In this document: positions 1-64,000 of the stretch, piece after piece
How the letters are laid out: each line of letters starts with the position of its first letter
Position numbering within the stretch: the first letter of the stretch is position 1
From: Polaromonas sp. YR568
Lineage (GTDB): Bacteria > Pseudomonadota > Gammaproteobacteria > Burkholderiales > Burkholderiaceae_C
Length of the DNA stretch: 64,000 bases
Direction of reading: 5' to 3'
Assembly (NCBI GenBank): GCA_945878995.1
Contig: CAMCUN010000003.1
Span: 1-64,000 of the forward strand
Program-made: the position numbers and the translations under genes
Notes under the pieces: model-generated
Seen by the model: only the letters and a program-made list of their open reading frames with translations
Told to the model about the DNA's origin: nothing
The model's database searches: none

Positions 1-311
1 AGCCTGCGGCCTTCTCCATAGACCGTTCGTTCCAACTGCTGTTCATGGTCATCATCGGCGGCATGGGGTCCATCATGGGCAGCTTTTTTGGGGCGGCCTT
101 CATTGTGATCTTGCCCATTTTCTTGAACCAGTTTTTGCCTGCGGTGGGCGGCCTGTTCGGGGTCAGCATCTCCACCGCGGCCGTGGCCCACACTGAATTC
201 ATGATCTTTGGTGCCTTGATTGTGTGGTTCCTGATTGTCGAGCCGCATGGCTTGGCCAAGCTGTGGTCAGTGGCCAAGCAAAAGCTGCGCCTGTGGCCCT
301 TTCCGCATTGA
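1..311 (+). CDS. livM: Branched-chain amino acid ABC transporter permease, LivM-type (3' end only)
   Basis: This is the C-terminal part (about 102 codons, reading frame from base 3) of an inner-membrane permease. The sequence shows the conserved LivM C-terminal region: a polar segment ending FSIDRSFQLLFMVIIGGMG, followed by hydrophobic stretches and a short basic cytoplasmic tail. The gene begins upstream of the window. It is followed 54 bp later by a matching periplasmic receptor and then by a LivF ATPase, which supports assignment to a HAAT-family uptake system. The transported substrate need not be an amino acid, because these systems also carry small carboxylates and aromatic acids. Confidence 0.85.
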   Translation, partial: PAAFSIDRSFQLLFMVIIGGMGSIMGSFFGAAFIVILPIFLNQFLPAVGGLFGVSISTAAVAHTEFMIFGALIVWFLIVEPHGLAKLWSVAKQKLRLWPFPH

Positions 312-365
312 TTTTTTAACGTGTTTTTTTCGAGTGCTTCCACCTTTTTAAACAGGAGACAAACC

Positions 366-1703
366 ATGAAACTTCGACAACTCGTTTTGGCCACCACGGT
401 GGCGGCTGCCAGTCTTGCCAGTGCGCTGGTCAGTACTGTGGCCACAGCCCAAACCAAAGAGCAGTTTTTCCCCGTGCTGGTGTACCGCACCGGCGCTTAC
501 GCCCCCAATGGCGTGCCCTTTGCCAACGGCTATGTCGACTACCTCAAGTTGGTGAATGCGCGCGGCGGCATCAACGGCGTCAAAGTCAGCTTTGAAGAAT
601 GCGAAACAGGCTATGCCACCGACCGTGGCGTGGAATGCTACGAGCGTCTGAAAGGCAAAAACGGCGGCGCTACTGTATTTCAGCCGCTGTCCACGGGCAT
701 CACCTTTGCTTTGACTGAAAAAGCCCCCGGCGACAAGATCCCCCTGGTCACGGCTGGCTATGGCCGCAGCGAATCGGCTGACGGCGGCGTGTTCAAGTGG
801 AACTTTCCCTTGGCAGGCACTTACTGGGTGGCCGGTGACGTCATCATCCAGGACATTGCCAAAAAAGCTGGTGGGGCTGACAAGCTCAAAGGCCAACACA
901 TTGCCTTGGTCTACCACGACAGCCCTTTTGGCAAAGAAGCCATCCCCATTTTGCAAGAACGTGCGGCCATGCACGGCTTCAAGCTGAGCTTGTTGCCTGT
1001 GACGCACCCGGGTGTGGAGCAAAAGTCCACTTGGCTGCAAATTCGCCGTGACCGTCCTGACTACGTTGTCAACTGGGGCTGGGGGGTGATGAACTCCACC
1101 TTGCTCAAAGAAGCGCAAGCCACCGGTTACCCCCGCGAAAAAATCTACGGGGTGTGGTGGGCCGGTGCCGAGCCTGACGTCAAAGACGTGGGCATGGGTG
1201 CCAAAGGTTACAACGCCATCACCATGCAGCACGGTGCTGAAAAAGGCTCTGCGGTGGTCAAAGAGGTGTTGGAGAAATTGCATGCCAAAAACCTAGGCAC
1301 TGGCCCCAAAGACGAAGTGGGTGAAGTGCTGTACATGCGCGGTTTGTTCAGCGCCATGTTTGCGATCGAAGGCGTGCGCCAAGCGCAAGAGCGGTACGGC
1401 AAGGGGAAAGTCATGACCGGTGAGCAAGCCCGCTGGGGTTATGAAAACCTGAACCTGACCCAAGCCAAACTCGATGCATTGGGTTTCAAAGGTGTGTTGC
1501 GTCCGGTGTCCACCTCTTGCGCCGACCACATGGGCGCCAACTGGGCGCGCATCCACACATGGAATGGCAGCAAGTGGGAATTCTCCAGCGACTGGTACCA
1601 GGCCGATGAGCAAATCATCAAGCCCATGGTGAGGGCTGCTGCCGACAAGTACGCCGCCGAAAAGAAGATCGCCCGCCGCACCCCTGCGGATTGCCAGTCT
1701 TGA
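366..1703 (+). CDS. ABC transporter substrate-binding protein (Peripla_BP_6 / LivK-like)
   Basis: A 445-residue periplasmic receptor for the neighbouring HAAT-type transporter. The chosen ATG is preceded by AGGAG at about 353-357 and opens a classical Sec signal peptide: MKLRQ, a hydrophobic Ala-rich core, and a likely cut after ATAQ near residue 29. The body has the Leu/Ile/Val-binding-protein fold, with an early segment on a ligand entry pattern (NARGGINGVKV) and a late tryptophan-rich end (WEFSSDWYQADEQI). At 445 residues it is longer than typical LivK (about 370-390), as in the subgroup linked to aromatic or short-chain acid uptake. The ligand cannot be told from sequence. Confidence 0.9.
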   Translation: MKLRQLVLATTVAAASLASALVSTVATAQTKEQFFPVLVYRTGAYAPNGVPFANGYVDYLKLVNARGGINGVKVSFEECETGYATDRGVECYERLKGKNGGATVFQPLSTGITFALTEKAPGDKIPLVTAGYGRSESADGGVFKWNFPLAGTYWVAGDVIIQDIAKKAGGADKLKGQHIALVYHDSPFGKEAIPILQERAAMHGFKLSLLPVTHPGVEQKSTWLQIRRDRPDYVVNWGWGVMNSTLLKEAQATGYPREKIYGVWWAGAEPDVKDVGMGAKGYNAITMQHGAEKGSAVVKEVLEKLHAKNLGTGPKDEVGEVLYMRGLFSAMFAIEGVRQAQERYGKGKVMTGEQARWGYENLNLTQAKLDALGFKGVLRPVSTSCADHMGANWARIHTWNGSKWEFSSDWYQADEQIIKPMVRAAADKYAAEKKIARRTPADCQS

Positions 1704-1849
1704 TTTGAGACCCTCTGCCTTCGCCATGGCCCATGGCGAAGGTGGAGGCAACAGCTGTGCACGTGTGTCGTGCGCAGCTGCCACATGAAACCTTTGCGTG
1801 CAGCGGTTTCATTTGGCTTGAACCCCCAGCATTTGAAAAGGCAAGGTCC

Positions 1850-2659
1850 ATGAGCGACAAAAAAATTGTGCTGAACGTCAATGGCATCGAGGTCATTTAC
1901 AACCATGTGATCTTGGTTCTCAAGGGCGTGTCGCTGCAGGTGCCTGAAGGCGGTATCGTGGCCATCTTGGGCGGCAATGGTGCGGGCAAAACCACCACCT
2001 TGCGGGCAGTTTCCAACCTGCTCAAGGGCGAGCGCGGCGAGGTGACCAAGGGCAACATTGAGCTGCGCGGCGAGCGCATAGAGAACCTCTCGCCCGCCGA
2101 CCTGGTGCAGCGCGGTGTGGTCCAGGTGATGGAGGGGCGGCACTGCTTTGCCCACCTGAGCATCGAAGACAACCTGATGACCGGCAGCTACACCCGCAAA
2201 AACAAAGGCGAGGTGGCCGCCAACCTGGAGAAGGTCTACACCTACTTTCCGCGACTGAAAACCCGCCGCACCTCCCAGGCGGCATACACCTCGGGCGGCG
2301 AGCAGCAAATGTGTGCCATTGGCCGCGCCCTGATGGCCAACCCCAGCATGGTGCTGCTCGACGAGCCCTCCATGGGCCTGGCGCCGCAGATCGTGCAAGA
2401 GGTGTTTGAGATCGTCAAGGACCTCAACCAAAAAGAAAAAGTCACCTTTTTGTTGGCCGAGCAAAACACCAACATGGCCCTCAAATACGCCAACTATGGC
2501 TACATCATGGAAAGTGGGCGCGTGGTGATGGATGGTGCCGCCAGCGACCTTGCCAACAACGAAGACGTCAAAGAGTTTTACTTGGGCATGGGCGGCAGCG
2601 AGCGCAAGAGTTTCAAAGACGTCAAAAGCTACAAACGTCGCAAACGCTGGCTGGCTTAA
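1850..2659 (+). CDS. livF: ABC transporter ATP-binding protein, LivF-type
   Basis: A 269-residue cytoplasmic ATPase. Walker A GGNGAGKT lies at residues 41-48, the signature TSGGEQQ at 147-153 (Thr replaces the usual Leu), and Walker B MVLLDEP at 167-173, with the LAEQN switch motif after it. The start at 1850 is the first ATG that gives a normal LivF N-terminus; an open frame extends upstream to 1733 but has no family similarity. The C-terminus carries an unusual basic tail (SERKSFKDVKSYKRRKRWLA) beyond the usual GLG end. It lies between the receptor and a PaaK-like ligase, probably in one operon. Confidence 0.9.
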   Translation: MSDKKIVLNVNGIEVIYNHVILVLKGVSLQVPEGGIVAILGGNGAGKTTTLRAVSNLLKGERGEVTKGNIELRGERIENLSPADLVQRGVVQVMEGRHCFAHLSIEDNLMTGSYTRKNKGEVAANLEKVYTYFPRLKTRRTSQAAYTSGGEQQMCAIGRALMANPSMVLLDEPSMGLAPQIVQEVFEIVKDLNQKEKVTFLLAEQNTNMALKYANYGYIMESGRVVMDGAASDLANNEDVKEFYLGMGGSERKSFKDVKSYKRRKRWLA

Positions 2660-2670
2660 AAGCAAAAATC

Positions 2671-3918
2671 ATGTCCACCCATTACGACACCCTGGAAACC
2701 CGCCCCGCCGAGCATCGTGAAGCCGCGCTCATGGCGGCACTCCCTGCGCAAATTCGCCAGGCCCAACAGCACAGCCCAGCCATGGCCAGCCGGCTGGAAG
2801 GCGTGGAGGCCGAGCGCATCACGTCCCGCCAGGCGCTGGCGGGCGTGCCCGTGACGCGCAAGCACGAGCTGCTGGCCTTGCAACAAGCGGGCCGCCCGCA
2901 AGACACCTTTGGCGGCTTTGCAGCCGTGGTGCGTGGCCCGAACATGCCGCGCATTTTTGCCTCGCCCGGCCCAATTTACGAGCCCGACGTGGCAGCCCGC
3001 GACTACTGGCGCGCAGGCCGCGCCCTGTTTGCGGCCGGCTTTCGCCAGGGCGATTTGATGCACAACGCGTTCAGCTACCACATGACGCCAGGCGCGTTCA
3101 TGATGGAGTCGGGCGCCCACGCCATGGGTTGCACCGTGTTCCCCGCGGGCACCGGCCAGACTGAGCAGCAACTCGCCGCCATCGTGGACCTACAGCCTCA
3201 AGGCTACTGCGGCACGCCCAGCTTTTTGCGCATCTTGCTGGAAAAAGCCAAAGAAAACGCCATTGACGTCTCATCGCTCAAAAAAGGCCTGGTCAGCGGC
3301 GAAGCCTGCCCGCCCAGCCTGCGCGACTTGTTCATTGCCCAGGGCGTGGACGTTTACCAGTGCTATGCCACGGCCGACTTGGGGCTGATTGCCTATGAGA
3401 CCGCCTCCCGCGAGGGCCTGGTGCTGGACGAGGGCGTGATTGTCGAGATCGTGCGCCCAGGCACGGGCGACGTGTTGCCCGACGGCGAGGTGGGCGAGCT
3501 GGTGGTGACCACGCTCAACCCGCATTACCCACTGATCCGCTTTGGCACTGGCGACCTCTCGGCCGTGCTGCCCGGGACCTGCCCCACCGGTCGAACAAAC
3601 AGCCGCATCAAGGGCTGGATGGGCCGCGCCGACCAGACCACCAAGGTCAAAGGCATGTTTGTGCACCCGGCCCAGGTGGCCGAGGTGGCCAAGCGTTTTC
3701 CCGAGGTGCTGCGCGCGCGTCTGGTGGTCAGTGGCGAGATGGCCAAAGACCACATGACGCTCAAGGTCGAAGTCGCCCACCTGCCGCCTGGCTTGGCCGA
3801 GCGCTTGGCCGAGTCGGTGCGCGAGGTCACCAAGCTGCGCAGCGAGATTGAGGCGGTGGCGCCCGGCAGCTTGCCCAATGACGGCCGGGTGATTGAGGAC
3901 GCACGCAGTTACAAATAA
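2671..3918 (+). CDS. Phenylacetate-CoA ligase family protein (PaaK-like AMP-binding), altered motifs
   Basis: A 415-residue member of the AMP-forming acyl/aryl-CoA ligase superfamily, closest to PaaK in layout. An N-terminal region is followed by a YCGTPSFLRIL segment, then the RFGTGDLS and CPTGR..GRADQTTKVKG hinge region, and a C-terminal ACT-like lobe. The Ser/Thr/Gly-rich AMP-binding loop (SSGTTG in PaaK) reads ASPGPIYEP at 97-105. The C-terminal segment that normally carries the catalytic lysine reads LPNDGRVIEDAR, with no lysine in the expected place. It begins 11 bp after livF, so it probably acts on the imported acid, but whether it is an active ligase is uncertain. Confidence 0.75.
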   Translation: MSTHYDTLETRPAEHREAALMAALPAQIRQAQQHSPAMASRLEGVEAERITSRQALAGVPVTRKHELLALQQAGRPQDTFGGFAAVVRGPNMPRIFASPGPIYEPDVAARDYWRAGRALFAAGFRQGDLMHNAFSYHMTPGAFMMESGAHAMGCTVFPAGTGQTEQQLAAIVDLQPQGYCGTPSFLRILLEKAKENAIDVSSLKKGLVSGEACPPSLRDLFIAQGVDVYQCYATADLGLIAYETASREGLVLDEGVIVEIVRPGTGDVLPDGEVGELVVTTLNPHYPLIRFGTGDLSAVLPGTCPTGRTNSRIKGWMGRADQTTKVKGMFVHPAQVAEVAKRFPEVLRARLVVSGEMAKDHMTLKVEVAHLPPGLAERLAESVREVTKLRSEIEAVAPGSLPNDGRVIEDARSYK

Positions 3919-3985
3919 ATCAGCGCCCAACCATGCGCCGCAAGGTATTGCCCTTGTTTGGCGTCGTTCTTAGGTCATTACCCCC

Positions 3986-4013
3986 TTGGCAAGCAGGACA
4001 GCATTCCTACAAT
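3986..4013 (+). promoter_or_regulatory. Sigma-70-like promoter for the first Bug receptor
   Basis: TTGGCA at 3986-3991 and TACAAT at 4008-4013 are separated by 16 bp. They lie 37 bp upstream of the ATG at 4050, which has GGAG at 4040-4043. Both hexamers match consensus at five or more of six positions when the slightly short spacer is allowed for. This suggests the receptor is transcribed separately from the ABC locus. Confidence 0.5.
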
Positions 4014-4049
4014 CAACCCATTAAATTTGTTTACTGCACGGAGCACCGC

Positions 4050-5036
4050 ATGAAAAAACTCGTTGTCCTCGCCCTGGCGGCCACAGCCGCCCTGGCCCAC
4101 GCCCAAGGCTTTCCAGGCAGCAAGCCAGTCACTTTTGTGGTTCCTTTTGCCGCAGGCGGCCCCACCGACCGGGTCGCACGCGACTTGGGTGAAGCCATGC
4201 GCAAGGCCATGGGTGGCCAAGCCAACTTTGTGGTGGAAAACGTCAACGGCGCCGGCGGCACCATTGGTGTGGCACGCGTGGCCAAGGCCTCGCCCGACGG
4301 CCACACCTTGCTGGTGCACCACATCGGCATGGCGGCCGCGCCTGCGCTCTACCGCAAGCTGTCCTATAAAGTGCAGGACGATTTTGAATTTTTGGGCATG
4401 ATCAACGAAGTGCCCATGACATTGATTGGCAAGCCCCAGCTGCCTGCCAACACCTACCGCGACTTTGAAAACTACATCCGCGCCAATGCTGGCAAGCTCA
4501 ACATTGCCCATGCGGGCCTGGGTTCAGCCTCGCACCTGTGCGGCCTGCTATGGCAATCGCGCCTGGGTGCCGCCGACGCCATGGTCACCATTCCCTTCGG
4601 CGGCACGGCCCCGGCCATGAACGCCTTGGTGGGCGGCCAGGTCGACGTGATGTGCGACCAAACCACCAACACCACCGGCCAAATTGAGGCTGGCCGCGTC
4701 AAGGCCTTTGCCGTGACCACCGCCAAGCCCCTGTCCAACCACAAGCTGCTCAAGGACTACCCCACCCTGCAGGAAATGGGCATGAGGGGCTTTGACCTGA
4801 CCATCTGGCACGGCATGTACGCGCCCAAGGGCACGCCCGCCCCCGTGCTGGCCCAGCTCAACGAAGCGCTCAAGAAAGCCTTGAAAGACCCCGAGTTCAT
4901 CAAAAAGCAAGAAGGCCTGGGCGCCATCGTGGTCACCGACAAGCGCGTGGAGCCCGCCAACCACAAAGCCTTTGTGGCCGCCGAAACCGCCAAGCTCAAG
5001 CCTGTGATCGAAGCGGCTGGCAAGTTTGCCGACTGA
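4050..5036 (+). CDS. Tripartite tricarboxylate transporter receptor (Bug/TctC family)
   Basis: A 328-residue periplasmic solute receptor. The start at 4050 has a GGAG ribosome site and gives a clean signal peptide (MKKLVVLALAATAALAHAQ); the longer frame from 3933 has no signal peptide. Family hallmarks are the PVTFVVPFAAGGPTD segment right after the signal peptide and the VENVNGAGGTIG motif that follows. No tctA or tctB membrane genes are adjacent, so it is an orphan receptor, as is common for the expanded Bug family in Burkholderiales. It is followed by a strong terminator. Confidence 0.9.
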   Translation: MKKLVVLALAATAALAHAQGFPGSKPVTFVVPFAAGGPTDRVARDLGEAMRKAMGGQANFVVENVNGAGGTIGVARVAKASPDGHTLLVHHIGMAAAPALYRKLSYKVQDDFEFLGMINEVPMTLIGKPQLPANTYRDFENYIRANAGKLNIAHAGLGSASHLCGLLWQSRLGAADAMVTIPFGGTAPAMNALVGGQVDVMCDQTTNTTGQIEAGRVKAFAVTTAKPLSNHKLLKDYPTLQEMGMRGFDLTIWHGMYAPKGTPAPVLAQLNEALKKALKDPEFIKKQEGLGAIVVTDKRVEPANHKAFVAAETAKLKPVIEAAGKFAD

Positions 5037-5073
5037 ATCCAGCACGCTCCCCGGCCCCGGCCGGGCAGCACCC

Positions 5074-5102
5074 ACCGCCTGCCCCTGCAGGCGGTTTTTT
5101 TT
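5074..5102 (+). terminator. Rho-independent terminator after the Bug receptor gene
   Basis: The stem CCGCCTG (5075-5081) pairs with CAGGCGG (5088-5094) around a six-base loop and is followed by eight T residues (5095-5102). It starts 38 bp after the stop codon at 5036 and separates the two receptor genes. Confidence 0.85.
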
Positions 5103-5213
5103 CGTCTTTGCGCCCCCATCGGCCAGGGGCTTGTGTCGGGTTAGTCCCGCCACACAATCACGCCACTTGGCCTTACAAACAAGCCATAGACACACCGTCC
5201 CGGAGACACTGAC

Positions 5214-6269
5214 ATGACGCATCCCAACCACGCCCCTAAAGACGTCCGTCAAGACGCCCCACAAGACACCACCGCCCACACCCGCCGCCAGCTGCTGCAA
5301 GCGGCCGGCCTGAGCCTGGCCAGTCTGGCTGCGCCTGCGGCCCTGGCCCAGGCCGGCTGGCCCAACAAAGCCGTGCGCCTGGTGGTGCCCTTTGCCCCAG
5401 GCGGGACCACCGACATCTTGGCCCGCGCCATCGCGCCTGAGCTGTCCAAGACCTTTGGCCAGCCTTTCGTGGTGGAAAACCGGGCGGGCGCGGGCGGCAA
5501 TTTGGGCGCCGACCAAGTCGCCAAGTCGGCGGGCGACGGCTACACCTTGCTCATGGGCACGGTGGGCACGCACGGCATCAACCGCGCGCTCTACGACAAA
5601 CTGCCCTACGACCCCATCAAAGACTTTGTGCCCATCACCCTGGTGGCGGCCGTGCCCAACGTGATGATTGTCAATGCCGACAAGGCCAGGGCCGCCGGCA
5701 TCAACAACGTTCAGGACTTCATCCGCTTGGCCAAGTCCCAGCCAGGCAAGCTCAACATGGCCTCCAGCGGCAACGGCACCTCCATCCACCTGGCCGGCGA
5801 GCTGTTCAAAAGCATGACAGGCACCTTCATGCTGCACTTTCCCTACCGCGGCTCCAGCCCCGCCTTGCTGGACATGCTGGCCGGCAACATGGACGTGATG
5901 TTCGACAACCTGCCCTCGTCCATGCCGCACATCCGCTCGGGCAAGCTCAAGGCCCTGGCCGTGACCAGCAACCAGCGCTCGAGTGCCCTGCCCGAGGTGC
6001 CCACCATCGAAGAAGCCGGCCAGCTCAAGGGCTACGAGGCCAGCAGCTGGTTTGGCCTGCTCGCGCCTGCGGGCACGCCGACCGACATCGTCAACCGAGT
6101 TCAAAAAGAAGTGGCTCGCGCACTCAACGATGCGGGCATCAAGGAAAAGCTGCAAGCCCAGGGTGCCATTCCCAGCGGCAACACGCCGCAGGAATTCACC
6201 CGGCTGATTGATGCCGAGCACACCAAGTGGGCACAGGTGGTCAAGGCCTCGGGCGCCAAGGTCGATTAA
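5214..6269 (+). CDS. Tripartite tricarboxylate transporter receptor (Bug/TctC family), second copy
   Basis: A 351-residue periplasmic receptor paralogous to the gene just upstream. Ribosome site CGGAG lies at about 5200. The N-terminus is long and polar, then shows a twin-arginine-like pattern ([10 protein letters not shown]) before the hydrophobic core and an AALAQA cleavage site, so export may be by Tat. The family motifs [11 protein letters not shown] and [12 protein letters not shown] follow. It shares the fold but is clearly diverged from its neighbour, so this is not a recent tandem duplication. No membrane components are adjacent. Its stop lies 22 bp from the convergent DUF1840 gene. 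Confidence 0.9.
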
Positions 6270-6291
6270 AGCCTCAGCTGAAAAGGGTCGG

Positions 6292-6636
6292 CTACACGCC
6301 CCAGACCACGGTGTCACCCTGCTGGTGGCAAAACACCAGCAATTGGACGAATGGGTGCACCCGCTGGCGCAGCTGCACCCCGTCACGCGGGCCGGGCTCC
6401 TCGCGGGGCCCCGGCTGGCGGCCATGGGCCAGCTCAAAAGCGGCTCGGGCCTCGGCCACCTCGCGCGCCTCTTGCTCCACCGCCTCCCGCAAGGCAGCCA
6501 AGGCCTGCGGCATCTGCTCGGGCAAGATGATGCCCTGGGGCCCCGGGTCCTTGCCAATGATCTCCAGCACGCGCCGGCCATGGGGCTCGAGCATCACCAG
6601 GTCTGCCCTGTTTTTGGACTTGAAACGGTACAGCAT
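6292..6636 (-). CDS. DUF1840 domain-containing protein
   Basis: A small 114-residue cytoplasmic protein matching the DUF1840 family as I recognise it. It begins MLYRFKSKNRADLVML, has a glycine/proline turn (GKDPGPQGII), and a Glu/Ala-rich helix near residues 48-70. No catalytic motif is visible and the function is unknown. The opposite strand also carries long open frames through this region, but they lack family features. It is divergent from the dioxygenase gene across 138 bp that should hold both promoters. Confidence 0.8.
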   Translation of the reverse strand: MLYRFKSKNRADLVMLEPHGRRVLEIIGKDPGPQGIILPEQMPQALAALREAVEQEAREVAEARAAFELAHGRQPGPREEPGPRDGVQLRQRVHPFVQLLVFCHQQGDTVVWGV

Positions 6637-6774
6637 CGAGGGCTCCTGGGCTGAGGGTGAAGAAAGAGGACCCGGCCATTATCAGCAGCGCCAAGCGCGC
6701 CGCCTGTCAGCGGTCATCGGCAAGCCAGCCGTGGGGCTTGGCCGACAATGGGCTCTTGTTGACCACCCACCGCC

Positions 6775-7515
6775 ATGCTGCACCTTGACCCGCATTCCTT
6801 ACCAGCCCAAGCCCTGATCGCCCAAGGCCTGGCCGTGCTGCCCGCCCAGAGCCTGGCCGCTCAGCTGCAACTGCCCGCCGATTGGCCGCTGGACTTTGGC
6901 CAGCTGCTGCCCGCCTGGGAGCGCTTGCCACCCGATGCCCACTTGCGCGACGGCGGGCGCTACCGCCGGCGCCGCCACAGCTGCTATGTGCACACGCTGA
7001 GCTCCGACGCCATGGCGCTGCAGCCGCACCGCGCCCACTGGCAACCCACGGACTACAACGCGCTGCACGGTGGCTTTGAGCGCTGGTTTGAGCCCATAGA
7101 GGCCGACATGGCGCAAGCCCCCGCTTGGCTGGCGCTCATGCAAAGCCTGGGGCGGCTGTTTGCAAAGGTGCGGCCCGCGCCCCAATGGTTCATTGAGGCC
7201 CATGCTTTTCGCATAGACACCGCAGGCGGCGTGGGCCGGCCCACGCCCGAGGGCGCGCACCGCGATGGCGTGGACTTTGTGGTCGTCATGCTGCTGGGCC
7301 GCCAAGGCGTCAAAGGCGGCGAATCCCGCGTGTTTGAGGCCGACGGTCCCCACGGCCTGCGCTTTGAGATGAACGAGCCGCTGACCACGGTGCTGCTGGA
7401 CGACGCCCGCGTGGTCCACGAGACCACCCCCATCCAGCCCCAAGGCAGCGACTTGGGCCACCGCGACACGCTGGTGCTCACCTACCGGGCTGCAGGCTTT
7501 CAGGCGCCCGCCTGA
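6775..7515 (+). CDS. 2-oxoglutarate/Fe(II) dioxygenase family protein
   Basis: A 246-residue protein of the 2OG-Fe dioxygenase family that includes amino-acid hydroxylases such as isoleucine dioxygenase. The metal-binding pattern is visible: H-x-D in GAHRDGVDFV near residue 162, a distal histidine in the DARVVHETTPI segment, and a following arginine (HRDTLVLTYR) suited to 2-oxoglutarate binding. The substrate is probably a free amino acid by family analogy, but nothing in the context fixes it. The N-terminal third (PLDFGQLLPAWERLPPDAHLRDGGRYRRRR) matches the usual family opening. Confidence 0.75.
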   Translation: MLHLDPHSLPAQALIAQGLAVLPAQSLAAQLQLPADWPLDFGQLLPAWERLPPDAHLRDGGRYRRRRHSCYVHTLSSDAMALQPHRAHWQPTDYNALHGGFERWFEPIEADMAQAPAWLALMQSLGRLFAKVRPAPQWFIEAHAFRIDTAGGVGRPTPEGAHRDGVDFVVVMLLGRQGVKGGESRVFEADGPHGLRFEMNEPLTTVLLDDARVVHETTPIQPQGSDLGHRDTLVLTYRAAGFQAPA

Positions 7516-7551
7516 AACGTGAAAACAGAGCGCAAAAATGGCGCTCACGGC

Positions 7552-7620
7552 TCAGCGCACCAGCTGATTGAGCTCCATGATGGGCAACAAAATCGCCAGC
7601 ACAATGACCATGACTGGGCT
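7552..7620 (-). pseudogene. Possible remnant of the 3' end of a type II secretion gspF gene
   Basis: On the minus strand, about 22 codons ending in a natural stop (TCA on the plus strand at 7552-7554) read PVMVIVLAILLPIMELNQLVR. This resembles the last transmembrane helix and conserved end of GspF/PilC-type inner-membrane proteins. No start codon or upstream part of such a gene is present, because the tautomerase start region replaces it. I read this as a residue of a lost secretion locus. The match rests on a short hydrophobic string, so chance similarity cannot be excluded. Confidence 0.4.
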
Positions 7621-7656
7621 TTTATGATGTACCACCTCATCACCAAAGAGCACCTC

Positions 7657-7848
7657 ATGCCCACTTACCACATTGAAATGTTTGAAGGCCGCACCCCCGA
7701 GCAGAAGAAAAAACTGGTCGAGGAAATCACCCGCGTCACCGTCGAGGTGCTGGGCGGCTCGCCGGAGTCGGTGGACATCATCATCACCGACATCCAGCGC
7801 GCCAACTGGGCCACGGGCGGCAAGCTGTGGTCTGAGCCGCGCGGCTGA
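7657..7848 (+). CDS. 4-oxalocrotonate tautomerase family protein
   Basis: A 63-residue protein of the tautomerase superfamily. The start at 7657 is required because the catalytic base is the amino-terminal proline, exposed by removing the initiator Met (MPTYHIEMFEGR). The frame is open upstream to 7519, but that would bury the proline. A conserved arginine occurs in FEGRTPEQ, and the rest matches the short 4-OT subunit, which forms hexamers. The stop precedes the amidotransferase start by 18 bp. The physiological substrate is unknown; such genes often serve catabolic pathways. Confidence 0.85.
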   Translation: MPTYHIEMFEGRTPEQKKKLVEEITRVTVEVLGGSPESVDIIITDIQRANWATGGKLWSEPRG

Positions 7849-7866
7849 TTGTCAAAGGCCCGCGTC

Positions 7867-8640
7867 GTGTGCCAACTCTTGGGCATGAACTGCAACACGC
7901 CCACCGACGTGCGCTTTAGCTTCACCGGCTTTGCCCAGCGGGGCGGGCGCACCGACGAGCACGCCGACGGCTGGGGCATTGCGTTTTTTGAGGGCGGCGA
8001 CAACAAGGGCTTGCGTCATTTTGTCGATCACCAGCCCGCCTTTGACTCGCCCGTGGCCGAGTTGATCAGGCGCTACCCGATCAAAAGCCGCCATGTGATT
8101 GCCCACATCCGCAAAGCCACGCAAGGCCGGGTGGCGTTGGAGAACTGCCACCCCTTTGTGCGCGAGCTCTGGGGCCGCTACTGGGTGTTTGCCCACAACG
8201 GCAACCTGGAAAACTTTCACCCGCGCTTGCACGCGGCCTTTGCCCCAGTGGGCAACACCGACAGCGAGCGCGCTTTTTGCTGGCTGATGCAGGAAATCGC
8301 CAAGTCCCACGCGGGCGTGCCCGACATCGCCGAGCTGACGCTGACGCTGCGCGAACTGGCGCCGCGCATCGCAGCCCACGGCACCTTCAACTTCATGCTG
8401 AGCAACGGCCAGGCCTTGTGGGCGCATGCGTCCACGCGCCTGCATTACGTTGAGCGCAAACACCCCTTTGCGCATGCTCAGCTGAGCGACCAAGACCTGT
8501 CCATTGACTTTGCCCAACACACCCAGCCGACCGACCGGGTGGCGGTGGTGGTGACGGCGCCGCTGACGCTCAATGAGATCTGGACGCCATTCAAGGCAGG
8601 CGAGCTCAAGATGTTTGTGGACGGGATGGCGGCGGGCTAA
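7867..8640 (+). CDS. Class II glutamine amidotransferase (YafJ-like)
   Basis: A 257-residue N-terminal-nucleophile hydrolase domain. I place the start at the GTG at 7867, because it puts the catalytic cysteine at residue 2 (MCQLLGMNCNTP). A TTG frame start at 7849 would add six residues and block the nucleophile. An AAAGG stretch at about 7854-7858 is a suitable ribosome site. Downstream motifs fit the family: HADGWGIAFF, a HIRKAT segment, then NCHPF and FAHNGNL. No synthase domain is attached, so it belongs to the stand-alone YafJ group whose acceptor is unknown. Confidence 0.88.
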   Translation: MCQLLGMNCNTPTDVRFSFTGFAQRGGRTDEHADGWGIAFFEGGDNKGLRHFVDHQPAFDSPVAELIRRYPIKSRHVIAHIRKATQGRVALENCHPFVRELWGRYWVFAHNGNLENFHPRLHAAFAPVGNTDSERAFCWLMQEIAKSHAGVPDIAELTLTLRELAPRIAAHGTFNFMLSNGQALWAHASTRLHYVERKHPFAHAQLSDQDLSIDFAQHTQPTDRVAVVVTAPLTLNEIWTPFKAGELKMFVDGMAAG

Positions 8641-8727
8641 AGCATCCGTCGGGGCAGCTTAGGCGGGTGACGTCTGCCCTTTAGTTGAGAGCGGACTCCA
8701 TTCGTGCCACGCCACCCGCCACCCGAA

Positions 8728-8802
8728 CAGAGATTGGGGTGCGGCCCCCGGCCGATTTCTGGTATGCCCAGTATGAGGCCGGGGGCCGCACACCAATCTC
8801 TG
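8728..8802. repeat. Long imperfect palindrome (26-bp arms)
   Basis: The left arm at 8728-8753 and right arm at 8777-8802 are inverted repeats of 26 bp with one mismatch, around a 23-bp centre. It lies between the convergent amidotransferase and gshB genes. It could form a very stable hairpin or cruciform, and so act as a bidirectional terminator or a dispersed repeat. No poly-T tract follows either arm, and no transposase is nearby. The remaining 8641-8846 interval shows no gene. Confidence 0.8.
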
Positions 8803-8846
8803 CAGCCAGAGCCCTTGAGCGCAAAAAATCGCAGAGAGTCAATCCC

Positions 8847-9809
8847 CTACGAAGAGGCGAGCGAAGCTTCCAAGGCGTCTATGTACATGGCCGCCACATC
8901 AAAGCCCATTTGGTCGGTGATTTCCTGAAAGCAGGTCGGGCTGGTCACATTGATCTCGGTGACATGGTGGCCGATCACGTCCAGGCCCACCAGCAGCAAG
9001 CCGCGCGCTGCCAGCACCGGGCCTATGGCCTCGGCAATCTCGCGGTCACGGGATGACAAAGGCTGGGCCACGCCCAGGCCGCCTGCGGCCAGGTTGCCCC
9101 GCACCTCGCCGTTTTGCGGGATGCGCGCCAGGCAGTAAGGCACGGGCTTGCCGCCTATCACCAGCACGCGCTTGTCGCCGGCCGTGATCTCGGGCAAAAA
9201 GCGCTGGGCCATGAAGGTGGTCGCGCCGTGGTTATTCAGCGTTTCAATGACACTGCCCAGGTTCAGGCCGTCGGCCTTGACGCGGAATATGCCCATGCCG
9301 CCCATGCCGTCGAGTGGCTTCAAAATGATGTCTTGGTGCTCGGCGTGAAAGCGCCGCACATCGGCGCCGTCGCGCGTGACCAAGGTGGGCGCAATGAACT
9401 GCTGGAACTCCATGACGGCCAGCTTTTCCGAGTGGTCGCGCAGCGCCCGGGGCTTGTTGAAGACGCGCGCGCCTTCGCGCTCGGCCTGCTCCAGCAAGTG
9501 GGTGGCGTAGAAAAACTCGGTGTCAAAAGGCGGGTCTTTGCGCATGAGCACCGCGCCAAAATCTTTGAGCGCCGCTGGCCTTTCATGGGGCGCCTCTTGC
9601 TCAGCCCGAAACCAATGCGTGGGGTCGCCCGTGAGTTCAACGTCGCGCACAAAGGCGGTCACGGGCGCACCTTGCTGCCACATCAAGTCCTTGGGCTCGC
9701 ACACGGCCAAGGTGTGGCCGCGCTTTTGCGCCTCGCGCATCATGACAAAAGTCGAGTCTTTGACAATCTTGAACGACTCCAGCGGGTCGGCCACAAACAA
9801 GAGTTTCAT
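8847..9809 (-). CDS. gshB: Glutathione synthase
   Basis: A 320-residue ATP-grasp enzyme that adds glycine to gamma-glutamylcysteine. The start at 9809 (MKLLFVADPLESFKIVKDST) matches the usual GshB N-terminus; the frame continues four residues upstream. Recognisable elements are the ALRDHSEKL nucleotide region, the ILKPLDGMGGMGIF glycine-rich loop, and the late DVIGHHVTEINVTSPT segment with the metal-binding Asn/Glu pattern. It begins 8 bp after the kup stop codon and is probably cotranscribed with kup. The gene for the first step, gshA, lies just beyond kup on the same strand. Confidence 0.93.
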   Translation of the reverse strand: MKLLFVADPLESFKIVKDSTFVMMREAQKRGHTLAVCEPKDLMWQQGAPVTAFVRDVELTGDPTHWFRAEQEAPHERPAALKDFGAVLMRKDPPFDTEFFYATHLLEQAEREGARVFNKPRALRDHSEKLAVMEFQQFIAPTLVTRDGADVRRFHAEHQDIILKPLDGMGGMGIFRVKADGLNLGSVIETLNNHGATTFMAQRFLPEITAGDKRVLVIGGKPVPYCLARIPQNGEVRGNLAAGGLGVAQPLSSRDREIAEAIGPVLAARGLLLVGLDVIGHHVTEINVTSPTCFQEITDQMGFDVAAMYIDALEASLASS

Positions 9810-9817
9810 GGGAAGGC

Positions 9818-11686
9818 TCAAATTTCAATTTTGGAGCCCAGCTCGACCACCGAGTTGTTGGGCAGTTTCAAGAAGTCGGCCGCGCCGCTGGCGTTGTGGT
9901 GCATCTGCGCAAACATCTTTTCACGCCACGGGGCCATGCCGCCGCCTATGGTGGGGATCACGGTGTCGCGCGAGAGAAAGTAGCTGGTGCTCATGGGCTC
10001 GAGCTGGCAGCCTTGCTGCACCAGGCTTTGCAGCGCCTTGGGAACGTTGGGGTCGTTCATGAAGCCGTAGTGAATGACCACTTGCCAGCAGTGGCGTCCC
10101 AGCGGCTCGACCTCCAGCCGTTTGTCGAGCTTGACCCAAGGCACTTCGTGGTTTTCCACGGTCACAAACAGGTTTTGTTCGTGCAGCACCTTGTTGTGCT
10201 TGAGGTTGTGCAGCAAGGCATTGGGCACCGTGCCTTTTTCAGCGGTCAAAAACACCGCCGTGCCCTCCCCGCGCGCGGGCGGGCTGACAAACACCGACTC
10301 CAAAAAGGCCGGCAGATCAAGGGCGTCGGCGCGCAACTTTTGGTTGAGCAAGGCGCGGCCCTCTTTCCAAGTGATCATGAGCGTGAAAATCAACCCGCCA
10401 ATCAACAGCGGGAACCAGCCGCCGTTGAAAAACTTCATGAGGTTGGACAAAAAGAAAGCCAGGTCCACCGCAAAAAACACCCCCGTGGCCGCCAAGCACA
10501 ACCACAGCGGGTATTTCCAGCTGAAACGAATCACAAAAAAGGTCAGCACAGTGGTGATCAGCATGTCCAGCGTCACCGCAATGCCGTAAGCGGTGGCCAG
10601 GTTGCTCGAGGTCCGGAACAGCACCACGGCCAGCACAATGGCCACAAACAAGCCCCAGTTCACCATGGGAATGTAGATCTGCCCGGTTTCGCGCACGCTG
10701 GTGTGCAAGATGTTCAGGCGCGGCAGGTAGCCCAATTGAATCACCTGTTTGGTGACGCTGAAAGCGCCGGTGATCAGCGCCTGCGAGGCAATCACCGTGG
10801 CCATGGTGGCCAGCAGCACCAGGGGAATCAAAGCCCAGTCGGGCGCCATGAGGTAGAAGGGATTTTTCACCGCCTCAGGCTGGCTCAGCAGCAAGGCGCC
10901 CTGGCCAAAATAATTGAGCGTGAGCGCGGGCATGACCACGGCAAACCAGGCCATGCGTATGGGTTTTTTGCCAAAGTGACCCAGGTCGGCATACAGCGCC
11001 TCGGCCCCAGTGACACACAGCACCACAGCGCCCAAGATGATGAAGGTGGTGCCCGGGTTCTCCCACATGAAAAACAAGGCGTAGTGCGGGCTCAGCGCCT
11101 TGAGGATGACCGGGTTGCTGATGATTTGGCTGACGCCCAGCAGCGCCAGCACCGCAAACCACACCAAAGTGATGGGGCCAAAAAACTTGCCTATGCCGCT
11201 GGTGCCCCGCTTTTGCACCCAAAAAAGCGCAAACAAAATCACCAAGGTGATGGGGATCACGGCCTTTTTAAAGGCGGGCTCTATGACCTCCAAGCCCTCG
11301 ACGGCCGACAGCACCGAGATGGCTGGCGTGATGACGCCGTCGCCATAAAAAAGGGCCGTGCCAAAAATGCCAAAAAGCAGCAGCACCGTGCGCAGCCGGG
11401 GCTGGTCTTTGACCGCCTGGGAGGCCAGCGCCAGCATGGCGACCAAACCGCCCTCGCCATGGTTGTCGGCCCGCAGCACCAGCACCACGTACTTGAGCGA
11501 GACAATCAGCGTCAGCGTCCAAAAAAAGATGGACAAGATGCCGTAGACATTGGCCGGTGTGAAGTCCACATGGCCAGAACCAAAAACCTCTTTGACGGCA
11601 TACAAAACACTGGTTCCGATGTCGCCGTAGACAACACCAATGGCGCCCAAAGTGAGCGCGGTCAGAGAAGATTTAGTTTGCGACAA
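9818..11686 (-). CDS. kup: KUP-family low-affinity potassium transporter
   Basis: A 622-residue membrane protein (about 12 transmembrane segments) that imports K+ with protons. The start is placed at a TTG (11686), giving the normal opening [18 protein letters not shown] and a typical KUP length. The ATG at 11779 would add 31 residues that look like random translation. No internal ATG is suitable before the conserved core. Typical motifs are [14 protein letters not shown] and the C-terminal cytoplasmic domain with PRALVVxxHNKVLH-like sequence. The gene sits between gshA and gshB, which is discussed as a finding. Confidence 0.9.
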
Positions 11687-11751
11687 GGGCAGTCGGTCCT
11701 GGGCAAAACAGCTAAGACAAGCTGGGCAGGACAGCAAAAGCAGGGAAGTGC

Positions 11752-11779
11752 ATTGTGCGCCAGCCCTTGAACTTGGCAA
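11752..11779 (-). promoter_or_regulatory. Possible internal promoter for kup-gshB
   Basis: On the minus strand TTGCCA (plus 11774-11779) and CACAAT (plus 11752-11757) are 16 bp apart, about 65 bp upstream of the proposed kup start. The 165-bp gap between gshA and kup leaves room for an independent promoter. The -10 element is a weak match, so this is tentative. Confidence 0.3.
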
Positions 11780-11851
11780 GCTTGGAGATGCGTCAGCTGA
11801 CCTTTAAGCCTACTTTGTTGCAGCGCAGCAACTGACGAAATCCACAGAAGC

Positions 11852-13144
11852 TCAGTCGTACACCTCGGCCAGCGGGTCCGTGGCTTCGAGCTCGTAGCTG
11901 GCGGCCAACAAGGCCAGGCGCCCAATCACGCCGTACATATAAAAGCGGTTCGGGCTGCTGGAGCCCGGTTTTTCGCCAGGCTGGGGCAGGCGCCCGCTGT
12001 CGGCAAAGGCCAGTGGCACATAACTCGCCCCAGGGGCGTTGAGATTTTCGTCCACGCCGCGCTCGGCATGCACCCGGTAAAAGCCGCCCACCACGTAGCG
12101 GTCCATCATGTAAACCACGGGTTCGGCCACGGCATCGTTGACACGCTCATGGGTGAGCACGCCTTCTTGGATGATGAGCTCGGGCGCAGCCTGCCCTTCT
12201 TGGGCGTTGTAGGCCAGGGCCGACATTTTGTGTGTGAGCTGGTCCAAGTCCTTGAGATCGCGCACCGTCATGATGCCCATGCCGGGGCTGCCGTCGTCGG
12301 ACTTGAGCACCACAAAAGGCTTTTCATTGATGCCGTACTCTTTGTACTTGCGGCGGATTTTGGTCAACAAGGCGTCCACCTGGGCGCGCACGTCTTCCAA
12401 GCCGCGCTCCTCCATGTTGGGCTCGCCGCAGGTGCTGTACATGGGGTTGATCAGCCAGGGGTCCACCCCCAGCAGCTTGGCAAAGCGCTTGGCCACCTCT
12501 TCATAGGCCTGAAAGTGCTGCGACTTGCGCCGCACCGACCCGCTGGCATGCAGCGGCGGCAGCAAAAACTGCTCGTGCAGGTCTTCCAAGATGCCTGGAA
12601 CGCCGGCAGACAAGCCGTTGTTCAACAAAATGGTGCAGGGGTCAAAGTCCTTCAAACCCAGGCGTTTATCGTTGCGGATCAAGGGCTCGATGGTGATTTG
12701 CTCGCCCGTGGGCAGCGCCAGGGTGGTCGGCTCCTTGATGTCGGGGCTCAGCGAGCCAAAGCGCACATTCAGGCCGGCTTGGTGAAATATGCGCTTGAGT
12801 TGCAGCACATTGGCCAGGTAAAAAGTGTTGCGGGTGTGCCCCTCGGGCACCACCAGCAGGTTGCGCGCCTCAGGGCAAATTTTCTCGATGGCGGCCATGG
12901 CAGCCTGCACCGCCAGCGGCAACATCTCAGGCGTGAGGTTGTTCCAGCCGCCGGGGAACAAGTTGGTGTCCACCGGAGCGAGCTTGAAGCCGGCGTTGCG
13001 GATGTCCACCGCGCCGTAAAACGGCGGGGTGTGCTCCATCCACTCCAGGCGAAACCAGCGCTCAATGGCCGGGGTGGAGTCCAGCACGCGCTGCTCTAAT
13101 TCGTTGATGGGACCGTTCAGCGCGGTGATCAAGTGAGGAACCAT
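11852..13144 (-). CDS. gshA: Glutamate-cysteine ligase (GshA, proteobacterial PF08886 type)
   Basis: A 430-residue enzyme catalysing the first step of glutathione synthesis. It matches the GshA family found in Acidithiobacillus and betaproteobacteria, which is unrelated in sequence to the E. coli enzyme. The opening MVPHLITALNGPINELEQR, the VDTNLFPGGWNNLT segment, and the FVVLKSDDGSPGMGIMTV nucleotide-binding region support this. A ribosome site AAGGAAG lies just upstream of the ATG. The end of the protein carries the usual conserved RFYMYGVIGRLALLAASYE segment. Confidence 0.92.
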   Translation of the reverse strand: MVPHLITALNGPINELEQRVLDSTPAIERWFRLEWMEHTPPFYGAVDIRNAGFKLAPVDTNLFPGGWNNLTPEMLPLAVQAAMAAIEKICPEARNLLVVPEGHTRNTFYLANVLQLKRIFHQAGLNVRFGSLSPDIKEPTTLALPTGEQITIEPLIRNDKRLGLKDFDPCTILLNNGLSAGVPGILEDLHEQFLLPPLHASGSVRRKSQHFQAYEEVAKRFAKLLGVDPWLINPMYSTCGEPNMEERGLEDVRAQVDALLTKIRRKYKEYGINEKPFVVLKSDDGSPGMGIMTVRDLKDLDQLTHKMSALAYNAQEGQAAPELIIQEGVLTHERVNDAVAEPVVYMMDRYVVGGFYRVHAERGVDENLNAPGASYVPLAFADSGRLPQPGEKPGSSSPNRFYMYGVIGRLALLAASYELEATDPLAEVYD

Positions 13145-13230
13145 TCAACAACTTCCTTGATGTAAATAAGCATTAAATCAGAACCACCCAAGGCGCGCTT
13201 GCCACCTCAGCCCTTGCCTTAGACCCCGCC

Positions 13231-14538
13231 TCAGGTGCGAATTTCGCCTTCGCCCAGCACCACAAACTTCAGCGAGGTCAGCCCCTCAATGCCCACCGGG
13301 CCTCGGGCGTGGAACTTGTCGGTGGAAATGCCGATCTCGGCGCCCAAACCAAACTCAAAACCATCGGCAAAACGCGTGCTGGTGTTGACCATCACGCTGG
13401 CCGAATCGACCTCGCGCAAAAACCGCTGGGCATGGCCGTGGTCCGCGGTGAGGATGGCGTCGGTGTGGTGGCTGGAGCAGCGGTTGATGTGGGCAATGGC
13501 CTCGTCCACCCCGTCCACCACCTTGATGCTGATGACGGGCGCCAAATACTCCTCGAACCAGTCTTGCTCGGTGGCATCGGCCAGTTGGGCGCCTGGCACC
13601 TGCGCCAACAAGGCCTTGGCCTCGGGATCGCAGCGCATCTCAACGCCTTTGGCCGCGTACACAGCGCCTATGCGGGGCAAAAATTCTGCGGCCACGCCGC
13701 GCGCCACCAACAGGCCTTCAGCGGTGTTGCAGGGGCTGTATTTTTGGGTTTTGGCGTTGTCGGCCACGGTCACGGCCATGGCCAAATCGCAGGGGTCGTC
13801 CACATACACATGGCAGTTGCCATCCAGATGCTTGATGACAGGCACCTTGGCGCCCGCGCTGATGCGCTCAATCAGGCCCTTACCGCCGCGCGGGATGACC
13901 ACGTCCACGTACTCGGGCATGGCGATCAATCGGCCCACGGCCTCGCGGTCAGTGGTGGGCACCAGTTGCACCGCGTGCTCGGGCAGGCCGGCCGCCAAGA
14001 GGGCTTGGCTGACCAGGCCCGCCAAAGCGGTGTTCGATTCAATGGCCTCGGAGCCGCCGCGCAAGATGCAGGCGTTGCCGCTTTTGATGGCCAGCGACGC
14101 CGCTTCTATGGTGACATTGGGCCGGCTCTCGTAAATCATGCCGAACACGCCAAGGGGCACGCGCATTTGGCCCACGCGGATGCCGCTGGGCTGCTGCTTC
14201 ATGCCAATGACCTCGCCAATCACATCGGCCATGGCGGCCAGCTGCTCGCAGCCCAAGGCCACGGTGTCAATGATCTCTGGGCTGAGCTTGAGCCTGTCCA
14301 GCATAGGGCCGGTCAGCCCGCCCGCCGCCGCGCGCTCCAAGTCGCGGGCATTGGCCGCCAGCAGCTCAGGCACCTGGGCGCGCAAGGCAGCCGCCAAGCT
14401 GCGCAGGGCCAAGTTCTTGGCAGAAGCTGGCGCTCGCGCCATGCCCACCGAGGCCGACTTGGCCTGGGCGCCCAAGAGGTTCATGAGCTCGGTCACGCCG
14501 AGGGCGGTCAAAGAGGAGGCGGGGACAGCAGCGTTCAT
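13231..14538 (-). CDS. proA: Glutamate-5-semialdehyde dehydrogenase (gamma-glutamyl phosphate reductase)
   Basis: A 435-residue NADPH-dependent enzyme of proline biosynthesis. The conserved segments [28 protein letters not shown] and [10 protein letters not shown] are present, and the catalytic cysteine lies in [14 protein letters not shown]. Length is normal (about 417-430). It stands on the minus strand downstream of holA, separated by a repeat-rich 258-bp spacer, and is followed by gshA after 86 bp. Its partner proB is not in the window. Confidence 0.95.
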
Positions 14539-14612
14539 GACTGGATTTTCGCATGCGAGCCCCAGCTCACGAAGTGGACAGGAGCGGGCACAAGCGCCTA
14601 TTCAAGCCTTAG

Positions 14613-14750
14613 CTCACGCGTGCCCCTCTCCCCAGAGGGGTGAGAGAGAAAACATGGCCTCCCCGATTTCCTCCCTCCCCCTCTGGGGGAGGGCCGGGGT
14701 GGGGGCATCGCGTGGCACAAATGTTTCCTCACGCGTGCCCCTCTCCCCAG
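14613..14750. repeat. Repeat cluster between holA and proA (23-bp direct repeats plus hairpins)
   Basis: An identical 23-bp block (CTCACGCGTGCCCCTCTCCC plus CAG) occurs at 14613-14635 and 14728-14750. Each copy continues into a C-rich/G-rich inverted repeat and ends near a shared CATGGCC (14653 and 14781). Between them a perfect 9-bp hairpin lies at 14673-14681 / 14685-14693. The layout is that of a dispersed intergenic repeat family common in Burkholderiales genomes. No coding potential is visible in 14539-14796. Confidence 0.75.
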
Positions 14751-14796
14751 CCCTCTCCCCAAAGGGGCGAGGGAGCAAGACATGGCCCATCCCGGT

Positions 14797-15882
14797 TTAA
14801 ACGCGCACAGCGCGGCTGGTCCGCGCGCCAGACACCCGGGCGCAGGGCTCGCACAGCTGCATGGCCAGGCGCTGCAGGGCTTGCCAGCCGTCGGTGGGCC
14901 AGCCCGGCTGCTTGAGGCCCTTGACAATGCCGTCGACCTGGTGCGCGGCCTCCAGCAGCTTGGCCAGGGCGGGCAGCGTCAGGTGCGGCAGCACCCGCTC
15001 ATAAAGCTGCTCTTTGAGGCCCCACACGCGATGTTCACGCAAGGCCATGGGCAGGGGCCGGCCCTCGGCCACCGCGTCTTTGACGCGTTTCAAGCCCCGG
15101 ATGTCTTCGGCCAAGGCCCAGTGCACCAGCACCTCGGACTCGCCCTCGGCCTTGAGGCCGTCAAGCATGCGCTGCACCCGCAACACCTGGCCGCCCAGCA
15201 CGGCTTCGGACAGCTTGAAGACGTCGTAGCGCGCCACATTGAGCACGGCAGACTCGACCTGCGCCAGGCTCAGCTCGCCGGCCGGGTAGAGCAGGCCCAG
15301 CTTTTGAATCTCTTGGTGCGCGGCCAACAAATTGCCCTCCACCAGGTCGGCAAAAAAAGCCAAGGTGTGAGGCCCCTCTGGCCCCTGGACCACGCGCTGG
15401 CCCTGCAGCGCCAGGCGCTGGGCGATCCAGTCGGGCAGGGCGCGCCTGTCGACTGGCTCCACCGCCAAACTGACACCAGCACCCTCCAGGGCCGTGAACC
15501 AGGCGCCGGTGCGGGTGGCCTTGTCCAGCTTGGGCAGCATCACCAGCACCAAGATGTCGGCGTTGCCCTGCAAGCTGTCCACCAACTGCTGCAGGGCGGC
15601 GCTGCCTTCTTTGCCCGGTTTGCCAGTGGGAATGCGCAGCTCCAGGATTTGCTTGTCGGCAAACAAGCTCAAGGCGCTGGCGGCGGCCAGCACGGCGCTC
15701 CAGTCAAAGTGCGCGCCTTGCACGGTGTGCACGCTGCGCTCGCTAAAGCCCTGGGCGCGGGCGGCGGCCCGCAAGGCGTCGGCCGCCTCTTGCACCAGCA
15801 AGGGCTCGTCGCCGTGCAGCACATACAGGTTGCGCAGGCCGCGCTGCAGGTGGGCGCTGAGTTGGGGCAAGCTCAATTGCAT
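14797..15882 (-). CDS. holA: DNA polymerase III subunit delta
   Basis: A 361-residue clamp-loader subunit that opens the beta sliding clamp. The start at 15882 (MQLSLPQLSAHLQRGLRNLY) fits the family; the open frame extends 59 codons further but overlaps lptE. The VLHGDEPLLVQEAADALR segment is typical of HolA N-termini. Gene order leuS-lptE-holA is conserved in proteobacteria, and the 16-bp gap to lptE suggests cotranscription. Confidence 0.92.
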   Translation of the reverse strand: MQLSLPQLSAHLQRGLRNLYVLHGDEPLLVQEAADALRAAARAQGFSERSVHTVQGAHFDWSAVLAAASALSLFADKQILELRIPTGKPGKEGSAALQQLVDSLQGNADILVLVMLPKLDKATRTGAWFTALEGAGVSLAVEPVDRRALPDWIAQRLALQGQRVVQGPEGPHTLAFFADLVEGNLLAAHQEIQKLGLLYPAGELSLAQVESAVLNVARYDVFKLSEAVLGGQVLRVQRMLDGLKAEGESEVLVHWALAEDIRGLKRVKDAVAEGRPLPMALREHRVWGLKEQLYERVLPHLTLPALAKLLEAAHQVDGIVKGLKQPGWPTDGWQALQRLAMQLCEPCARVSGARTSRAVRV

Positions 15883-15898
15883 GGGCAAGCAGACAGGC

Positions 15899-16444
15899 TC
15901 AGCGCGCCGAGGGCGACTGTGGGGTGGACAAGTCCTTGACGGCCGCCAAGCGGCGCAGGATTTGCTGGAGCATGTCTTGGCGCATTTCGCGGTAGAGGAA
16001 GAGCTCTTCTTCTTCCTTGGCCAGGGCCGCCGACTCGGCATAACCGATCTCGCGCTCAAGCAGCAGCTCGGTCATGGGGATGAGCTCTGCGCCACGCGGT
16101 GTGCGCAGCCGAAAGCGCATGCGCAGCCTGAGCTGAAACTCTCGCACCTGGCCTGCCGCGTTCAAGCCGGCCACCACTTTTTCGCGCATCTCGGACGGGA
16201 TTTCCAGCACCACATCGGCCAACTGCCGATCGCCAGCCTCGGCCAGTACGCGCACCATGGAGCTGAACTCGAGCGAGCGCGTGAGCGGCGCTCTCAAACT
16301 GGAGCCGGTAGGCAAGGACAGGTAAACCGTGCGAAAAGCGTAGTTGGGCGGCTGGCGCAGTGCAAAGCCGCACGCCCCCAGGCCGGCAGAACCTGCACAA
16401 AGCAGGGCCAGAACCGAGCGGCGTTGAAGGGTGTGAGCCAGCAT
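15899..16444 (-). CDS. lptE: LPS-assembly lipoprotein LptE
   Basis: A small outer-membrane lipoprotein that plugs LptD during lipopolysaccharide export. From the ATG at 16444 it has a short basic n-region (HTLQRR), a hydrophobic core, and a lipobox GLGAC with the lipidated Cys near residue 25. Then come the GFALRQPPNYAFRTVYL strand typical of LptE and a Glu-rich C-terminal helix. A TTG at 16471 overlapping the leuS stop would add nine residues and is an alternative start, suggesting translational coupling. Flanking leuS and holA support the identity. Confidence 0.87.
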   Translation of the reverse strand: MLAHTLQRRSVLALLCAGSAGLGACGFALRQPPNYAFRTVYLSLPTGSSLRAPLTRSLEFSSMVRVLAEAGDRQLADVVLEIPSEMREKVVAGLNAAGQVREFQLRLRMRFRLRTPRGAELIPMTELLLEREIGYAESAALAKEEEELFLYREMRQDMLQQILRRLAAVKDLSTPQSPSAR

Positions 16445-16467
16445 GCCAGGGGGGGTGAATGGGCGCT

Positions 16468-19194
16468 TCAAAGCACCACGTTGACCAAGCGGCCGGGCAC
16501 CACAATGATTTTTTTGGCCGGCGCGCCTTGCGCCTGCTTGATCACGAGCTCGCTGGCCAGCGCTGCCGCCTCAATGGCGGCTTTGTCAGCGCCTGCAGGC
16601 ACCGTGATGGCGCCGCGCAGCTTGCCGTTGATTTGCAGCACCAGCTCGATCTCGTCTTGCAGCAGGGCCTGTGCATCGACTTGCGGCCAGGGCGCGTCCA
16701 GCAAGTCGCCCACCGCCTGGGCGTAGCCCAGTTCGGACCACAGTGCTTGGGCGATGTGCGGGCAAGCGGGGTAGAGCGTGCGCAACAGCAGCGAGACGCC
16801 TTCACAGCGCAAGGCCGCGTCGCCGTCGCTGCCATCAAAAGCAAAGTCGTCCAGCGCGTTGAGCAGCTTCATGCAGCCCGACACCACCGTGTTGTATTGC
16901 ATGCGCTCGTAGTCGTAGGCGACCTGCTTGAGCACCAGGTGCAGTTCACGACGCAGCTTTTTGCTTTCGTCGCGCAAGCTGGCTTGGCTCAAGTCGCGCG
17001 CCGTGGCCGCGCGCAGGGCGCTTGCGTGCTTGTGCGCAAAACCCCAGACGCGCTTGAGAAAGCGGTGGCTTCCTTCCACCGCCGCATCGTTCCACTCCAG
17101 TGTGGCCTCGGGCGGCGCGGTGAACATGGTGTACAGGCGCGCGGTGTCGGCGCCGTATTTTTCAATCAGGTCCTGCGGGTCCACGCCGTTGTTCTTGGAC
17201 TTGGACATGGTGCCCACGCCCTCGTAGTCAATGGCGGTGCCCACGGGCAGCCGGCCATCGGCGCTCTCAGCTTCGTTCTTGAGCTTGGCGCCCACCACTT
17301 TGCCGGCAGCGTCAAGCACATGCTCCACGTCGTGCGGCCAAAAATAGTCTTTGCCGCCCTTGGCCGTGCGGCGCGAATAAATGTGGTTGAGCACCATGCC
17401 CTGGGTGAGCAACTTGGTGAACGGCTCGTCCACCTTCACCAGCCCCAGGTCACGCATGACCTTGGTCCAAAAGCGCGCATACAGCAGGTGCAAGATGGCA
17501 TGCTCAATGCCGCCAATGTACTGGTCCATGCCGCTGCCACCGGTCGCCTTGGTGGGGTCGGCCATCCAGTAGTGGGTGCCCTCGGCCACCATCTGCTCGG
17601 TGTGGCGCGGATCGCAATAGCGCATGAAATACCAGGAGCTGTCCACAAAGGTGTCCATGGTGTCGGTTTCGCGGCGTGCGGCTTTGCCGCACACCGGGCA
17701 CACCACCCCGGCGTGAAAACCTTCGTGCTTGAGCAAGGGGTTGCCCGAACCATCGGGCACGCAATCTTGCGGCAGCACCACGGGCAGGTCTTTCTCAGGC
17801 ACAGGCACTGCCCCGTGTTCATCGCAATGGATGATGGGAATGGGCGTGCCCCAATAGCGCTGGCGGCTTACCCCCCAGTCGCGCAAACGCCAAGTGGTTT
17901 TCTTTTCGCCCAGGCCTTGGGCTTGCAAGGCAAGGGCCACCGCGTCCGCCGCCTCTTTACAGGACAGGCCACTGAACGCGCCCGAGTTGACGGTCACCCC
18001 GCGCTGCTTGTCTGCGTACCACTCCTGCCAATGGTGGTGGTCGTAAGTCAGGCCTTGGATGTGCACCACGTCTTGAATGGGGATGCCGTATTTCTTGGCA
18101 AAGGCAAAGTCGCGCTCGTCGTGAGCAGGCACGCCCATCACCGCGCCATCGCCATAGCCCATGAGCACATAGTTGCCCACCCACACATCAATCAGGCGGT
18201 TCGTGATCGGGTGTTGCACCTGCAGCCCCGTGGCCATGCCCAGCTTGTCTTTGACAGCCAATTCGGCCTCGGTGGTGCCGCCGGCTTTGCACTCCTCAAT
18301 AAAGGCAGCCAATGCCGGGCTGGATTGGGCGGCATGCATGGCCAGGGGGTGCTCGGGGGCCACTGCGCAAAAGGTCACGCCCATGATGGTGTCGGCGCGC
18401 GTGGTGAACACATGCATCTTGCCTTCTGCAATGGGCAGGCCGTCCGCACCCTGGATGGCGTGCGTGAAGGCAAAGCGCACGCCCTCGCTTTTGCCTATCC
18501 AGTTTTCCTGCATCAGGCGCACGCGGTCTGGCCAGCCCTTGAGCGTGGCCTTGTCGTTGCCCATTTGCACATGGTCCAGCAGCTCTTGCGCGTAGTCGGT
18601 GATCTTGAGGTAGTAGCCTGGGATTTCGCGCTTTTCCACCACGGCCCCGGTGCGCCAGCCTTTGCCATCTATCACCTGCTCGTTGGCCAGCACGGTTTGG
18701 TCCACCGGGTCCCAGTTGACCACCTGGGTCTTGCGGTAAGCCATGCCTTTGTCCAGCATCTTCAAAAACAGCCACTGGTTCCACTTGTAGTAGCTGGGCT
18801 CGCAGGTGGCGACCTCGCGCGACCAGTCTATGGCCAGGCCCATGGCCTGCATCTGCTTTTTCATGTAAGCGATGTTGTCAAAGGTCCACTTGGCGGGCGG
18901 CACATTGTTTTTGAGTGCAGCGTTTTCGGCGGGCAAACCAAAAGCGTCCCAGCCCATGGGCATTAACACGTTAAACCCCTTCATGCGCAGCTGCCGCGTG
19001 AGCATGTCGTTGATGGTGTAGTTGCGCACATGGCCCATGTGCAGCTTGCCGCTGGGGTAGGGCAGCATGGAGCAGGCGTAGTACTTGCCCAAGGGCTTGT
19101 CGCTGCGCTCGCCAACGCGGTAGGCGTTCGAGGCTTGCCAATGCGCCTGGGCGGCGCCTTCTATCTTCTGGTGGTCGTAGGTAGTGTCTTGCAT
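16468..19194 (-). CDS. leuS: Leucyl-tRNA synthetase
   Basis: A class I aminoacyl-tRNA synthetase of about 908 residues. The HIGH-type motif reads HMGH within [16 protein letters not shown] (about 47-60), and the KMSKS-type loop reads [12 protein letters not shown]. The CP1 editing domain lies between them ([20 protein letters not shown]). The start at 19194 ([12 protein letters not shown]) fits the family best; an in-frame ATG at 19227 would add eleven Pro/Gly-rich residues. Neither start has a strong ribosome site. Confidence 0.94.
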
Positions 19195-19311
19195 GGGGGC
19201 GGGCTCAGGGCCTGGACCTGAGGCCATCGTTCAAAGGGGTGAGGTGGCCACAAAAGACCGAAGACAAGATTTTAGGCGGCAGCCCTGGGGGCCACCGGAA
19301 GGCCCCCCACA

Positions 19312-19782
19312 CTAAGGTTTGGTGCGTGAAGAAAAAGAAGGGGATGGGGCGGCCTCGGCCACAAAGCCAATTCGCGACAAGCCCGCTTGCTGGGCCAGGC
19401 CTATCAATTCGACCACCCGGCCATAAGGCACGGCCTGGTCGGCATGCAGCTGCAATTCGGTGTCCGGCTGAGCGGCCGCAGCCTGGGCCAGGCGCTGGGC
19501 CAACTGGGCCGAATCCAGCGCTTGGCCCTGCAAAAAGGCCTGGCCGCTTTTGTCTATCTCCAGCCTGAGGCTGGCCGCAGGGGCGGCGGCAGGGGCGGCC
19601 GTGGCGCGGGGCAGCTCCAGCTTGAGCGCGCTGGTGAGCAAAGGGGCCGTGAGCATGAAGATGACCAACAACACCAGCATCACGTCCACCAAGGGCGTGA
19701 CGTTGATTTGGCTCATGGGCGCTTTCATGGGCCCCATGGCGGCGCTTGGGGGCCGGGGGCGCGAGAGGCGGCCAAAGCTCAT
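19312..19782 (-). CDS. ExbD/TolR family biopolymer transport protein
   Basis: A 156-residue inner-membrane protein with one transmembrane helix near residues 32-50. The essential aspartate lies in INVTPLVDVMLVLLVIF (Asp33), and a periplasmic domain follows. It works with the ExbB/TolQ-like protein encoded just upstream (overlap of 4 bp) to convert proton-motive force into work on a TonB- or TolA-like partner. No tonB, tolA, tolB or pal is adjacent, so whether it serves TonB or Tol is unresolved. Confidence 0.88.
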   Translation of the reverse strand: MSFGRLSRPRPPSAAMGPMKAPMSQINVTPLVDVMLVLLVIFMLTAPLLTSALKLELPRATAAPAAAPAASLRLEIDKSGQAFLQGQALDSAQLAQRLAQAAAAQPDTELQLHADQAVPYGRVVELIGLAQQAGLSRIGFVAEAAPSPSFSSRTKP

Positions 19783-20465
19783 GGCCGGCCCTGGGTGGCG
19801 CCCGCGTGCTGCAGCACCAGCTCGCGCAGGTCGTGGGCAAAGCCTTCGAGCTCGGCTTCAATGTGCTCAATGCGCCTGCCCAAGGCGTTGTAGGCCAGCA
19901 CGGCCGGAATGGCCACGGCCAAACCCGCTGCCGTGATGACCAAGGCCTCGCCCACCGGCCCGGAGATTTGCTCAATGCCGACTTGAGCCGCACCGCCCTG
20001 GTCACCCAGACCGACCAGGGCCAGGTAAATGGCCCAGACCGTGCCTAGCAAACCCACAAAAGGCGCGACCGCCCCCACACTGGCCAAGACCATTTGGCCG
20101 TGTTGCAAACGGCTCAACACGCTTTGCAAGGCCTCGCGAAGCAAGCGGGTGCAGCGTGCGGCCGCGTCGCCTTGGCCGCCCAGCGAGGCCGGCGGCTGAT
20201 GCTCGAAATGGTGATCGCCCAGGCGCGCAGCGCGCACCAGCGGCAGCAACAGGCGGGCGGAGTCAAAAACGCTCAAGCGTTGCTCGGCTTCGTCCAAGTC
20301 GGCCGCTTGCCAAAAGGCTGCCAAGCTGCGCGGCAGGCTGCGGCTGGCCCGCCACAGCAAGCTGGTTTTCCAAAGAATGAGGACCCAGGAGGCCACCGAC
20401 ATAATCAGCAGCGCGAGCGCCACCACACGGGTGATGCCATCGCCCTCGGTCAGCAGCGACATCAT
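19779..20465 (-). CDS. MotA/TolQ/ExbB proton channel family protein
   Basis: A 228-residue inner-membrane protein with three predicted helices: near residues 12-32, and two C-terminal helices around GAVAPFVGLLGTVWAIYLAL and GEALVITAAGLAVAIPAVLAYNAL. These match the MotA_ExbB domain. It overlaps exbD by 4 bp and follows dapB by 6 bp, so bamE-dapB-exbB-exbD are probably one transcript. The same partner uncertainty as for ExbD applies. Confidence 0.88.
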   Translation of the reverse strand: MMSLLTEGDGITRVVALALLIMSVASWVLILWKTSLLWRASRSLPRSLAAFWQAADLDEAEQRLSVFDSARLLLPLVRAARLGDHHFEHQPPASLGGQGDAAARCTRLLREALQSVLSRLQHGQMVLASVGAVAPFVGLLGTVWAIYLALVGLGDQGGAAQVGIEQISGPVGEALVITAAGLAVAIPAVLAYNALGRRIEHIEAELEGFAHDLRELVLQHAGATQGRP

Positions 20466-20471
20466 GGCGCT

Positions 20472-21305
20472 TTAACGGAGTTCGAGCACGTCGAACATGT
20501 CGTACAAACCAGCGGCTCGGCCGGCCAGGAAGCGGGCCGCACGCAAGCTGCCTTGGGCGTAGGTGGCGCGGCTGGACGACTTATGGGTGACCTCAATGCG
20601 CTCACCCGTGCCGGCAAACAGCACCGTGTGGTCGCCCACGATGTCGCCGCCGCGTATGGTGGAAAAGCCAATGGTCGAGGGGTCGCGCTCACCGGTGTGG
20701 CCAAAGCGCTCATACACCGCACACTCATTCAAATCGCGCCCTGTGGCGCTGGCAATCACCTCGCCCATTTTGAGGGCGGTGCCCGAGGGCGCGTCCACCT
20801 TGTGGCGGTGGTGGGCCTCAATGATCTCAATGTCGTAGCCGGTGGCCAGGGCCTTGGCGGCCATCTCGAGCAGTTTGAGCGTGACGTTCACGCCCACGCT
20901 CATGTTGGGCGCCATCACAATGGCGATGTCTTGGCCCGCCAAGGCGATTTCTTCTTTTTGCGCCTCGCTAAAGCCCGTGGTGCCGATCACCAGTTTGACG
21001 CCCAGCTCGCGACAAACGGCCAAGTGGGCCAGGGTGCCTTCGGGTCGGGTGAAGTCGATCAGCACATCGGCACCCGCCAGGCCCTGCCGCAGATCGGCGG
21101 TAATCAGGGCGCCGGACTGCTGGCCCAGCAGGGCTGCCGCGTCCTGGCCCAGCTGCGGGCTGGCGGGAATGTCGAGGGCGCCACTCAAGCACAAATCGGC
21201 CGAGGTCAGCACGGCCTGCACCAGCATTTGACCCATGCGGCCGCTGGCGCCAGCCACCGCAATCTTCAGGCGTGGCTCAGTCACGGGGTTGTTGGCAGCG
21301 CTCAC
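20472..21305 (-). CDS. dapB: 4-hydroxy-tetrahydrodipicolinate reductase
   Basis: A 277-residue enzyme of lysine/diaminopimelate synthesis. The NAD(P)H-binding loop [13 protein letters not shown] lies near residues 16-28. The catalytic region [20 protein letters not shown] contains the conserved histidine pair, lysine and DAPSGTA. The 4-bp overlap with bamE upstream suggests translational coupling. Confidence 0.95.
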
Positions 21306-21862
21306 GGGCGGCGTCCTTCAAGGGGAGGGTAAGTGGTGGTTGCAGCGGGCGCCGAAGCTGCCGCAGGTGCCGCCGCCTCGGTCGTCCTGGGCGGCGCCTT
21401 GGCTTCGGCGGCCTTCAGTTGCTCGGCGGTGGCTTCCAAGGGCGGCACTTTGCCCAACTCGCGGCGCACATCAAGCTGGGCGATGAATTCGGACTCGCTG
21501 GGCATGCGGTCGCCTTCAAAACGGGCCAGCTCATCGCCTTTGAAAAACACCGCATAGCGGTAAATGCGCGACTCGCCAACGCGGCGCTGCATGCTGAACA
21601 CATAGTCCCAGCGGTCGGCGTGGAACAAGCTGGACACCAAGGGCGTGCCCAGGAGGTTGCGAACCTGCAGGCGCGACAAGCCTGGGCTGAGCAAAGCCAC
21701 CTGCTCACTGGAGATGAAGTTGCCCTGCACCACATCCGGCCGGTACGGCGTGAGCCAGGAGGCAGGCTGCGACAGCGTTTTGCTGGAGCCGCAGGCGCCC
21801 AGCAAGACCGACAGGCCCACAGCAAAAACAGTGACGAGCACAAGACGAGAGCGTGCGAACAT
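21302..21862 (-). CDS. bamE: Outer membrane protein assembly factor BamE
   Basis: A 186-residue lipoprotein of the BAM complex. The signal peptide ends in a lipobox LLGAC (Cys near residue 24). The SmpA/OmlA fold is recognisable from [19 protein letters not shown] and [20 protein letters not shown]. An Ala/Pro-rich tail of about 40 residues follows the domain and is longer than in E. coli BamE (113 residues). It is divergent from fur across 142 bp, an arrangement conserved in betaproteobacteria. Confidence 0.9.
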
Positions 21863-22004
21863 GGTCAGGGGCCAAGACGATATGATGGTTTAATTGTAAG
21901 GGCCGCGACCTGTCTGCACGCCCTTGCACTGGCCCGAGGCTCAACGCCGGCCATGCGCTAAGTAGCTCCCCCTGCCCGGCACGTACACGACGTTCAATAC
22001 CACC

Positions 22005-22472
22005 ATGAGCAACATCGACGAGCTGAAAAGCACAGGCCTGAAGGCCACCTTGCCCCGCCTGAAGATTCTTGAGATTTTCCAAAAAGGCAAGCAGCGCCAC
22101 ATGACGGCCGAGGACGTGTTTCGCGTGCTGCTGGAAGACCGCTCTGACATTGGCCTGGCCACGGTGTACCGCGTGCTCATGCAGTTTGAGCAAGCGGGCC
22201 TGCTGATTCGCAGCAACTTTGAGTCGGGCAAGGCGGTCTACGAAATCAACGAAGGCCAGCACCATGACCACCTGGTGTGCCTGGACTGCGGCCGGGTGGA
22301 AGAGTTTTACGACGCCGAGATTGAACAGCGCCAGCACCAAGTCGCCAAGTCCAAAGGTTTTGAAATCGCCGACCACGCCCTGTCAATTTACGCCCACTGC
22401 AGCCGGACGGCTTGTCCGCACCGCTCAGAAGACAGCCGCCATACGAGGCTGACAGGCCACGCCCGCCCCTGA
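22005..22472 (+). CDS. fur: Ferric uptake regulator Fur
   Basis: A 155-residue metal-responsive repressor. The winged-helix N-terminus contains MTAEDVFRVL and DIGLATVYRVL. The metal-site histidines appear in GQHHDHLVCLDCG, which also supplies a CxxC pair. The protein ends in an unusual extension after CPHR, so it is slightly longer than most Fur proteins (about 140-150). I found no convincing Fur box in the 142-bp spacer to bamE. Confidence 0.93.
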   Translation: MSNIDELKSTGLKATLPRLKILEIFQKGKQRHMTAEDVFRVLLEDRSDIGLATVYRVLMQFEQAGLLIRSNFESGKAVYEINEGQHHDHLVCLDCGRVEEFYDAEIEQRQHQVAKSKGFEIADHALSIYAHCSRTACPHRSEDSRHTRLTGHARP

Positions 22473-22502
22473 CCGCAGCACGCAGCAGTGCACTCAGTCG
22501 CC

Positions 22503-23444
22503 TTACTGCATGGCCCGGCGGTGGCGCTCTACAAAGTCTTCATAGGTGTTGATGCCGCGCAGCTGCAAAATGGCATTGCGCACGGCAGCTTCCACCAACA
22601 CCGCAATGTTGCGGCCCGCTTCCACCTGGATGATGACTTTGCGCACCGGAATGCCCAAAATGTCTTGCATCAACGGCTCGTAGGGAATGCGCTCGTAATC
22701 GCGCTCCAGGGTTTCGCGCCGCACCAGGTGGACGATCAGCTTGAGGCGCATTTTCCGACGCACGGCCGTCTCGCCAAAAATGGCCTTGATGTCCAACAGG
22801 CCAATGCCGCGCACCTCCAAGAGGTTTTGCAGCAAATCCGGGCAGCGGCCCTCAATGGTGGTTTGGTTGATGCGGTACAGATCCACCGCATCGTCGGCCA
22901 CCAGGCCGTGGCCGCGAGAGATGAGTTCCAGCCCCAGCTCGCTTTTGCCCAAGCCGGACTCGCCTGTGATCATCACGCCCATGCCCAAAATGTCCATGAA
23001 CACGCCGTGCATGGAGGTGCGGTCGGCAAAGTGCTTGGACAGGTAAGCCCGCAACACATCGATCACAAAGGCGGCCGAATCGGGCGTGGCAAACATGGGC
23101 AGGTTGCCGCGCTCGCACATGGACACCAGCATGTCGGGCACCACCTGACCGTCGGCCACCACCAGCGCCGGAGGCTCCAAGGTGATGATGCGGTTGATGC
23201 GCCGGCTGCAATCTTCCACGCTGCCCGTGGACAGGTAGGCGACCTCGCGCTCGCCCAATATTTGCACTCGGTAAGGGTGAATGTAGTTGAGGTAGCCGAC
23301 CAAGTCGGCGCCTGAGCGGGCCGCGCGCACAGCCACCTCGTCAAATCGCCGCTCAGACGCACCCAGGCCCGCGACCCACTGCCACTTCAAGGCAAGCCTG
23401 TGGTCCTCAAACAGGACATCTGCGCTGACCACCGTGGGTTTCAT
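22503..23444 (-). CDS. hprK: HPr kinase/phosphorylase
   Basis: A 313-residue bifunctional enzyme that phosphorylates and dephosphorylates Ser in HPr. The Walker A motif GESGLGKS lies at residues 161-168, followed by the HprK signature region [19 protein letters not shown]. In proteobacteria lacking sugar PTS, it belongs to the nitrogen-related PTS along with ptsN next to it. It follows ptsN by 25 bp on the same strand. Confidence 0.94.
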
Positions 23445-23469
23445 GCGAAATGGCGCTGGCTCAGCAGGC

Positions 23470-23940
23470 TCACGAGCTCACGTGGGTGGACTGCCATGAG
23501 GCGATCAACTGGTGCAGCGCGCCCGCATCCACACTGGCCCTGATCTGCTCGCGAAGTGCCGCATCGCTCAAGAGCTCGGCAATTTCGGAGAGGATTTCAA
23601 GGTGCTTTTGGGTGGCCGCTTCGGGCACCAGCAAAAAAATGAGCAAATTCACGGCCTGCTCGTCCGGGGCGTCAAAGCCAATGGGTGAGCTGAGCTGAAA
23701 CACAGCGGCCATGGGCGCCTTCAGGCCCTTGATGCGGCCGTGCGGAATGGCCACACCGTGACCCAGCCCTGTGGAGCCCAGTCGCTCACGGGCAAAAAGG
23801 CTGTCGGTGATCAGTGCGCGGTTGAGGCCATGCGCGTTTTCAAACAACAAACCCGCCTCTTCAAAAGCGCGCTTTTTGCTGGTGGCGTCCACGCTGACCA
23901 AGACTTGGGCAGGGGGCAAAATCTGAGAAAGACGGTTCAT
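23470..23940 (-). CDS. ptsN: PTS IIA-like nitrogen regulatory protein PtsN
   Basis: A 156-residue EIIA-Ntr protein. The phosphoacceptor histidine lies in [13 protein letters not shown] (His67). The start is the ATG at 23940 ([10 protein letters not shown]). An upstream in-frame GTG at 23967 would add nine residues with no known counterpart. PtsN in related bacteria links phosphorylation state to K+ uptake and nitrogen metabolism. It is flanked by hprK and hpf in the conserved order. Confidence 0.93.
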
Positions 23941-24078
23941 GACGGTCGAGTGGGGCGGATTATGCACGGCGCCAGACCACGCTCAGGCCGAGTAAGCACA
24001 AAAAAGCCGCACGCAAGTGGCCGTGTCAGCGTGGCGCGCTAGGCGCTGCGTCAATGCCCTGACCAGATGTCAAGCCTG

Positions 24079-24103
24079 GCCAGCCCAGCGGGTCTGGGCT
24101 GGC
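24079..24103 (-). other. Hairpin between hpf and ptsN
   Basis: A perfect 10-bp stem (24079-24088 with 24094-24103) around a 5-base loop lies 18 bp downstream of the hpf stop. No T-run follows on the minus strand, so it is more likely an mRNA-stabilising or processing hairpin than a terminator. It could help set different levels of hpf and ptsN-hprK. Confidence 0.45.
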
Positions 24104-24120
24104 GCCAAGGGGGGCTGGGC

Positions 24121-24471
24121 TCAGCTGTCCAGGGCGGTGCTGCCTGTGTGCCTGCGGTGGGTTTCGTGATGATGGTCCTGCGTGCGCGTTTTATAGCGGC
24201 TCACCTGCCGGTCCAGTTTGTCGGCCAATTCGTCAACGGCAGCATACAGGTCGGCGTGTGAACTTTCAGCAAACAGATCGCGGCCTTTGACGTGGATATT
24301 GCATTCAGCTCGCTGTCTGAGCTCTTTTTCCTTCATGTTGTCAATGGTCAGCAGGACCTTGACATCGACCACTTGGTCGAAATGACGGGTGATTCGATCG
24401 AGCTTGCTGGTCACGTAGCCGCGCAAGGCGGGTGTGACTTCCAGGTGATGGCCGCTGATCGTCAGGTTCAT
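24121..24471 (-). CDS. hpf: Ribosome hibernation-promoting factor (HPF/YfiA family)
   Basis: A 116-residue protein that binds and silences idle ribosomes. The start at 24471 has a strong AAGGAG site and gives the usual opening [20 protein letters not shown]. The [24 protein letters not shown] region is conserved. The frame is open for 39 codons upstream, but without family similarity. In most proteobacteria rpoN lies immediately upstream; here it does not. Confidence 0.93.
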
Positions 24472-24723
24472 AGGGAGCTCCTTGTCAGGACGAGAACGAA
24501 AATGGCTGTCAACGGGGCCAACCGTGACAACCGCCGGAACACGCTTAAACCCATGATGCGCCACTCTGCAAGCCTTGGCAAGCAGCACCCCTTTAAGAGC
24601 CGGGGTTGCGCTGGGTCTGAGCCCGGTTTGGAAGCCTGCCTTGTTCTTTCTGGCCGCTTGGCAAGGCCTGGGACCCCCATGGGCAATGCCATAATCACAA
24701 TCGTTTTAATGACGGAGAAATCC

Positions 24724-24747
24724 ATGGAAAGCAGCCCGAGTCGCTAG
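24724..24747 (+). CDS. Possible leader peptide (7 residues) upstream of corA
   Basis: ATG GAA AGC AGC CCG AGT CGC TAG encodes MESSPSR. A GGAG at 24714-24717 lies six bases before the ATG, a better ribosome site than many real genes here have. The stop codon sits inside one of two mutually exclusive hairpins described next. The reading frame is too short to judge by codon use; a chance ORF cannot be excluded. Confidence 0.35.
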   Translation: MESSPSR

Positions 24748-24799
24748 CTTTCAACGCCGGCACAGGCTGCGGGGGTTGGAAGCGACAACCCACCCCCGC
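24740..24799 (+). promoter_or_regulatory. Candidate attenuator hairpins in the corA leader
   Basis: Stem A pairs CTTTCAAC (24748-24755) with GTTGGAAG (24775-24782), extended by GTCG (24740-24743) with CGAC (24783-24786) across a bulge. Stem B pairs GCGGGGG (24769-24775) with CCCCCGC (24793-24799), plus TTG with CAA inside. Both use bases 24775-24778, so they cannot coexist. The rest of 24472-24863 shows no other gene. Control of corA by a leader is known in Salmonella; whether this structure works similarly is inference. Confidence 0.4.
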
Positions 24800-24863
24800 C
24801 CAAGGGCTGCCAGGCACAGGCCGCTCTTGATCACCCCCATTGGACCCAGGGAGCCCAGCCGCC

Positions 24864-25850
24864 ATGCTCAATGTTTTCACGCTCGTCAACGGACGGCTTT
24901 TCCAGGAAGAAATTGAATCCCTGGAAGAGCTCTCCAAATTCCAGCCCATCTGGGTGGACCTCGAATCGCCCACGCTGGAAGAAAAGCGCTGGGTAAAACA
25001 ATACTTTGGCCTGTTGATTCCTGATGATGCGATGGACGAGGACATCGAAGAGTCGGCCCGTTTTTACGAAGAAGACAACGGCGAATTGCACATTCGCTCG
25101 GACTTTTTGATCGCCGACGCCGACGAGCCCCACACGGTGCGGGTGGCCTTCATCTTGAACATGCTCAACGAGGACCTCAAGAGCAAAGGGGTGTTGTTTT
25201 CCATCCACGACGAGGACGTGCCCGTCTTTCGCTTGGTGCGCATGCGCGCCAGGCGCGCAGTGGGGCTGATTGACGATGCCAAGGACGTCTTGCTCAAGCT
25301 GTTTGATGCCGATGCCGAGTACTCGGCCGACACCATCGAGGGCATTTATGTGGACCTCGAAAAAGTCAGCACCAAGGTGCTGTCGGCCGATGTGACCGAC
25401 GCCAAAGCCGGTGAGGTGCTGGCGGCCATTGCGCGCCATGAAGATTTGTCAGGCCGGATCCGGCGCAACATGATGGACACCCGCCGGGCCTTGTCTTTCA
25501 TGATGCGCAGCAAAATGCTGCATGCCGATCAGTTCGAGGACGCCAGGCAAATTATGCGAGACATCGACTCGCTGGACTCGCACACGGCGTTTTTGTTTGA
25601 AAAGATCAACTTTTTGATGGACGCCACCGTGGGTTTCATCAACATCAACCAAAACAAGATCATCAAGATCTTCTCGGTGGCCAGCGTGGCCCTGCTGCCG
25701 CCCACCTTGATTGCCAGCTTGTACGGAATGAATTTTCAGTACATGCCGGAGCTCGCGCAAACCTGGGGCTACCCCTATGCCCTGACGCTGATGGCGGCCA
25801 GCGCAGTGTTGCCCATGTGGTATTTCCGCCGGCGCGGCTGGCTGAAATAG
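24864..25850 (+). CDS. corA: CorA-family magnesium/cobalt transporter
   Basis: A 328-residue inner-membrane channel. The start at 24864 has AGGGAG ten bases upstream and gives MLNVFTLVNGRLFQEE. A long Glu/Asp-rich cytoplasmic domain and a coiled helix precede two C-terminal transmembrane helices. The signature YGMNF lies between them and the protein ends in a basic FRRRGWLK. The length (328) is close to E. coli CorA (316). Confidence 0.92.
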   Translation: MLNVFTLVNGRLFQEEIESLEELSKFQPIWVDLESPTLEEKRWVKQYFGLLIPDDAMDEDIEESARFYEEDNGELHIRSDFLIADADEPHTVRVAFILNMLNEDLKSKGVLFSIHDEDVPVFRLVRMRARRAVGLIDDAKDVLLKLFDADAEYSADTIEGIYVDLEKVSTKVLSADVTDAKAGEVLAAIARHEDLSGRIRRNMMDTRRALSFMMRSKMLHADQFEDARQIMRDIDSLDSHTAFLFEKINFLMDATVGFININQNKIIKIFSVASVALLPPTLIASLYGMNFQYMPELAQTWGYPYALTLMAASAVLPMWYFRRRGWLK

Positions 25851-25895
25851 CCCGCCAGCTGGCGTCACCCTGGCTTTGAGAAATCGAAAAAAACC

Positions 25896-26338
25896 TTACT
25901 CAGACAAGCACAGCCCCGAGCCCGCCAAACCCAGCCACATGCCAAACAAGCCGTTTGGCTTGGGGTTTGCAGCGCCCGTCGCCCATGGCGCGGCAGACTG
26001 CTTGGGGCGGCGCGCATCAATCACCTGGGCCGGGCCATGCACACGGATCAAGTCCTCGGTTTGCAGGGCCAAATTGTTTTTGGCCACGCAAGCCAGCACC
26101 TCATGGCCATCGCCTTCAATCTGGGGAAGCAGCTGGGCAAACAGTTTGTCTGTCCACTTGCCTCGCCAGCTTTCCCGGGCGCGGTGGGTCACCCATTTCT
26201 CACATGCTGGGTCACGCGCGGCGTGCATGCCCCCACGATCCATTGCCTGGGCACAGATGCGTCCGGCGTGTTTCTCAGGGCTTCAAGCACACCCAAGGCA
26301 TGGGCGGCGTCATCCACATACGCAATCAGCCGGCTCAT
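25896..26338 (-). pseudogene. Conserved hypothetical protein, disrupted by a frameshift
   Basis: From an ATG at 26338 with a good AAAGGTG ribosome site, the minus strand reads MSRLIAYVDDAAHALGVLEA and continues to THVRNG-like sequence before a stop. At about 26198-26201 a one-base loss moves the continuing sequence (KWVTHRARESWRGKWTDKLF, later VIDARRPK) into the next frame, which stays open to 25896. Joined across the shift the two halves give one plausible small alpha/beta protein of about 147 residues. I do not recognise the family. A sequencing error is the alternative explanation. Confidence 0.6.
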
Positions 26339-26375
26339 CGAACACCTTTAAAAACAAAGGGAAAACCACCTCACA

Positions 26376-26409
26376 GACAGTGCTTGCGCAAGCACTCACA
26401 GGCACTGTC
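26376..26409. repeat. Nested inverted repeats, possible terC terminator
   Basis: An 18-bp perfect palindrome at 26379-26396 (AGTGCTTGCG and its complement) overlaps a wider repeat, GACAGTGC at 26376-26383 with GCACTGTC at 26402-26409. The two structures are alternatives. They lie 16 bp past the terC stop codon; on the minus strand the downstream bases include TTTT only after about 12 bp, so any terminator would be weak. Confidence 0.5.
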
Positions 26410-26424
26410 CGGGTCCAAGGCGCT

Positions 26425-27150
26425 TCAGTGGGCCTGCGTGTCCTGCTCGGCAGTGGCCGAACGGCGGGTGGCCAGCCAGCCGCCACCGAGCACAACCGCC
26501 ACGGCCACCACGTAGGTGGCCCACTGGGCCGCCACTTTCATGGTCTGGCCTTCAGCCCAGGCGTTTTTGCCGCCGTAAAAGTCCACCAAGAGAGGCTCGC
26601 TGACAATCATTTTGGCGGCGGTGAAGGCCAGCACGGCTGCACCCAGCTGGATGATGATGGGGAAACGCTCCACCAGCTTGAGCACCACGGAGCTGCCAAA
26701 CACCACAATCGGCACGCTGATCAGCAGGCCAATGACCACCAGGTCAAAAGCGCCATGGGCAGCACCGGCCACACCCAGCACGTTGTCCACACCCATCAGG
26801 GCGTCGGCAATCACAATGGTTTTCATAGCACCCCAAAAGGTGGTGACCACAGGCCCGTCATGCTCCTCACCGCCTTGGTCGGCCAGGAGTTTGTAGGCAA
26901 TCCAGACCAAGCCCAGCCCCCCCACCAGCATCAAGCCTGGGACTTTGAGCAGCCACACCACACCCACGGTCATGATGGTGCGCACCACGATGGCGCCCAC
27001 CGTGCCCCAGATGATGGCTTTCTTTTGCAGGTCAGGCGGCAGATTGCGGGCAGCCAGGGCAATGACGATGGCGTTGTCGCCGGCCAGCACCAGGTCGATC
27101 AAAATAATGGCCAGCAGGGCCGAAAACCAGGCAGATGAAAAAACTTCCAT
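26425..27150 (-). CDS. TerC family membrane protein (YjbE-type), probable manganese exporter
   Basis: A 241-residue integral membrane protein with about seven helices. Conserved acidic membrane motifs are LAGDNAIVIALAARN near the start and ADALMGVDNVLGVAGA in the middle. TerC proteins export Mn2+ or metallate secreted enzymes. The leader contains a yybP-ykoY (manganese) riboswitch, which directly supports a manganese role here. A GGAG site lies just before the ATG at 27150. Confidence 0.88.
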   Translation of the reverse strand: MEVFSSAWFSALLAIILIDLVLAGDNAIVIALAARNLPPDLQKKAIIWGTVGAIVVRTIMTVGVVWLLKVPGLMLVGGLGLVWIAYKLLADQGGEEHDGPVVTTFWGAMKTIVIADALMGVDNVLGVAGAAHGAFDLVVIGLLISVPIVVFGSSVVLKLVERFPIIIQLGAAVLAFTAAKMIVSEPLLVDFYGGKNAWAEGQTMKVAAQWATYVVAVAVVLGGGWLATRRSATAEQDTQAH

Positions 27151-27244
27151 GATCGTTCTCCGATTCGATGTGTTGTGGATCCGCAGCGCTAAAAAGCGCC
27201 CTCAGGCCTGCACAAGCGAGATCGGAGCGTCAGAAAAGAGCGCG

Positions 27245-27277
27245 CTTCGACCAAACCTGTGCAGGTTTTAATCGAAG
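27245..27277 (-). terminator. Expression-platform hairpin of the manganese riboswitch
   Basis: On the minus strand CTTCGA (plus 27272-27277) pairs with TCGAAG (plus 27245-27250), enclosing a second stem AAACCTG/CAGGTTT (plus 27253-27259 and 27262-27268). The following RNA is CGCGCUCUUUUCU, an imperfect U tract. The upstream arm overlaps the 3' strand of the aptamer base stem, so the two are mutually exclusive. Confidence 0.6.
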
Positions 27278-27420
27278 GTCTGGCTCGACCGCCTGACAGA
27301 GGACAGGCGGCCCAACAAGCCGGAAGCGAAAGCTCCGTAATGACGACTTGCTGATCGGTCTGGCTGCCGTGCGCGAAAAGCGCAGCGCTGGCTCAGACGT
27401 GGGAGTTACTCCCCTTCAAA
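27271..27420 (-). ncRNA. yybP-ykoY manganese riboswitch upstream of terC
   Basis: The minus-strand leader begins GAAGGGGAGTAACTCC (from plus 27417 downward). It contains the internal GTCGTCATTACGG element and ends with GAGCCAGACCTTCG (to about plus 27273). These are the conserved blocks of the yybP-ykoY motif, an Mn2+-binding aptamer. It lies about 120 bp before the terC-family gene, a standard target. The boundary is approximate. Confidence 0.85.
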
Positions 27421-27533
27421 GATGACTATTTGACAACAAAACCAGGCCATGTGCAAACCGAACAAGCTTGTCCCATCGGCCAGCCCCATAATCTGCCTCC
27501 CGCCAACCTGCGCTCACCCTCCCCTTGGACACC

Positions 27534-27959
27534 GTGTCCCGCATTCACATCACCGACATTGAAGCCGCCATCAACCATTGGCGCGCGAAAAAGCCCTCAC
27601 CCGACGGCATCACGCTGGCGCCCGAGTTGCGAGCGCTGGCCGAGGTGTACGCCTTGCTGGTGTACTACCACGAGGAAGAAGCGGACGAAGCGAGCTTTCC
27701 GGCCCAGGCCTTGGCGGCCTGGCGCGGCTGGTACGACACCACGCCCGACACGCCTTGCATTGCCATTTGCTCCACCAGCCAGGGCGACGACCACTGCAAG
27801 GGCTGCGGGCGCAGCTTTGAAGAAGTGCAGCGCTGGCCCGAGATGAGCCCGGGGGCCAAGCGCACCACTTGGCGGCGCATCACCCTTGAAAGCACGTCCT
27901 GGCGTTTTGGCCGCTATGCGGACCGGGCGGTGGAAAACCGCCCATCTTTGAAGGCCTAA
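27534..27959 (+). CDS. DUF3717 and DUF1289 domain fusion protein
   Basis: A protein of about 141 residues. The N-terminal part (SRIHITDIEAAINHWR, then ELRALAEVYALLVYY) matches DUF3717. The second half carries the four-cysteine DUF1289 pattern (PCIAICSTSQGDDHCKGCGR), which may bind iron-sulfur or zinc. I prefer the GTG at 27534; a TTG at 27525 adds three residues. No ribosome site is clear for either. The function of both domains is unknown. Confidence 0.75.
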   Translation: MSRIHITDIEAAINHWRAKKPSPDGITLAPELRALAEVYALLVYYHEEEADEASFPAQALAAWRGWYDTTPDTPCIAICSTSQGDDHCKGCGRSFEEVQRWPEMSPGAKRTTWRRITLESTSWRFGRYADRAVENRPSLKA

Positions 27960-28010
27960 AGCGCAACCTTCCCCGGCCCAGCCCCCTGGGGACAGGCCAG
28001 ACAGCCGGGC

Positions 28011-29411
<1,401 letters not shown>

Positions 29412-29502
29412 TTATGGCGGGGTTCTGGCGCAAGGCAGGGGTCTGGCAGGCGAGTCGATAGAATCATCACACAATTCTTTCAACGCCTTGATGACCTGAA
29501 CC

Positions 29503-30117
29503 ATGAAACTCATTGGATCCGAAACCAGCCCCTATGTGCGCAAAGTGCGCATCGTGATGGCCGAGAAAAAGCTGGATTACCAATTCGTGCTGGAAGACGT
29601 CTGGTCCGCCGACACCACCATGGCCCAGGCCAACCCTCTGGGCAAGGTGCCCTGCTTGGTGATGGAAGGCGGCGAGGCCGTCTTCGATTCGCGGGTGATC
29701 GTGGAGTACCTGGACACGCTGTCGCCGGTGGGCAAGTTGATCCCGAGTTCCGGCCGTGAGCGTGCCGAGGTCAAAACCTGGGAGGCCTTGTCCGACGGCC
29801 TGCTTGACGCCTGCGTGCTGGCCCGCATGGAGGCCACCTGGTCGGGCCGCGCCGACAGCGAGCGCAGCCAGGCCTGGATAGACCGGCAAATGTCCAAGGT
29901 GCATCTGGTGCTCAAGGCCATGTCCACGGGCTTGGCCGACAAGCCCTTTTGCAGCGGTGTGCATTTCAGCCTGTCTGACGTGGCGGTGGGCTGCGCCTTG
30001 GGCTACTTGGACCTGCGCTTTGCGCACATCGACTGGCGTGCCTCGCACGCCAATTTGGCCAAGCTGCAAGACAAGCTGATGGCCAGGTCCAGTTTTGTGG
30101 AATCGCTACCGCGCTGA
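29503..30117 (+). CDS. Glutathione S-transferase family protein
   Basis: A 204-residue cytoplasmic protein with a thioredoxin-fold N-terminal domain (KLIGSETSPYVRKVRIVMAE, then NPLGKVPCLVMEGG and the ESRVIVEYLD-type segment FDSRVIVEYLD). A helical C-terminal domain follows, ending FVESLPR. The likely catalytic serine lies in SETSPYVRK. The stop at 30117 nearly abuts the stop of the NTF2-like gene on the other strand. Substrate unknown. Confidence 0.88.
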   Translation: MKLIGSETSPYVRKVRIVMAEKKLDYQFVLEDVWSADTTMAQANPLGKVPCLVMEGGEAVFDSRVIVEYLDTLSPVGKLIPSSGRERAEVKTWEALSDGLLDACVLARMEATWSGRADSERSQAWIDRQMSKVHLVLKAMSTGLADKPFCSGVHFSLSDVAVGCALGYLDLRFAHIDWRASHANLAKLQDKLMARSSFVESLPR

Positions 30118-30118
30118 T

Positions 30119-30568
30119 TCAGCGATTGGCTTGGCGCTTGAGCCAGCGCATCAAGGCGCCCAAGCCAGGCAACTTTTCATAGAGCTCTTCGGCCGCGTCC
30201 CAATAGTCGCGGTGAAACACCACTTTGCCGGCGTCGTCAAAGCGCAGGTGAGAGGTGCCGCGCACGGTCTGCCAAGTCACGCGGTCAAAGCGCTTGAAGC
30301 GAAAGCGAAAATCCCACACCAAAAAGCATTCGCTGCCCTGCGCCACGCGCCCGGTGACGATGAAATGCGGCTGATCCAGCGCCTCGAACATGTGCGAGAA
30401 GATGCGCTCCATCTCGGCCACGCCTTTGACCTCGTTGAAGGGGTCTTTGAAAAAGGTATCGGCCGCATACAAGTCTTTGAGCCTGGCCACATCGGCGGGC
30501 TGGAGCTTTTCATAAAAGATCACCAATTCATCCACCGCCAAGGCCATCTGGGGCTCAATCGCGCTCAT
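30119..30568 (-). CDS. NTF2-like (SnoaL-type) protein
   Basis: A 149-residue protein with a nuclear-transport-factor-2 fold, ending the eight-gene minus-strand operon. The start at 30568 has an AAGGAG site and overlaps the SDR stop by 4 bp (ATGA). It contains the pattern YEKLQPADVARLKDLYAAD, then a Phe-rich strand region and a FHRDYWDAAEELYEK end. Such proteins are commonly small isomerases, cyclases or hydrolases; no catalytic triad can be assigned from sequence. Confidence 0.8.
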   Translation of the reverse strand: MSAIEPQMALAVDELVIFYEKLQPADVARLKDLYAADTFFKDPFNEVKGVAEMERIFSHMFEALDQPHFIVTGRVAQGSECFLVWDFRFRFKRFDRVTWQTVRGTSHLRFDDAGKVVFHRDYWDAAEELYEKLPGLGALMRWLKRQANR

Positions 30569-31341
30569 GGGTGCTCCTTGACCATGCGCTTGACCAGCGG
30601 CAAATAAAGCCCATACGGCAGCCACTGCAACACCTTCATCGCGAAGGTAAAGCGGCGCGGAAAATGAATTTCAAAGCGGCCGCGCGCCCAGCCCTGCACG
30701 ATTTCATCAGCGGCCTGCTCGGCTGTGATGAGTGCGGGCATGGCAAATTGGTTTTGCGCGGTCAGGCCGGTTTTCACAAAACCGGGGTTGATCAGGCTAA
30801 CGCCCAAGCCGCGCGGGCTCAAGTCGGCGTACAGGGTTTCGGCCAGGTTGATCAGGGCCGCCTTGGTGGGGCCATAAGCGAGGCTGTTGGGCAAGCCGCG
30901 AAAGCCGGCCACACTGGAGATCAGGCTGATGTGGCCACGGCGCTGCTGCAAGAAATGCGGCAGCACCGCATCGAGCACATACAGCGCGCCCAGGTAGTTG
31001 ATGTTCTGGTGCTTGAGCATTTCAGCCAAGTCAAACTCGTAAGCCCGCTGAGCCTTGTAGTGGCCGGCGCAGTAAGCCACCAGGTCCAGGCCGCCACTGG
31101 CCATGAGCTGGCCGGCCGCCTCGCGCAGGGCCTGGGGGTCGGTGGCGTCCAACGGCAGGGCCACGGCGCCCGGGTGGGCGTGCACAAAAGAGGCCAAGGC
31201 CGAGGCATTGCGGGCCGACACCGCAACCCGCGCGCCCCGGGCATGCAGGGCTCGGGCGGTGGCCAAGCCAATGCCGCTGGAAGCGCCTATCAGCCAGACC
31301 GTTTTGCCAGTCCAGTCGCGAAGGGTGGGGTTGTGTGACAT
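30565..31341 (-). CDS. Short-chain dehydrogenase/reductase
   Basis: A 258-residue Rossmann-fold oxidoreductase. The cofactor loop GASSGIG lies at 19-25, and the catalytic serine and YxxxK occur in SSVAGFRGLPNSLAYGPTKAAL. It belongs to the classical SDR group. It follows the DUF3833 gene by 14 bp and overlaps the NTF2-like gene by 4 bp. Homologous SDRs accompany the CFA/DUF1365 set in other bacteria, which suggests a lipid or quinone substrate. Confidence 0.9.
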   Translation of the reverse strand: MSHNPTLRDWTGKTVWLIGASSGIGLATARALHARGARVAVSARNASALASFVHAHPGAVALPLDATDPQALREAAGQLMASGGLDLVAYCAGHYKAQRAYEFDLAEMLKHQNINYLGALYVLDAVLPHFLQQRRGHISLISSVAGFRGLPNSLAYGPTKAALINLAETLYADLSPRGLGVSLINPGFVKTGLTAQNQFAMPALITAEQAADEIVQGWARGRFEIHFPRRFTFAMKVLQWLPYGLYLPLVKRMVKEHP

Positions 31342-31355
31342 GAAAAGGTCGGGCC

Positions 31356-31940
31356 TCAGCGCTTGACGAATGACAGGGTGACCTCGCCCAAGCGCACGCC
31401 AAACTTGCTCATGACGGCTTTGTTGAGCATCACGCGCTGGTCCATGAGGTACATCCAGTCGTCGAATTGCACTTCAAAGGTGCGGCCATCCACCGGCAAG
31501 CGCAGCGTGTAGCCAAAGCGAAAGGCGTTGCCGCTTTCTTCGCCCAGGGCCTGGCCTTCCACGTCGGCAGCGGTGCCTACGTAACGGCCTTCGCCGGTGC
31601 GCTTGAGCGTCCACACGCGCCTGTCGCGGGTGCCGTCGGAGTAGGTGAATTCTTCGTCCAGCACGCCGATTTCCTGGCCCGCCGAACCGCTCCAGCTGCA
31701 GGTCATGACCACCGTGAAGCGCTTGACCACCTTGCCCGAACGGTCGGTGAACACGCCGTAAGCATCCAAAGTGCCGTTGAAATACTGGCGCATGTCCAGC
31801 TTGGGCTGTTCACGGGCGTAGTCGCTGGCCTGGGGCCCGGCACATCCGCTCAAGCCCACGGCCAGGCCGACTGACAGCAGCAAGGCGGCCAAGCCGGTGC
31901 GTGCGCGACTTGCAAACAGTGTTTGAAAAAGAAATTTCAT
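31356..31940 (-). CDS. DUF3833 family lipoprotein
   Basis: A 194-residue predicted lipoprotein. The start at 31940 overlaps the transporter stop by 4 bp. The N-terminus has a basic region, a hydrophobic core, and lipobox LSGC (Cys near 31). The DUF3833 region includes MRQYFNGTLDAYGVF, a repeated Trp/Asp strand pattern, and the DDWMYLMDQRVMLNKAVMSKFG end. Function unknown, but the family is a regular member of this gene set. Confidence 0.87.
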   Translation of the reverse strand: MKFLFQTLFASRARTGLAALLLSVGLAVGLSGCAGPQASDYAREQPKLDMRQYFNGTLDAYGVFTDRSGKVVKRFTVVMTCSWSGSAGQEIGVLDEEFTYSDGTRDRRVWTLKRTGEGRYVGTAADVEGQALGEESGNAFRFGYTLRLPVDGRTFEVQFDDWMYLMDQRVMLNKAVMSKFGVRLGEVTLSFVKR

Positions 31941-33229
31941 GTGCGTGTGTCCTGCGTAAGTGGGGCCAAGCCCCGAGGGTGTCGAATGATCCAGGCGTAC
32001 AAGGCGGCGGCGGCAGCGAGCTTGAGCGCGCAGGGCAAAAGGCAATACGCCACCACCAGCGCATCCAAGCCTTGCGCATCGCGCACGCCAGGCGCGTAGC
32101 CAAAAAGCTCCAGCAGCGGCAAGGCCAAACCGGCGGCCAGCGCCAAATTGAGCTTGGTGGCGAAATTCCACCAGCCAAAGTAGGTGCCCGCATGGCGCTC
32201 GCCGGGCTGGGCCTGAATCAGCCCGGCCAGCATGGCGCCAGGCAGGGCGAGATCGGCCCCCAGGGCCAGGCCCGACAAGGCGCACACGGCCATGAATGCA
32301 TAGGCATCGCCCGCACCCAACTGGCTGGCCCACACAAACACAGCCACGGCCAGCAGCATGCCGATCAGCCAGCTGCGCGCCAGCCCCAGGCGTTTGACCA
32401 GCGCCAGCCACAGCGGGATGGACAAGGCGGCGCACAAAAAATAGCTGCCCAAAAACAGCGGCTCCATGGCGGGCGGGGCTTGGAGCCTGTCTTGCACGAA
32501 AAAAAGCACCAAGGTGGCCGGCACCGCACTGGCCACGCCGTTGAGCATGAACACAGCCAAAAGCTTTTGAAAGGCCGGTTGGCGCAGCGGCGCCCACAGC
32601 GGCACGTTCTCGGTGCGGGTGTGCGACACATCAGGCGCCAGGCTGCCGCGCCAAGCCAGCCAGCCCAAGGCCAGCAGGGCCACAAACACCGCCAAGGCCA
32701 GCGGCATGCCCAGCAGCGAAGGCAATACCGAGGCCGTGAGCACCCCCACCAAACCCAGCGCTTCGCGCCCCCCCGTGATGCGGCTGCGCTCCGCCTGCGT
32801 GCCGCCCAGCAGCGCGCCCCAGGCCTGGTGCATGATGCTCAGCAGGCTGTAGCCCAAGTAAGTGAGCAAGAGCATGCCAGCCGCCCAGAGCAGCAGGGCC
32901 TGGGCATCGGGCGCGGTCAAAAAGCGGTCCGGGGAAAACAGCAAGACCAAGCCGGCGGCCAAGCACACCGCCGCCAGCGCCGCCACACCCAACACGGCCT
33001 GCGGCGAGCGGGCCAGCAGCTTGTCGCTCCAGCGGCCCAGCAAGGGGTCCACCAGCGCGTCGGCCAGGCGGGCACCCAAAAGCACGGCACCCAGGGCCGC
33101 CAGCGGCACGCCAAATTCACGCGCGTAGTGGTTGGGCAAAATCACATACAAGGGCAGCGCCGCAAAGGCCAGCGGCAAGCCCAGCAAGCCATAGGCCAAG
33201 ACATTGCGCCAAGCAAAAACAGGGTTCAC
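31937..33229 (-). CDS. MFS transporter, GPH (MelB-like) family
   Basis: A 430-residue, 12-helix inner-membrane transporter. It begins with a GTG at 33229 that overlaps the preceding stop (GTGA). Residues such as GARLADALVDPLLGRWSDK match the conserved loop of sodium/melibiose-type symporters. The natural substrate is unknown. Tight coupling to the lipid-modifying genes suggests export or import of a lipid precursor or fatty acid, but that is inference. Confidence 0.87.
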   Translation of the reverse strand: MNPVFAWRNVLAYGLLGLPLAFAALPLYVILPNHYAREFGVPLAALGAVLLGARLADALVDPLLGRWSDKLLARSPQAVLGVAALAAVCLAAGLVLLFSPDRFLTAPDAQALLLWAAGMLLLTYLGYSLLSIMHQAWGALLGGTQAERSRITGGREALGLVGVLTASVLPSLLGMPLALAVFVALLALGWLAWRGSLAPDVSHTRTENVPLWAPLRQPAFQKLLAVFMLNGVASAVPATLVLFFVQDRLQAPPAMEPLFLGSYFLCAALSIPLWLALVKRLGLARSWLIGMLLAVAVFVWASQLGAGDAYAFMAVCALSGLALGADLALPGAMLAGLIQAQPGERHAGTYFGWWNFATKLNLALAAGLALPLLELFGYAPGVRDAQGLDALVVAYCLLPCALKLAAAAALYAWIIRHPRGLAPLTQDTRT

Positions 33230-33783
33230 GGCGTGCCCAGCAAGGCTTGGCGCATCGCCGGCTCGGAGCTGCGGGGCGACAGCCAAATGCCAAAAAAGGC
33301 ACGGGCAAATTCAGCATCGCGGATGTCGCCGCGCAATTGGCCGTTGAACCAAAAAGCCGCGCCCTGCCCGGGCTGCTGCACGCCGAGCAAGCGGTCGCCT
33401 TTTTTCACATTGGGAAACACGCGGCGCATCTCGTCGAGCCAGAGTTTTTCTTGCTCGCCGGACACGGGGCTGAGCCGGCGCATTTCTTTGAGCGAGCGCT
33501 CGGCAATGTCGACTGCCGCAAAGTCGCGCAGGTAGCGCAACTCCAGCGCCAGCGGGTGGGCGTCAAAACCAGTGGCGCTGAATCCCGGCCTCACCCACAA
33601 ACCCGCGTCGTACACCTCAAAGCCCCACACGCGAAAACGCGTCTGCCCCGCCAAACTGGCGCCTGGCAGGGCCTGGGCCAGCTCGGCAGGGGCAGGCTGC
33701 GCCCACGCCCCACCGCAGCTCAAGAGTACAAGGCCAGAAGCCAACAACATGCGGCGTGTCATCGGAGCGCGGTCAGGGGTCAT
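33226..33783 (-). CDS. Chalcone isomerase-like periplasmic protein
   Basis: A 185-residue protein with a signal peptide (MTRRMLLASGLVLLSCGGAWAQ) and a chalcone-isomerase-like domain (RFRVWGFEVYDAGLWVRPGF, LALELRYLRDFAAVDIAERS, WFNGQLRGDI). Bacterial members lack the plant flavonoid role and probably bind fatty acids or other small hydrophobic ligands. It starts 3 bp after the methyltransferase stop, so it is in the same operon. Confidence 0.85.
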   Translation of the reverse strand: MTPDRAPMTRRMLLASGLVLLSCGGAWAQPAPAELAQALPGASLAGQTRFRVWGFEVYDAGLWVRPGFSATGFDAHPLALELRYLRDFAAVDIAERSLKEMRRLSPVSGEQEKLWLDEMRRVFPNVKKGDRLLGVQQPGQGAAFWFNGQLRGDIRDAEFARAFFGIWLSPRSSEPAMRQALLGTP

Positions 33784-33786
33784 GGA

Positions 33787-35019
33787 TCAAGCCTTTTGCA
33801 AGGTGAACTGCACCACATCGGTGCTGCGCTCTGCAAAAGCGGCCTCGCAGTAAGCCAGGTAAAACTCCCAGATGCGCATGAACTTGCGGTCAAAGCCCAG
33901 CTTGAGCACTTCAGACTCCTGGCGCAAGAAGTCGTCGCGCCACAGGCGCAAGGTCTGGGCATAGTCTTGCCCAAAACAAAATTCATCAACCACTGTTAAC
34001 CCAGCCAAGCGGGCTTGCTCGCGGAAAGCTTGGGGGCTGGGCAGGCAGCCGCCAGGAAAAATGTATTGCTGGATAAAGTCGGTCGAATCCAGGTAGCGCT
34101 CAAAAAACTCGTCGGCAATCACAATGCTTTGAATGCAGGCGCGCCCACCTGGCTTGAGCAAGCTGGCCACCGTTTGAAAGTAAGTGGGCCAAAACTCACG
34201 GCCCACGGCCTCAATCATCTCAATGGAGCACACCACATCAAACGGCGCCTCGGTGCGGGCAATGTCGCGGTAGTCCTGCAGCCGCAGTTCGGCACGGTCC
34301 TGCATGCCCAGCCGTGCCATGCGCTGCTGGGCCCAGGCCAGCTGCTCGGTGGACAAGGTCACGCCCACCAAAGACGCGCCAAACTCGGTGGTAGCCATCT
34401 CGGCCAAAGCCCCCCAGCCACAACCGATTTCCAGCAACCGCTGGCCGGGCTGCACGTCCACCATGCGCAAAGCGCGGCGCACCTTGGCCTGCTGGGCCAG
34501 CCGCATGGACTGGCCTGGCGACTCAAACACCGCCGAGGAGTAGTTCATGGTGTCGTCCAACCACAGCTCGTAAAACGCATTGCCCAGGTCGTAATGGGCA
34601 TGAATATTTTTTTGGCTGCCGCCTTTGGTGTTGCGGTTGAGCAGGTGCTTGAGGCGGTAGACCAGGCGCCCCAGCCAGCTGCCATAAATCACACTGTCCA
34701 CCTCGCGGCGGTTGGCAATGAACAGGCGCAGCAAGTCCGTCAGCGCAGGCGTGCTCCAGTCGCCAGCAATAAAGCCCTCGGCAAAGCCAATGTCCCCGGA
34801 CTTGAGCGCGGCGCTGCACACATTCCAGTTGTGCAAGTGCAAGCTGGCGGCAGGGCCATCGCCGTGGCCAAAGCGCTGCACCGAGCCGTCGGGCAGCTGC
34901 ACAGTCAGCGTGCCGTGCTTGAGGAGCTGCAGCAACTTGAGCACGGTGCGCGCGGCCGCGGGTGCGCCGGTGGGCAAGGGGGTGGCCGCGCTGGGGCGGC
35001 TTGGGGTGGCTGGGTTCAT
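33787..35019 (-). CDS. SAM-dependent methyltransferase, cyclopropane-fatty-acyl-phospholipid synthase family
   Basis: A 410-residue enzyme that would act on unsaturated fatty acyl chains of membrane lipids. The SAM motif LLEIGCGWGALAEMA and the CFA signatures HYDLGNAFYELWLDDTMNYS and EMIEAVGREFWPTYF are visible. Length exceeds E. coli Cfa (382 residues). Related enzymes in photo-oxidative clusters make methylated or furan fatty acids rather than cyclopropanes; which product is made here is not decided by sequence alone. It overlaps DUF1365 by 4 bp. Confidence 0.9.
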   Translation of the reverse strand: MNPATPSRPSAATPLPTGAPAAARTVLKLLQLLKHGTLTVQLPDGSVQRFGHGDGPAASLHLHNWNVCSAALKSGDIGFAEGFIAGDWSTPALTDLLRLFIANRREVDSVIYGSWLGRLVYRLKHLLNRNTKGGSQKNIHAHYDLGNAFYELWLDDTMNYSSAVFESPGQSMRLAQQAKVRRALRMVDVQPGQRLLEIGCGWGALAEMATTEFGASLVGVTLSTEQLAWAQQRMARLGMQDRAELRLQDYRDIARTEAPFDVVCSIEMIEAVGREFWPTYFQTVASLLKPGGRACIQSIVIADEFFERYLDSTDFIQQYIFPGGCLPSPQAFREQARLAGLTVVDEFCFGQDYAQTLRLWRDDFLRQESEVLKLGFDRKFMRIWEFYLAYCEAAFAERSTDVVQFTLQKA

Positions 35020-35783
35020 CGGGTCACAAACTGTTCAGGGGGCGGGGGTTTAGAGACAAAGGGCACACGCTTGCGCCACAACTTAAAAGCTTGCCAGTGG
35101 ATGCGGGCCACCACGCCCAGGGTCATGGCCGGGTAAGCCCACAGCGCACGCTTGAGGCTGGCAGCCGTCACAGGCTCCAAAGTGCCGGACACGCTGGTGA
35201 CCAAGAGCGGACCGCTGTCGTCGTCCACATCAATGCGCGCCACGGTGCGCTCTTGCGTGCTGTGGTGCAAGGTGCGCATGAAGCGAAAGCGGTAGCCGCC
35301 CTCAATCCGGCAAAAAGGCGAGACGTGAAAGACCTTGCGCGCACGCATTTCCTGGCCGTAGCGGGGTGCGTCGTCAAGCAAATAGCAGTGGCGCTCGCCA
35401 AACGTATTGTTGACCTCGACCACGATGGCGCTCAACGCGCCTGCTGCATCGTGGGCATACCAAAAGCTCACCGGTTTGAAGGTGTGGCCCCAAACGCGCG
35501 GGTAGGTGTGCAGCCAGACCTCGCCGGTCGCCGCCAGGCCTTCAGTGGCCAGCAGCTCATCGAGCCAGGCCAGGCAATCGGGGCGGCCGTCGCCGTGGTC
35601 GCGGTCATAAAAACTCAAGGGTGCCCAGCAGTTGCGCGCCAGCGCGCCCGCGCCTTGCTGGCGCATGCTGCGCAGTGGCAGCATGAGAAAGTGCGTGGGG
35701 TAGGCGAAGGTGTTGGCCGCCGGGCGCAGGCGCTGGTGGCGCACCTGGCCAAAACCAATGAGGGGCTGCGGCGCGTGCGTCAT
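35016..35783 (-). CDS. DUF1365 domain-containing protein (COG3496)
   Basis: A 255-residue protein. The start at 35783 gives the family opening LIGFGQVRHQRLRPAANTF, which continues into ARNCWAPLSFYDRDHGDG and VWGHTFKPVSFWYAHD. The frame is open for a further 88 codons but inside the upstream gene. DUF1365 is nearly always next to CFA-type enzymes and COG2907 oxidoreductases. Its biochemical role is unknown. Confidence 0.88.
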   Translation of the reverse strand: MTHAPQPLIGFGQVRHQRLRPAANTFAYPTHFLMLPLRSMRQQGAGALARNCWAPLSFYDRDHGDGRPDCLAWLDELLATEGLAATGEVWLHTYPRVWGHTFKPVSFWYAHDAAGALSAIVVEVNNTFGERHCYLLDDAPRYGQEMRARKVFHVSPFCRIEGGYRFRFMRTLHHSTQERTVARIDVDDDSGPLLVTSVSGTLEPVTAASLKRALWAYPAMTLGVVARIHWQAFKLWRKRVPFVSKPPPPEQFVTR

Positions 35784-35793
35784 CCGACCGACC

Positions 35794-37215
35794 TCAACCC
35801 TGGGCCTGCACTGGCACCTGCACAGGCGCTTGCTGTGTTTGCCGGGCCCAGTCATCGAGCAAGAGGCGAGCGGCCTGCAAGCCGGCTTTGAGGCCGTCTT
35901 CATGAAATCCGTAACCTGCCCAAGCGCCACAAAAATAGCTGTGCAGCTGGCCTTGCAGATGCGGCAGCTGCTCTTGGGCGTGGATGGCGGCGGCATCAAA
36001 CACCGGGTGGGCGTAGTCGTACTCGCCCAAAATGTGTCGTTCATCAATGGGGCTCAGCGGGTTGAGCGAGACGATGACCGACTGCTTGAACGGCAGGGGC
36101 TGCAGCATGTTGAGCAAATAGTGCAGGCACACCTGGGCCGATTCGCGGCCCGCATCGGCCGCACGCTCGTAGTTCCAGGCCGCCCATGCCAGCCGGCGGC
36201 GGGGCAGCACCGACTCATCGGTGTGCAGCACGGCGCGGTTGGGCTGGTAAGCAATGGCGCCCAGCACCGCAAGCTCAGCGGCGCTGGGCTGGCTGAGCAA
36301 GGCCAGCGACTGGTCGGAGTGGCCCGCCAAGATGACTTTGTCAAAGTGCTCGGTGTGCAACTGGCCCGATTGCTGGCTGGTCAGGCGCACGCCATCGCTT
36401 TGGCGCTCGACGGCCAGCACCGGGCAATTCAAGCGCTTGTCGGCAATGTTCGCCGTGATTTTGCGCACATAGTCGCGGGCGCCGCCGGCCACCGTCCACC
36501 ACTGCGGCCGGTCGGCCACCTGCAAGAGGCCGTGGTTGTGGCAAAAGCGCACCATGGTGGCCACCGGAAACTGCAGCATTTGGTCGGTAGGGCAAGACCA
36601 AATGCAGCCCAGCATGGGTAAAAAATAGCCGTCGCGGAACTCGGAAGAAAAGCCTTGCTCGCTCAAAAAAGCGCCCAGCGGCTGCATCAGCGCCTCATCA
36701 TCGCCGCCAGTTTCCAGCGATTGGGCCAAGCTGGTGCTCAGGCGGTTAAAGCGCATGATGTCTTTGAGCATGCGCCAAAAGCTGGGCCGCAACAGGTTGG
36801 CGCGCTGGGCAAACACCGCATTCAGGCTGGAGCCGCTCCACTCCAGCGCCGAGCGCTGCGCGGTGGCCGGTGACTGCACCGAAAACGACATGTCCGACTT
36901 GGCCGTCGGCACATCAAGTTCCGAGAACAGGCCAATCAGCTGCGGGTAGGTGCGCTCGTTGAAGACCAAAAAACCGGTGTCCACGCCGTGCGTAACTTCT
37001 CCCTGGGGGCCGGGCATCGTCACGTCGACCGTGTGGGTGTGGCCGCCAAAATAATCGCCCGCCTCCAACAGCGTGATCTGCGCTTGGCCGCGCAGCTGGT
37101 GGGCCGCAGCCAGGCCCGCAATGCCAGAGCCCACAATGGCCACGCGCGGCAAGAGCCTGCTGTTGTCCTGGCCTGTCACGGGTTCGAGGGTGCGGGAAGC
37201 AAATACAGCGACCAT
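35794..37215 (-). CDS. FAD/NAD(P)-binding amine-oxidase-like protein (COG2907)
   Basis: A 473-residue flavoprotein with the dinucleotide fold near the start (AIVGSGIAGLAAAHQL, GSGIAG at 29-34) and the LEAGDYFGGHTHTV Glu-ended strand. It resembles phytoene-desaturase-like amine oxidases. I start it at the ATG at 37215. It is the first gene of the eight-gene operon. Related proteins are thought to desaturate or oxidise fatty acyl chains, but activity on lipids is inferred from the operon, not from motifs. Confidence 0.88.
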   Translation of the reverse strand: MVAVFASRTLEPVTGQDNSRLLPRVAIVGSGIAGLAAAHQLRGQAQITLLEAGDYFGGHTHTVDVTMPGPQGEVTHGVDTGFLVFNERTYPQLIGLFSELDVPTAKSDMSFSVQSPATAQRSALEWSGSSLNAVFAQRANLLRPSFWRMLKDIMRFNRLSTSLAQSLETGGDDEALMQPLGAFLSEQGFSSEFRDGYFLPMLGCIWSCPTDQMLQFPVATMVRFCHNHGLLQVADRPQWWTVAGGARDYVRKITANIADKRLNCPVLAVERQSDGVRLTSQQSGQLHTEHFDKVILAGHSDQSLALLSQPSAAELAVLGAIAYQPNRAVLHTDESVLPRRRLAWAAWNYERAADAGRESAQVCLHYLLNMLQPLPFKQSVIVSLNPLSPIDERHILGEYDYAHPVFDAAAIHAQEQLPHLQGQLHSYFCGAWAGYGFHEDGLKAGLQAARLLLDDWARQTQQAPVQVPVQAQG

Positions 37216-37325
37216 GTCAGCAGCCCAAAGGCAAGGGGGTTGTGAAATGTGCGAGACAGTCGCTGCGGATTCCGCAAAAGGGGGCGCAGGCGTCAAACAG
37301 GGTGGTGGTACTCATGACGCGGAAC

Positions 37326-37346
37326 CTGTTTTGAGAGCCAAAACAG
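37326..37346. promoter_or_regulatory. Interrupted palindrome upstream of the eight-gene operon
   Basis: CTGTTTTG (37326-37333) and CAAAACAG (37339-37346) form a perfect 8-bp inverted repeat with a 5-base spacer, about 110 bp before the first gene's ATG. Next to it (37347-37400) is an AT-rich tract with a minus-strand TATACA (plus 37355-37360) and a second palindrome TACCATTTGGTA (37386-37397). The tract is far more AT-rich than the rest of the window. These are candidate operator and promoter sites, not matched to a known regulator. Confidence 0.4.
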
Positions 37347-37398
37347 CTTGATTTGTATAAAAATAAAACTAATTGGTCGAAATATTACCATTTGGTAT

Positions 37399-37992
37399 TT
37401 ATTTTGCCAGCAGTTGTTCAATTTGTCGAGTCATTCGCGCGTCCAAGGGCCCGGTGGTCGAGCCAAAGTTGGCCGCCACCTGACCGTCGCGGCCCACCAC
37501 GTACTTGAAAAAGTTCCAGCGCGGAACCGCGCCACTTTGGCTGGCCAACTGCTTGTAAAGCGGATGGGCATTTTTGCCCGTCACCGTGGTTTTGGTGAAC
37601 ATAGGGAACTTCACGCCGAAGGTGTTTTCGCAAAAAGCGGCTATTTCTTTGTTGCTGCCGCCTTCTTGGGAAAAGTCGTTGGAAGGAAATCCCAGCACCA
37701 CCAGGCCTTTGTCCTTGTACTTGGCGTGCAGCGCCTCCAGCCCGGCATACTGGGGGGTAAACCCACAAAAACTAGCGGTATTCACCACCACCAGCACCTT
37801 GCCAGCGTACTGGCACAGCGCCTGTGGTTTTTCGTCCTGCAGGCGGGGCACGGTGTGCTGCAACAGCGCCGGACAAGCCGCCGCTGAGGGCTCTGACTGG
37901 GCCGCAGGGGCCTGGGCCCACGCGGTGCCAAATTGGCAACTTAAAGCCCAAGCAAGGAGGGCAGCGGGGCGAGGCAAAAAATACAAGCGCAT
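37399..37992 (-). CDS. Glutathione peroxidase-like protein, exported
   Basis: A 197-residue thiol peroxidase with a signal peptide (start MRLYFLPRPAALLAWALSC, cut near AWAQ). The peroxidatic residue is Cys76 in VNTASFCGFTPQYAG, not selenocysteine. The second GPx motif LGFPSNDFSQE and the PRWNFFKY segment with the conserved Trp follow. A GGAG eight bases before the ATG at 37992 supports this start. It lies just upstream of the lipid-modification operon and could detoxify lipid peroxides in the periplasm. Confidence 0.88.
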   Translation of the reverse strand: MRLYFLPRPAALLAWALSCQFGTAWAQAPAAQSEPSAAACPALLQHTVPRLQDEKPQALCQYAGKVLVVVNTASFCGFTPQYAGLEALHAKYKDKGLVVLGFPSNDFSQEGGSNKEIAAFCENTFGVKFPMFTKTTVTGKNAHPLYKQLASQSGAVPRWNFFKYVVGRDGQVAANFGSTTGPLDARMTRQIEQLLAK

Positions 37993-38114
37993 GGGGCCAA
38001 CTCCAAGAAGGAAACTGTACATGCGGGGCACTGTACCGCAGCCCCTCTGATTCAGCGAAGCCTCACCTAAAATGTCATTAGACGCCAACCCCTGCTGGGC
38101 GCACGAGGAACCAC

Positions 38115-38972
38115 ATGCTTTATCCCGAATTGTTCAAACAACTCGAATCCGTCCGTTGGGACATGGACAAGGACATTCCCTGGGCATGCTTTGACAGCCA
38201 ACTGCTCACCCAGGAGCAGGCCCAGACCATCAAAATGAACGCCATCACCGAGTGGGCGGCACTGCCAGCCACCGAAATGTTCCTGCGCGACAACCGCGGC
38301 GACAGCGATTTTTCGGCCTTCATGTCGATTTGGTTTTTTGAAGAGCAAAAGCACTCCCTGGTGCTGATGGAGTACCTGCGCCGCTTCATGCCCGAGTTCG
38401 CCCCCAGCGAACAAGAGTTGCACGAAGTGCGCTTTGAGTTTGAGCCAGCCCCGGCCCTGGAGACCTTGATGCTGCACTTTTGCGGCGAAATCCGGCTCAA
38501 TCACTGGTACCGCCGGGCCGCCGAGTGGCACACCGAGCCCGTCATCAAGCACATTTACACCCAACTCAGCCAAGACGAGGCGCGCCACGGCGGCGCTTAC
38601 CTGCGCTACATGAAGCGCGCCATCTTGCAGTGCGGCGACGAGGCGCGCGCCGCATTCAGCAAAGTGGGCGTGCTCATGGCCAGCGCCAAGCGCACGGCCC
38701 AGGCCTTGCACCCCACCAACTTGCATGTGAACAAAGCGCTTTTTCCGCGCGACACCATCCAGTCCCGGCTGCCCAACCCCGTGTGGCTGGAGCACTGGCT
38801 GAGCGAGCAGATCAAGTTCGACAGCGAATGGGAGTCCAAAGTGGTGGAGCGCATCTTGCACAACATGAGCTTGTTGATGAACCAGAGCTTTCACACCGTG
38901 CAAGAACTCAACCGTTTTCGCAAGGAACTCATGCGCAAGCTCGCCCCAGCCGGCGGTGTGCAGCCTGCATGA
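38115..38972 (+). CDS. Ferritin-like diiron protein (acyl-ACP desaturase-like)
   Basis: A 285-residue protein with two ExxH motifs, EEQKH (77-80) and DEARH (155-158), plus glutamates near 46 and 125, the usual ligands of a four-helix diiron oxidase. Overall size and layout resemble ferritin-like and acyl-ACP-desaturase-like proteins. Its stop overlaps the rfaE2 start by 3 bp (ATGA). A fatty-acid desaturase role would fit the neighbouring lipid genes but is not shown. The spacer before it holds TAAAAT at about 38057. Confidence 0.75.
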   Translation: MLYPELFKQLESVRWDMDKDIPWACFDSQLLTQEQAQTIKMNAITEWAALPATEMFLRDNRGDSDFSAFMSIWFFEEQKHSLVLMEYLRRFMPEFAPSEQELHEVRFEFEPAPALETLMLHFCGEIRLNHWYRRAAEWHTEPVIKHIYTQLSQDEARHGGAYLRYMKRAILQCGDEARAAFSKVGVLMASAKRTAQALHPTNLHVNKALFPRDTIQSRLPNPVWLEHWLSEQIKFDSEWESKVVERILHNMSLLMNQSFHTVQELNRFRKELMRKLAPAGGVQPA

Positions 38973-39451
38973 GCGAGCCGGACTTCCTGGCCAAGATCTG
39001 CAGCCGCGAAGACGCAGCAAGCCGCGTGGCCGCCCTGCCTCGGCCCGTGGTGTTCACAAATGGCGTGTTTGATGTGCTGCACCGCGGGCATGTGACTTAC
39101 CTGGCCTGCGCCCGCGCAATGGGCGCCACTTTGGTGGTGGCGCTGAACACCGACGCCTCGGCCCGCCGCCTGGGCAAGGGGCCCGAGCGGCCGCTAAACA
39201 ACGAGGAAGACCGCGCCGTGATGATGGCCGCCCTCGCCTCCGTGAGCCTGGTGACCTGGTTTGACGAGGACACACCGCTGGCGCTCATCACCGAGTTGCG
39301 CCCTGACCTGCTGGTCAAGGGCGGCGACTACGACATGGACCGCCTGGCCGAAACCGCAGTGGTGAAAAGCCATGGCGGTCGGGCGCTGGCGATTCCCTTT
39401 GTAGACGGGTACTCCACCACCGCGCTGGTCAAGAAAATCCGCCAAAGCTGA
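38969..39451 (+). CDS. rfaE2: D-glycero-beta-D-manno-heptose 1-phosphate adenylyltransferase
   Basis: A 160-residue nucleotidyltransferase for LPS inner-core heptose. It holds only the adenylyltransferase half of E. coli HldE. The motif TNGVFDVLHRGHVTYL includes HRGH at 38-41, and the later segment DLLVKGGDYDMD and YSTTALVKKI match RfaE2. The stand-alone form is usual in betaproteobacteria. It is translationally coupled to the diiron protein. Confidence 0.92.
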   Translation: MSEPDFLAKICSREDAASRVAALPRPVVFTNGVFDVLHRGHVTYLACARAMGATLVVALNTDASARRLGKGPERPLNNEEDRAVMMAALASVSLVTWFDEDTPLALITELRPDLLVKGGDYDMDRLAETAVVKSHGGRALAIPFVDGYSTTALVKKIRQS

Positions 39452-39466
39452 AATGCGGGGGCGGGG

Positions 39467-39492
39467 AATCGCTTGCAGGCAAGCTCCTACAG
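39467..39492 (-). repeat. REP-like element, copy 1
   Basis: On the minus strand this reads CTGTAGGAGCTTGCCTGCAA then GCGATT, the GTAGGAGC...TTGC...GCGA pattern of Pseudomonas-type REP sequences. The 236-bp gap 39452-39687 between rfaE2 and the RND gene holds three such copies and no gene. Confidence 0.7.
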
Positions 39493-39559
39493 GGGAGCAG
39501 TTGCTCAGCCAACGGGGGTCAGATGCACATTTCCCCGACCCCTTTCGTGCCTGCCTGCC

Positions 39560-39586
39560 TTTGTAGGAAACAAGCCTGCAAGCGAA
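39560..39586 (+). repeat. REP-like element, copy 2
   Basis: Plus-strand copy beginning TTTGTAGGAAACAAGCCTGC and ending AAGCGAA. It is in the opposite orientation to copies 1 and 3, giving a BIME-like arrangement. It has the conserved GTAGGA head and GCGA tail. Confidence 0.65.
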
Positions 39587-39618
39587 GCGTGCCGGTCAAC
39601 GGACATTGCCTCATGCGG

Positions 39619-39648
39619 CGATTCGCCAGCAGGCTGGCTCCTACAAAG
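39619..39648 (-). repeat. REP-like element, copy 3
   Basis: On the minus strand: CTTTGTAGGAGCCAGCCTGC followed by TGGCGAATCG. This is the closest to the canonical REP consensus of the three copies. A REP-associated tyrosine transposase (RAYT) is not present in the window, so copies may be mobilised in trans if one exists in the genome. Confidence 0.7.
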
Positions 39649-39687
39649 GAAAGAGCGAAGTGTGGCGCGCCAGGGCATGAAGCAACA

Positions 39688-42600
39688 TCACGCGCGCTTG
39701 AACAAGCGGCGCAACCACTGCTCGGCGTCGTCGATGTACAAAAACACCGCAGGCACCACCAACAAACTGAGCACGGTGGAGGTGATCAGCCCGCCTATGA
39801 CGGCAATCGCCATGGGCGAGCGAAAGCTGGGGTCGGCCGCGCCCCAACCGATGGCAATGGGCAGCATGCCTGCGCCCATGGCGATCGAGGTCATCACGAT
39901 GGGCCGCACCCGCTTGTGGCAGGCGTCCATCAGCGCGTCCAAGCGGCTCATGCCCAAGTCGCGCCTGGCCACAATGGCGTATTCCACCAGCAAGATGGAA
40001 TTTTTGGTGGCGATGCCCATGAGCATGATCAGGCCAATGAGCGAGGGCATGGAAAAGCTTTTTTGAGCGATCAACAGCCCCACAAACGCGCCGCCCAGGG
40101 ACAGCGGAAGCGCCGCCAAAATGGTGACGGGGTGCAAAAAGTCCTTGAACAGCAGCACCAACACCACGTAAATGCACAGCACCCCGGTCAGCATGGCCAA
40201 GCCAAAGCTGGCAAACAACTCGCCCATGACCTCGGCATCACCGACTTCAACCACCTTGACCCCAGGCGGCAAGCTCTTGACCGAAGGCAATTCGGCCACG
40301 GCAGCGGTGACTTCGCCCAGCGGCAGGCCCGAGAGTTCGACCTCCATGGTGACGTTGCGCGAGCGGTCGTAGCGGTCGATCACCGCCGGCCCGGCGCTCA
40401 TCTCCAGCCGGGCGACCTGGCCCAGCATCACGGGGCCGGCGCCCGGCTTGCTGCTGGGCACGGTCAAGCGTTCAAGCACGGCCAGGTCTTGGCGGGCGGC
40501 GTCGGCCAGCTTGACCACAATGGGCACCTGTCGCTCTGGCAGGTTGAGCTTGGGCAGGGCGGTGTCATAGTCGCCCAAGGTGGCAATGCGCAAGGTCTCA
40601 GCCATGGCGCTGCTGGTGACGCCCAGGTCGGCGGCGCGGGCAAAGTCAGGACGGATGGCGATCTCGGGACGGACCAGGCTGGCGCTGGATGCCACGCTGC
40701 CCAAGCCAGGGATGGTGCGCAAGTCCTTTTCCACGGCACGCGCAGCCGTTTGCAGGGCCACCGGGTCCTCGCCGGTGAGCACCAAAATGTATTTTTCACC
40801 CGAGCCGCCCAGGCCCACCTTGCTGCGCACGCCGGGCACCTGCTGCAAGGCCAGCCGCATGCGCTGCTCCACGGCCTGCTTGCGCACGCGCTCTTGGCGG
40901 GGCGCCAGCAGCACCGTGAGCGTGGCCTTGCGCGCCTCTTGCGCGCCTGCCATGGCAAAGGGGTCGCTGCCTGCGCTGCCCGCACCTATGGTGGTGTAGA
41001 CGCTGCGCACCTCGTCCACTTGGGCGATCAGCAGGCGCGCCTGCTCAGCGGCCGGTTTGGTTTGCAGCAAGATTGAACCTGGCGGCAGCTCCAAATACAC
41101 CTGGGTTTGCGAGTTGTCGTCCGGCGGGATAAAGCCTTTGGAGAGCAGCGGGATGAGTGCCACCGAGCCCACAAAAAACAAGGTGGCCCCCACCATGGTG
41201 GCCAGGCGGTGCTTGAGGCACCAGCCGGCCACGCGCATGTAGCGCTGCATCCAGCGCGGCTCTTTTTCAGCGCCTACCAAGGGCTTGAGCATGTATGCGG
41301 CCATCATGGGCGTGAGAATGCGTGCCACCAGGAGCGAGGCCACCACGGCCAGTGCCGCTGTCCAGCCAAACTGCTTGAAAAACTTGCCGGCAATGCCGCT
41401 CATGAAGGCCGTGGGCAAAAACACGGCCACGAGCGTGAACGTGGTGGCCACCACCGCCAGGCCAATTTCGTCTGAGGCCTCCATGGCCGCCTGGTAAGGG
41501 CTTTTGCCCATGCGCAGGTGGCGCACGATGTTTTCAACCTCAACGATGGCGTCGTCCACCAAAACACCTATGACCAGGGACAAGGCCAGCAGCGTCACCA
41601 CGTTGATGGAAAAGCCCAGCAAATACATGCCCATGAAGGCCGGGATCACCGACAGCGGCAACGCCACGGCCGAGACCAGCGTGGCGCGCCAGTCGCGCAA
41701 AAACAACCACACCACCACCACCGCCAAGATGGCGCCTTCATAGAGCAGCTTGAGCGAGCCGTCGTACTCTTCTTGCACCGGCTGCACAAAGTTAAAGGCC
41801 TCGGTCAGCACCAGGTCCGGGTGCTGGGCCTTGAAGTCGCCCAGCGCCTTGACCACCGCAGCGCCCACCACCACCTCGCTCTCGCCACGGCTGCGCGAGA
41901 CCTCAAAACCCACCACCGGCTGGCCGTTCATCAAGGCGGCTGAACGCGGCTCGGCCACGGTGTCGCTGACGGTGGCCACCTGATCCAGGCGGATGCGCCT
42001 GCCGTCGTTCAGGCTGAGCTCCAACTTGGCCAGCTCGGCCGCCGACTTGACGGTGGCCAGCGTGCGCACCGGCTGCTCGCTGCCGCCCAGGTCGGTGCGG
42101 CCGCCCGCGCTTTCGGATTGCACCAGGCGCAACTGGCGTGAAATCTCGGCGGCGGTGGCGCCCAGGGCCTGCAGGCGAGCCGGGTCCAGGGCCACGCGCA
42201 CCTCGCGGGTGACGCCGCCCACGCGGGTGACTGCACCCACACCGCGCACCGACAGCAGCTTGCGCGAGAGTTCGTTGTCCACCAGCCAAGACAGCGCCTG
42301 CTCGTCCCGACGATTGGACGCCACGGTGAAAGCCAGCACCGGCTGGCCGGCCAAATCGACCTTGGAGATGATGGGGTCGCGCACATCGCCAGGCAGCTCA
42401 GAGCGCACGCGGGCCACCGCCGAGCGCACTTCATCGACGGCCTCTTGCACCGGCTTTTCAAGGCGGAACTCGGCATTGAGGGTGACGCCGCCGTCTTGCA
42501 CCTTGGTGGTGATGTGCTTGAGGCCTTGCACCGTGGCAATGGCGTTTTCCAAGCGCCTGGCGACCTCGGTTTCAAGCTGCGCGGGCGCCGCACCCGGCAG

Positions 42601-42750
42601 CGAGGTGCTCACGCTGACCGTGGGCAGGTCGATGTCGGGAAAGTTTTGCACCTTCATGGCGCCAAAGCCCACCATGCCCGCAAAGCTGAGCAGGACAAAG
42701 ACCATCAAGGCCGGAATGGGGTTGCGAATGGACCAGGCTGAAACGTTCAT
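39688..42750 (-). CDS. RND multidrug efflux pump, inner-membrane subunit (HAE1 family)
   Basis: A 1020-residue transporter with two repeats, each with six helices and a large periplasmic loop. The N-terminal end (SIRNPIPALMVFVLL) is typical, and the central RND helix region VIGVLVDDAIVEVENIV carries the paired proton-relay aspartates. It is closest in layout to AcrB/MdtB-type drug pumps. It follows the adaptor by 27 bp and is the last gene of an OMF-adaptor-pump operon. No TetR or two-component regulator is adjacent. Confidence 0.92.
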   Translation of the reverse strand: MNVSAWSIRNPIPALMVFVLLSFAGMVGFGAMKVQNFPDIDLPTVSVSTSLPGAAPAQLETEVARRLENAIATVQGLKHITTKVQDGGVTLNAEFRLEKPVQEAVDEVRSAVARVRSELPGDVRDPIISKVDLAGQPVLAFTVASNRRDEQALSWLVDNELSRKLLSVRGVGAVTRVGGVTREVRVALDPARLQALGATAAEISRQLRLVQSESAGGRTDLGGSEQPVRTLATVKSAAELAKLELSLNDGRRIRLDQVATVSDTVAEPRSAALMNGQPVVGFEVSRSRGESEVVVGAAVVKALGDFKAQHPDLVLTEAFNFVQPVQEEYDGSLKLLYEGAILAVVVVWLFLRDWRATLVSAVALPLSVIPAFMGMYLLGFSINVVTLLALSLVIGVLVDDAIVEVENIVRHLRMGKSPYQAAMEASDEIGLAVVATTFTLVAVFLPTAFMSGIAGKFFKQFGWTAALAVVASLLVARILTPMMAAYMLKPLVGAEKEPRWMQRYMRVAGWCLKHRLATMVGATLFFVGSVALIPLLSKGFIPPDDNSQTQVYLELPPGSILLQTKPAAEQARLLIAQVDEVRSVYTTIGAGSAGSDPFAMAGAQEARKATLTVLLAPRQERVRKQAVEQRMRLALQQVPGVRSKVGLGGSGEKYILVLTGEDPVALQTAARAVEKDLRTIPGLGSVASSASLVRPEIAIRPDFARAADLGVTSSAMAETLRIATLGDYDTALPKLNLPERQVPIVVKLADAARQDLAVLERLTVPSSKPGAGPVMLGQVARLEMSAGPAVIDRYDRSRNVTMEVELSGLPLGEVTAAVAELPSVKSLPPGVKVVEVGDAEVMGELFASFGLAMLTGVLCIYVVLVLLFKDFLHPVTILAALPLSLGGAFVGLLIAQKSFSMPSLIGLIMLMGIATKNSILLVEYAIVARRDLGMSRLDALMDACHKRVRPIVMTSIAMGAGMLPIAIGWGAADPSFRSPMAIAVIGGLITSTVLSLLVVPAVFLYIDDAEQWLRRLFKRA

Positions 42751-42777
42751 GGGCGGGGTCTCGGTTCAGGTCCAGGG

Positions 42778-43983
42778 TCAGCGCGCAGCAGGCGCAGAGA
42801 CAGCAGGTGCGCCAGAAGGCGTGCCCTCGGCCACCTGCACCAAATCACCGTCGTTCAAAAAGCCCGCGCCTTGCGTCACCACACGGGCTGCGGGCGCAAG
42901 GCCAGAGACAAGCTCAACCCGCTCGCCCAGGCGCCTGCCGGTGACCACCTTGACCTCGCTGACACGCTGGTCGGGCTGGAGCACAAAGACGAATTCAAAA
43001 CCATCGCGCACCACCAAGGCACGCTGCGGCACCGTGAGAGCCTGCGAGTCACCCAGCTTGAACTCGCCACGCGCAAACATGCCAGGCCGGGCCGCACCCG
43101 GGGTGGACTGCAGCGGCGGCAGGTCCACATACACCAGCGCCGAGCGGGTTTGCGGGTCCACCGTGGGCGCGAGCATGCGCACCCGCCCTTGCACTTGGCT
43201 CCCAGTGGCCGTGGTCAGGAGCACAGGTGTGCCCGGCTTGAGGCGGGCCAGCTCCGTGGCCGTGACCTCGGCGCGCCACTCCAGCCGGCCCTCACGGATC
43301 AAGCGAAACAACTCGGTGCCAGGGCCGGCCACCGCGCCCACCGTGGCCAGGCGGGCAGAAATCACGCCCGCCGCAGGCGCCAGCACCTGGGCTTGCCTGG
43401 CCCGCAGCTGCTGGGCAGACAGCATGGCCTGGGCCGCCTCTTGACGGGCTTGCGCGGTCTGCGCGGCGGTGAGGTACTGGCTGATTTGCTGGCTGCTCAG
43501 CGCGCCTGAATCTTGCAGGCTGCGGGCGCGCTCGGCGTTGGCCAGCGCGTCGGTGGCGTTGGCCTGGGCTTCGAGCAGCACCGCTTGGGCCTGGGCCACA
43601 TCGGCCTGCACACTCTCGCTGGCAAACACGGCCAGCACCTGACCGGCGCGCACCACGTCGCCCACCCCAGCGCGCAAGTCTTGCAGGCGCAGGCCTTGGG
43701 TCTCGGCACTGATGATGGCCTCTTGCCAAGCGGCAATGTTGCCGTTGGCCGCCAGTGTGACAGGCAGGCGCAGGGCCTCGGGCTGGCCCACCGCCACCGT
43801 GAGGACGGGCCGGCTGGCTGCAGGTACGGATGGTGCGGATGGTGCAGCTGAAGTCGGCTTGGCAGAAGCTGCAGGCTGACTGGCAGCGCGCTGGCGGGTG
43901 GCCCACAGCGCCAGCGCGGCCAACAAAGCCAGGCCAGCGACCAGCACTAAAACATTTTTAGGGGACAGCTTGTTCATGGCCAT
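42778..43983 (-). CDS. RND efflux periplasmic adaptor (membrane fusion protein)
   Basis: A 401-residue adaptor. An N-terminal membrane anchor (VLVLVAGLALLAALALW) is followed by an Ala/Pro/Ser-rich linker, a lipoyl half-motif (AGQVLAVF), a long coiled-coil helical hairpin and a beta-barrel domain. The start is ATG 43983; a second ATG lies six bases later. It lies between the outer-membrane gene and the pump gene. Confidence 0.9.
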   Translation of the reverse strand: MAMNKLSPKNVLVLVAGLALLAALALWATRQRAASQPAASAKPTSAAPSAPSVPAASRPVLTVAVGQPEALRLPVTLAANGNIAAWQEAIISAETQGLRLQDLRAGVGDVVRAGQVLAVFASESVQADVAQAQAVLLEAQANATDALANAERARSLQDSGALSSQQISQYLTAAQTAQARQEAAQAMLSAQQLRARQAQVLAPAAGVISARLATVGAVAGPGTELFRLIREGRLEWRAEVTATELARLKPGTPVLLTTATGSQVQGRVRMLAPTVDPQTRSALVYVDLPPLQSTPGAARPGMFARGEFKLGDSQALTVPQRALVVRDGFEFVFVLQPDQRVSEVKVVTGRRLGERVELVSGLAPAARVVTQGAGFLNDGDLVQVAEGTPSGAPAVSAPAAR

Positions 43984-44089
43984 GGAGAGCTCAATCGGTC
44001 TTGAAAAAATCACACGGCGCATTCACGCCAAAAAGTTCACAAGGCATGGGTCACGCCTGTGGGATCGCGCAGCTGCGTGGCGCTTGACG

Positions 44090-45601
44090 TCATGGCTGCG
44101 CCTTCAGCGCAGCCGGGGCCTGGGCCAGCAAAGCGGGCGACCATCCGCCGCCGACGGCCCGGTACAAAGACACATGGGCCGCACGCACCTGGGTCTGCCA
44201 CTCGGCCTGGCTGATCTCGGCGGCCAGCATCTGGCGGCGCGCCTCTTCGAGCTCCAGCAAACTGGCCAACCCAGCACGGTGGCGCGCTTGGGTGCCTTCC
44301 AAGAAAGCGCGGTAACCGGCCACGGCCTCTCGCACCTGAGGGCCGCGCTCGGCCGTGCTCTGCAAGTTGACCAAGGCAGACTCGACCTCGCGCACGGCTT
44401 GCCGCACGCGGGCGGTGTACTGGGCGGCGGCCTCCTCGTAGCGCGCTTGGGCCACAGTGAGCTGAGCGGCGCGGCGCCCCCCGTCGAGCAAGGGCAGCGT
44501 GAGCGACAGCGGCCCCAAAGACCAGGTGGCGGACTCGGGCGAGGCCTGGCCTGCCCGCAAGGCCGTGCCGCCCACAAAACCCGTGAGTGCCAAGCGCGGG
44601 AAGCGCTGGGCGTCGGTGCTGGCGATGTCGGCGCGGGCCGCTTGCAGCGCGCGCTCGGCGCTGTACACATCGGGGCGCTGCGCCAAGGCCTGGGCGGGCA
44701 CGGGGTTCAGGCTCAAAGGCGGCAGCGCAAGCGCATCGGCCGCGGGCATGAGGGCCAAGCGCTGGCGCAGTTCAGGCTCGGGCAGGGCCGTCAGGGCCAC
44801 CAGCGCCTGGGTGTCCAGCTCGCACTGGGCGCGCTGCTGCTGCACGCGGCTGGCGGCATCGGCCGCGCTGGCGCGGGCCAAGCCCGCCAGCGCAGGCGCA
44901 GTGAAGCCGGCTTGGCGTGCGCGCTCGCTCAGGCGCGCGGTCTCGGCGCGGGAGGCGGCGTCGCGCTCGCTGATGTCCACAAGGCGCCGGCACTGGCGCA
45001 ACAAGTCGTACTGCACAGCCACCTCGGCGGCCATGCTCACGCGGGCCTCGTGCCAGTCGGCCTGGGCGCCCAGCAGGCGCTGGGTGGCCGCGTCGCGGCT
45101 GGCACGGCCGCCACCGAACACGTCAATTTCCCAGGCGGTTTGCAGGCCCAGGCGCGCGGTGATGACGCTGGAGACAGGCGCTGCCGGGTCTTGCAAGCTG
45201 CGGCTGCGGGTGAGGCTGGCGGCCGCATCCACAGAAGGCAAGAGATCGGCGCCGGCACCCACCCGAGCCGCCCAGGCCTGGGCCAGGCGCGCACGCGCGC
45301 TGGCCACGCTGGGGCTGACCTGCTGGCTGGCGATGATCAGTTCCACCAGCAGCGGGTCACCCTGCTGGCGCCACCAATTTAAAAGCTCGTCCAGGCTGCC
45401 CTGGTGGGGCAAGCCGGCGGCGGCCTGCGAACTCACCCCAGCAGCGCTGGGCGTGTGCCAGCGAAGCGGAGCGGCTTGGGGCGGCGCCTCGGGAGGCAAA
45501 GGCGTGAGGGCACACGCGCTGAGCAGTGCCACCGCCGACATCAGGGCCCAGCCCAAGCCGGAGCCAAAGAGGCGCTGCGGCGAGGCAGTGGAGTCAGCCA
45601 T
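44090..45601 (-). CDS. RND efflux outer membrane factor (NodT family)
   Basis: A 503-residue TolC-like channel protein. The early segment LLSACALTPLPPE contains a lipobox-like cysteine, and the two outer-membrane-efflux repeats contain LLRQCRRLVDI and SYLNLQSTAER-like coiled regions. The first gene of the efflux operon, preceded by a ribosome site AAAGGTG. Gene order OMF-adaptor-pump differs from the more usual adaptor-pump-OMF. Confidence 0.88.
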   Translation of the reverse strand: MADSTASPQRLFGSGLGWALMSAVALLSACALTPLPPEAPPQAAPLRWHTPSAAGVSSQAAAGLPHQGSLDELLNWWRQQGDPLLVELIIASQQVSPSVASARARLAQAWAARVGAGADLLPSVDAAASLTRSRSLQDPAAPVSSVITARLGLQTAWEIDVFGGGRASRDAATQRLLGAQADWHEARVSMAAEVAVQYDLLRQCRRLVDISERDAASRAETARLSERARQAGFTAPALAGLARASAADAASRVQQQRAQCELDTQALVALTALPEPELRQRLALMPAADALALPPLSLNPVPAQALAQRPDVYSAERALQAARADIASTDAQRFPRLALTGFVGGTALRAGQASPESATWSLGPLSLTLPLLDGGRRAAQLTVAQARYEEAAAQYTARVRQAVREVESALVNLQSTAERGPQVREAVAGYRAFLEGTQARHRAGLASLLELEEARRQMLAAEISQAEWQTQVRAAHVSLYRAVGGGWSPALLAQAPAALKAQP

Positions 45602-45662
45602 GCATCACACCTTTTAAAAATAAGCTGATCGACATGACAGCCCATGATTTTGACCGATGAGG

Positions 45663-48422
45663 TCAAGACCCTGAAGGCGTATCAAACACCGAAGCCCACA
45701 AACGCATCACCGTTTCTCGCTCGGCAGTCAGCTCATGCGCAGGCACCTTGGTGGGCTGCTCGTCGAGGCGGGCGCGGTGCTGCACCCGCCTGAGCTCGCG
45801 GTAAGCCCGCGCGGCCGCCTCGCCGACGCCGGCCGGTAACAAGCCCGCGTGTTCAGCGCGCTCAAGCAGCGCAATGTTGCCCACGTTGTCGGCCAACTCG
45901 GGGTGGGCTGAGGCTTGGGAGAGCACCAAGAACTGCACGGCAAATTCGGCGTCGACCATGCCGCCTGGGCTGTGCTTGATGTCAAAGAGCGGCCCGCCCT
46001 CGGTCGGCTGGCGCAGCGGGTGGGCGGCGCTGACTTTGTCGCGCATGCCCACAATCTCCTGGCGCAGGGCCTGCGGCTCGCGCGGCGAGGTGATGACGGC
46101 CTGACGCACCTGGTCAAAGCGCTGGCGCAAGGGCTCAGGCCCCAGCACACAGCGCGCCCGCGTCATGGCCTGGTGCTCCCAGGTCCAGGCGGTGTTGCTG
46201 CCGCGCTGCTGCTGATAGTTGGCATAAGCCTCAAAGCTGGTGACCAGCAGGCCCGAGCTGCCGTTGGGGCGCAGCGCGGTGTCAATTTCAAACAAATCGC
46301 CCTCGCTGGTCTTGACGGTCAGCCATTGGATGAGTTTGCGCACAAAACTGGCATAGACCTCGCCGGCCTGTTCATGCTCGTCCTCGTAGACAAACACAAT
46401 GTCCAGGTCGCTGCCATAGCCCAGCTCTTTGCCACCCAGCTTGCCATAGGCGATGACGGCAAACTGCGGCTGCTCGCGATGGCGGTTTTTCAGACGCTCC
46501 CAGCACCACTGCACCGTCAGGCCCAGCACGGCCTCGGCCAGGGCGCTGAGCTCGTCGGCCACCTGCTCGACACTGAGCACGCACTCGACGTCGCGCGCCA
46601 GGGTGCGAAAAGTCTCGGCGTGGTGGGCGCGGCGCAGCAAGTTCAGGCAGGTTTCTTCGTCGTCCTCGCCGGTGCGCTGCAAGGCTGCGCGCCGCTGCTG
46701 CAACTCTTGCACAAAGCTGGCGGCCTCAAAGCGCTGCAGCAGCATGTCGCGGTTGGCCAGCTCGTCAATGACGCCCGGGTGCTGCAGCAGGTAACGCGCG
46801 GGCCAACGGGCCGCGCCCAGCAGGCGCATCAGCCGCTCATGCACCTGGGGGCGCTCCAGCATGAGCGCCAGGTAGCTTTCACGGCGCAGCAGGGGCTCTA
46901 TCCAGTCCAGCAGGCGCAGCGCAGCGACCTCGGTGACGCGGCCATCTTCTAGCCAGGCGGCGGTGCGTTGCAGCAGGCGGATCAAGCGGGCGCGTGACTC
47001 ATCGCGCAGCGCCACGATGCGCGCATGGCCGCTCCAGGCGCTCACGCGTTCGCGAAACAGGGCTGGCCAATCACGGCCCTGGCCTGCCACCAGCTCTTGA
47101 ATTTCTTGCGGCGTGGCCTGACCCAATTTATCGCAGCCCACGCACTCGGTGTGCCCGCCCAGCAGCTTGTCAAATTCACCAGCCACCAGCTCGCGGTGCA
47201 GGTCCAACTCGGCCAAAAAGGCGCCGGTGTGGGCAAAGCCCAGGGTGCCCGCCATCCAGGCGAGGTCGGTGTCTTGCGTGGGCAGCATGTGGGTTTGCTG
47301 GTCGTCCAGGTACTGGATGCGGTGCTCCACGCGGCGCAAAAATTCATAGGCCTGCACCAAGGCCTCGGCCGTGGCCTGGGGCATGAGGCCGGCCTTGGCC
47401 ACGCGGGCCAGGGCATCGACGGTAGGGCGGGTGCGCAGCTCGGGGAACTGCCCACCACGCACCACCTGCAAGAGCTGCACGGTGAACTCGATCTCGCGAA
47501 TGCCGCCGCGCGAGAGCTTGACGTCGTTGGCCCGCTCCGGGTGGCCGGCGGCGCGGCGGGCGGCCTGCTCGCGGATTTGTCGGTGCAGCGAGCGCAGCGA
47601 CTCAAACACGCTGTAGTCCAAGTAGCGTCTGAACACAAAAGGCAGCACCTGCTGGCGCAAGGCCAAGGCCGAGCCGTCTTTGACGTCGGCCCGCGGGGCC
47701 ACCACGCGGCTTTTGAGCCAGGCAAAGCGCTCCCACTCGCGGCCTTGCACCTGAAAATAATCTTCCAGGGCACTGAGCGAGACCGCCGTCGGTCCGGAGT
47801 TGCCATTGGGCCGCAGCGCCAGGTCCACGCGGAACACAAAGCCGTGTTCGGTGACCTCGCCAATCAGGCCGTAAACCGCCTTGACCTGGTGCGAAAAATA
47901 CTCGTGGTTGGAGATCACGCCCCGGCCGTCAGCACGGCCTGCGGTTTGGCCGTCTTGGTCGTAGACATAAATCAAATCGATGTCGCTAGAGACATTGAGC
48001 TCGCGCGCGCCCAGCTTGCCCATGCCCACCACCCACATGCGGGCCCGCTCTAGCGGCTGGCCCTGGCGGCCAGGGCACTGCGGCGGGCCAAAGCGCGCAT
48101 CGAGCTCCTCGCCGCTGTGGCGCATGGCCACGTCCAGCGCCAACTCGGCCAAATCGGTCATGGCCTGCGTGACCACTTTGAGTGACGCGGGCGGACTGGA
48201 CTCGCAATCGAGCACCACCAGGCGCTCCATCACCAGCTGGCGCAAGATGCGCAGCGCCGCGCCCACCTCCAGGCCCTGAGCCCGCAAGTGCGCATAAGCG
48301 GCCTCCATGACCGGGCGGTCGGGCGCGCCCGCAGACAAGCAGGCCATGTGGCCGGTGTAGCGCCGGCGAATGCGTTGAACGTAGCGGGAGTGGTCGGCGG
48401 TGGCAGCGGGCAGCGGGGTCAT
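45663..48422 (-). CDS. glnE: Bifunctional glutamine synthetase adenylyltransferase/adenylyl-removing enzyme
   Basis: A 919-residue regulator of glutamine synthetase. Two nucleotidyltransferase modules are visible: GKLGARELNVSSDIDLIYVY in the N-terminal half and GKLGGKELGYGSDLDIVFVY in the C-terminal half, each with the paired acidic residues. The start is ATG 48422 (MTPLPAATADHSRYVQ); an upstream frame to 48467 has no support. It is divergent from yhdP. Confidence 0.93.
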   Translation of the reverse strand: MTPLPAATADHSRYVQRIRRRYTGHMACLSAGAPDRPVMEAAYAHLRAQGLEVGAALRILRQLVMERLVVLDCESSPPASLKVVTQAMTDLAELALDVAMRHSGEELDARFGPPQCPGRQGQPLERARMWVVGMGKLGARELNVSSDIDLIYVYDQDGQTAGRADGRGVISNHEYFSHQVKAVYGLIGEVTEHGFVFRVDLALRPNGNSGPTAVSLSALEDYFQVQGREWERFAWLKSRVVAPRADVKDGSALALRQQVLPFVFRRYLDYSVFESLRSLHRQIREQAARRAAGHPERANDVKLSRGGIREIEFTVQLLQVVRGGQFPELRTRPTVDALARVAKAGLMPQATAEALVQAYEFLRRVEHRIQYLDDQQTHMLPTQDTDLAWMAGTLGFAHTGAFLAELDLHRELVAGEFDKLLGGHTECVGCDKLGQATPQEIQELVAGQGRDWPALFRERVSAWSGHARIVALRDESRARLIRLLQRTAAWLEDGRVTEVAALRLLDWIEPLLRRESYLALMLERPQVHERLMRLLGAARWPARYLLQHPGVIDELANRDMLLQRFEAASFVQELQQRRAALQRTGEDDEETCLNLLRRAHHAETFRTLARDVECVLSVEQVADELSALAEAVLGLTVQWCWERLKNRHREQPQFAVIAYGKLGGKELGYGSDLDIVFVYEDEHEQAGEVYASFVRKLIQWLTVKTSEGDLFEIDTALRPNGSSGLLVTSFEAYANYQQQRGSNTAWTWEHQAMTRARCVLGPEPLRQRFDQVRQAVITSPREPQALRQEIVGMRDKVSAAHPLRQPTEGGPLFDIKHSPGGMVDAEFAVQFLVLSQASAHPELADNVGNIALLERAEHAGLLPAGVGEAAARAYRELRRVQHRARLDEQPTKVPAHELTAERETVMRLWASVFDTPSGS

Positions 48423-48491
48423 CGGGTCATCAAAAACCAGGCAAAGGGGACAGGGGGCGGGCGGCATAGCCCGTCATAATTCCGGCACCCC

Positions 48492-51400
48492 ATGCAGCCT
48501 GCTTCATCCACCTCACGCCCATTGCTGGCCCTTTGGGCCACTGCAGCACATGTGCTGCTGGTGGTGCTCACGGCTGGCTGGTTGCTGCTGGCACTGGGCT
48601 GGACCGTGCTTCACGTGTGGATTGTGCCGCGTGCCGGTGATTTTCGCCTGCAGCTTCAAACCCTGGCCTCTCAAGCCACTGGTCTTCAGGTGGACATTGG
48701 CGAGCTCAGTGCCCGCTTTGAGGGGGTTTTCCCTCGCTTTGAATTGAACCAGGTGCGCCTGCTCGATGCCAGCGGCCGGACGGCCCTGCTGCTGCCGCAG
48801 GTGTTGATCTCTTTGTCTCCCCGCTCGGTGATGACCGCCAGCTTGGAGCAATTGGTCATCCGCGGGGCCGAACTGGACATGCGGCGCACGGCCGAAGGCC
48901 AGCTGATGCTGGCAGGCATGGCCTTGTCGCTGGACGCTGCCCAAAACAAAACCCTGACCGATTGGCTGATGTCCCAGCGGGAATGGGCCTTGCAAGGCGG
49001 TCGGGTGCGCTGGAGCGACGAGCAGCACGGCGTGGCGCTGACCCTCACGGCGGTGGACGCGGTCATGCGCCACACCGGCCAAAAACACCTGCTGCGCTTG
49101 GACGCTACGCCGCCGCTCCAGTGGGGCGAGCGCTTTAGCCTGCAAGGCAGCTTCAAGCAGCCGCTGTTGTCGCGCTCGCCCAGCGACTGGCGCCAGTGGT
49201 CGGGTGAGTTTTACGGCCAATTCAGCCGCGTGGATGCGGCCCCCCTAGAGACCTACGCCCGGCTGGCTGGCTTACATCTCCAGCGCGGCGTGGGCGCGCT
49301 GCGCGCTTGGGTGGACGTGCGAGAAGGGCGCATCGTGGGCGGGCTGGCCGATGTGTCATTGAATCAGGTGTCAATGACCCTGCCATCTACACGGGATGGC
49401 GAGTCACCGCTGACGCCCCTGAGCTTGGAGCGGCTAAGCACTCGCCTGGGCTGGCAAGAACGCAGCAGCCGCACCGGTCAAGGCCTGGACATGAAGACCG
49501 AAGCGCTCAGCTTCAAGCTGGCCAGTGGTCTGAGTTGGACGGACGGCGATATTGCGCTCAAGCTCGAGCGCAGCGCCCCTGGTCCCTGGTCAAGGGGCCA
49601 GATCAAGACCGAGCAACTGGACCTGCAGGTGCTGGCCCAGCTGGCGCAGCACCTGCCGCTGGACGAGCACTGGCGCCAGCAACTGCGCACGCAAGCGCCC
49701 CAGGGCCTGCTCAACGCACTGGAGGCCCAATGGCAAGGCCCAATGGCCCAGCCCCAGGCGTGGAAGCTGGGTGGGCGCTTGAGCGGGCTGGCGCTGGCGG
49801 CCAACAGCGAGACCGGCCAGCCCGGCATGGCGGGTGTGAACCTGGACTTTCGCCTGCAGCGTGAAGGCGGCGAGGACACGGGCCAGGCCAGCTTCAGCCT
49901 GAACAAAGGCTGGCTTGAATTCCCAGGTCTTTGGCAAGAGCCTCGCGTGGCGCTGGACAAACTCTCGGGCGAGTTGCGCCTCAAGCGCAACGCCCGTGGC
50001 ACTGACATCGAGTGGCGCCAAGGCCAGCTGGTGGCCAGCGACGCGCAAGGCCAGTTCAAGGCCAGCTGGACACGGGCCACAGGTGGCGAGCCTTTGGGCA
50101 GCTTGGAACTGCAGGGCCAGCTCAGCCGAGCCGACGGTGCCCGCCTGTGGCGCTACCTGCCCGAGAACCTGCCGATCAAGGTGCGGCAGTATGTGCGCGA
50201 GTCGGTGAAGCACGCGCCGCTCAGCGAAGTGCGTTTCAAACTCAAAGGGCCGCTGGCGGCCTTTCCATTTGAGTCTCCGGACAGCGGTGAGTTTGAGGTC
50301 TTGGCCAAGGTGCGCAACGGCAGCTACGCCTATGTGCCCCCACAGCCCGCCAGCACGGGCAGCACCAAACCCTGGCCCAGCTTGACGCAGGTGGATGCCG
50401 ACCTGCGCTTTTATGGGGCCAGCCTGGAGGTCAACCAGGCCCAGACACGTGTGGCGGGCCTGCCAGGCTTGCAGCTCAGCCAGGTCGAGGCGCGCATCGC
50501 CGACCTCAGGCGCCGGCCTGTGGTCGAGGTGTCAGGTGACATTCAGGGCCCGCTCCCCCAAGGCCTGGAGTGGGTCAACACCTCGCCGGTCTCTGAGCTG
50601 CTGCAACAGGCCTTGGCCCGCACCACCGCCAGCGGCCAGGCCGAGCTGCAGCTCAAGCTGAGCTTGCCACTGGACGCGCTTGGCAGCTCCAAGGTGCAAG
50701 GCCGGCTGACGCTGCCTGGCAACGACGTGCAATTCACGCCCGAGTCCCCAGCCCTGAGCCGCTTGCGCGGCAGCCTGGTCTTTAGCGAGACAGGCTTTCA
50801 AACAGTGAACGCGCAAACCCGTGTGCTGGGCGGAGAGCTGCGCTTTGACGGCGGCCTGCGCTCGGCGCTCAGGCGCAGTGACGAGCCCGAGCTTTTTTTC
50901 CGCGGCCAGGGCACGGCCAGCGCCGAAGGCTTGCAGCAGTGGCGCGAGCTGCAGGCGCTGCAGCCCTTGCTCAAGCAAAGCAGTGGCAGCACCAACTACA
51001 TCGCCGCACTGGGTTGGCGCCAGGGCGCTCTGGAGCTGAGCATCACCAGCCAGCTCGAGGGCCTGGCCCTGAATTTGCCCGAGCCCCTGAACAAACCGGC
51101 CAACGCACAGCTGCCGCTGCGCATAGACAAAACCGTGCTGCGCGAGACCCTGACCCCAGGCCAGCGCCTGCAAGACAGCATCAGCCTGCGCGCAGGCCCA
51201 GGGGCCGGCTTGGCCACTGCGCTGTCGGTCAGCTACTTGCGTGACATTTCAGGGCCCCAAGCGCAAGTGCTCAGTGGGCGCATCAGCGTGGGCGACGAGC
51301 GCGGGGCCCAGCCCGATGCGGCCAGCACCCGGGCACCCAGCCTTGACGCTGCCGAGCGCGGGGTCAGCGTGCAGGCCCAGCTCGGGCGCCTGAACCTCGA

Positions 51401-52637
51401 CGCCTGGGAGTCCTGGCTGGGCGAGTGGGCGGCCGACAAGACGGCCTCGCCAAGCTCATGGGCGGGCTACCTGCCCACCCGCTACGCGCTGCGCGCTGAC
51501 GAGTTCAAAGCCCAAGGTCACAGCGTGCAGGCCTTGAGCCTGACCGGCCAGCGCGAGAGCGGGCTGTGGCAGGCCAGGTTCAGTGCCGCCGAACTCCAGG
51601 GCCAGATGGAATACCGCCAAAGCAGCGACGGCTCGCCCGGGCGGCTGCTGGCCCGGTTGTCGCGCCTGCGCCTGGGTCAAAGCACCAGCAGTGCGAGCGA
51701 CACCGCCAGCGCAGTCAGCCCCGTCGAGGCCTTGCTGGACCGCCAGCCCGCCAGTTTGCCAAACCTGGACTTGGTGGTGGACGAGCTTGAACTGCGCGGC
51801 AAAAAGCTCGGTCGCCTGGAGGTCCAAGCCATCAACCGCCAACTCAGTCAGGGCCAAAGCCAGCGCGAGTGGCAGATCAGCCGACTCAGACTGAGCGCGC
51901 CCGAGGCCCAGCTTTCAGCCACGGGCAGCTGGGCGGCACTGCCCGAGGACAAGGGCACAGCCGCACGGCGCGGCACCCAGCTGGCTTTCAAGCTGGAGGT
52001 GGCGGACTCGGGCGAGTTGCTCAAGCGCCTGGGCATGGACGGCGCCATCCGCCAAGGCAAGGGGCGGCTGGAGGGGCAGCTCAGCTGGACAGGCTCGCCG
52101 CTGGCCTTGCACCACCCCAGCTTGCAGGGCCAGATGGTGGTGGACGTCGCCTCGGGCCAGTTTCTCAAGGCCGATGCGGGCGTGGCCAAGCTGCTGGGCG
52201 TGCTCAATTTGCAGGCGCTGCCCAGGCGCCTGGCGCTGGATTTTCGCGATGTGTTCTCCGAAGGCTTTGCCTTTGACTGGCTGCGCGGCGACGTGGCCAT
52301 CAGCCAAGGCGTGGCCACCACCCGCGACCTGCGCATGAAAGGCGTGAATGCCGCCGTGCTGATGCAAGGCTCGGCCGACATCGCCCGCGAAACCCAGGAC
52401 CTGCGCGTGGTGGTGGTGCCCGAGATCAACGCCGGCACCGCCTCTTTGCTCGCTTATGCGGCCAACCCGGCCATGGCCGTGGGCACCTTCTTGGCGCAGT
52501 GGTTGCTCAGGCAACCGATCAATGACGCCAACACCCAAGAGTTTCAAGTCAGCGGCCCCTGGAGCGAGCCGCAGATTCGCCGCGTGCCGCGCCAGCGGCC
52601 CGCCACCGAACCCAACAACACAGCAGATAAACCATGA
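48492..52637 (+). CDS. yhdP: YhdP family AsmA-like envelope protein
   Basis: A 1381-residue protein anchored by one N-terminal helix (about residues 15-40) with a huge periplasmic beta-helical body and a C-terminal AsmA-like segment (VAKLLGVLNLQALPRRLALDF). In E. coli, YhdP with TamB and YdbH moves phospholipids to the outer membrane; this homologue has comparable size. It overlaps the next gene by 4 bp. Confidence 0.92.
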   Translation: MQPASSTSRPLLALWATAAHVLLVVLTAGWLLLALGWTVLHVWIVPRAGDFRLQLQTLASQATGLQVDIGELSARFEGVFPRFELNQVRLLDASGRTALLLPQVLISLSPRSVMTASLEQLVIRGAELDMRRTAEGQLMLAGMALSLDAAQNKTLTDWLMSQREWALQGGRVRWSDEQHGVALTLTAVDAVMRHTGQKHLLRLDATPPLQWGERFSLQGSFKQPLLSRSPSDWRQWSGEFYGQFSRVDAAPLETYARLAGLHLQRGVGALRAWVDVREGRIVGGLADVSLNQVSMTLPSTRDGESPLTPLSLERLSTRLGWQERSSRTGQGLDMKTEALSFKLASGLSWTDGDIALKLERSAPGPWSRGQIKTEQLDLQVLAQLAQHLPLDEHWRQQLRTQAPQGLLNALEAQWQGPMAQPQAWKLGGRLSGLALAANSETGQPGMAGVNLDFRLQREGGEDTGQASFSLNKGWLEFPGLWQEPRVALDKLSGELRLKRNARGTDIEWRQGQLVASDAQGQFKASWTRATGGEPLGSLELQGQLSRADGARLWRYLPENLPIKVRQYVRESVKHAPLSEVRFKLKGPLAAFPFESPDSGEFEVLAKVRNGSYAYVPPQPASTGSTKPWPSLTQVDADLRFYGASLEVNQAQTRVAGLPGLQLSQVEARIADLRRRPVVEVSGDIQGPLPQGLEWVNTSPVSELLQQALARTTASGQAELQLKLSLPLDALGSSKVQGRLTLPGNDVQFTPESPALSRLRGSLVFSETGFQTVNAQTRVLGGELRFDGGLRSALRRSDEPELFFRGQGTASAEGLQQWRELQALQPLLKQSSGSTNYIAALGWRQGALELSITSQLEGLALNLPEPLNKPANAQLPLRIDKTVLRETLTPGQRLQDSISLRAGPGAGLATALSVSYLRDISGPQAQVLSGRISVGDERGAQPDAASTRAPSLDAAERGVSVQAQLGRLNLDAWESWLGEWAADKTASPSSWAGYLPTRYALRADEFKAQGHSVQALSLTGQRESGLWQARFSAAELQGQMEYRQSSDGSPGRLLARLSRLRLGQSTSSASDTASAVSPVEALLDRQPASLPNLDLVVDELELRGKKLGRLEVQAINRQLSQGQSQREWQISRLRLSAPEAQLSATGSWAALPEDKGTAARRGTQLAFKLEVADSGELLKRLGMDGAIRQGKGRLEGQLSWTGSPLALHHPSLQGQMVVDVASGQFLKADAGVAKLLGVLNLQALPRRLALDFRDVFSEGFAFDWLRGDVAISQGVATTRDLRMKGVNAAVLMQGSADIARETQDLRVVVVPEINAGTASLLAYAANPAMAVGTFLAQWLLRQPINDANTQEFQVSGPWSEPQIRRVPRQRPATEPNNTADKP

Positions 52638-53443
52638 AAGTCGCCGCCGTTCAAATGGTGTCTGGGCAAGACGTGAGCGCCAACGTGCAAGCGGCCGAGC
52701 GGGCGCTGTCCGAGGCCGCAGATCAAGGGGCAGAGCTGGCGCTGCTGCCCGAATATTTTTGCCTGCTAGGCCGCAGTGACCGAGACAAATTGGCCGTGGC
52801 CGAGCAGCCGGGGCAGGGGCCCATCCAAGACAGCCTGAGTCGCCTGGCCCAGCGGTTGGGCCTGTGGATTGTGGGCGGCACCTTGCCACTGGCCACGGCC
52901 AACCCAGAGCAGGTGCGCAACAGTTCACTGGTCTTCAACCCGGCCGGCGAGCAGGTGGCGCGCTACGACAAAATTCACTTGTTTCGATTTAGCCAAGGCG
53001 GCGAGAGCTACGACGAGTCCCGCACCTTGGAGCGCGGCCACGAGGTGGCGGGCTTTGACTTGCCCTCGTGCGACGGCCACACCTGGCGGGTGGGCCTGAG
53101 CGTGTGCTACGACCTGCGCTTTCCCGAGCTCTATCGCCAGCTGCAAGCCGACTTGCTGCTGGTGCCAAGCGCATTCACACACACCACAGGCCAGGCCCAT
53201 TGGGAGGTGCTGCTGCGCGCCCGCGCCATTGAAAACCTGGCCTTTGTGGCCGCAGCCGCCCAGGGTGGTGTGCACGACAACGGCAGGCGCACTTGGGGAC
53301 ACAGCATGCTGATTGACCCCTGGGGTGAACTGCTGGGCCAACACCGCGAAGGACCAGGCCTGGTACTGGCCGAGCTGGCCCACGAACGCTTGGTGGCGGT
53401 GCGGACACAGCTGCCTGCGTTGACGCACCGGGTGTTGCCGTGA
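52634..53443 (+). CDS. Carbon-nitrogen hydrolase (nitrilase superfamily)
   Basis: A 269-residue enzyme with the nitrilase Glu-Lys-Cys triad: Glu40 in LLPEYFCLLG, Lys113 in YDKIHLFRFS, and Cys158 in LSVCYDLRFPELYR. It is close to the Nit1/NitFhit-type omega-amidases that repair deaminated glutathione, a function I infer from the DxRFPELYR and SAFTxxTGxxHW patterns. The start overlaps the yhdP stop, and its stop overlaps the kinase GTG. Confidence 0.88.
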   Translation: MKVAAVQMVSGQDVSANVQAAERALSEAADQGAELALLPEYFCLLGRSDRDKLAVAEQPGQGPIQDSLSRLAQRLGLWIVGGTLPLATANPEQVRNSSLVFNPAGEQVARYDKIHLFRFSQGGESYDESRTLERGHEVAGFDLPSCDGHTWRVGLSVCYDLRFPELYRQLQADLLLVPSAFTHTTGQAHWEVLLRARAIENLAFVAAAAQGGVHDNGRRTWGHSMLIDPWGELLGQHREGPGLVLAELAHERLVAVRTQLPALTHRVLP

Positions 53444-55548
53444 ACAGCAGGGCGCCAACCGCCCCCACTGGGCTTGCCTGGTGGCGGTTGGGCGGGCTGG
53501 CCCCTAGGCGCAAAAGCCGCAGCTTTCTTTGGGCGTTGCTGGTGCTGCTGGTGGGCAGCTCTTTGGTGCTGCTGATCTGGCTGGCCGGCCGCTACGAGAG
53601 CAGCGCCACCCAAGAGCGCTTGGAAGCCTACACGGCCGATTTGGCCACCCAAATGCGCCAAGGCATGAGCCGCAACTTGCGCAGCCTGCAAGCCATGCAA
53701 CCCGACCGCGCAGAGCCCTGGCTGGCGCATGCCCAAGAGCTCTTGCAAAAGCGGCGCGAGCTGATCCGTCTGGAATGGCTCGACACCGAACTGCGGGTGC
53801 AGCTGGCCAGCGACTCGCCGTACAGGCCCCCGGCTTTTGAGATTTTTCAGCGCAGCCTCAGTGCGGCCGATGTGGGCCTGGCTTGCCGAGCCGCCCAGCG
53901 CTTTAATGCCCCGGCCTACGCCAACAGCTACTTTGTGCCGCAAAGCGACGGCACGGGCCTGGAGCTGATGGACCTGTGTTTGCCGCTGATGGCCGCTGGC
54001 CAGCTGATGGGTTACACGGTGGCCACTTATGCGCTCAACGATGTGCTGGCCGAGTTGCTGGGCTCCCTACTCACGCGCGGACATGCCGTGGCGTTCACCG
54101 AGGCCGACGGCACCCGGCTGGCCATGTATGGCAGCGCAGGCAGCGGTCGGCAGTTGTTTGCGGCCCAGCAGCTGGTGGACCTGTCCGGTAACACCTTGGT
54201 CTTGCGCCTGGAAAGCCGCCAAGGCACGGCCGATTTCTTTCCCAACCTGTTGACCGCCCTCGTTACGGCCATGACGCTGGCGCTTTTGGTGGTGCTGCTG
54301 ATGTTGGTGCGCGACATGCGGCGGCGGCTCAAGGTTGAGCGCGACCTGGCCGAGGCCTTGGCTTTTCGCAAGGCCATGGAAAACTCCCTGAACACCGGCC
54401 TGCGCGCGCGCGACCTGGACGGCCGCATCACCTATGTGAACCCGGCTTTTTGCCAAATGGTGGGCGTGCGCGCCGAGGAGCTGCTCCAGCACAGCGCCAG
54501 CCCCGCGCCCTACTGGCCGCCAGAGCTGGCCAATGTGTACCAAGACCGCCAGGCCTTCAGGCTGGCCAACAAGGCCTTGCCGCGTGGTGGCCACGAATCT
54601 GTCTTTATGCGCAGCGACGGCACCCGCTTTCCGGTGCTCATCATCGAGGCGCCGCTCATCAACGCCCTGGGCAAGCACACCGGCTGGATGAGCGCCGTGC
54701 TCGACTTGAGCGAGCAAAAGCGCGCTGAAGAAGTCTCGCGCGCCAGCCAAGACAGGCTGCAAGCGACGGCCCGTCTTGCCATGGTCGGCGAGATGGCGTC
54801 CTTGCTCAGCCACGAGCTCAACCAGCCGCTGGCCGCCATCTCCAGCTATGCCAATGGCTCGCTCAACGTGCTGCGCGACGCCCAAGGCGAGATGCTGCCA
54901 AGCAGTCCTGAGCAGCGCCGTCTGAACAGCGACTTGGACATGGCCTTGCGCCGCATTGCCGAGCAGGCCGGGCGGGCCGGCACGGTGATCAAAAGCGTGC
55001 ACGACTTTGTGCGCCGGCGCGAGCAAAAACGCGAGGCGGTCAGGCCCATGGACCTGATCGACGCCATCATGCCGCTGGTGGGCTTGCAAGCGCGCAAGCT
55101 GGGCGTGCGTGTGGTGATCTCGGCCGAGCCCGGCTGCCCCGATGTGCAGTGCGACCCCACCATGGTCGAGCAGGTGCTGCTCAATTTGGCGCGCAACGGC
55201 ATGCAAGCCATGCAACCCGGGCCCGCGCAGGCCAGCGACCGCGTGCTGAATTTGCGCGTGCAGCGATCAGGCAAAGACAGGGTTGAGTTTTCAGTGGCCG
55301 ATGTGGGCGAGGGCATTGCCGACGAGGTGGCCAGCCAGCTTTTCACGCCTTTTTTCACCACCAAAGAAGAGGGCATGGGGCTGGGCCTGAGCCTGTGCCG
55401 CACGGTGGTGGAGCAGCACGGCAGTATCTTGTCCTTCAAGCCCCAGCTGCCGCGCGGTACAGTCTTTTCTTTCACCCTGCCCGCAGCGGCCCCATACCCA
55501 TACCCAGGCACGGACGAGGCAGACTTGTCGCAGCTGCCGGCCTTTTAA
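53440..55548 (+). CDS. PAS-containing sensor histidine kinase
   Basis: A 702-residue membrane sensor starting at GTG 53440 (GTGA overlap). Helices near 29-49 and 269-290 enclose a periplasmic domain of about 220 residues. Then come a PAS domain (about 310-425), a dimerisation segment with the phosphoacceptor His458 in LLSHELNQPLAAISSY, and an ATPase domain. The HELNQPLAA form is typical of DctB/FixL-type kinases. The stimulus is unknown. Partner regulator lies 13 bp downstream. Confidence 0.9.
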   Translation: MNSRAPTAPTGLAWWRLGGLAPRRKSRSFLWALLVLLVGSSLVLLIWLAGRYESSATQERLEAYTADLATQMRQGMSRNLRSLQAMQPDRAEPWLAHAQELLQKRRELIRLEWLDTELRVQLASDSPYRPPAFEIFQRSLSAADVGLACRAAQRFNAPAYANSYFVPQSDGTGLELMDLCLPLMAAGQLMGYTVATYALNDVLAELLGSLLTRGHAVAFTEADGTRLAMYGSAGSGRQLFAAQQLVDLSGNTLVLRLESRQGTADFFPNLLTALVTAMTLALLVVLLMLVRDMRRRLKVERDLAEALAFRKAMENSLNTGLRARDLDGRITYVNPAFCQMVGVRAEELLQHSASPAPYWPPELANVYQDRQAFRLANKALPRGGHESVFMRSDGTRFPVLIIEAPLINALGKHTGWMSAVLDLSEQKRAEEVSRASQDRLQATARLAMVGEMASLLSHELNQPLAAISSYANGSLNVLRDAQGEMLPSSPEQRRLNSDLDMALRRIAEQAGRAGTVIKSVHDFVRRREQKREAVRPMDLIDAIMPLVGLQARKLGVRVVISAEPGCPDVQCDPTMVEQVLLNLARNGMQAMQPGPAQASDRVLNLRVQRSGKDRVEFSVADVGEGIADEVASQLFTPFFTTKEEGMGLGLSLCRTVVEQHGSILSFKPQLPRGTVFSFTLPAAAPYPYPGTDEADLSQLPAF

Positions 55549-55561
55549 GCGCTTCACAGTC

Positions 55562-56191
55562 ATGACCCCCGCAACAGTCTATGTGGTTGACGACGACGCC
55601 AGCGTGCGCGATGCGCTGGCCTGGCTGCTGCGCTCGCGCCGCCTGATGAGCGAGTTGTTTGACTCGGCCGAGTCCTTTGACGAGGTGGTCAGCAGCCCAG
55701 ATTTTGTGATCCGCGAGCCCTCGTGCGTGCTGCTGGACATGCGCATGGGCGGCATGAGCGGGCTGGTGATGTTTGAAAAACTCATTGCCTACGGCCTGCT
55801 GCCCCTGCTGCCCGTGATTTTTTTAACCGGCCATGCCGATGTGCCCACCGCAGTGGACACGGTCAAGCGCGGGGCTTTTGATTTTTGCGAAAAGCCTTTT
55901 TCCGACAATGCCCTGGTGGACCGCATCGAGCAGGCGCTGGCCCTGTCGGCCACGGGGCTGCAGGCGCGCAGCAAAACCACCGGTTTGCAAGCGCGCTTGC
56001 AGGCCCTGACAGAGCGCGAACGCGATGTCATGCGCTTGGTGGTGGAGGGGCTGCCCAACAAGTTGGTGGCCGACCAGCTTGACATCAGCGTGCGCACCGT
56101 GGAGGTCCACCGCGCCCGGGTGTTTGACAAAATGAGTGTGAAATCTGCCGTCGAGCTGGCCAACCTGCTGCGCGGTTTGGACGTCCACTAG
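55562..56191 (+). CDS. Two-component response regulator, FixJ family
   Basis: A 209-residue regulator. The receiver domain has the acidic pocket VVDDD, phosphoacceptor Asp59 in VLLDMRMGG, and the conserved Lys in CEKPFSDN. The C-terminal LuxR-type helix-turn-helix includes TERERDVMRLVVEG and SVRTVEVHRARVFDKM. It forms a pair with the preceding kinase. Target genes are not visible from the sequence. Confidence 0.92.
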   Translation: MTPATVYVVDDDASVRDALAWLLRSRRLMSELFDSAESFDEVVSSPDFVIREPSCVLLDMRMGGMSGLVMFEKLIAYGLLPLLPVIFLTGHADVPTAVDTVKRGAFDFCEKPFSDNALVDRIEQALALSATGLQARSKTTGLQARLQALTERERDVMRLVVEGLPNKLVADQLDISVRTVEVHRARVFDKMSVKSAVELANLLRGLDVH

Positions 56192-56338
56192 TCAGGGGTG
56201 AGGCTCGTCGGGCGGCGGCTTCTTACCAGGCTCGTCGGGTGGCAACTCCCCTTTGGGCCGGCCAGAAAACATGGTCCACCACACAATGAACACGAACAGC
56301 AAGAGCGCCAGCAAAGATTCCAGCAAAAGCAAGGTCAT
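56192..56338 (-). CDS. Small single-pass membrane protein (48 residues)
   Basis: The minus strand encodes MTLLLLESLLALLLFVFIVW followed by a second tryptophan and a short cytoplasmic tail with the repeated motif PPDEP (GELPPDEPGKKPPPDEPHP). A hydrophobic stretch near 2-22 is a clear transmembrane helix. Its stop lies immediately after the FixJ stop on the other strand, and its start codon overlaps the mltA ATG in the shared CATG at 56336-56339. Function unknown. Support is sequence character only. Confidence 0.55.
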   Translation of the reverse strand: MTLLLLESLLALLLFVFIVWWTMFSGRPKGELPPDEPGKKPPPDEPHP

Positions 56339-57509
56339 GACAACTCAGTTCGGGGTGGTGAAAGCCTGGGCAATTATCGCCAGCACGGCTGCCCTGGCCT
56401 CTTGTGCGGTTTATCGCCCCCTGCCTGAATCCTTGCCCGCGCCCTTGCCTGTGCCCATGTCGCCCTCACCGCAGGCCGGCACCGCCCCGGCCGAGCCCGA
56501 GCAGCCCAAGCCGGATCAGTCCCTGATGCAGGCCAAAAGCCGCTGGGTGCCGGTGGCCTGGTCCGATCTGCCCGGCTTTGCCGAGGACAGGCTGGGCCAA
56601 GCCTGGGGCGCCAAGCTGCGCAGCTGCGAGCGGCCCGCGCCAGCCTTGGCGGCACTGTGCCCGGACATCCGGCGCTTGGCCAACGCCAGCGAGGCCGAGC
56701 AGCGCCAGTGGCTCATAAGCCGGATGCAGCCTTACCGGGTGGAGTCGCACCAGGGCGAGGCCCAAGGCCTGCTGACCAGCTACTTTGAACCCGTGATGAA
56801 CGCCAGGCGCCAGCGCTCGGCAAGCCACTCTGTGCCGCTCTATCGCCCGCCAGCCGACCTGAGCCAACGCAAGCCCTGGTTCACACGGCAAGAAATTGAC
56901 AGCGCTCCTCAGGCCCAGGCCGCGCTGCGGGGCCGCGAAATTGCCTGGCTGAGCGACCCCATAGACGCCATGCTGCTGCATATACAAGGCTCGGGCCGCC
57001 TGCTGATCAGCGAAGCTGATGGCTCGCAACGCCTGGTGCGCGTGGCCTTTGCCGGTTCTAACGAGCAGCCTTACCGCAGCATCAACCAATGGCTGCTGGA
57101 CCAAGGCGTCAAGCGCATCAACCCCTGGCCCGAGGCCACCAAGGACTGGGCCGCGCTCAACCCACAGCGCGTCAACCAGCTGCTGTGGAGCAACCCGCGC
57201 TATGTGTTCTTTCGCGAGGAGGTCATCACCGACCCCCAAGGCGGGCCGCGCGGCGCCCAGGGCGTGGCGCTGAGCGCGGGCCGCTCCATTGCAGTAGACA
57301 GGCAAAGCATTCCTTATGGCACGCCGGTGTGGCTGGCGTCTTCAGGTCCGGCCGCCCAACTCCAGCGCCTGGTGGTGGCGCAAGACACGGGCAGCGCCAT
57401 CGTGGGGCCGGTGCGCGCCGACTACTTTGCGGGCACCGGTGACGAAGCCGGACGGCTGGCCAGCCGCGTCAACCAGCCGCTGCGCCTGTGGGTGCTCTGG
57501 CCGCGATGA
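56337..57509 (+). CDS. mltA: Membrane-bound lytic murein transglycosylase A
   Basis: A lytic transglycosylase lipoprotein of up to 390 residues that trims peptidoglycan in the periplasm. A signal peptide ends in lipobox ALASC (Cys near 23). Recognisable parts are LLTSYFEPVMNARRQRS, the LHIQGSGRLL segment, and the catalytic Asp region VVAQDTGSAIVGPVRADYF. The start may be ATG 56337 or one of the GTGs at 56355/56358, which have a GGGG nearby; this decides overlap with the small minus-strand gene. Confidence 0.9.
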   Translation: MTTQFGVVKAWAIIASTAALASCAVYRPLPESLPAPLPVPMSPSPQAGTAPAEPEQPKPDQSLMQAKSRWVPVAWSDLPGFAEDRLGQAWGAKLRSCERPAPALAALCPDIRRLANASEAEQRQWLISRMQPYRVESHQGEAQGLLTSYFEPVMNARRQRSASHSVPLYRPPADLSQRKPWFTRQEIDSAPQAQAALRGREIAWLSDPIDAMLLHIQGSGRLLISEADGSQRLVRVAFAGSNEQPYRSINQWLLDQGVKRINPWPEATKDWAALNPQRVNQLLWSNPRYVFFREEVITDPQGGPRGAQGVALSAGRSIAVDRQSIPYGTPVWLASSGPAAQLQRLVVAQDTGSAIVGPVRADYFAGTGDEAGRLASRVNQPLRLWVLWPR

Positions 57510-57693
57510 GTCCGCCCACTTCGCTTTGAGAACTTTCATTCGCAAACGCCCTGAAAAACCAGGGGCTTTCCCGCCCTCGGGCGCCTGCAGCCCCCCGCAT
57601 ACAATGCAAAGTTGATTAAAAGCGCTTCCCTTTTTACAAAGGGGCGCCACATTGACAGCGCCTGATGTCGGGCACCTTTTTGGAGTTTTACCT

Positions 57694-58026
57694 GTGTTTA
57701 TTTCTTCTGCGTTTGCCCAAACCGCACCGGCCGCTGCCGGCGGCGGCGACATGATGTCCTCACTCACCAGCATGCTGCCGCTGGTGCTGATGTTTGCGGT
57801 GCTGTATTTCGTGATGATCCGCCCGCAGATGAAAAAGCAAAAGGAACACCGCGCCATGATCGACGCGCTGGCCAAAGGCGACGAAGTGGTCACCGCCGGC
57901 GGGCTGGTCGGCCGTGTCAGCAAAATCGGCGAAGGCTATATGAACGTGGAGCTGTCTGCTGGCGTGGAAGTGCAAATGCAGCGCTCGTCTGTGGTGCAGG
58001 TCTTGCCCAAAGGCACCATGAAGTAA
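57694..58026 (+). CDS. yajC: Preprotein translocase subunit YajC
   Basis: A 110-residue single-helix subunit of the SecDF-YajC complex. The start is the GTG at 57694 (MFISSAFAQ), with GGAG eight bases upstream. The membrane segment PLVLMFAVLYFVMIRPQ and the domain GDEVVTAGGLVGRVSKIG are typical. The frame is open upstream to a TTG at 57652, without a ribosome site. In many relatives tgt precedes it; here mltA does. Confidence 0.92.
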   Translation: MFISSAFAQTAPAAAGGGDMMSSLTSMLPLVLMFAVLYFVMIRPQMKKQKEHRAMIDALAKGDEVVTAGGLVGRVSKIGEGYMNVELSAGVEVQMQRSSVVQVLPKGTMK

Positions 58027-58062
58027 AGCCCGGGGGCGGCACATGTGCCTGCCCCTGTCGTC

Positions 58063-58093
58063 GGCGGCCTGTGGGCCGCCGCTTGTTTTTTCG
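58063..58093 (+). terminator. Possible attenuating terminator between yajC and secD
   Basis: GGCGGCC (58063-58069) pairs with GGCCGCC (58074-58080) around TGTG. A GCTTG stretch and six T residues follow (to about 58091). Being inside the operon, it would be expected to be partial, lowering secD-secF relative to yajC. A second T-rich run follows at 58111-58118. Confidence 0.5.
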
Positions 58094-58135
58094 GCCCGGC
58101 TTTGCGAGGCCTTTTTTTAGCTTTCGGAACTGCCC

Positions 58136-60016
58136 ATGAATCGCTATCCGGTCTGGAAATACCTGGTGATGGTCATCACTTTGGTGATTGCCGCGCTTTA
58201 CACGCTGCCCAATTTTTTTGGCGAGGCGCCGGCCGTGCAGGTCTCCAGTCTCAAGACCACGACCAAGGTCGACAGCGCCACCGTCACCCGCGTGGAAGAG
58301 GCCCTCAAGGCCGCCGGCCTGCAGGCCGAGCAAGTCAGCTTGGATGGCAGCTCGGTGCGGGCGCGCTTTACCAACACCGACAACCAGCTCAAGGCCAAAG
58401 ACGCCATTCAGCGCGCCCTCATCACCGATGCGGCAGACCCCACCTACATCGTCGCGCTGAACTTGCTGTCGCGCTCACCCGAGTGGCTGCGCGCCATCCA
58501 CGCCGGGCCCATGTACCTGGGCCTGGACCTGCGCGGCGGCGTGCACTTCATGCTGCAGGTCGACATGCAAGCGGCGCTCACCAAGCGCGTGGAATCGCTG
58601 GCGGGTGACTTGCGGCTGGCCCTGCGCGAAAAAGGCTTGCGCCACGGCGGCATCAGCCGCAATGGCCAAACGGCTGAGCTGCGCCTGCGTGACCAGGCCA
58701 GTGTCGAGGCCGTCAACAACCTCATTCGCGACCAATTTCCCGACCTGCAAACCCGCGTAGAGCCCGAGGGCAGCGAGTTCAAGCTGGTGGCCAGCATCAA
58801 GCCCGAGGCCGTCCGCCGCGTGCAAGACCAGGCGCTCAAGCAAAACATCTTGACGCTGCACAACCGCATCAACGAGCTGGGCGTGGCCGAGCCGGTGATC
58901 CAGCAGCAGGGCCTGGACCGCATCGTGGTGCAGCTGCCCGGCGTGCAAGACACGGCCAAGGCCAAAGACATTTTGGGCCGCACCGCCACGCTGGAAATGC
59001 GCTTGGTGGACGAAAGTGCTGAAGCCCGCGTCGCCGAGTTGAGTGGCGGCCTGGTGCCTTTTGGCTCCGAGAAATTCCTGGAGCGCGACGGCCGCCCCGT
59101 GATTCTTAAAAAGCAGGTGGTGCTCACGGGCGACAGCCTGACCGACGCCCAACCCGGCTTTGACGCGCAAACCCAGCAGCCCAAAGTCGACTTGACGGTG
59201 GACGCCAAGGGCGGGCGCATCATGCGCGACGTCAGCCGCGAGAACCTGAAAAAGCGCATGGCCTTGGTGCTCTTTGAAAAGGGCAAGGGCGAGGTGCTCA
59301 CCGCACCCGTGATTCAAGGCGAGTTGGGCAACCGCTTCCAAATTTCAGGCTCCATGAGCACGGTGGAAGCCAATGACTTGGCGCTCTTGCTGCGCGCAGG
59401 CTCTTTGGCTGCGCCCATGGAGATCATTGAAGAGCGCACCATAGGCCCCAGCCTGGGCGCCGAGAACATTGCCAAGGGCTTTAACAGCGTGACTTGGGGC
59501 TTCATCGTCATCGTGATCTTCATGGGCATTTATTACATGCTCTTTGGCCTGTTTTCAGGCCTGGCGCTGGCCGTGAATTTGCTGCTGCTGGTGGCCGTGC
59601 TGAGCATGCTGCAAGCCACCCTCACCCTGCCAGGCATGGCCGCCATGGCGCTGGCCCTGGGCATGGCGATTGACTCGAACGTGTTGATCAACGAGCGCGT
59701 GCGCGAGGAGCTGCGCAATGGTGCCGCGCCACAAACGGCCATTCAGGTGGGTTACGACCGCGCCTGGGCCACCATTTTGGATTCCAACATCACCACCTTG
59801 ATTGCCGGCGCGGCCTTGCTGGCCTTTGGCTCGGGGCCGGTGCGCGGCTTTGCGGTGGTGCACTGCATAGGCATTTTGACCAGCATGTTCTCGGCCGTGT
59901 TCTTCTCGCGCGGCCTGGTCAACCTCTGGTACGGCCGCCAAAAGAAACTCAAGTCTGTGTCCATTGGCACGGTGTGGCGCCCCAGCGCGCCGGCTGGCCG
60001 CGACGTCTCCCGTTGA
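58136..60016 (+). CDS. secD: Protein translocase subunit SecD
   Basis: A 626-residue subunit with one N-terminal helix, a large periplasmic region, and five C-terminal helices. The DLRGGVHFMLQVD motif, the ALGMAIDSNVLINERVREE motif and the segment GFAVVHCIGILTSMFSAVFFSRGL are all conserved. It uses the proton gradient to help pull exported proteins across the membrane. secF starts 20 bp later. Confidence 0.95.
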   Translation: MNRYPVWKYLVMVITLVIAALYTLPNFFGEAPAVQVSSLKTTTKVDSATVTRVEEALKAAGLQAEQVSLDGSSVRARFTNTDNQLKAKDAIQRALITDAADPTYIVALNLLSRSPEWLRAIHAGPMYLGLDLRGGVHFMLQVDMQAALTKRVESLAGDLRLALREKGLRHGGISRNGQTAELRLRDQASVEAVNNLIRDQFPDLQTRVEPEGSEFKLVASIKPEAVRRVQDQALKQNILTLHNRINELGVAEPVIQQQGLDRIVVQLPGVQDTAKAKDILGRTATLEMRLVDESAEARVAELSGGLVPFGSEKFLERDGRPVILKKQVVLTGDSLTDAQPGFDAQTQQPKVDLTVDAKGGRIMRDVSRENLKKRMALVLFEKGKGEVLTAPVIQGELGNRFQISGSMSTVEANDLALLLRAGSLAAPMEIIEERTIGPSLGAENIAKGFNSVTWGFIVIVIFMGIYYMLFGLFSGLALAVNLLLLVAVLSMLQATLTLPGMAAMALALGMAIDSNVLINERVREELRNGAAPQTAIQVGYDRAWATILDSNITTLIAGAALLAFGSGPVRGFAVVHCIGILTSMFSAVFFSRGLVNLWYGRQKKLKSVSIGTVWRPSAPAGRDVSR

Positions 60017-60036
60017 ACGCTTAAGGATTTAGCACC

Positions 60037-60990
60037 ATGGAACTATTCAAAATCCAACGTGACATCCCGTTCATGCGGTATGCCAAGGTTTTCAACGCGA
60101 TTTCCTTTTTGACCTTTGCGCTGGCTGTGTTCTTTTTGTTCAGCCGCGGCCTGCACCTGTCGGTGGAGTTCACGGGCGGCACGCTCATGGAGGTGAGCTA
60201 CAGCCAACCCGCCAACTTGGAAAAAGTGCGCGACACCGTGGCCAGCCTGGGTTACACCGACGTGCAGGTGCAAAACTTTGGTACCGCGCGCGACGTGATG
60301 ATCCGCCTGCCCGTGCAAAAAGGCGTGAGCAGCGCCCAGCAAAACGACCGCGTGGTGGCCGCGCTCAAGGCCGACGATGCCAGCGTGACCCTCAAACGCA
60401 CCGAGTTTGTAGGGCCTTCTGTGGGCGAGGAGTTGGCGATAGACGGCCTCAAGGCCCTGGCCATGGTGGTGGTCGGCATCATGGTCTACTTGGCCTTTCG
60501 CTTCGAGTGGAAGTTTGCGGTGGCCGCCATCATTGCCAACTTGCACGACGTCATCATCATCTTGGGATTTTTTGCCTATTTCCAGTGGGAATTTTCACTG
60601 GCGGTGCTGGCCGCCGTGCTGGCCGTGCTGGGCTATTCGGTGAACGAGTCGGTGGTGATTTTTGACCGGGTGCGCGAGAACTTTCGCCGCTACCGCAAGA
60701 TGGACACGGTGGAAGTCATAGACAACGCCATCACATCCACCATCAGCCGCACCATCATCACCCACGGCTCAACGCAAATCATGGTGCTGTCCATGTTGCT
60801 GTTTGGCGGCGCCACGCTTTACTACTTTGCCTTGGCCCTGACCATTGGCATTTTGTTCGGCATTTACTCCTCGGTGTTTGTGGCGGCTGCGATTGCCATG
60901 TGGCTGGGTGTGCAGCGCGAGGACTTGATCAAGCCCACCAAAAAAGACGATGTCGACCCCAAAGACCCGAACGCGGGGGCGACGGTCTGA
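60037..60990 (+). CDS. secF: Protein translocase subunit SecF
   Basis: A 317-residue partner of SecD with six helices. The D2-type motif SVEFTGGTLMEVSY, the YSVNESVVIFDRVRENFRR segment and the THGSTQIMVLSMLLFGG helix are conserved. The last gene of the yajC-secD-secF operon, followed by a strong terminator. Confidence 0.95.
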   Translation: MELFKIQRDIPFMRYAKVFNAISFLTFALAVFFLFSRGLHLSVEFTGGTLMEVSYSQPANLEKVRDTVASLGYTDVQVQNFGTARDVMIRLPVQKGVSSAQQNDRVVAALKADDASVTLKRTEFVGPSVGEELAIDGLKALAMVVVGIMVYLAFRFEWKFAVAAIIANLHDVIIILGFFAYFQWEFSLAVLAAVLAVLGYSVNESVVIFDRVRENFRRYRKMDTVEVIDNAITSTISRTIITHGSTQIMVLSMLLFGGATLYYFALALTIGILFGIYSSVFVAAAIAMWLGVQREDLIKPTKKDDVDPKDPNAGATV

Positions 60991-61007
60991 AGCTGCTGCG
61001 CCGAATG

Positions 61008-61035
61008 AAAAAAGCCCGCTGATGCGGGCTTTTTT
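61008..61035 (+). terminator. Rho-independent terminator after secF (bidirectional)
   Basis: AAAAAAGCCCGC (61008-61019) pairs with GCGGGCTTTTTT (61024-61035) around the loop TGAT. The stem is 17 bp past the secF stop. With A-run and T-run flanks it can also end minus-strand transcripts, such as smg, which stops at 61142. Confidence 0.9.
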
Positions 61036-61141
61036 CATGGCTTGTCAATTTACGACAGCTGACAAGTCAATTCCCACCTTTGCCCAAGCCACTGACAGGC
61101 CGGCAGGAGCAAGGACGTTCGTGCCAAAAAGAGCCCTGGGC

Positions 61142-61654
61142 TCAGTGCGCCAGGCGGTCGGTGCTGTCGTCGCAGAGCTCGTCGAGCACCAGCGCGTCGG
61201 GCTCCTCGCCAAAGCTCCAGTACACCATGAGCACAATGATTTTGAGGTCGTCGAGCAACAAGGGCTCGCCGGGAGCGGCCATGGCGCGGTCTATGGCGAT
61301 CTCGCGCATGTGGGGGGGCAACACGCCAGCGGCTTCCAAAAAAACCAAAAAACCCAGGGCATCGGCGCCCAGGTGTTCGCGTTCGGCCACGGAGTAAACG
61401 CGCAGGCTGTCCGCCGACTGGGGCAAGACAGGGTGAGACGCATGAACCGCTTGGTCTGCTTGGGCCGTGCCGGCTTGGCTGGCCGGGCGCAGGTGCTGCG
61501 CGGCCAGTTGCAGGCCGTCCAGCCAGCTCAGTGCGGCCTCGATTTCCTCGGCCTCAAAACCGGCGGCGCTGAGTTTGCGACCGAGCTGGGGGGCCTCGGG
61601 GCAGGCAGCGCCTTGCCAGTAATTTTCGTAAACGTAGACCAGCACTTCAAACAT
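61142..61654 (-). CDS. smg: Smg/DUF494 family protein
   Basis: A 170-residue protein. The start at 61654 gives the family opening MFEVLVYVYENYWQGAA. The helical middle (EAEEIEAALSWLDGL) and the end (LDDLKIIVLMVYWSFGEEPD) match DUF494/Smg. Next to dprA, as in many gamma- and betaproteobacteria. Function unknown. The topA gene usually found downstream is absent. Confidence 0.9.
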   Translation of the reverse strand: MFEVLVYVYENYWQGAACPEAPQLGRKLSAAGFEAEEIEAALSWLDGLQLAAQHLRPASQAGTAQADQAVHASHPVLPQSADSLRVYSVAEREHLGADALGFLVFLEAAGVLPPHMREIAIDRAMAAPGEPLLLDDLKIIVLMVYWSFGEEPDALVLDELCDDSTDRLAH

Positions 61655-61695
61655 GGACCCAATATAACGCAGTTGGACGACACAATGTTGCACAC

Positions 61696-62823
61696 TCAAA
61701 CGCGAAAAAGGCGCTGAAAAACGCCGCCTGGCCTGCGCGCCACGTGGCCGTCGAGTTCCAGCCCCAGCAACTCGGCCTGCAGCTGGTCGGTGGGCCAGCC
61801 GCAACGCCGCTGCAGCTCGTCCAGGGTCATGGGCTCGTAACCCAGGGCTTGCAGCAGCAAGTGCTCGGAGCCCTCGGTCTCAGCGTCCCTCTCAGGACTT
61901 GGGCTGGCCTCGGCTGGGCTGCGCCAGCCGATTTCGTCCAGCACGTCTTGCACCGAGCTCACCAGGCGCGCGCCTTGGCCAATCAGGGCGTGGCAGCCGC
62001 GCGATTGGGGAGAGTGAATGGAGCCGGGAATGGCCAGCACGTCCCGGCCCTGCTCGGCCGCCAAGCGCGCGGTGATGAGTGAGCCCGACTGCAGCGTGGC
62101 CTCGACCACCAAAGTGGCTTTGGCCAGCCCGGCAATGAGCCGGTTGCGCTGCGGAAAGTGGTGGTTCAAGGGGGGCGTGCCCAAGGGAAATTCACTCACG
62201 ATGGCACCTTGGCCAGCTATGCGGTGGGCCAAGTCGAGGTGCCGACGGGGATAGACCCGGTCCAGGCCCGTGCCCACCACGGCCACGGTGCTGCCGCCGC
62301 CATCGAGCGCGCCCGCGTGAGCCGCGCCGTCTACGCCCAGGGCCAGTCCAGAAATCACGCACACACCCTGGGCGGCCAGCGCGTGGGCAAATTCACGCGC
62401 ATTGAGCTCGCCTTGGGCTGTGGGGTTGCGGCTGCCCACCATGGCCACGCATTGGCTGGCGTCATGCAGCTGTCCGTCATGCCACTGCCGCGCCAGGCGG
62501 CCCATGGCAAACAGCATGAGGGGCGGGTCGTCCGTGCTCAGCAGCGCGGCGGGGTAAGCGTCATCTGCCAGGGTGAAGACAAAGCGGTCCGGCTGCGCCA
62601 GCCAATCTAGGGTGCGCGCCAGCAGCTCGGCGAGCTCGGGCGGCGCGCTGGCCAAGGCCGGCAGCACCCGGGCCGACAGGCCCTGGGCCTGCCAGTCGGC
62701 CGCGCCCTGTGCAAACACCGCCTGGGGCGAGCCAAAGGCCTGCAAGAGCTGCCTGGCCTGCTGCCGGCCAATGCCCGGCGACAGCAGCAAACGCAGCCAA
62801 GCGCCCAATTCATCTGCATCCAT
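61696..62823 (-). CDS. dprA: DNA processing protein DprA
   Basis: A 375-residue protein that loads RecA onto incoming single-stranded DNA in transformation. The start at 62823 has GGGGAGG nine bases upstream. The Rossmann core holds [36 protein letters not shown] and [17 protein letters not shown]-terminal winged-helix segment follows ([20 protein letters not shown]). Divergent from def, as in many bacteria. Confidence 0.93.
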
Positions 62824-62976
62824 GGTCCCACCCTCCCCTTGGATTCGCAGTTTAGGAGCGAGTCTGGCCGGGCAGGGCCTTGGGGCGGGCGCATGACTAA
62901 GTTTGACATTGGCCAGGGCCGCGTGCGGAGCCTGCTCTTTGCGAGGAAAATAGCTCTTTTGAATTTCAGCCCCACC

Positions 62977-63510
62977 ATGAGCCCATTGACTATTCTTCGT
63001 TACCCCGACCCGCGCCTGCACACCGTCGCCAAGCCGGTGGCGAGCGTGGATGAGCGCATACGCGCGCTGGCGGCCCAGATGCTTCAGACCATGTACGAGG
63101 CCCAGGGCATAGGCTTGGCCGCCACACAGGTAGATGTGCATGAGCGGCTGATCGTGATCGACACCAGCGAGGAACACGACCAGCCGCTGGTGCTGATCAA
63201 CCCTGAAATTGTCTGGGCCAGCGAGGACAAGCGCGTGGGTGAAGAAGGCTGCCTGTCGGTGCCCGGCATTTACGACGGCGTCAAACGCTCGACCTCGGTG
63301 ACCGTGCAAGCCCTGGACCTGGACGGGAAGCTGCAAACCCACACCGCCGAGGGCATGCTGGCCGTGTGCATCCAGCACGAGATGGACCACCTGATGGGCA
63401 AGGTCTTTGTGGAGTACCTGTCCCCGCTCAAGCGCAACCGCATCAAGACCAAGCTGGTCAAGCAGCAGCGCGACGACGAGCGCTACGCCGACCAGCCCAC
63501 CGTGCGCTGA
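62977..63510 (+). CDS. def: Peptide deformylase
   Basis: A 177-residue metalloenzyme that removes the formyl group from nascent proteins. The three signatures are GIGLAATQ (44-51), EGCLSVPG (90-97) and HEMDH (134-138), supplying the Cys/His/His metal site. The start at 62977 fits the [14 protein letters not shown] family opening. The usual downstream fmt is replaced by a LysE-type exporter. Confidence 0.95.
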
Positions 63511-63515
63511 GCGGC

Positions 63516-64000
63516 ATGCTCAGCCCCGAGCAGCTGCTGGCTTTCTTGCTGGTGGCGCTGGCCATCACCGCCTCCCCCGGCCCCGACAACCTGATGGTCT
63601 TGGGCATGGGCATGTCCAAAGGGCGCAAGCCGGGCATGGCCTTTGGCCTGGGCTGCGCGCTCGGCTGCTTGAGCCACACGGCGCTGGCCGTGGCCGGGGT
63701 GAGCGCGCTGGTGGCGGCCTCGCCCACGGCCTTGACCGTGCTGCGCTGGGCAGGCGGGCTCTACCTGGTGTGGCTGGGCGTGCAAAGCCTGCGCAGCCAA
63801 GGCGGCGCGCGCGCGCGCACAGACACCAGCGCCGAGCACAGCTTGCGAGCCTTGTTTTTGCGCGGCATGTTGGCCAACGCCATCAACCCCAAGGTGGTGA
63901 TGTTTTTCTTGGCTTTTTTGCCGCAGTTTGTGCAGCCCGCCCAAGGCCAGGTGGGCCTGCAACTGGCCGTGCTGGGTGTGGTGTTCACCGCGCAGGCGGC
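63516..64000 (+). CDS. LysE family amino-acid exporter (5' end only)
   Basis: The first 161 codons of a LysE/RhtB-type membrane exporter, running off the window. The N-terminus LLVALAITASPGPDNLMVLG carries the SPGPDN-type motif of the family. Later helices include the ALFLRGMLANAINPKVVMFF segment. It begins 5 bp after def and is probably cotranscribed with it. Confidence 0.85.
   Translation, partial: MLSPEQLLAFLLVALAITASPGPDNLMVLGMGMSKGRKPGMAFGLGCALGCLSHTALAVAGVSALVAASPTALTVLRWAGGLYLVWLGVQSLRSQGGARARTDTSAEHSLRALFLRGMLANAINPKVVMFFLAFLPQFVQPAQGQVGLQLAVLGVVFTAQA

Follow-up and report, generated by a model that had tools for sequence, protein, structure and literature searches.

A putative furan-fatty-acid operon in Polaromonas sp. 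YR568, probably repressed by a TetR-family protein

Furan fatty acids scavenge singlet oxygen. In Rhodopseudomonas palustris, the genes RPA2571-2570-2569 (ufaD-ufaO-ufaM) were shown to be both necessary and sufficient for making furan fatty acid (PMC7380195). In Rhodobacter sphaeroides, ufaM (RSP2144) lies outside the RpoE-ChrR-controlled operon RSP1091-1087 (ufaD-ufaO-GPH symporter-RSP1088-SDR). The light regulon of class II LitR (PplR/PmlR) in Pseudomonas has UfaM, FAD oxidoreductase and SDR types in common with the operon described here.

The window analysed in this study is a stretch of 64,000 nucleotides at the start of contig CAMCUN010000003.1 (C3) of Polaromonas sp. YR568. Open reading frames, families and junctions were re-checked in the window, and the eight minus-strand genes with four 4-bp overlaps and gaps of 3-14 bp reported in an earlier note on this DNA were confirmed at 30119-37215. 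The first three genes encode a COG2907-type flavoprotein, predicted to be a UfaD-type acyl desaturase (ufaD, 35794-37215; PF01593, 60 bits, the COG2907 number being the label of the earlier note), a DUF1365 protein, predicted to be a UfaO-type furan-forming oxygenase (ufaO, 35016-35783; PF07103, 260 bits), and a UfaM-type, CFA-type SAM methyltransferase (ufaM, 33787-35019; PF02353, 289 bits). They are followed by genes for a chalcone-isomerase-like (CHI) protein (33226-33783; PF16036, 56.6 bits), a GPH/MFS_2 transporter (31937-33229; PF13347, 171 bits), a DUF3833 protein (31356-31940; PF12915, 218 bits), a short-chain dehydrogenase/reductase (SDR, 30565-31341; PF00106, 128 bits) and an NTF2/SnoaL-like protein (30119-30568; PF12680, 52 bits). 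The overlaps are at DUF1365/CFA, CHI/MFS (using a GTG start at 33229), MFS/DUF3833 and SDR/NTF2 (depending on the ATG at 30568), and the gaps are 10 bp for COG2907/DUF1365, 3 bp for CFA/CHI and 14 bp for DUF3833/SDR.

All eight genes, with their order kept, were found in 88 of the 126 sequences with a DUF3833 match (window counted), and because of this the gene set is an ordinary one and more than a chance association. Compared by protein type and not by sequence identity, the first three genes are ufaD-ufaO-ufaM in the order of R. palustris, so that the Ufa trio is present together, with five further genes. The UfaD and UfaO types, the GPH symporter and the SDR are shared with the R. sphaeroides operon, in which RSP1088 is presumably a DUF3833 protein; in contrast to that operon, the window operon contains ufaM, adds the CHI-like and NTF2-like genes and has a TetR-type dyad at its promoter, in a genome where no full ChrR was found. 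The GPH transporter and the NTF2-like gene had been considered distinctive, a view that did not survive, as both are part of the common order; RSP_1089 is itself annotated as 'Sugar/cation symporter, GPH family' in R. sphaeroides (PMC7074977), and the NTF2-like gene also occurs in two Pseudomonas loci (L082 and L083). These two loci are split into opposite-strand blocks, CFA-DUF1365-COG2907-SDR-NTF2 and CHI-DUF3833, unlike the window operon. Burkholderiales ufa operons with a nearby LitR-type MerR gene (for example L224, L225 and L228-L231; MerR and B12-binding domains were found in the L224 protein) mostly have the same eight genes, and differ from the window in the LitR-type gene beside the operon.

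Next to the operon are a glutathione peroxidase gene upstream (37399-38088, minus strand; PF00255, 110.7 bits) and, outside the operon, a gene for a di-iron ferritin/acyl-desaturase-like protein (38115-38972, plus strand), whose PF03405 match (27.7 bits, cut-off 22.7) covers residues 134-184 only. Of 106 sequences, 43 have a glutathione peroxidase gene no more than 4 kb upstream of ufaD, and 58 have the ferritin/acyl-desaturase-like gene at most 10 kb away from ufaD. Rfam at gathering scores gave no match in six relatives' loci. In Polaromonas, RNA from the stretch upstream of ufaD would be C/U-rich.

A candidate TetR operator, the tandem dyad ACCAAATGGT-N9-ACCAATTAGT, was located upstream of ufaD at 37368-37396 (minus strand). 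The pattern ACY-N4-RGT-N8-12-ACY-N4-RGT, which fixes 12 positions and was first drawn by eye on part of the sequences later counted, matches once in the 64-kb window; of 49 sequences (window counted), 36 have it ahead of ufaD, against 3 matches elsewhere in their 1,190,035 bases. In a larger set it preceded ufaD in 48 of 102 loci, the count omitting 24 of 126 sequences in which the ufaD match was missing or had less than 600 bp upstream. The strict dyad was absent from 54 of the 102, 3 of these with an adjacent TetR. Of the 36 loci in which the 5 kb upstream contain a LitR-type gene, 12 carry the dyad and 24 lack it; the dyad thus also occurs where a LitR-type gene is close by.

In 18 loci, ufaD and a TetR gene are transcribed divergently, and 15 of these have the dyad at the junction. 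Five of the 18 come from the 71 named loci; the other 13 are the order-sample genomes with TetR within 7.4 kb of DUF3833, every one of which shows the arrangement. In the order sample, where at most 15 TetR candidates were scored per genome in the first pass, DUF3833 was present in 33 of 36 TetR genomes versus 40 of 164 others (p=3e-14, uncorrected for kinship). The dyad was found in 13 of 31 TetR-positive operon loci (window counted) versus 0 of 21 TetR-negative ones (p=6e-4, uncorrected for kinship); the former were taken from the 33 TetR genomes with DUF3833, G114 and G156 excepted, and the latter had a usable ufaD upstream among 24 taken from the 40. Within the window's genus, for genomes with the ufaD upstream in hand, the dyad was present in 5/5 with TetR and 0/2 without, the two latter being 81-83% complete. 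At order-sample operon loci whose genome has only a non-adjacent TetR (n=17, window apart), it lay within 700 bp in 2; some of these TetRs resemble paralogues encoded next to an isochorismatase-like gene.

The genome of strain YR568 itself (G000) carries a TetR-family orthologue on a contig other than that of the operon (C12:61545-62144; PF00440, 57.6 bits). The protein scored 370 bits against profile A2, which was made from TetRs that are encoded next to ufaD or fasciclin or come from the window's genus and has this protein as its first row, and 342 bits against A1, built without it. It falls within a clade of 12 (support 98/95) with ufaD-adjacent and fasciclin-adjacent TetRs; its gene lies away from the operon and has no strict dyad nearby. 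A fasciclin gene was near TetR in 8 of 42 rows, the dyad precedes the TetR-linked fasciclin gene in 3 genomes, and in R. sphaeroides the fasciclin RSP_1409 is reported as a member of the RpoE regulon (PMC7074977).

Gene content, the conserved operator-like motif, TetR linkage, co-occurrence and orthology are all read directly from sequence. The palindromic motif at the promoter goes together with a TetR gene, with the exceptions given above. We infer that 30119-37215 serves furan-fatty-acid synthesis and that a TetR protein probably represses it: the C12 protein would bind the dyad at 37368-37396 and repress the operon until released by a signal, perhaps a lipid that has been oxidised or modified, or stress caused by light. 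It is unlikely that the operon is instead run by the housekeeping machinery or another regulator (the C97 ECF-like sigma, RpoH or a global one), with the dyad serving another protein or promoter conservation. The spacer of the dyad is TA-rich in relatives and resembles a -10 element, so its conservation may partly be that of a promoter; the only candidate of the promoter scan in the window (37401-37429) sits just upstream of the dyad, one weak sigma-70 match on C97 is ECF-like by reading, and the TetR of this genome would act in trans. However, both half-dyads recur across loci and not the spacer alone, and the presence of the dyad tracks that of TetR.

For the enzymes, the 35794-37215 protein corresponds in type and operon place to the UfaD proteins RSP1091/RPA2571, and the solved structures closest to it were of the amine oxidase LkcE; UfaO is a DUF1365 protein, the family of 35016-35783. 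UfaM would methylate an acyl chain of a membrane phospholipid, UfaD would desaturate the methylated chain, and UfaO would add O2-derived oxygen, closing the furan ring. That the methyltransferase leads to a cyclopropane or just a methyl-branched fatty acid, without any furan being formed, appears improbable: it is homologous to CFA synthases, and the bicarbonate ligands Glu239 and Tyr317 of the E. coli enzyme are kept in UfaM homologues, but His266 is replaced by Gln in 111/111 operon homologues with the column covered (window counted), so the ligand set is incomplete, and mutation of these ligands is reported to lower CFA synthase activity (PMC11387697). The adjoining UfaD- and UfaO-type genes also argue for the furan product. 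Alignment A5 was made without L242, within whose DUF1365 stretch a stop was read. The pathway had been proposed to be a photo-oxidative membrane-lipid pathway; its lipid part is borne out by the Ufa gene types and order, and its photo-oxidative role is plausible because the genome carries two reaction-centre genes (PF00124, presumably pufL and pufM).

The CHI-like, MFS_2, DUF3833, SDR and NTF2-like proteins are likely accessory, because RSP1087-1089 are dispensable for furan fatty acid synthesis in R. sphaeroides; they most likely move modified (lyso)lipids or dispose of them. Judged by eye, the N-terminus of the CHI-like protein is signal-peptide-like and that of the DUF3833 protein lipobox-like, and Cys33 of the latter was invariant in 25 aligned sequences. 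In a profile search with 14 operon transporters, the profile was nearer to MFSD2A lysophospholipid symporters (7mjs, 93 bits) than to MelB (70 bits); a single-sequence MFS search of the PDB gave chance matches only, with neither MFSD2A nor MelB, and the DUF3833 and DUF1365 profiles gave nothing convincing against solved structures.

The reported absence of chrR, a sigma factor, a MerR-type sensor and photolyase from the window agrees with the own-genome profile searches, in which ChrR (TIGR02451), sigma-70 region 2, MerR_1 and photolyase (PF03441) had no match on C3; three photolyase-domain genes are on other contigs. The genome-wide search for LitR or RpoE-ChrR, set beforehand, detected neither full ChrR nor LitR in the assembly (96.5% complete, 154 contigs). 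The best TIGR02451 match, that of the C104 cupin protein (236 aa; PF12973, 119 bits), scored 38.5 bits against a cut-off of 124.5 and covered the cupin part only (positions 98-188 of 216), and on these grounds the protein was rejected as ChrR. None of 7 MerR_1 matches was LitR-like by reading, and none of the 5 B12-binding matches read, out of 6, was fused to MerR. The C79 B12-binding protein, rejected as LitR, resembles by reading what we take to be AerR/PpaA. Paired TGTACA-like sites of LitR type were absent upstream of ufaD in the window and found in one (L209) of 100 loci scanned, a scan that left out L200 and L203; the Pseudomonas LitR consensus T(G/A)TACA-N12-TGTA(C/T)A also differs from the dyad. 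Control by RpoE-ChrR or LitR from an unassembled part of the genome is very improbable. The incomplete assembly leaves room for it, and 36/102 loci have LitR-type genes at most 5 kb upstream of ufaD; but among 200 genomes sampled from the order ChrR exceeded the cut-off in a single one, which had no DUF3833 match, and no LitR-type gene adjoins the operon, either in the window or at those loci (L016-L019, L021, L022) whose DUF3833 has the highest identity and whose flanks are long enough. The description of the operon as 'without its regulator' is right for full ChrR and LitR, but the candidate operator and a likely TetR on another contig speak against it.

The operon in this organism would be outside RpoE-ChrR and LitR control, and TetR is probably a third regulator type beside these two for furan lipids. 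What is new is the candidate TetR-type regulator, the Ufa pathway being a known one. In the titles and abstract openings of the open-licence papers listed, no TetR regulator tied to furan fatty acids, photo-oxidative stress, cyclopropane or fasciclin was found, a slight indication that it is unpublished. Tentatively, and with some doubt, a dedicated TetR repressor, common across Burkholderiales, may supplant RpoE-ChrR/LitR on a furan-lipid defence regulon (the ufa operon and fasciclin) and directly read membrane-lipid damage via an oxidised or furan lipid. The operon may likewise encode everything needed both to make furan lipids and to move them, the MFSD2A-like transporter passing furan lysolipids through the envelope together with the CHI-like and DUF3833 envelope proteins. 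Because the accessory genes are conserved, lipid transport may be the other half of the pathway. A TetR switch at the 29-bp site would make regulation in phototrophic Burkholderiales directly testable and give a handle on the inducer and, if true, one pathway would be wired to three unrelated regulators.

The eight minus-strand genes at 30119-37215 are joined by four 4-bp overlaps and by gaps of 10, 3 and 14 bp, and the gene families and junctions described in the earlier note were confirmed on checking ORFs, families and junctions; two of the overlaps arise from the start codons assigned to the transporter (GTG, 33229) and to the NTF2-like protein (ATG, 30568). The operon is flanked by GST and purB (label by reading) genes on one side and by gpx and a di-iron protein gene on the other. 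The complete order COG2907-DUF1365-CFA-CHI-MFS-DUF3833-SDR-NTF2 was found in 88 of 126 DUF3833-positive sequences (71 loci from a DUF3833 protein scan of named genomes, 53 loci from a sample of the order Burkholderiales, locus L133, which entered via a TetR match, and the window), so the distinctive points claimed for this operon were not upheld. Since the loci were selected by DUF3833, this fraction measures the company of DUF3833 and not operon frequency; DUF3833 itself was present in 73 of the 200 genomes of the order sample. Some of the remaining sequences are cut by contig ends, eight carry only CHI-DUF3833 on that strand, and in the Pseudomonas loci L082 and L083 the genes are split into two opposite-strand blocks with the transporter unmatched. 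The di-iron protein (38115-38972, plus strand) is ferritin-like, with an acyl-desaturase-like PF03405 match over 51 residues; it lies less than 10 kb from ufaD in 58/106 sequences, including LitR-type and TetR-type operons, and is a possible ninth functional partner.

The membrane-lipid interpretation was right in outline, and the pathway is already known and its gene set standard. According to PMC7380195, the Rhodopseudomonas palustris proteins RPA2571 (UfaD, a desaturase-related FAD protein), RPA2570 (UfaO, a DUF1365 protein) and RPA2569 (UfaM, a SAM methylase) are necessary and sufficient for the furan fatty acid 9M5-FuFA, and the first three window genes match them in type and order. In R. 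sphaeroides, the operon RSP1091-1087 comprises ufaD and ufaO, a symporter of the GPH family, one hypothetical protein and an SDR (PMC7074977); a GPH transporter, which had been listed as a distinctive point, is thus no peculiarity of the window. Because deletion of RSP1087, 1088 or 1089 is described as leaving the fatty acid profile unchanged (PMC7380195), the genes downstream of ufaD-ufaO-ufaM are probably not biosynthetic.

The bicarbonate ligands of E. coli CFA synthase are given as Glu239, His266 and Tyr317 (PMC11387697), and their columns were placed by alignment to 6bqc. Glu239 was kept in 110/110 and Tyr317 in 113/113 operon methyltransferases, and His266 was replaced by Gln in all 111 covering that column, the window included in each case; this substitution sets the enzyme apart from standard cyclopropane synthases. 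A profile made from 14 of the operon transporters matched structures of the lysophosphatidylcholine symporter MFSD2A best (7mjs, 93 bits) and melibiose permease second (70 bits), and a single-sequence structure search with an operon transporter found neither. Together with the signal-peptide-like N-terminus of the CHI-like protein and the lipobox-like N-terminus with invariant Cys of DUF3833 (both by eye), the MFSD2A match leads us to infer that the accessory proteins may transport modified lipids.

The earlier note had described the operon as lacking its regulator. This stands in so far as no full ChrR or LitR was found in the 4.15-Mb genome assembly, which has 154 contigs and a completeness of 96.5%, but a TetR protein encoded in trans probably fills the role. 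The best match to TIGR02451 reached 38.5 bits without a full-length ChrR, none of the seven MerR matches was LitR-type, and one of four sigma-70 region-2 matches, a weak one, was ECF-like by reading. ChrR exceeded the cut-off in 1/200 genomes of the order sample. In a number of Burkholderiales (L214-L247) the ufa operon is preceded by LitR-type MerR, GTP-cyclohydrolase (FolE2)-like and photolyase-related genes (labels by reading), one LitR-type protein being Pfam-confirmed. On contigs C14 and C79 the genome also carries two PF00124 photosynthetic reaction-centre genes, presumably pufL and pufM, and an AerR/PpaA-like B12-binding protein (the latter on C79), which together suggest an anoxygenic phototroph.

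Repeated dyads were noticed on reading ufaD upstream regions. Of 49 sequences long enough upstream of ufaD, the window among them, 36 have the tandem pattern ACY-N4-RGT-N8-12-ACY-N4-RGT before this gene, against three occurrences in the other 1,190,035 bases of all 49; in the 64-kb window it occurs exactly once, at 37368-37396. The pattern was set by eye from positions -150 to +90 of ufaD, and 21 of the 35 relatives' dyads lie at -220 to -370, beyond that view. In a larger set the dyad was present in 48/102 loci: 15/18 with an adjacent TetR gene, 12/36 with a LitR-type gene no more than 5 kb upstream, and 21/48 with neither. An adjacent TetR gene together with such a LitR-type gene was found in 0/102 loci.

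TetR genes were called with profile A2, made from TetRs of the window's genus and from those located next to ufaD or fasciclin; matches were accepted at E values up to 1e-30, and no more than 15 candidates were scored in each genome. Within the order sample TetR occurred in 36 genomes, 33 of them with DUF3833 (Fisher p=3e-14, genomes counted as independent with kinship ignored; best 15 candidates per genome). TetR lay within 7.4 kb of DUF3833 in 13 of these 33, divergent from ufaD in 13/13, and the divergent arrangement is also seen in L063, L065, L066, L068 and L071. The dyad lay within 700 bp in 13/31 TetR-positive operon loci, window included, versus 0/21 TetR-negative ones (p=6e-4). Where the only TetR in the genome was non-adjacent, the dyad lay within this distance in 2/17 loci, the window apart; in one more of these 17, L212, it lies further upstream. 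In the window's genus, TetR was found in 7/12 genomes besides that of the window, and where the ufaD upstream was examined the dyad was present in 5/5 TetR-positive genomes (G004, G006, G010, G011, G012) and 0/2 TetR-negative ones (G001 and G002, 81% and 83% complete). In several TetR-adjacent loci (e.g. L133, L196, L201) the dyad overlaps the opening codons of the TetR match.

The TetR gene of the window's genome (contig C12, 61545-62144) falls in a clade of 12 (support 98/95) that includes the ufaD-adjacent TetRs of L063, L065 and L068; no strict dyad was found at its locus. The gene shares 4 bp with a histidine kinase gene (265 aa, HisKA/HATPase; L125, 5689-6486 (+)), and longer ORFs of this kind were read at that TetR site in two relatives (L126 and L127). 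The family has paralogues, one of which, in G080 and G163 for example, neighbours an isochorismatase-like gene and has the same dyads, so a member is not always a sign of ufa control. In L248 and L249 such a paralogue has a divergent isochorismatase-like neighbour (by reading) and two or three overlapping tandem dyads; in G125 (L250, 5293-5826) TetR and a CHI-like gene face away from each other, the product of the latter being 34% identical to the operon CHI protein.

A conserved RNA element of about 105 nt (L024, 4461-4577; L053, 4635-4748; 21 further loci of alignment A3; L262, 1501-1607 (-); L263, 422-531 (+)) lies just upstream of ufaD in many Polaromonas-like loci, and was not found in the window or its own genome among the best 150 scored candidates. 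It consists of a 9-bp closing helix, two inner hairpins, a C/U-rich CUCCUCC loop and a U-run. Compensatory changes occur in 8 of 22 pairs, two of four single folds clearly beat shuffles (z -3.5 and -3.7; the others -1.7 and -2.2), and six loci gave no Rfam match. One copy was found in 9/12 congeneric genomes, and the L016 copy is degenerate (25 bits). G003 and G008 retain the element at a site with GST on one side and a gene read as rfaE2-like on the other, and no gene of the operon turned up there; the element may thus be an autonomous small RNA.

The TetR assignment is new and has good comparative support, and the candidate TetR protein probably regulates the operon in trans. A fasciclin gene is a candidate second target: in G005, G009 and G012, of the same genus, the dyad precedes one adjoining the TetR gene (domain Pfam-confirmed for one of them), and a fasciclin match lies within about 1.5 kb of TetR in 8 of 42 TetR rows on several tree branches. 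Fasciclin RSP_1409 belongs to the R. sphaeroides RpoE regulon (PMC7074977), and a fasciclin protein is reported to be under RpoE-ChrR in Azospirillum (PMC10949492). TetR thus sits at the same genes that RpoE occupies in other bacteria, and no other functional hint is as strong.
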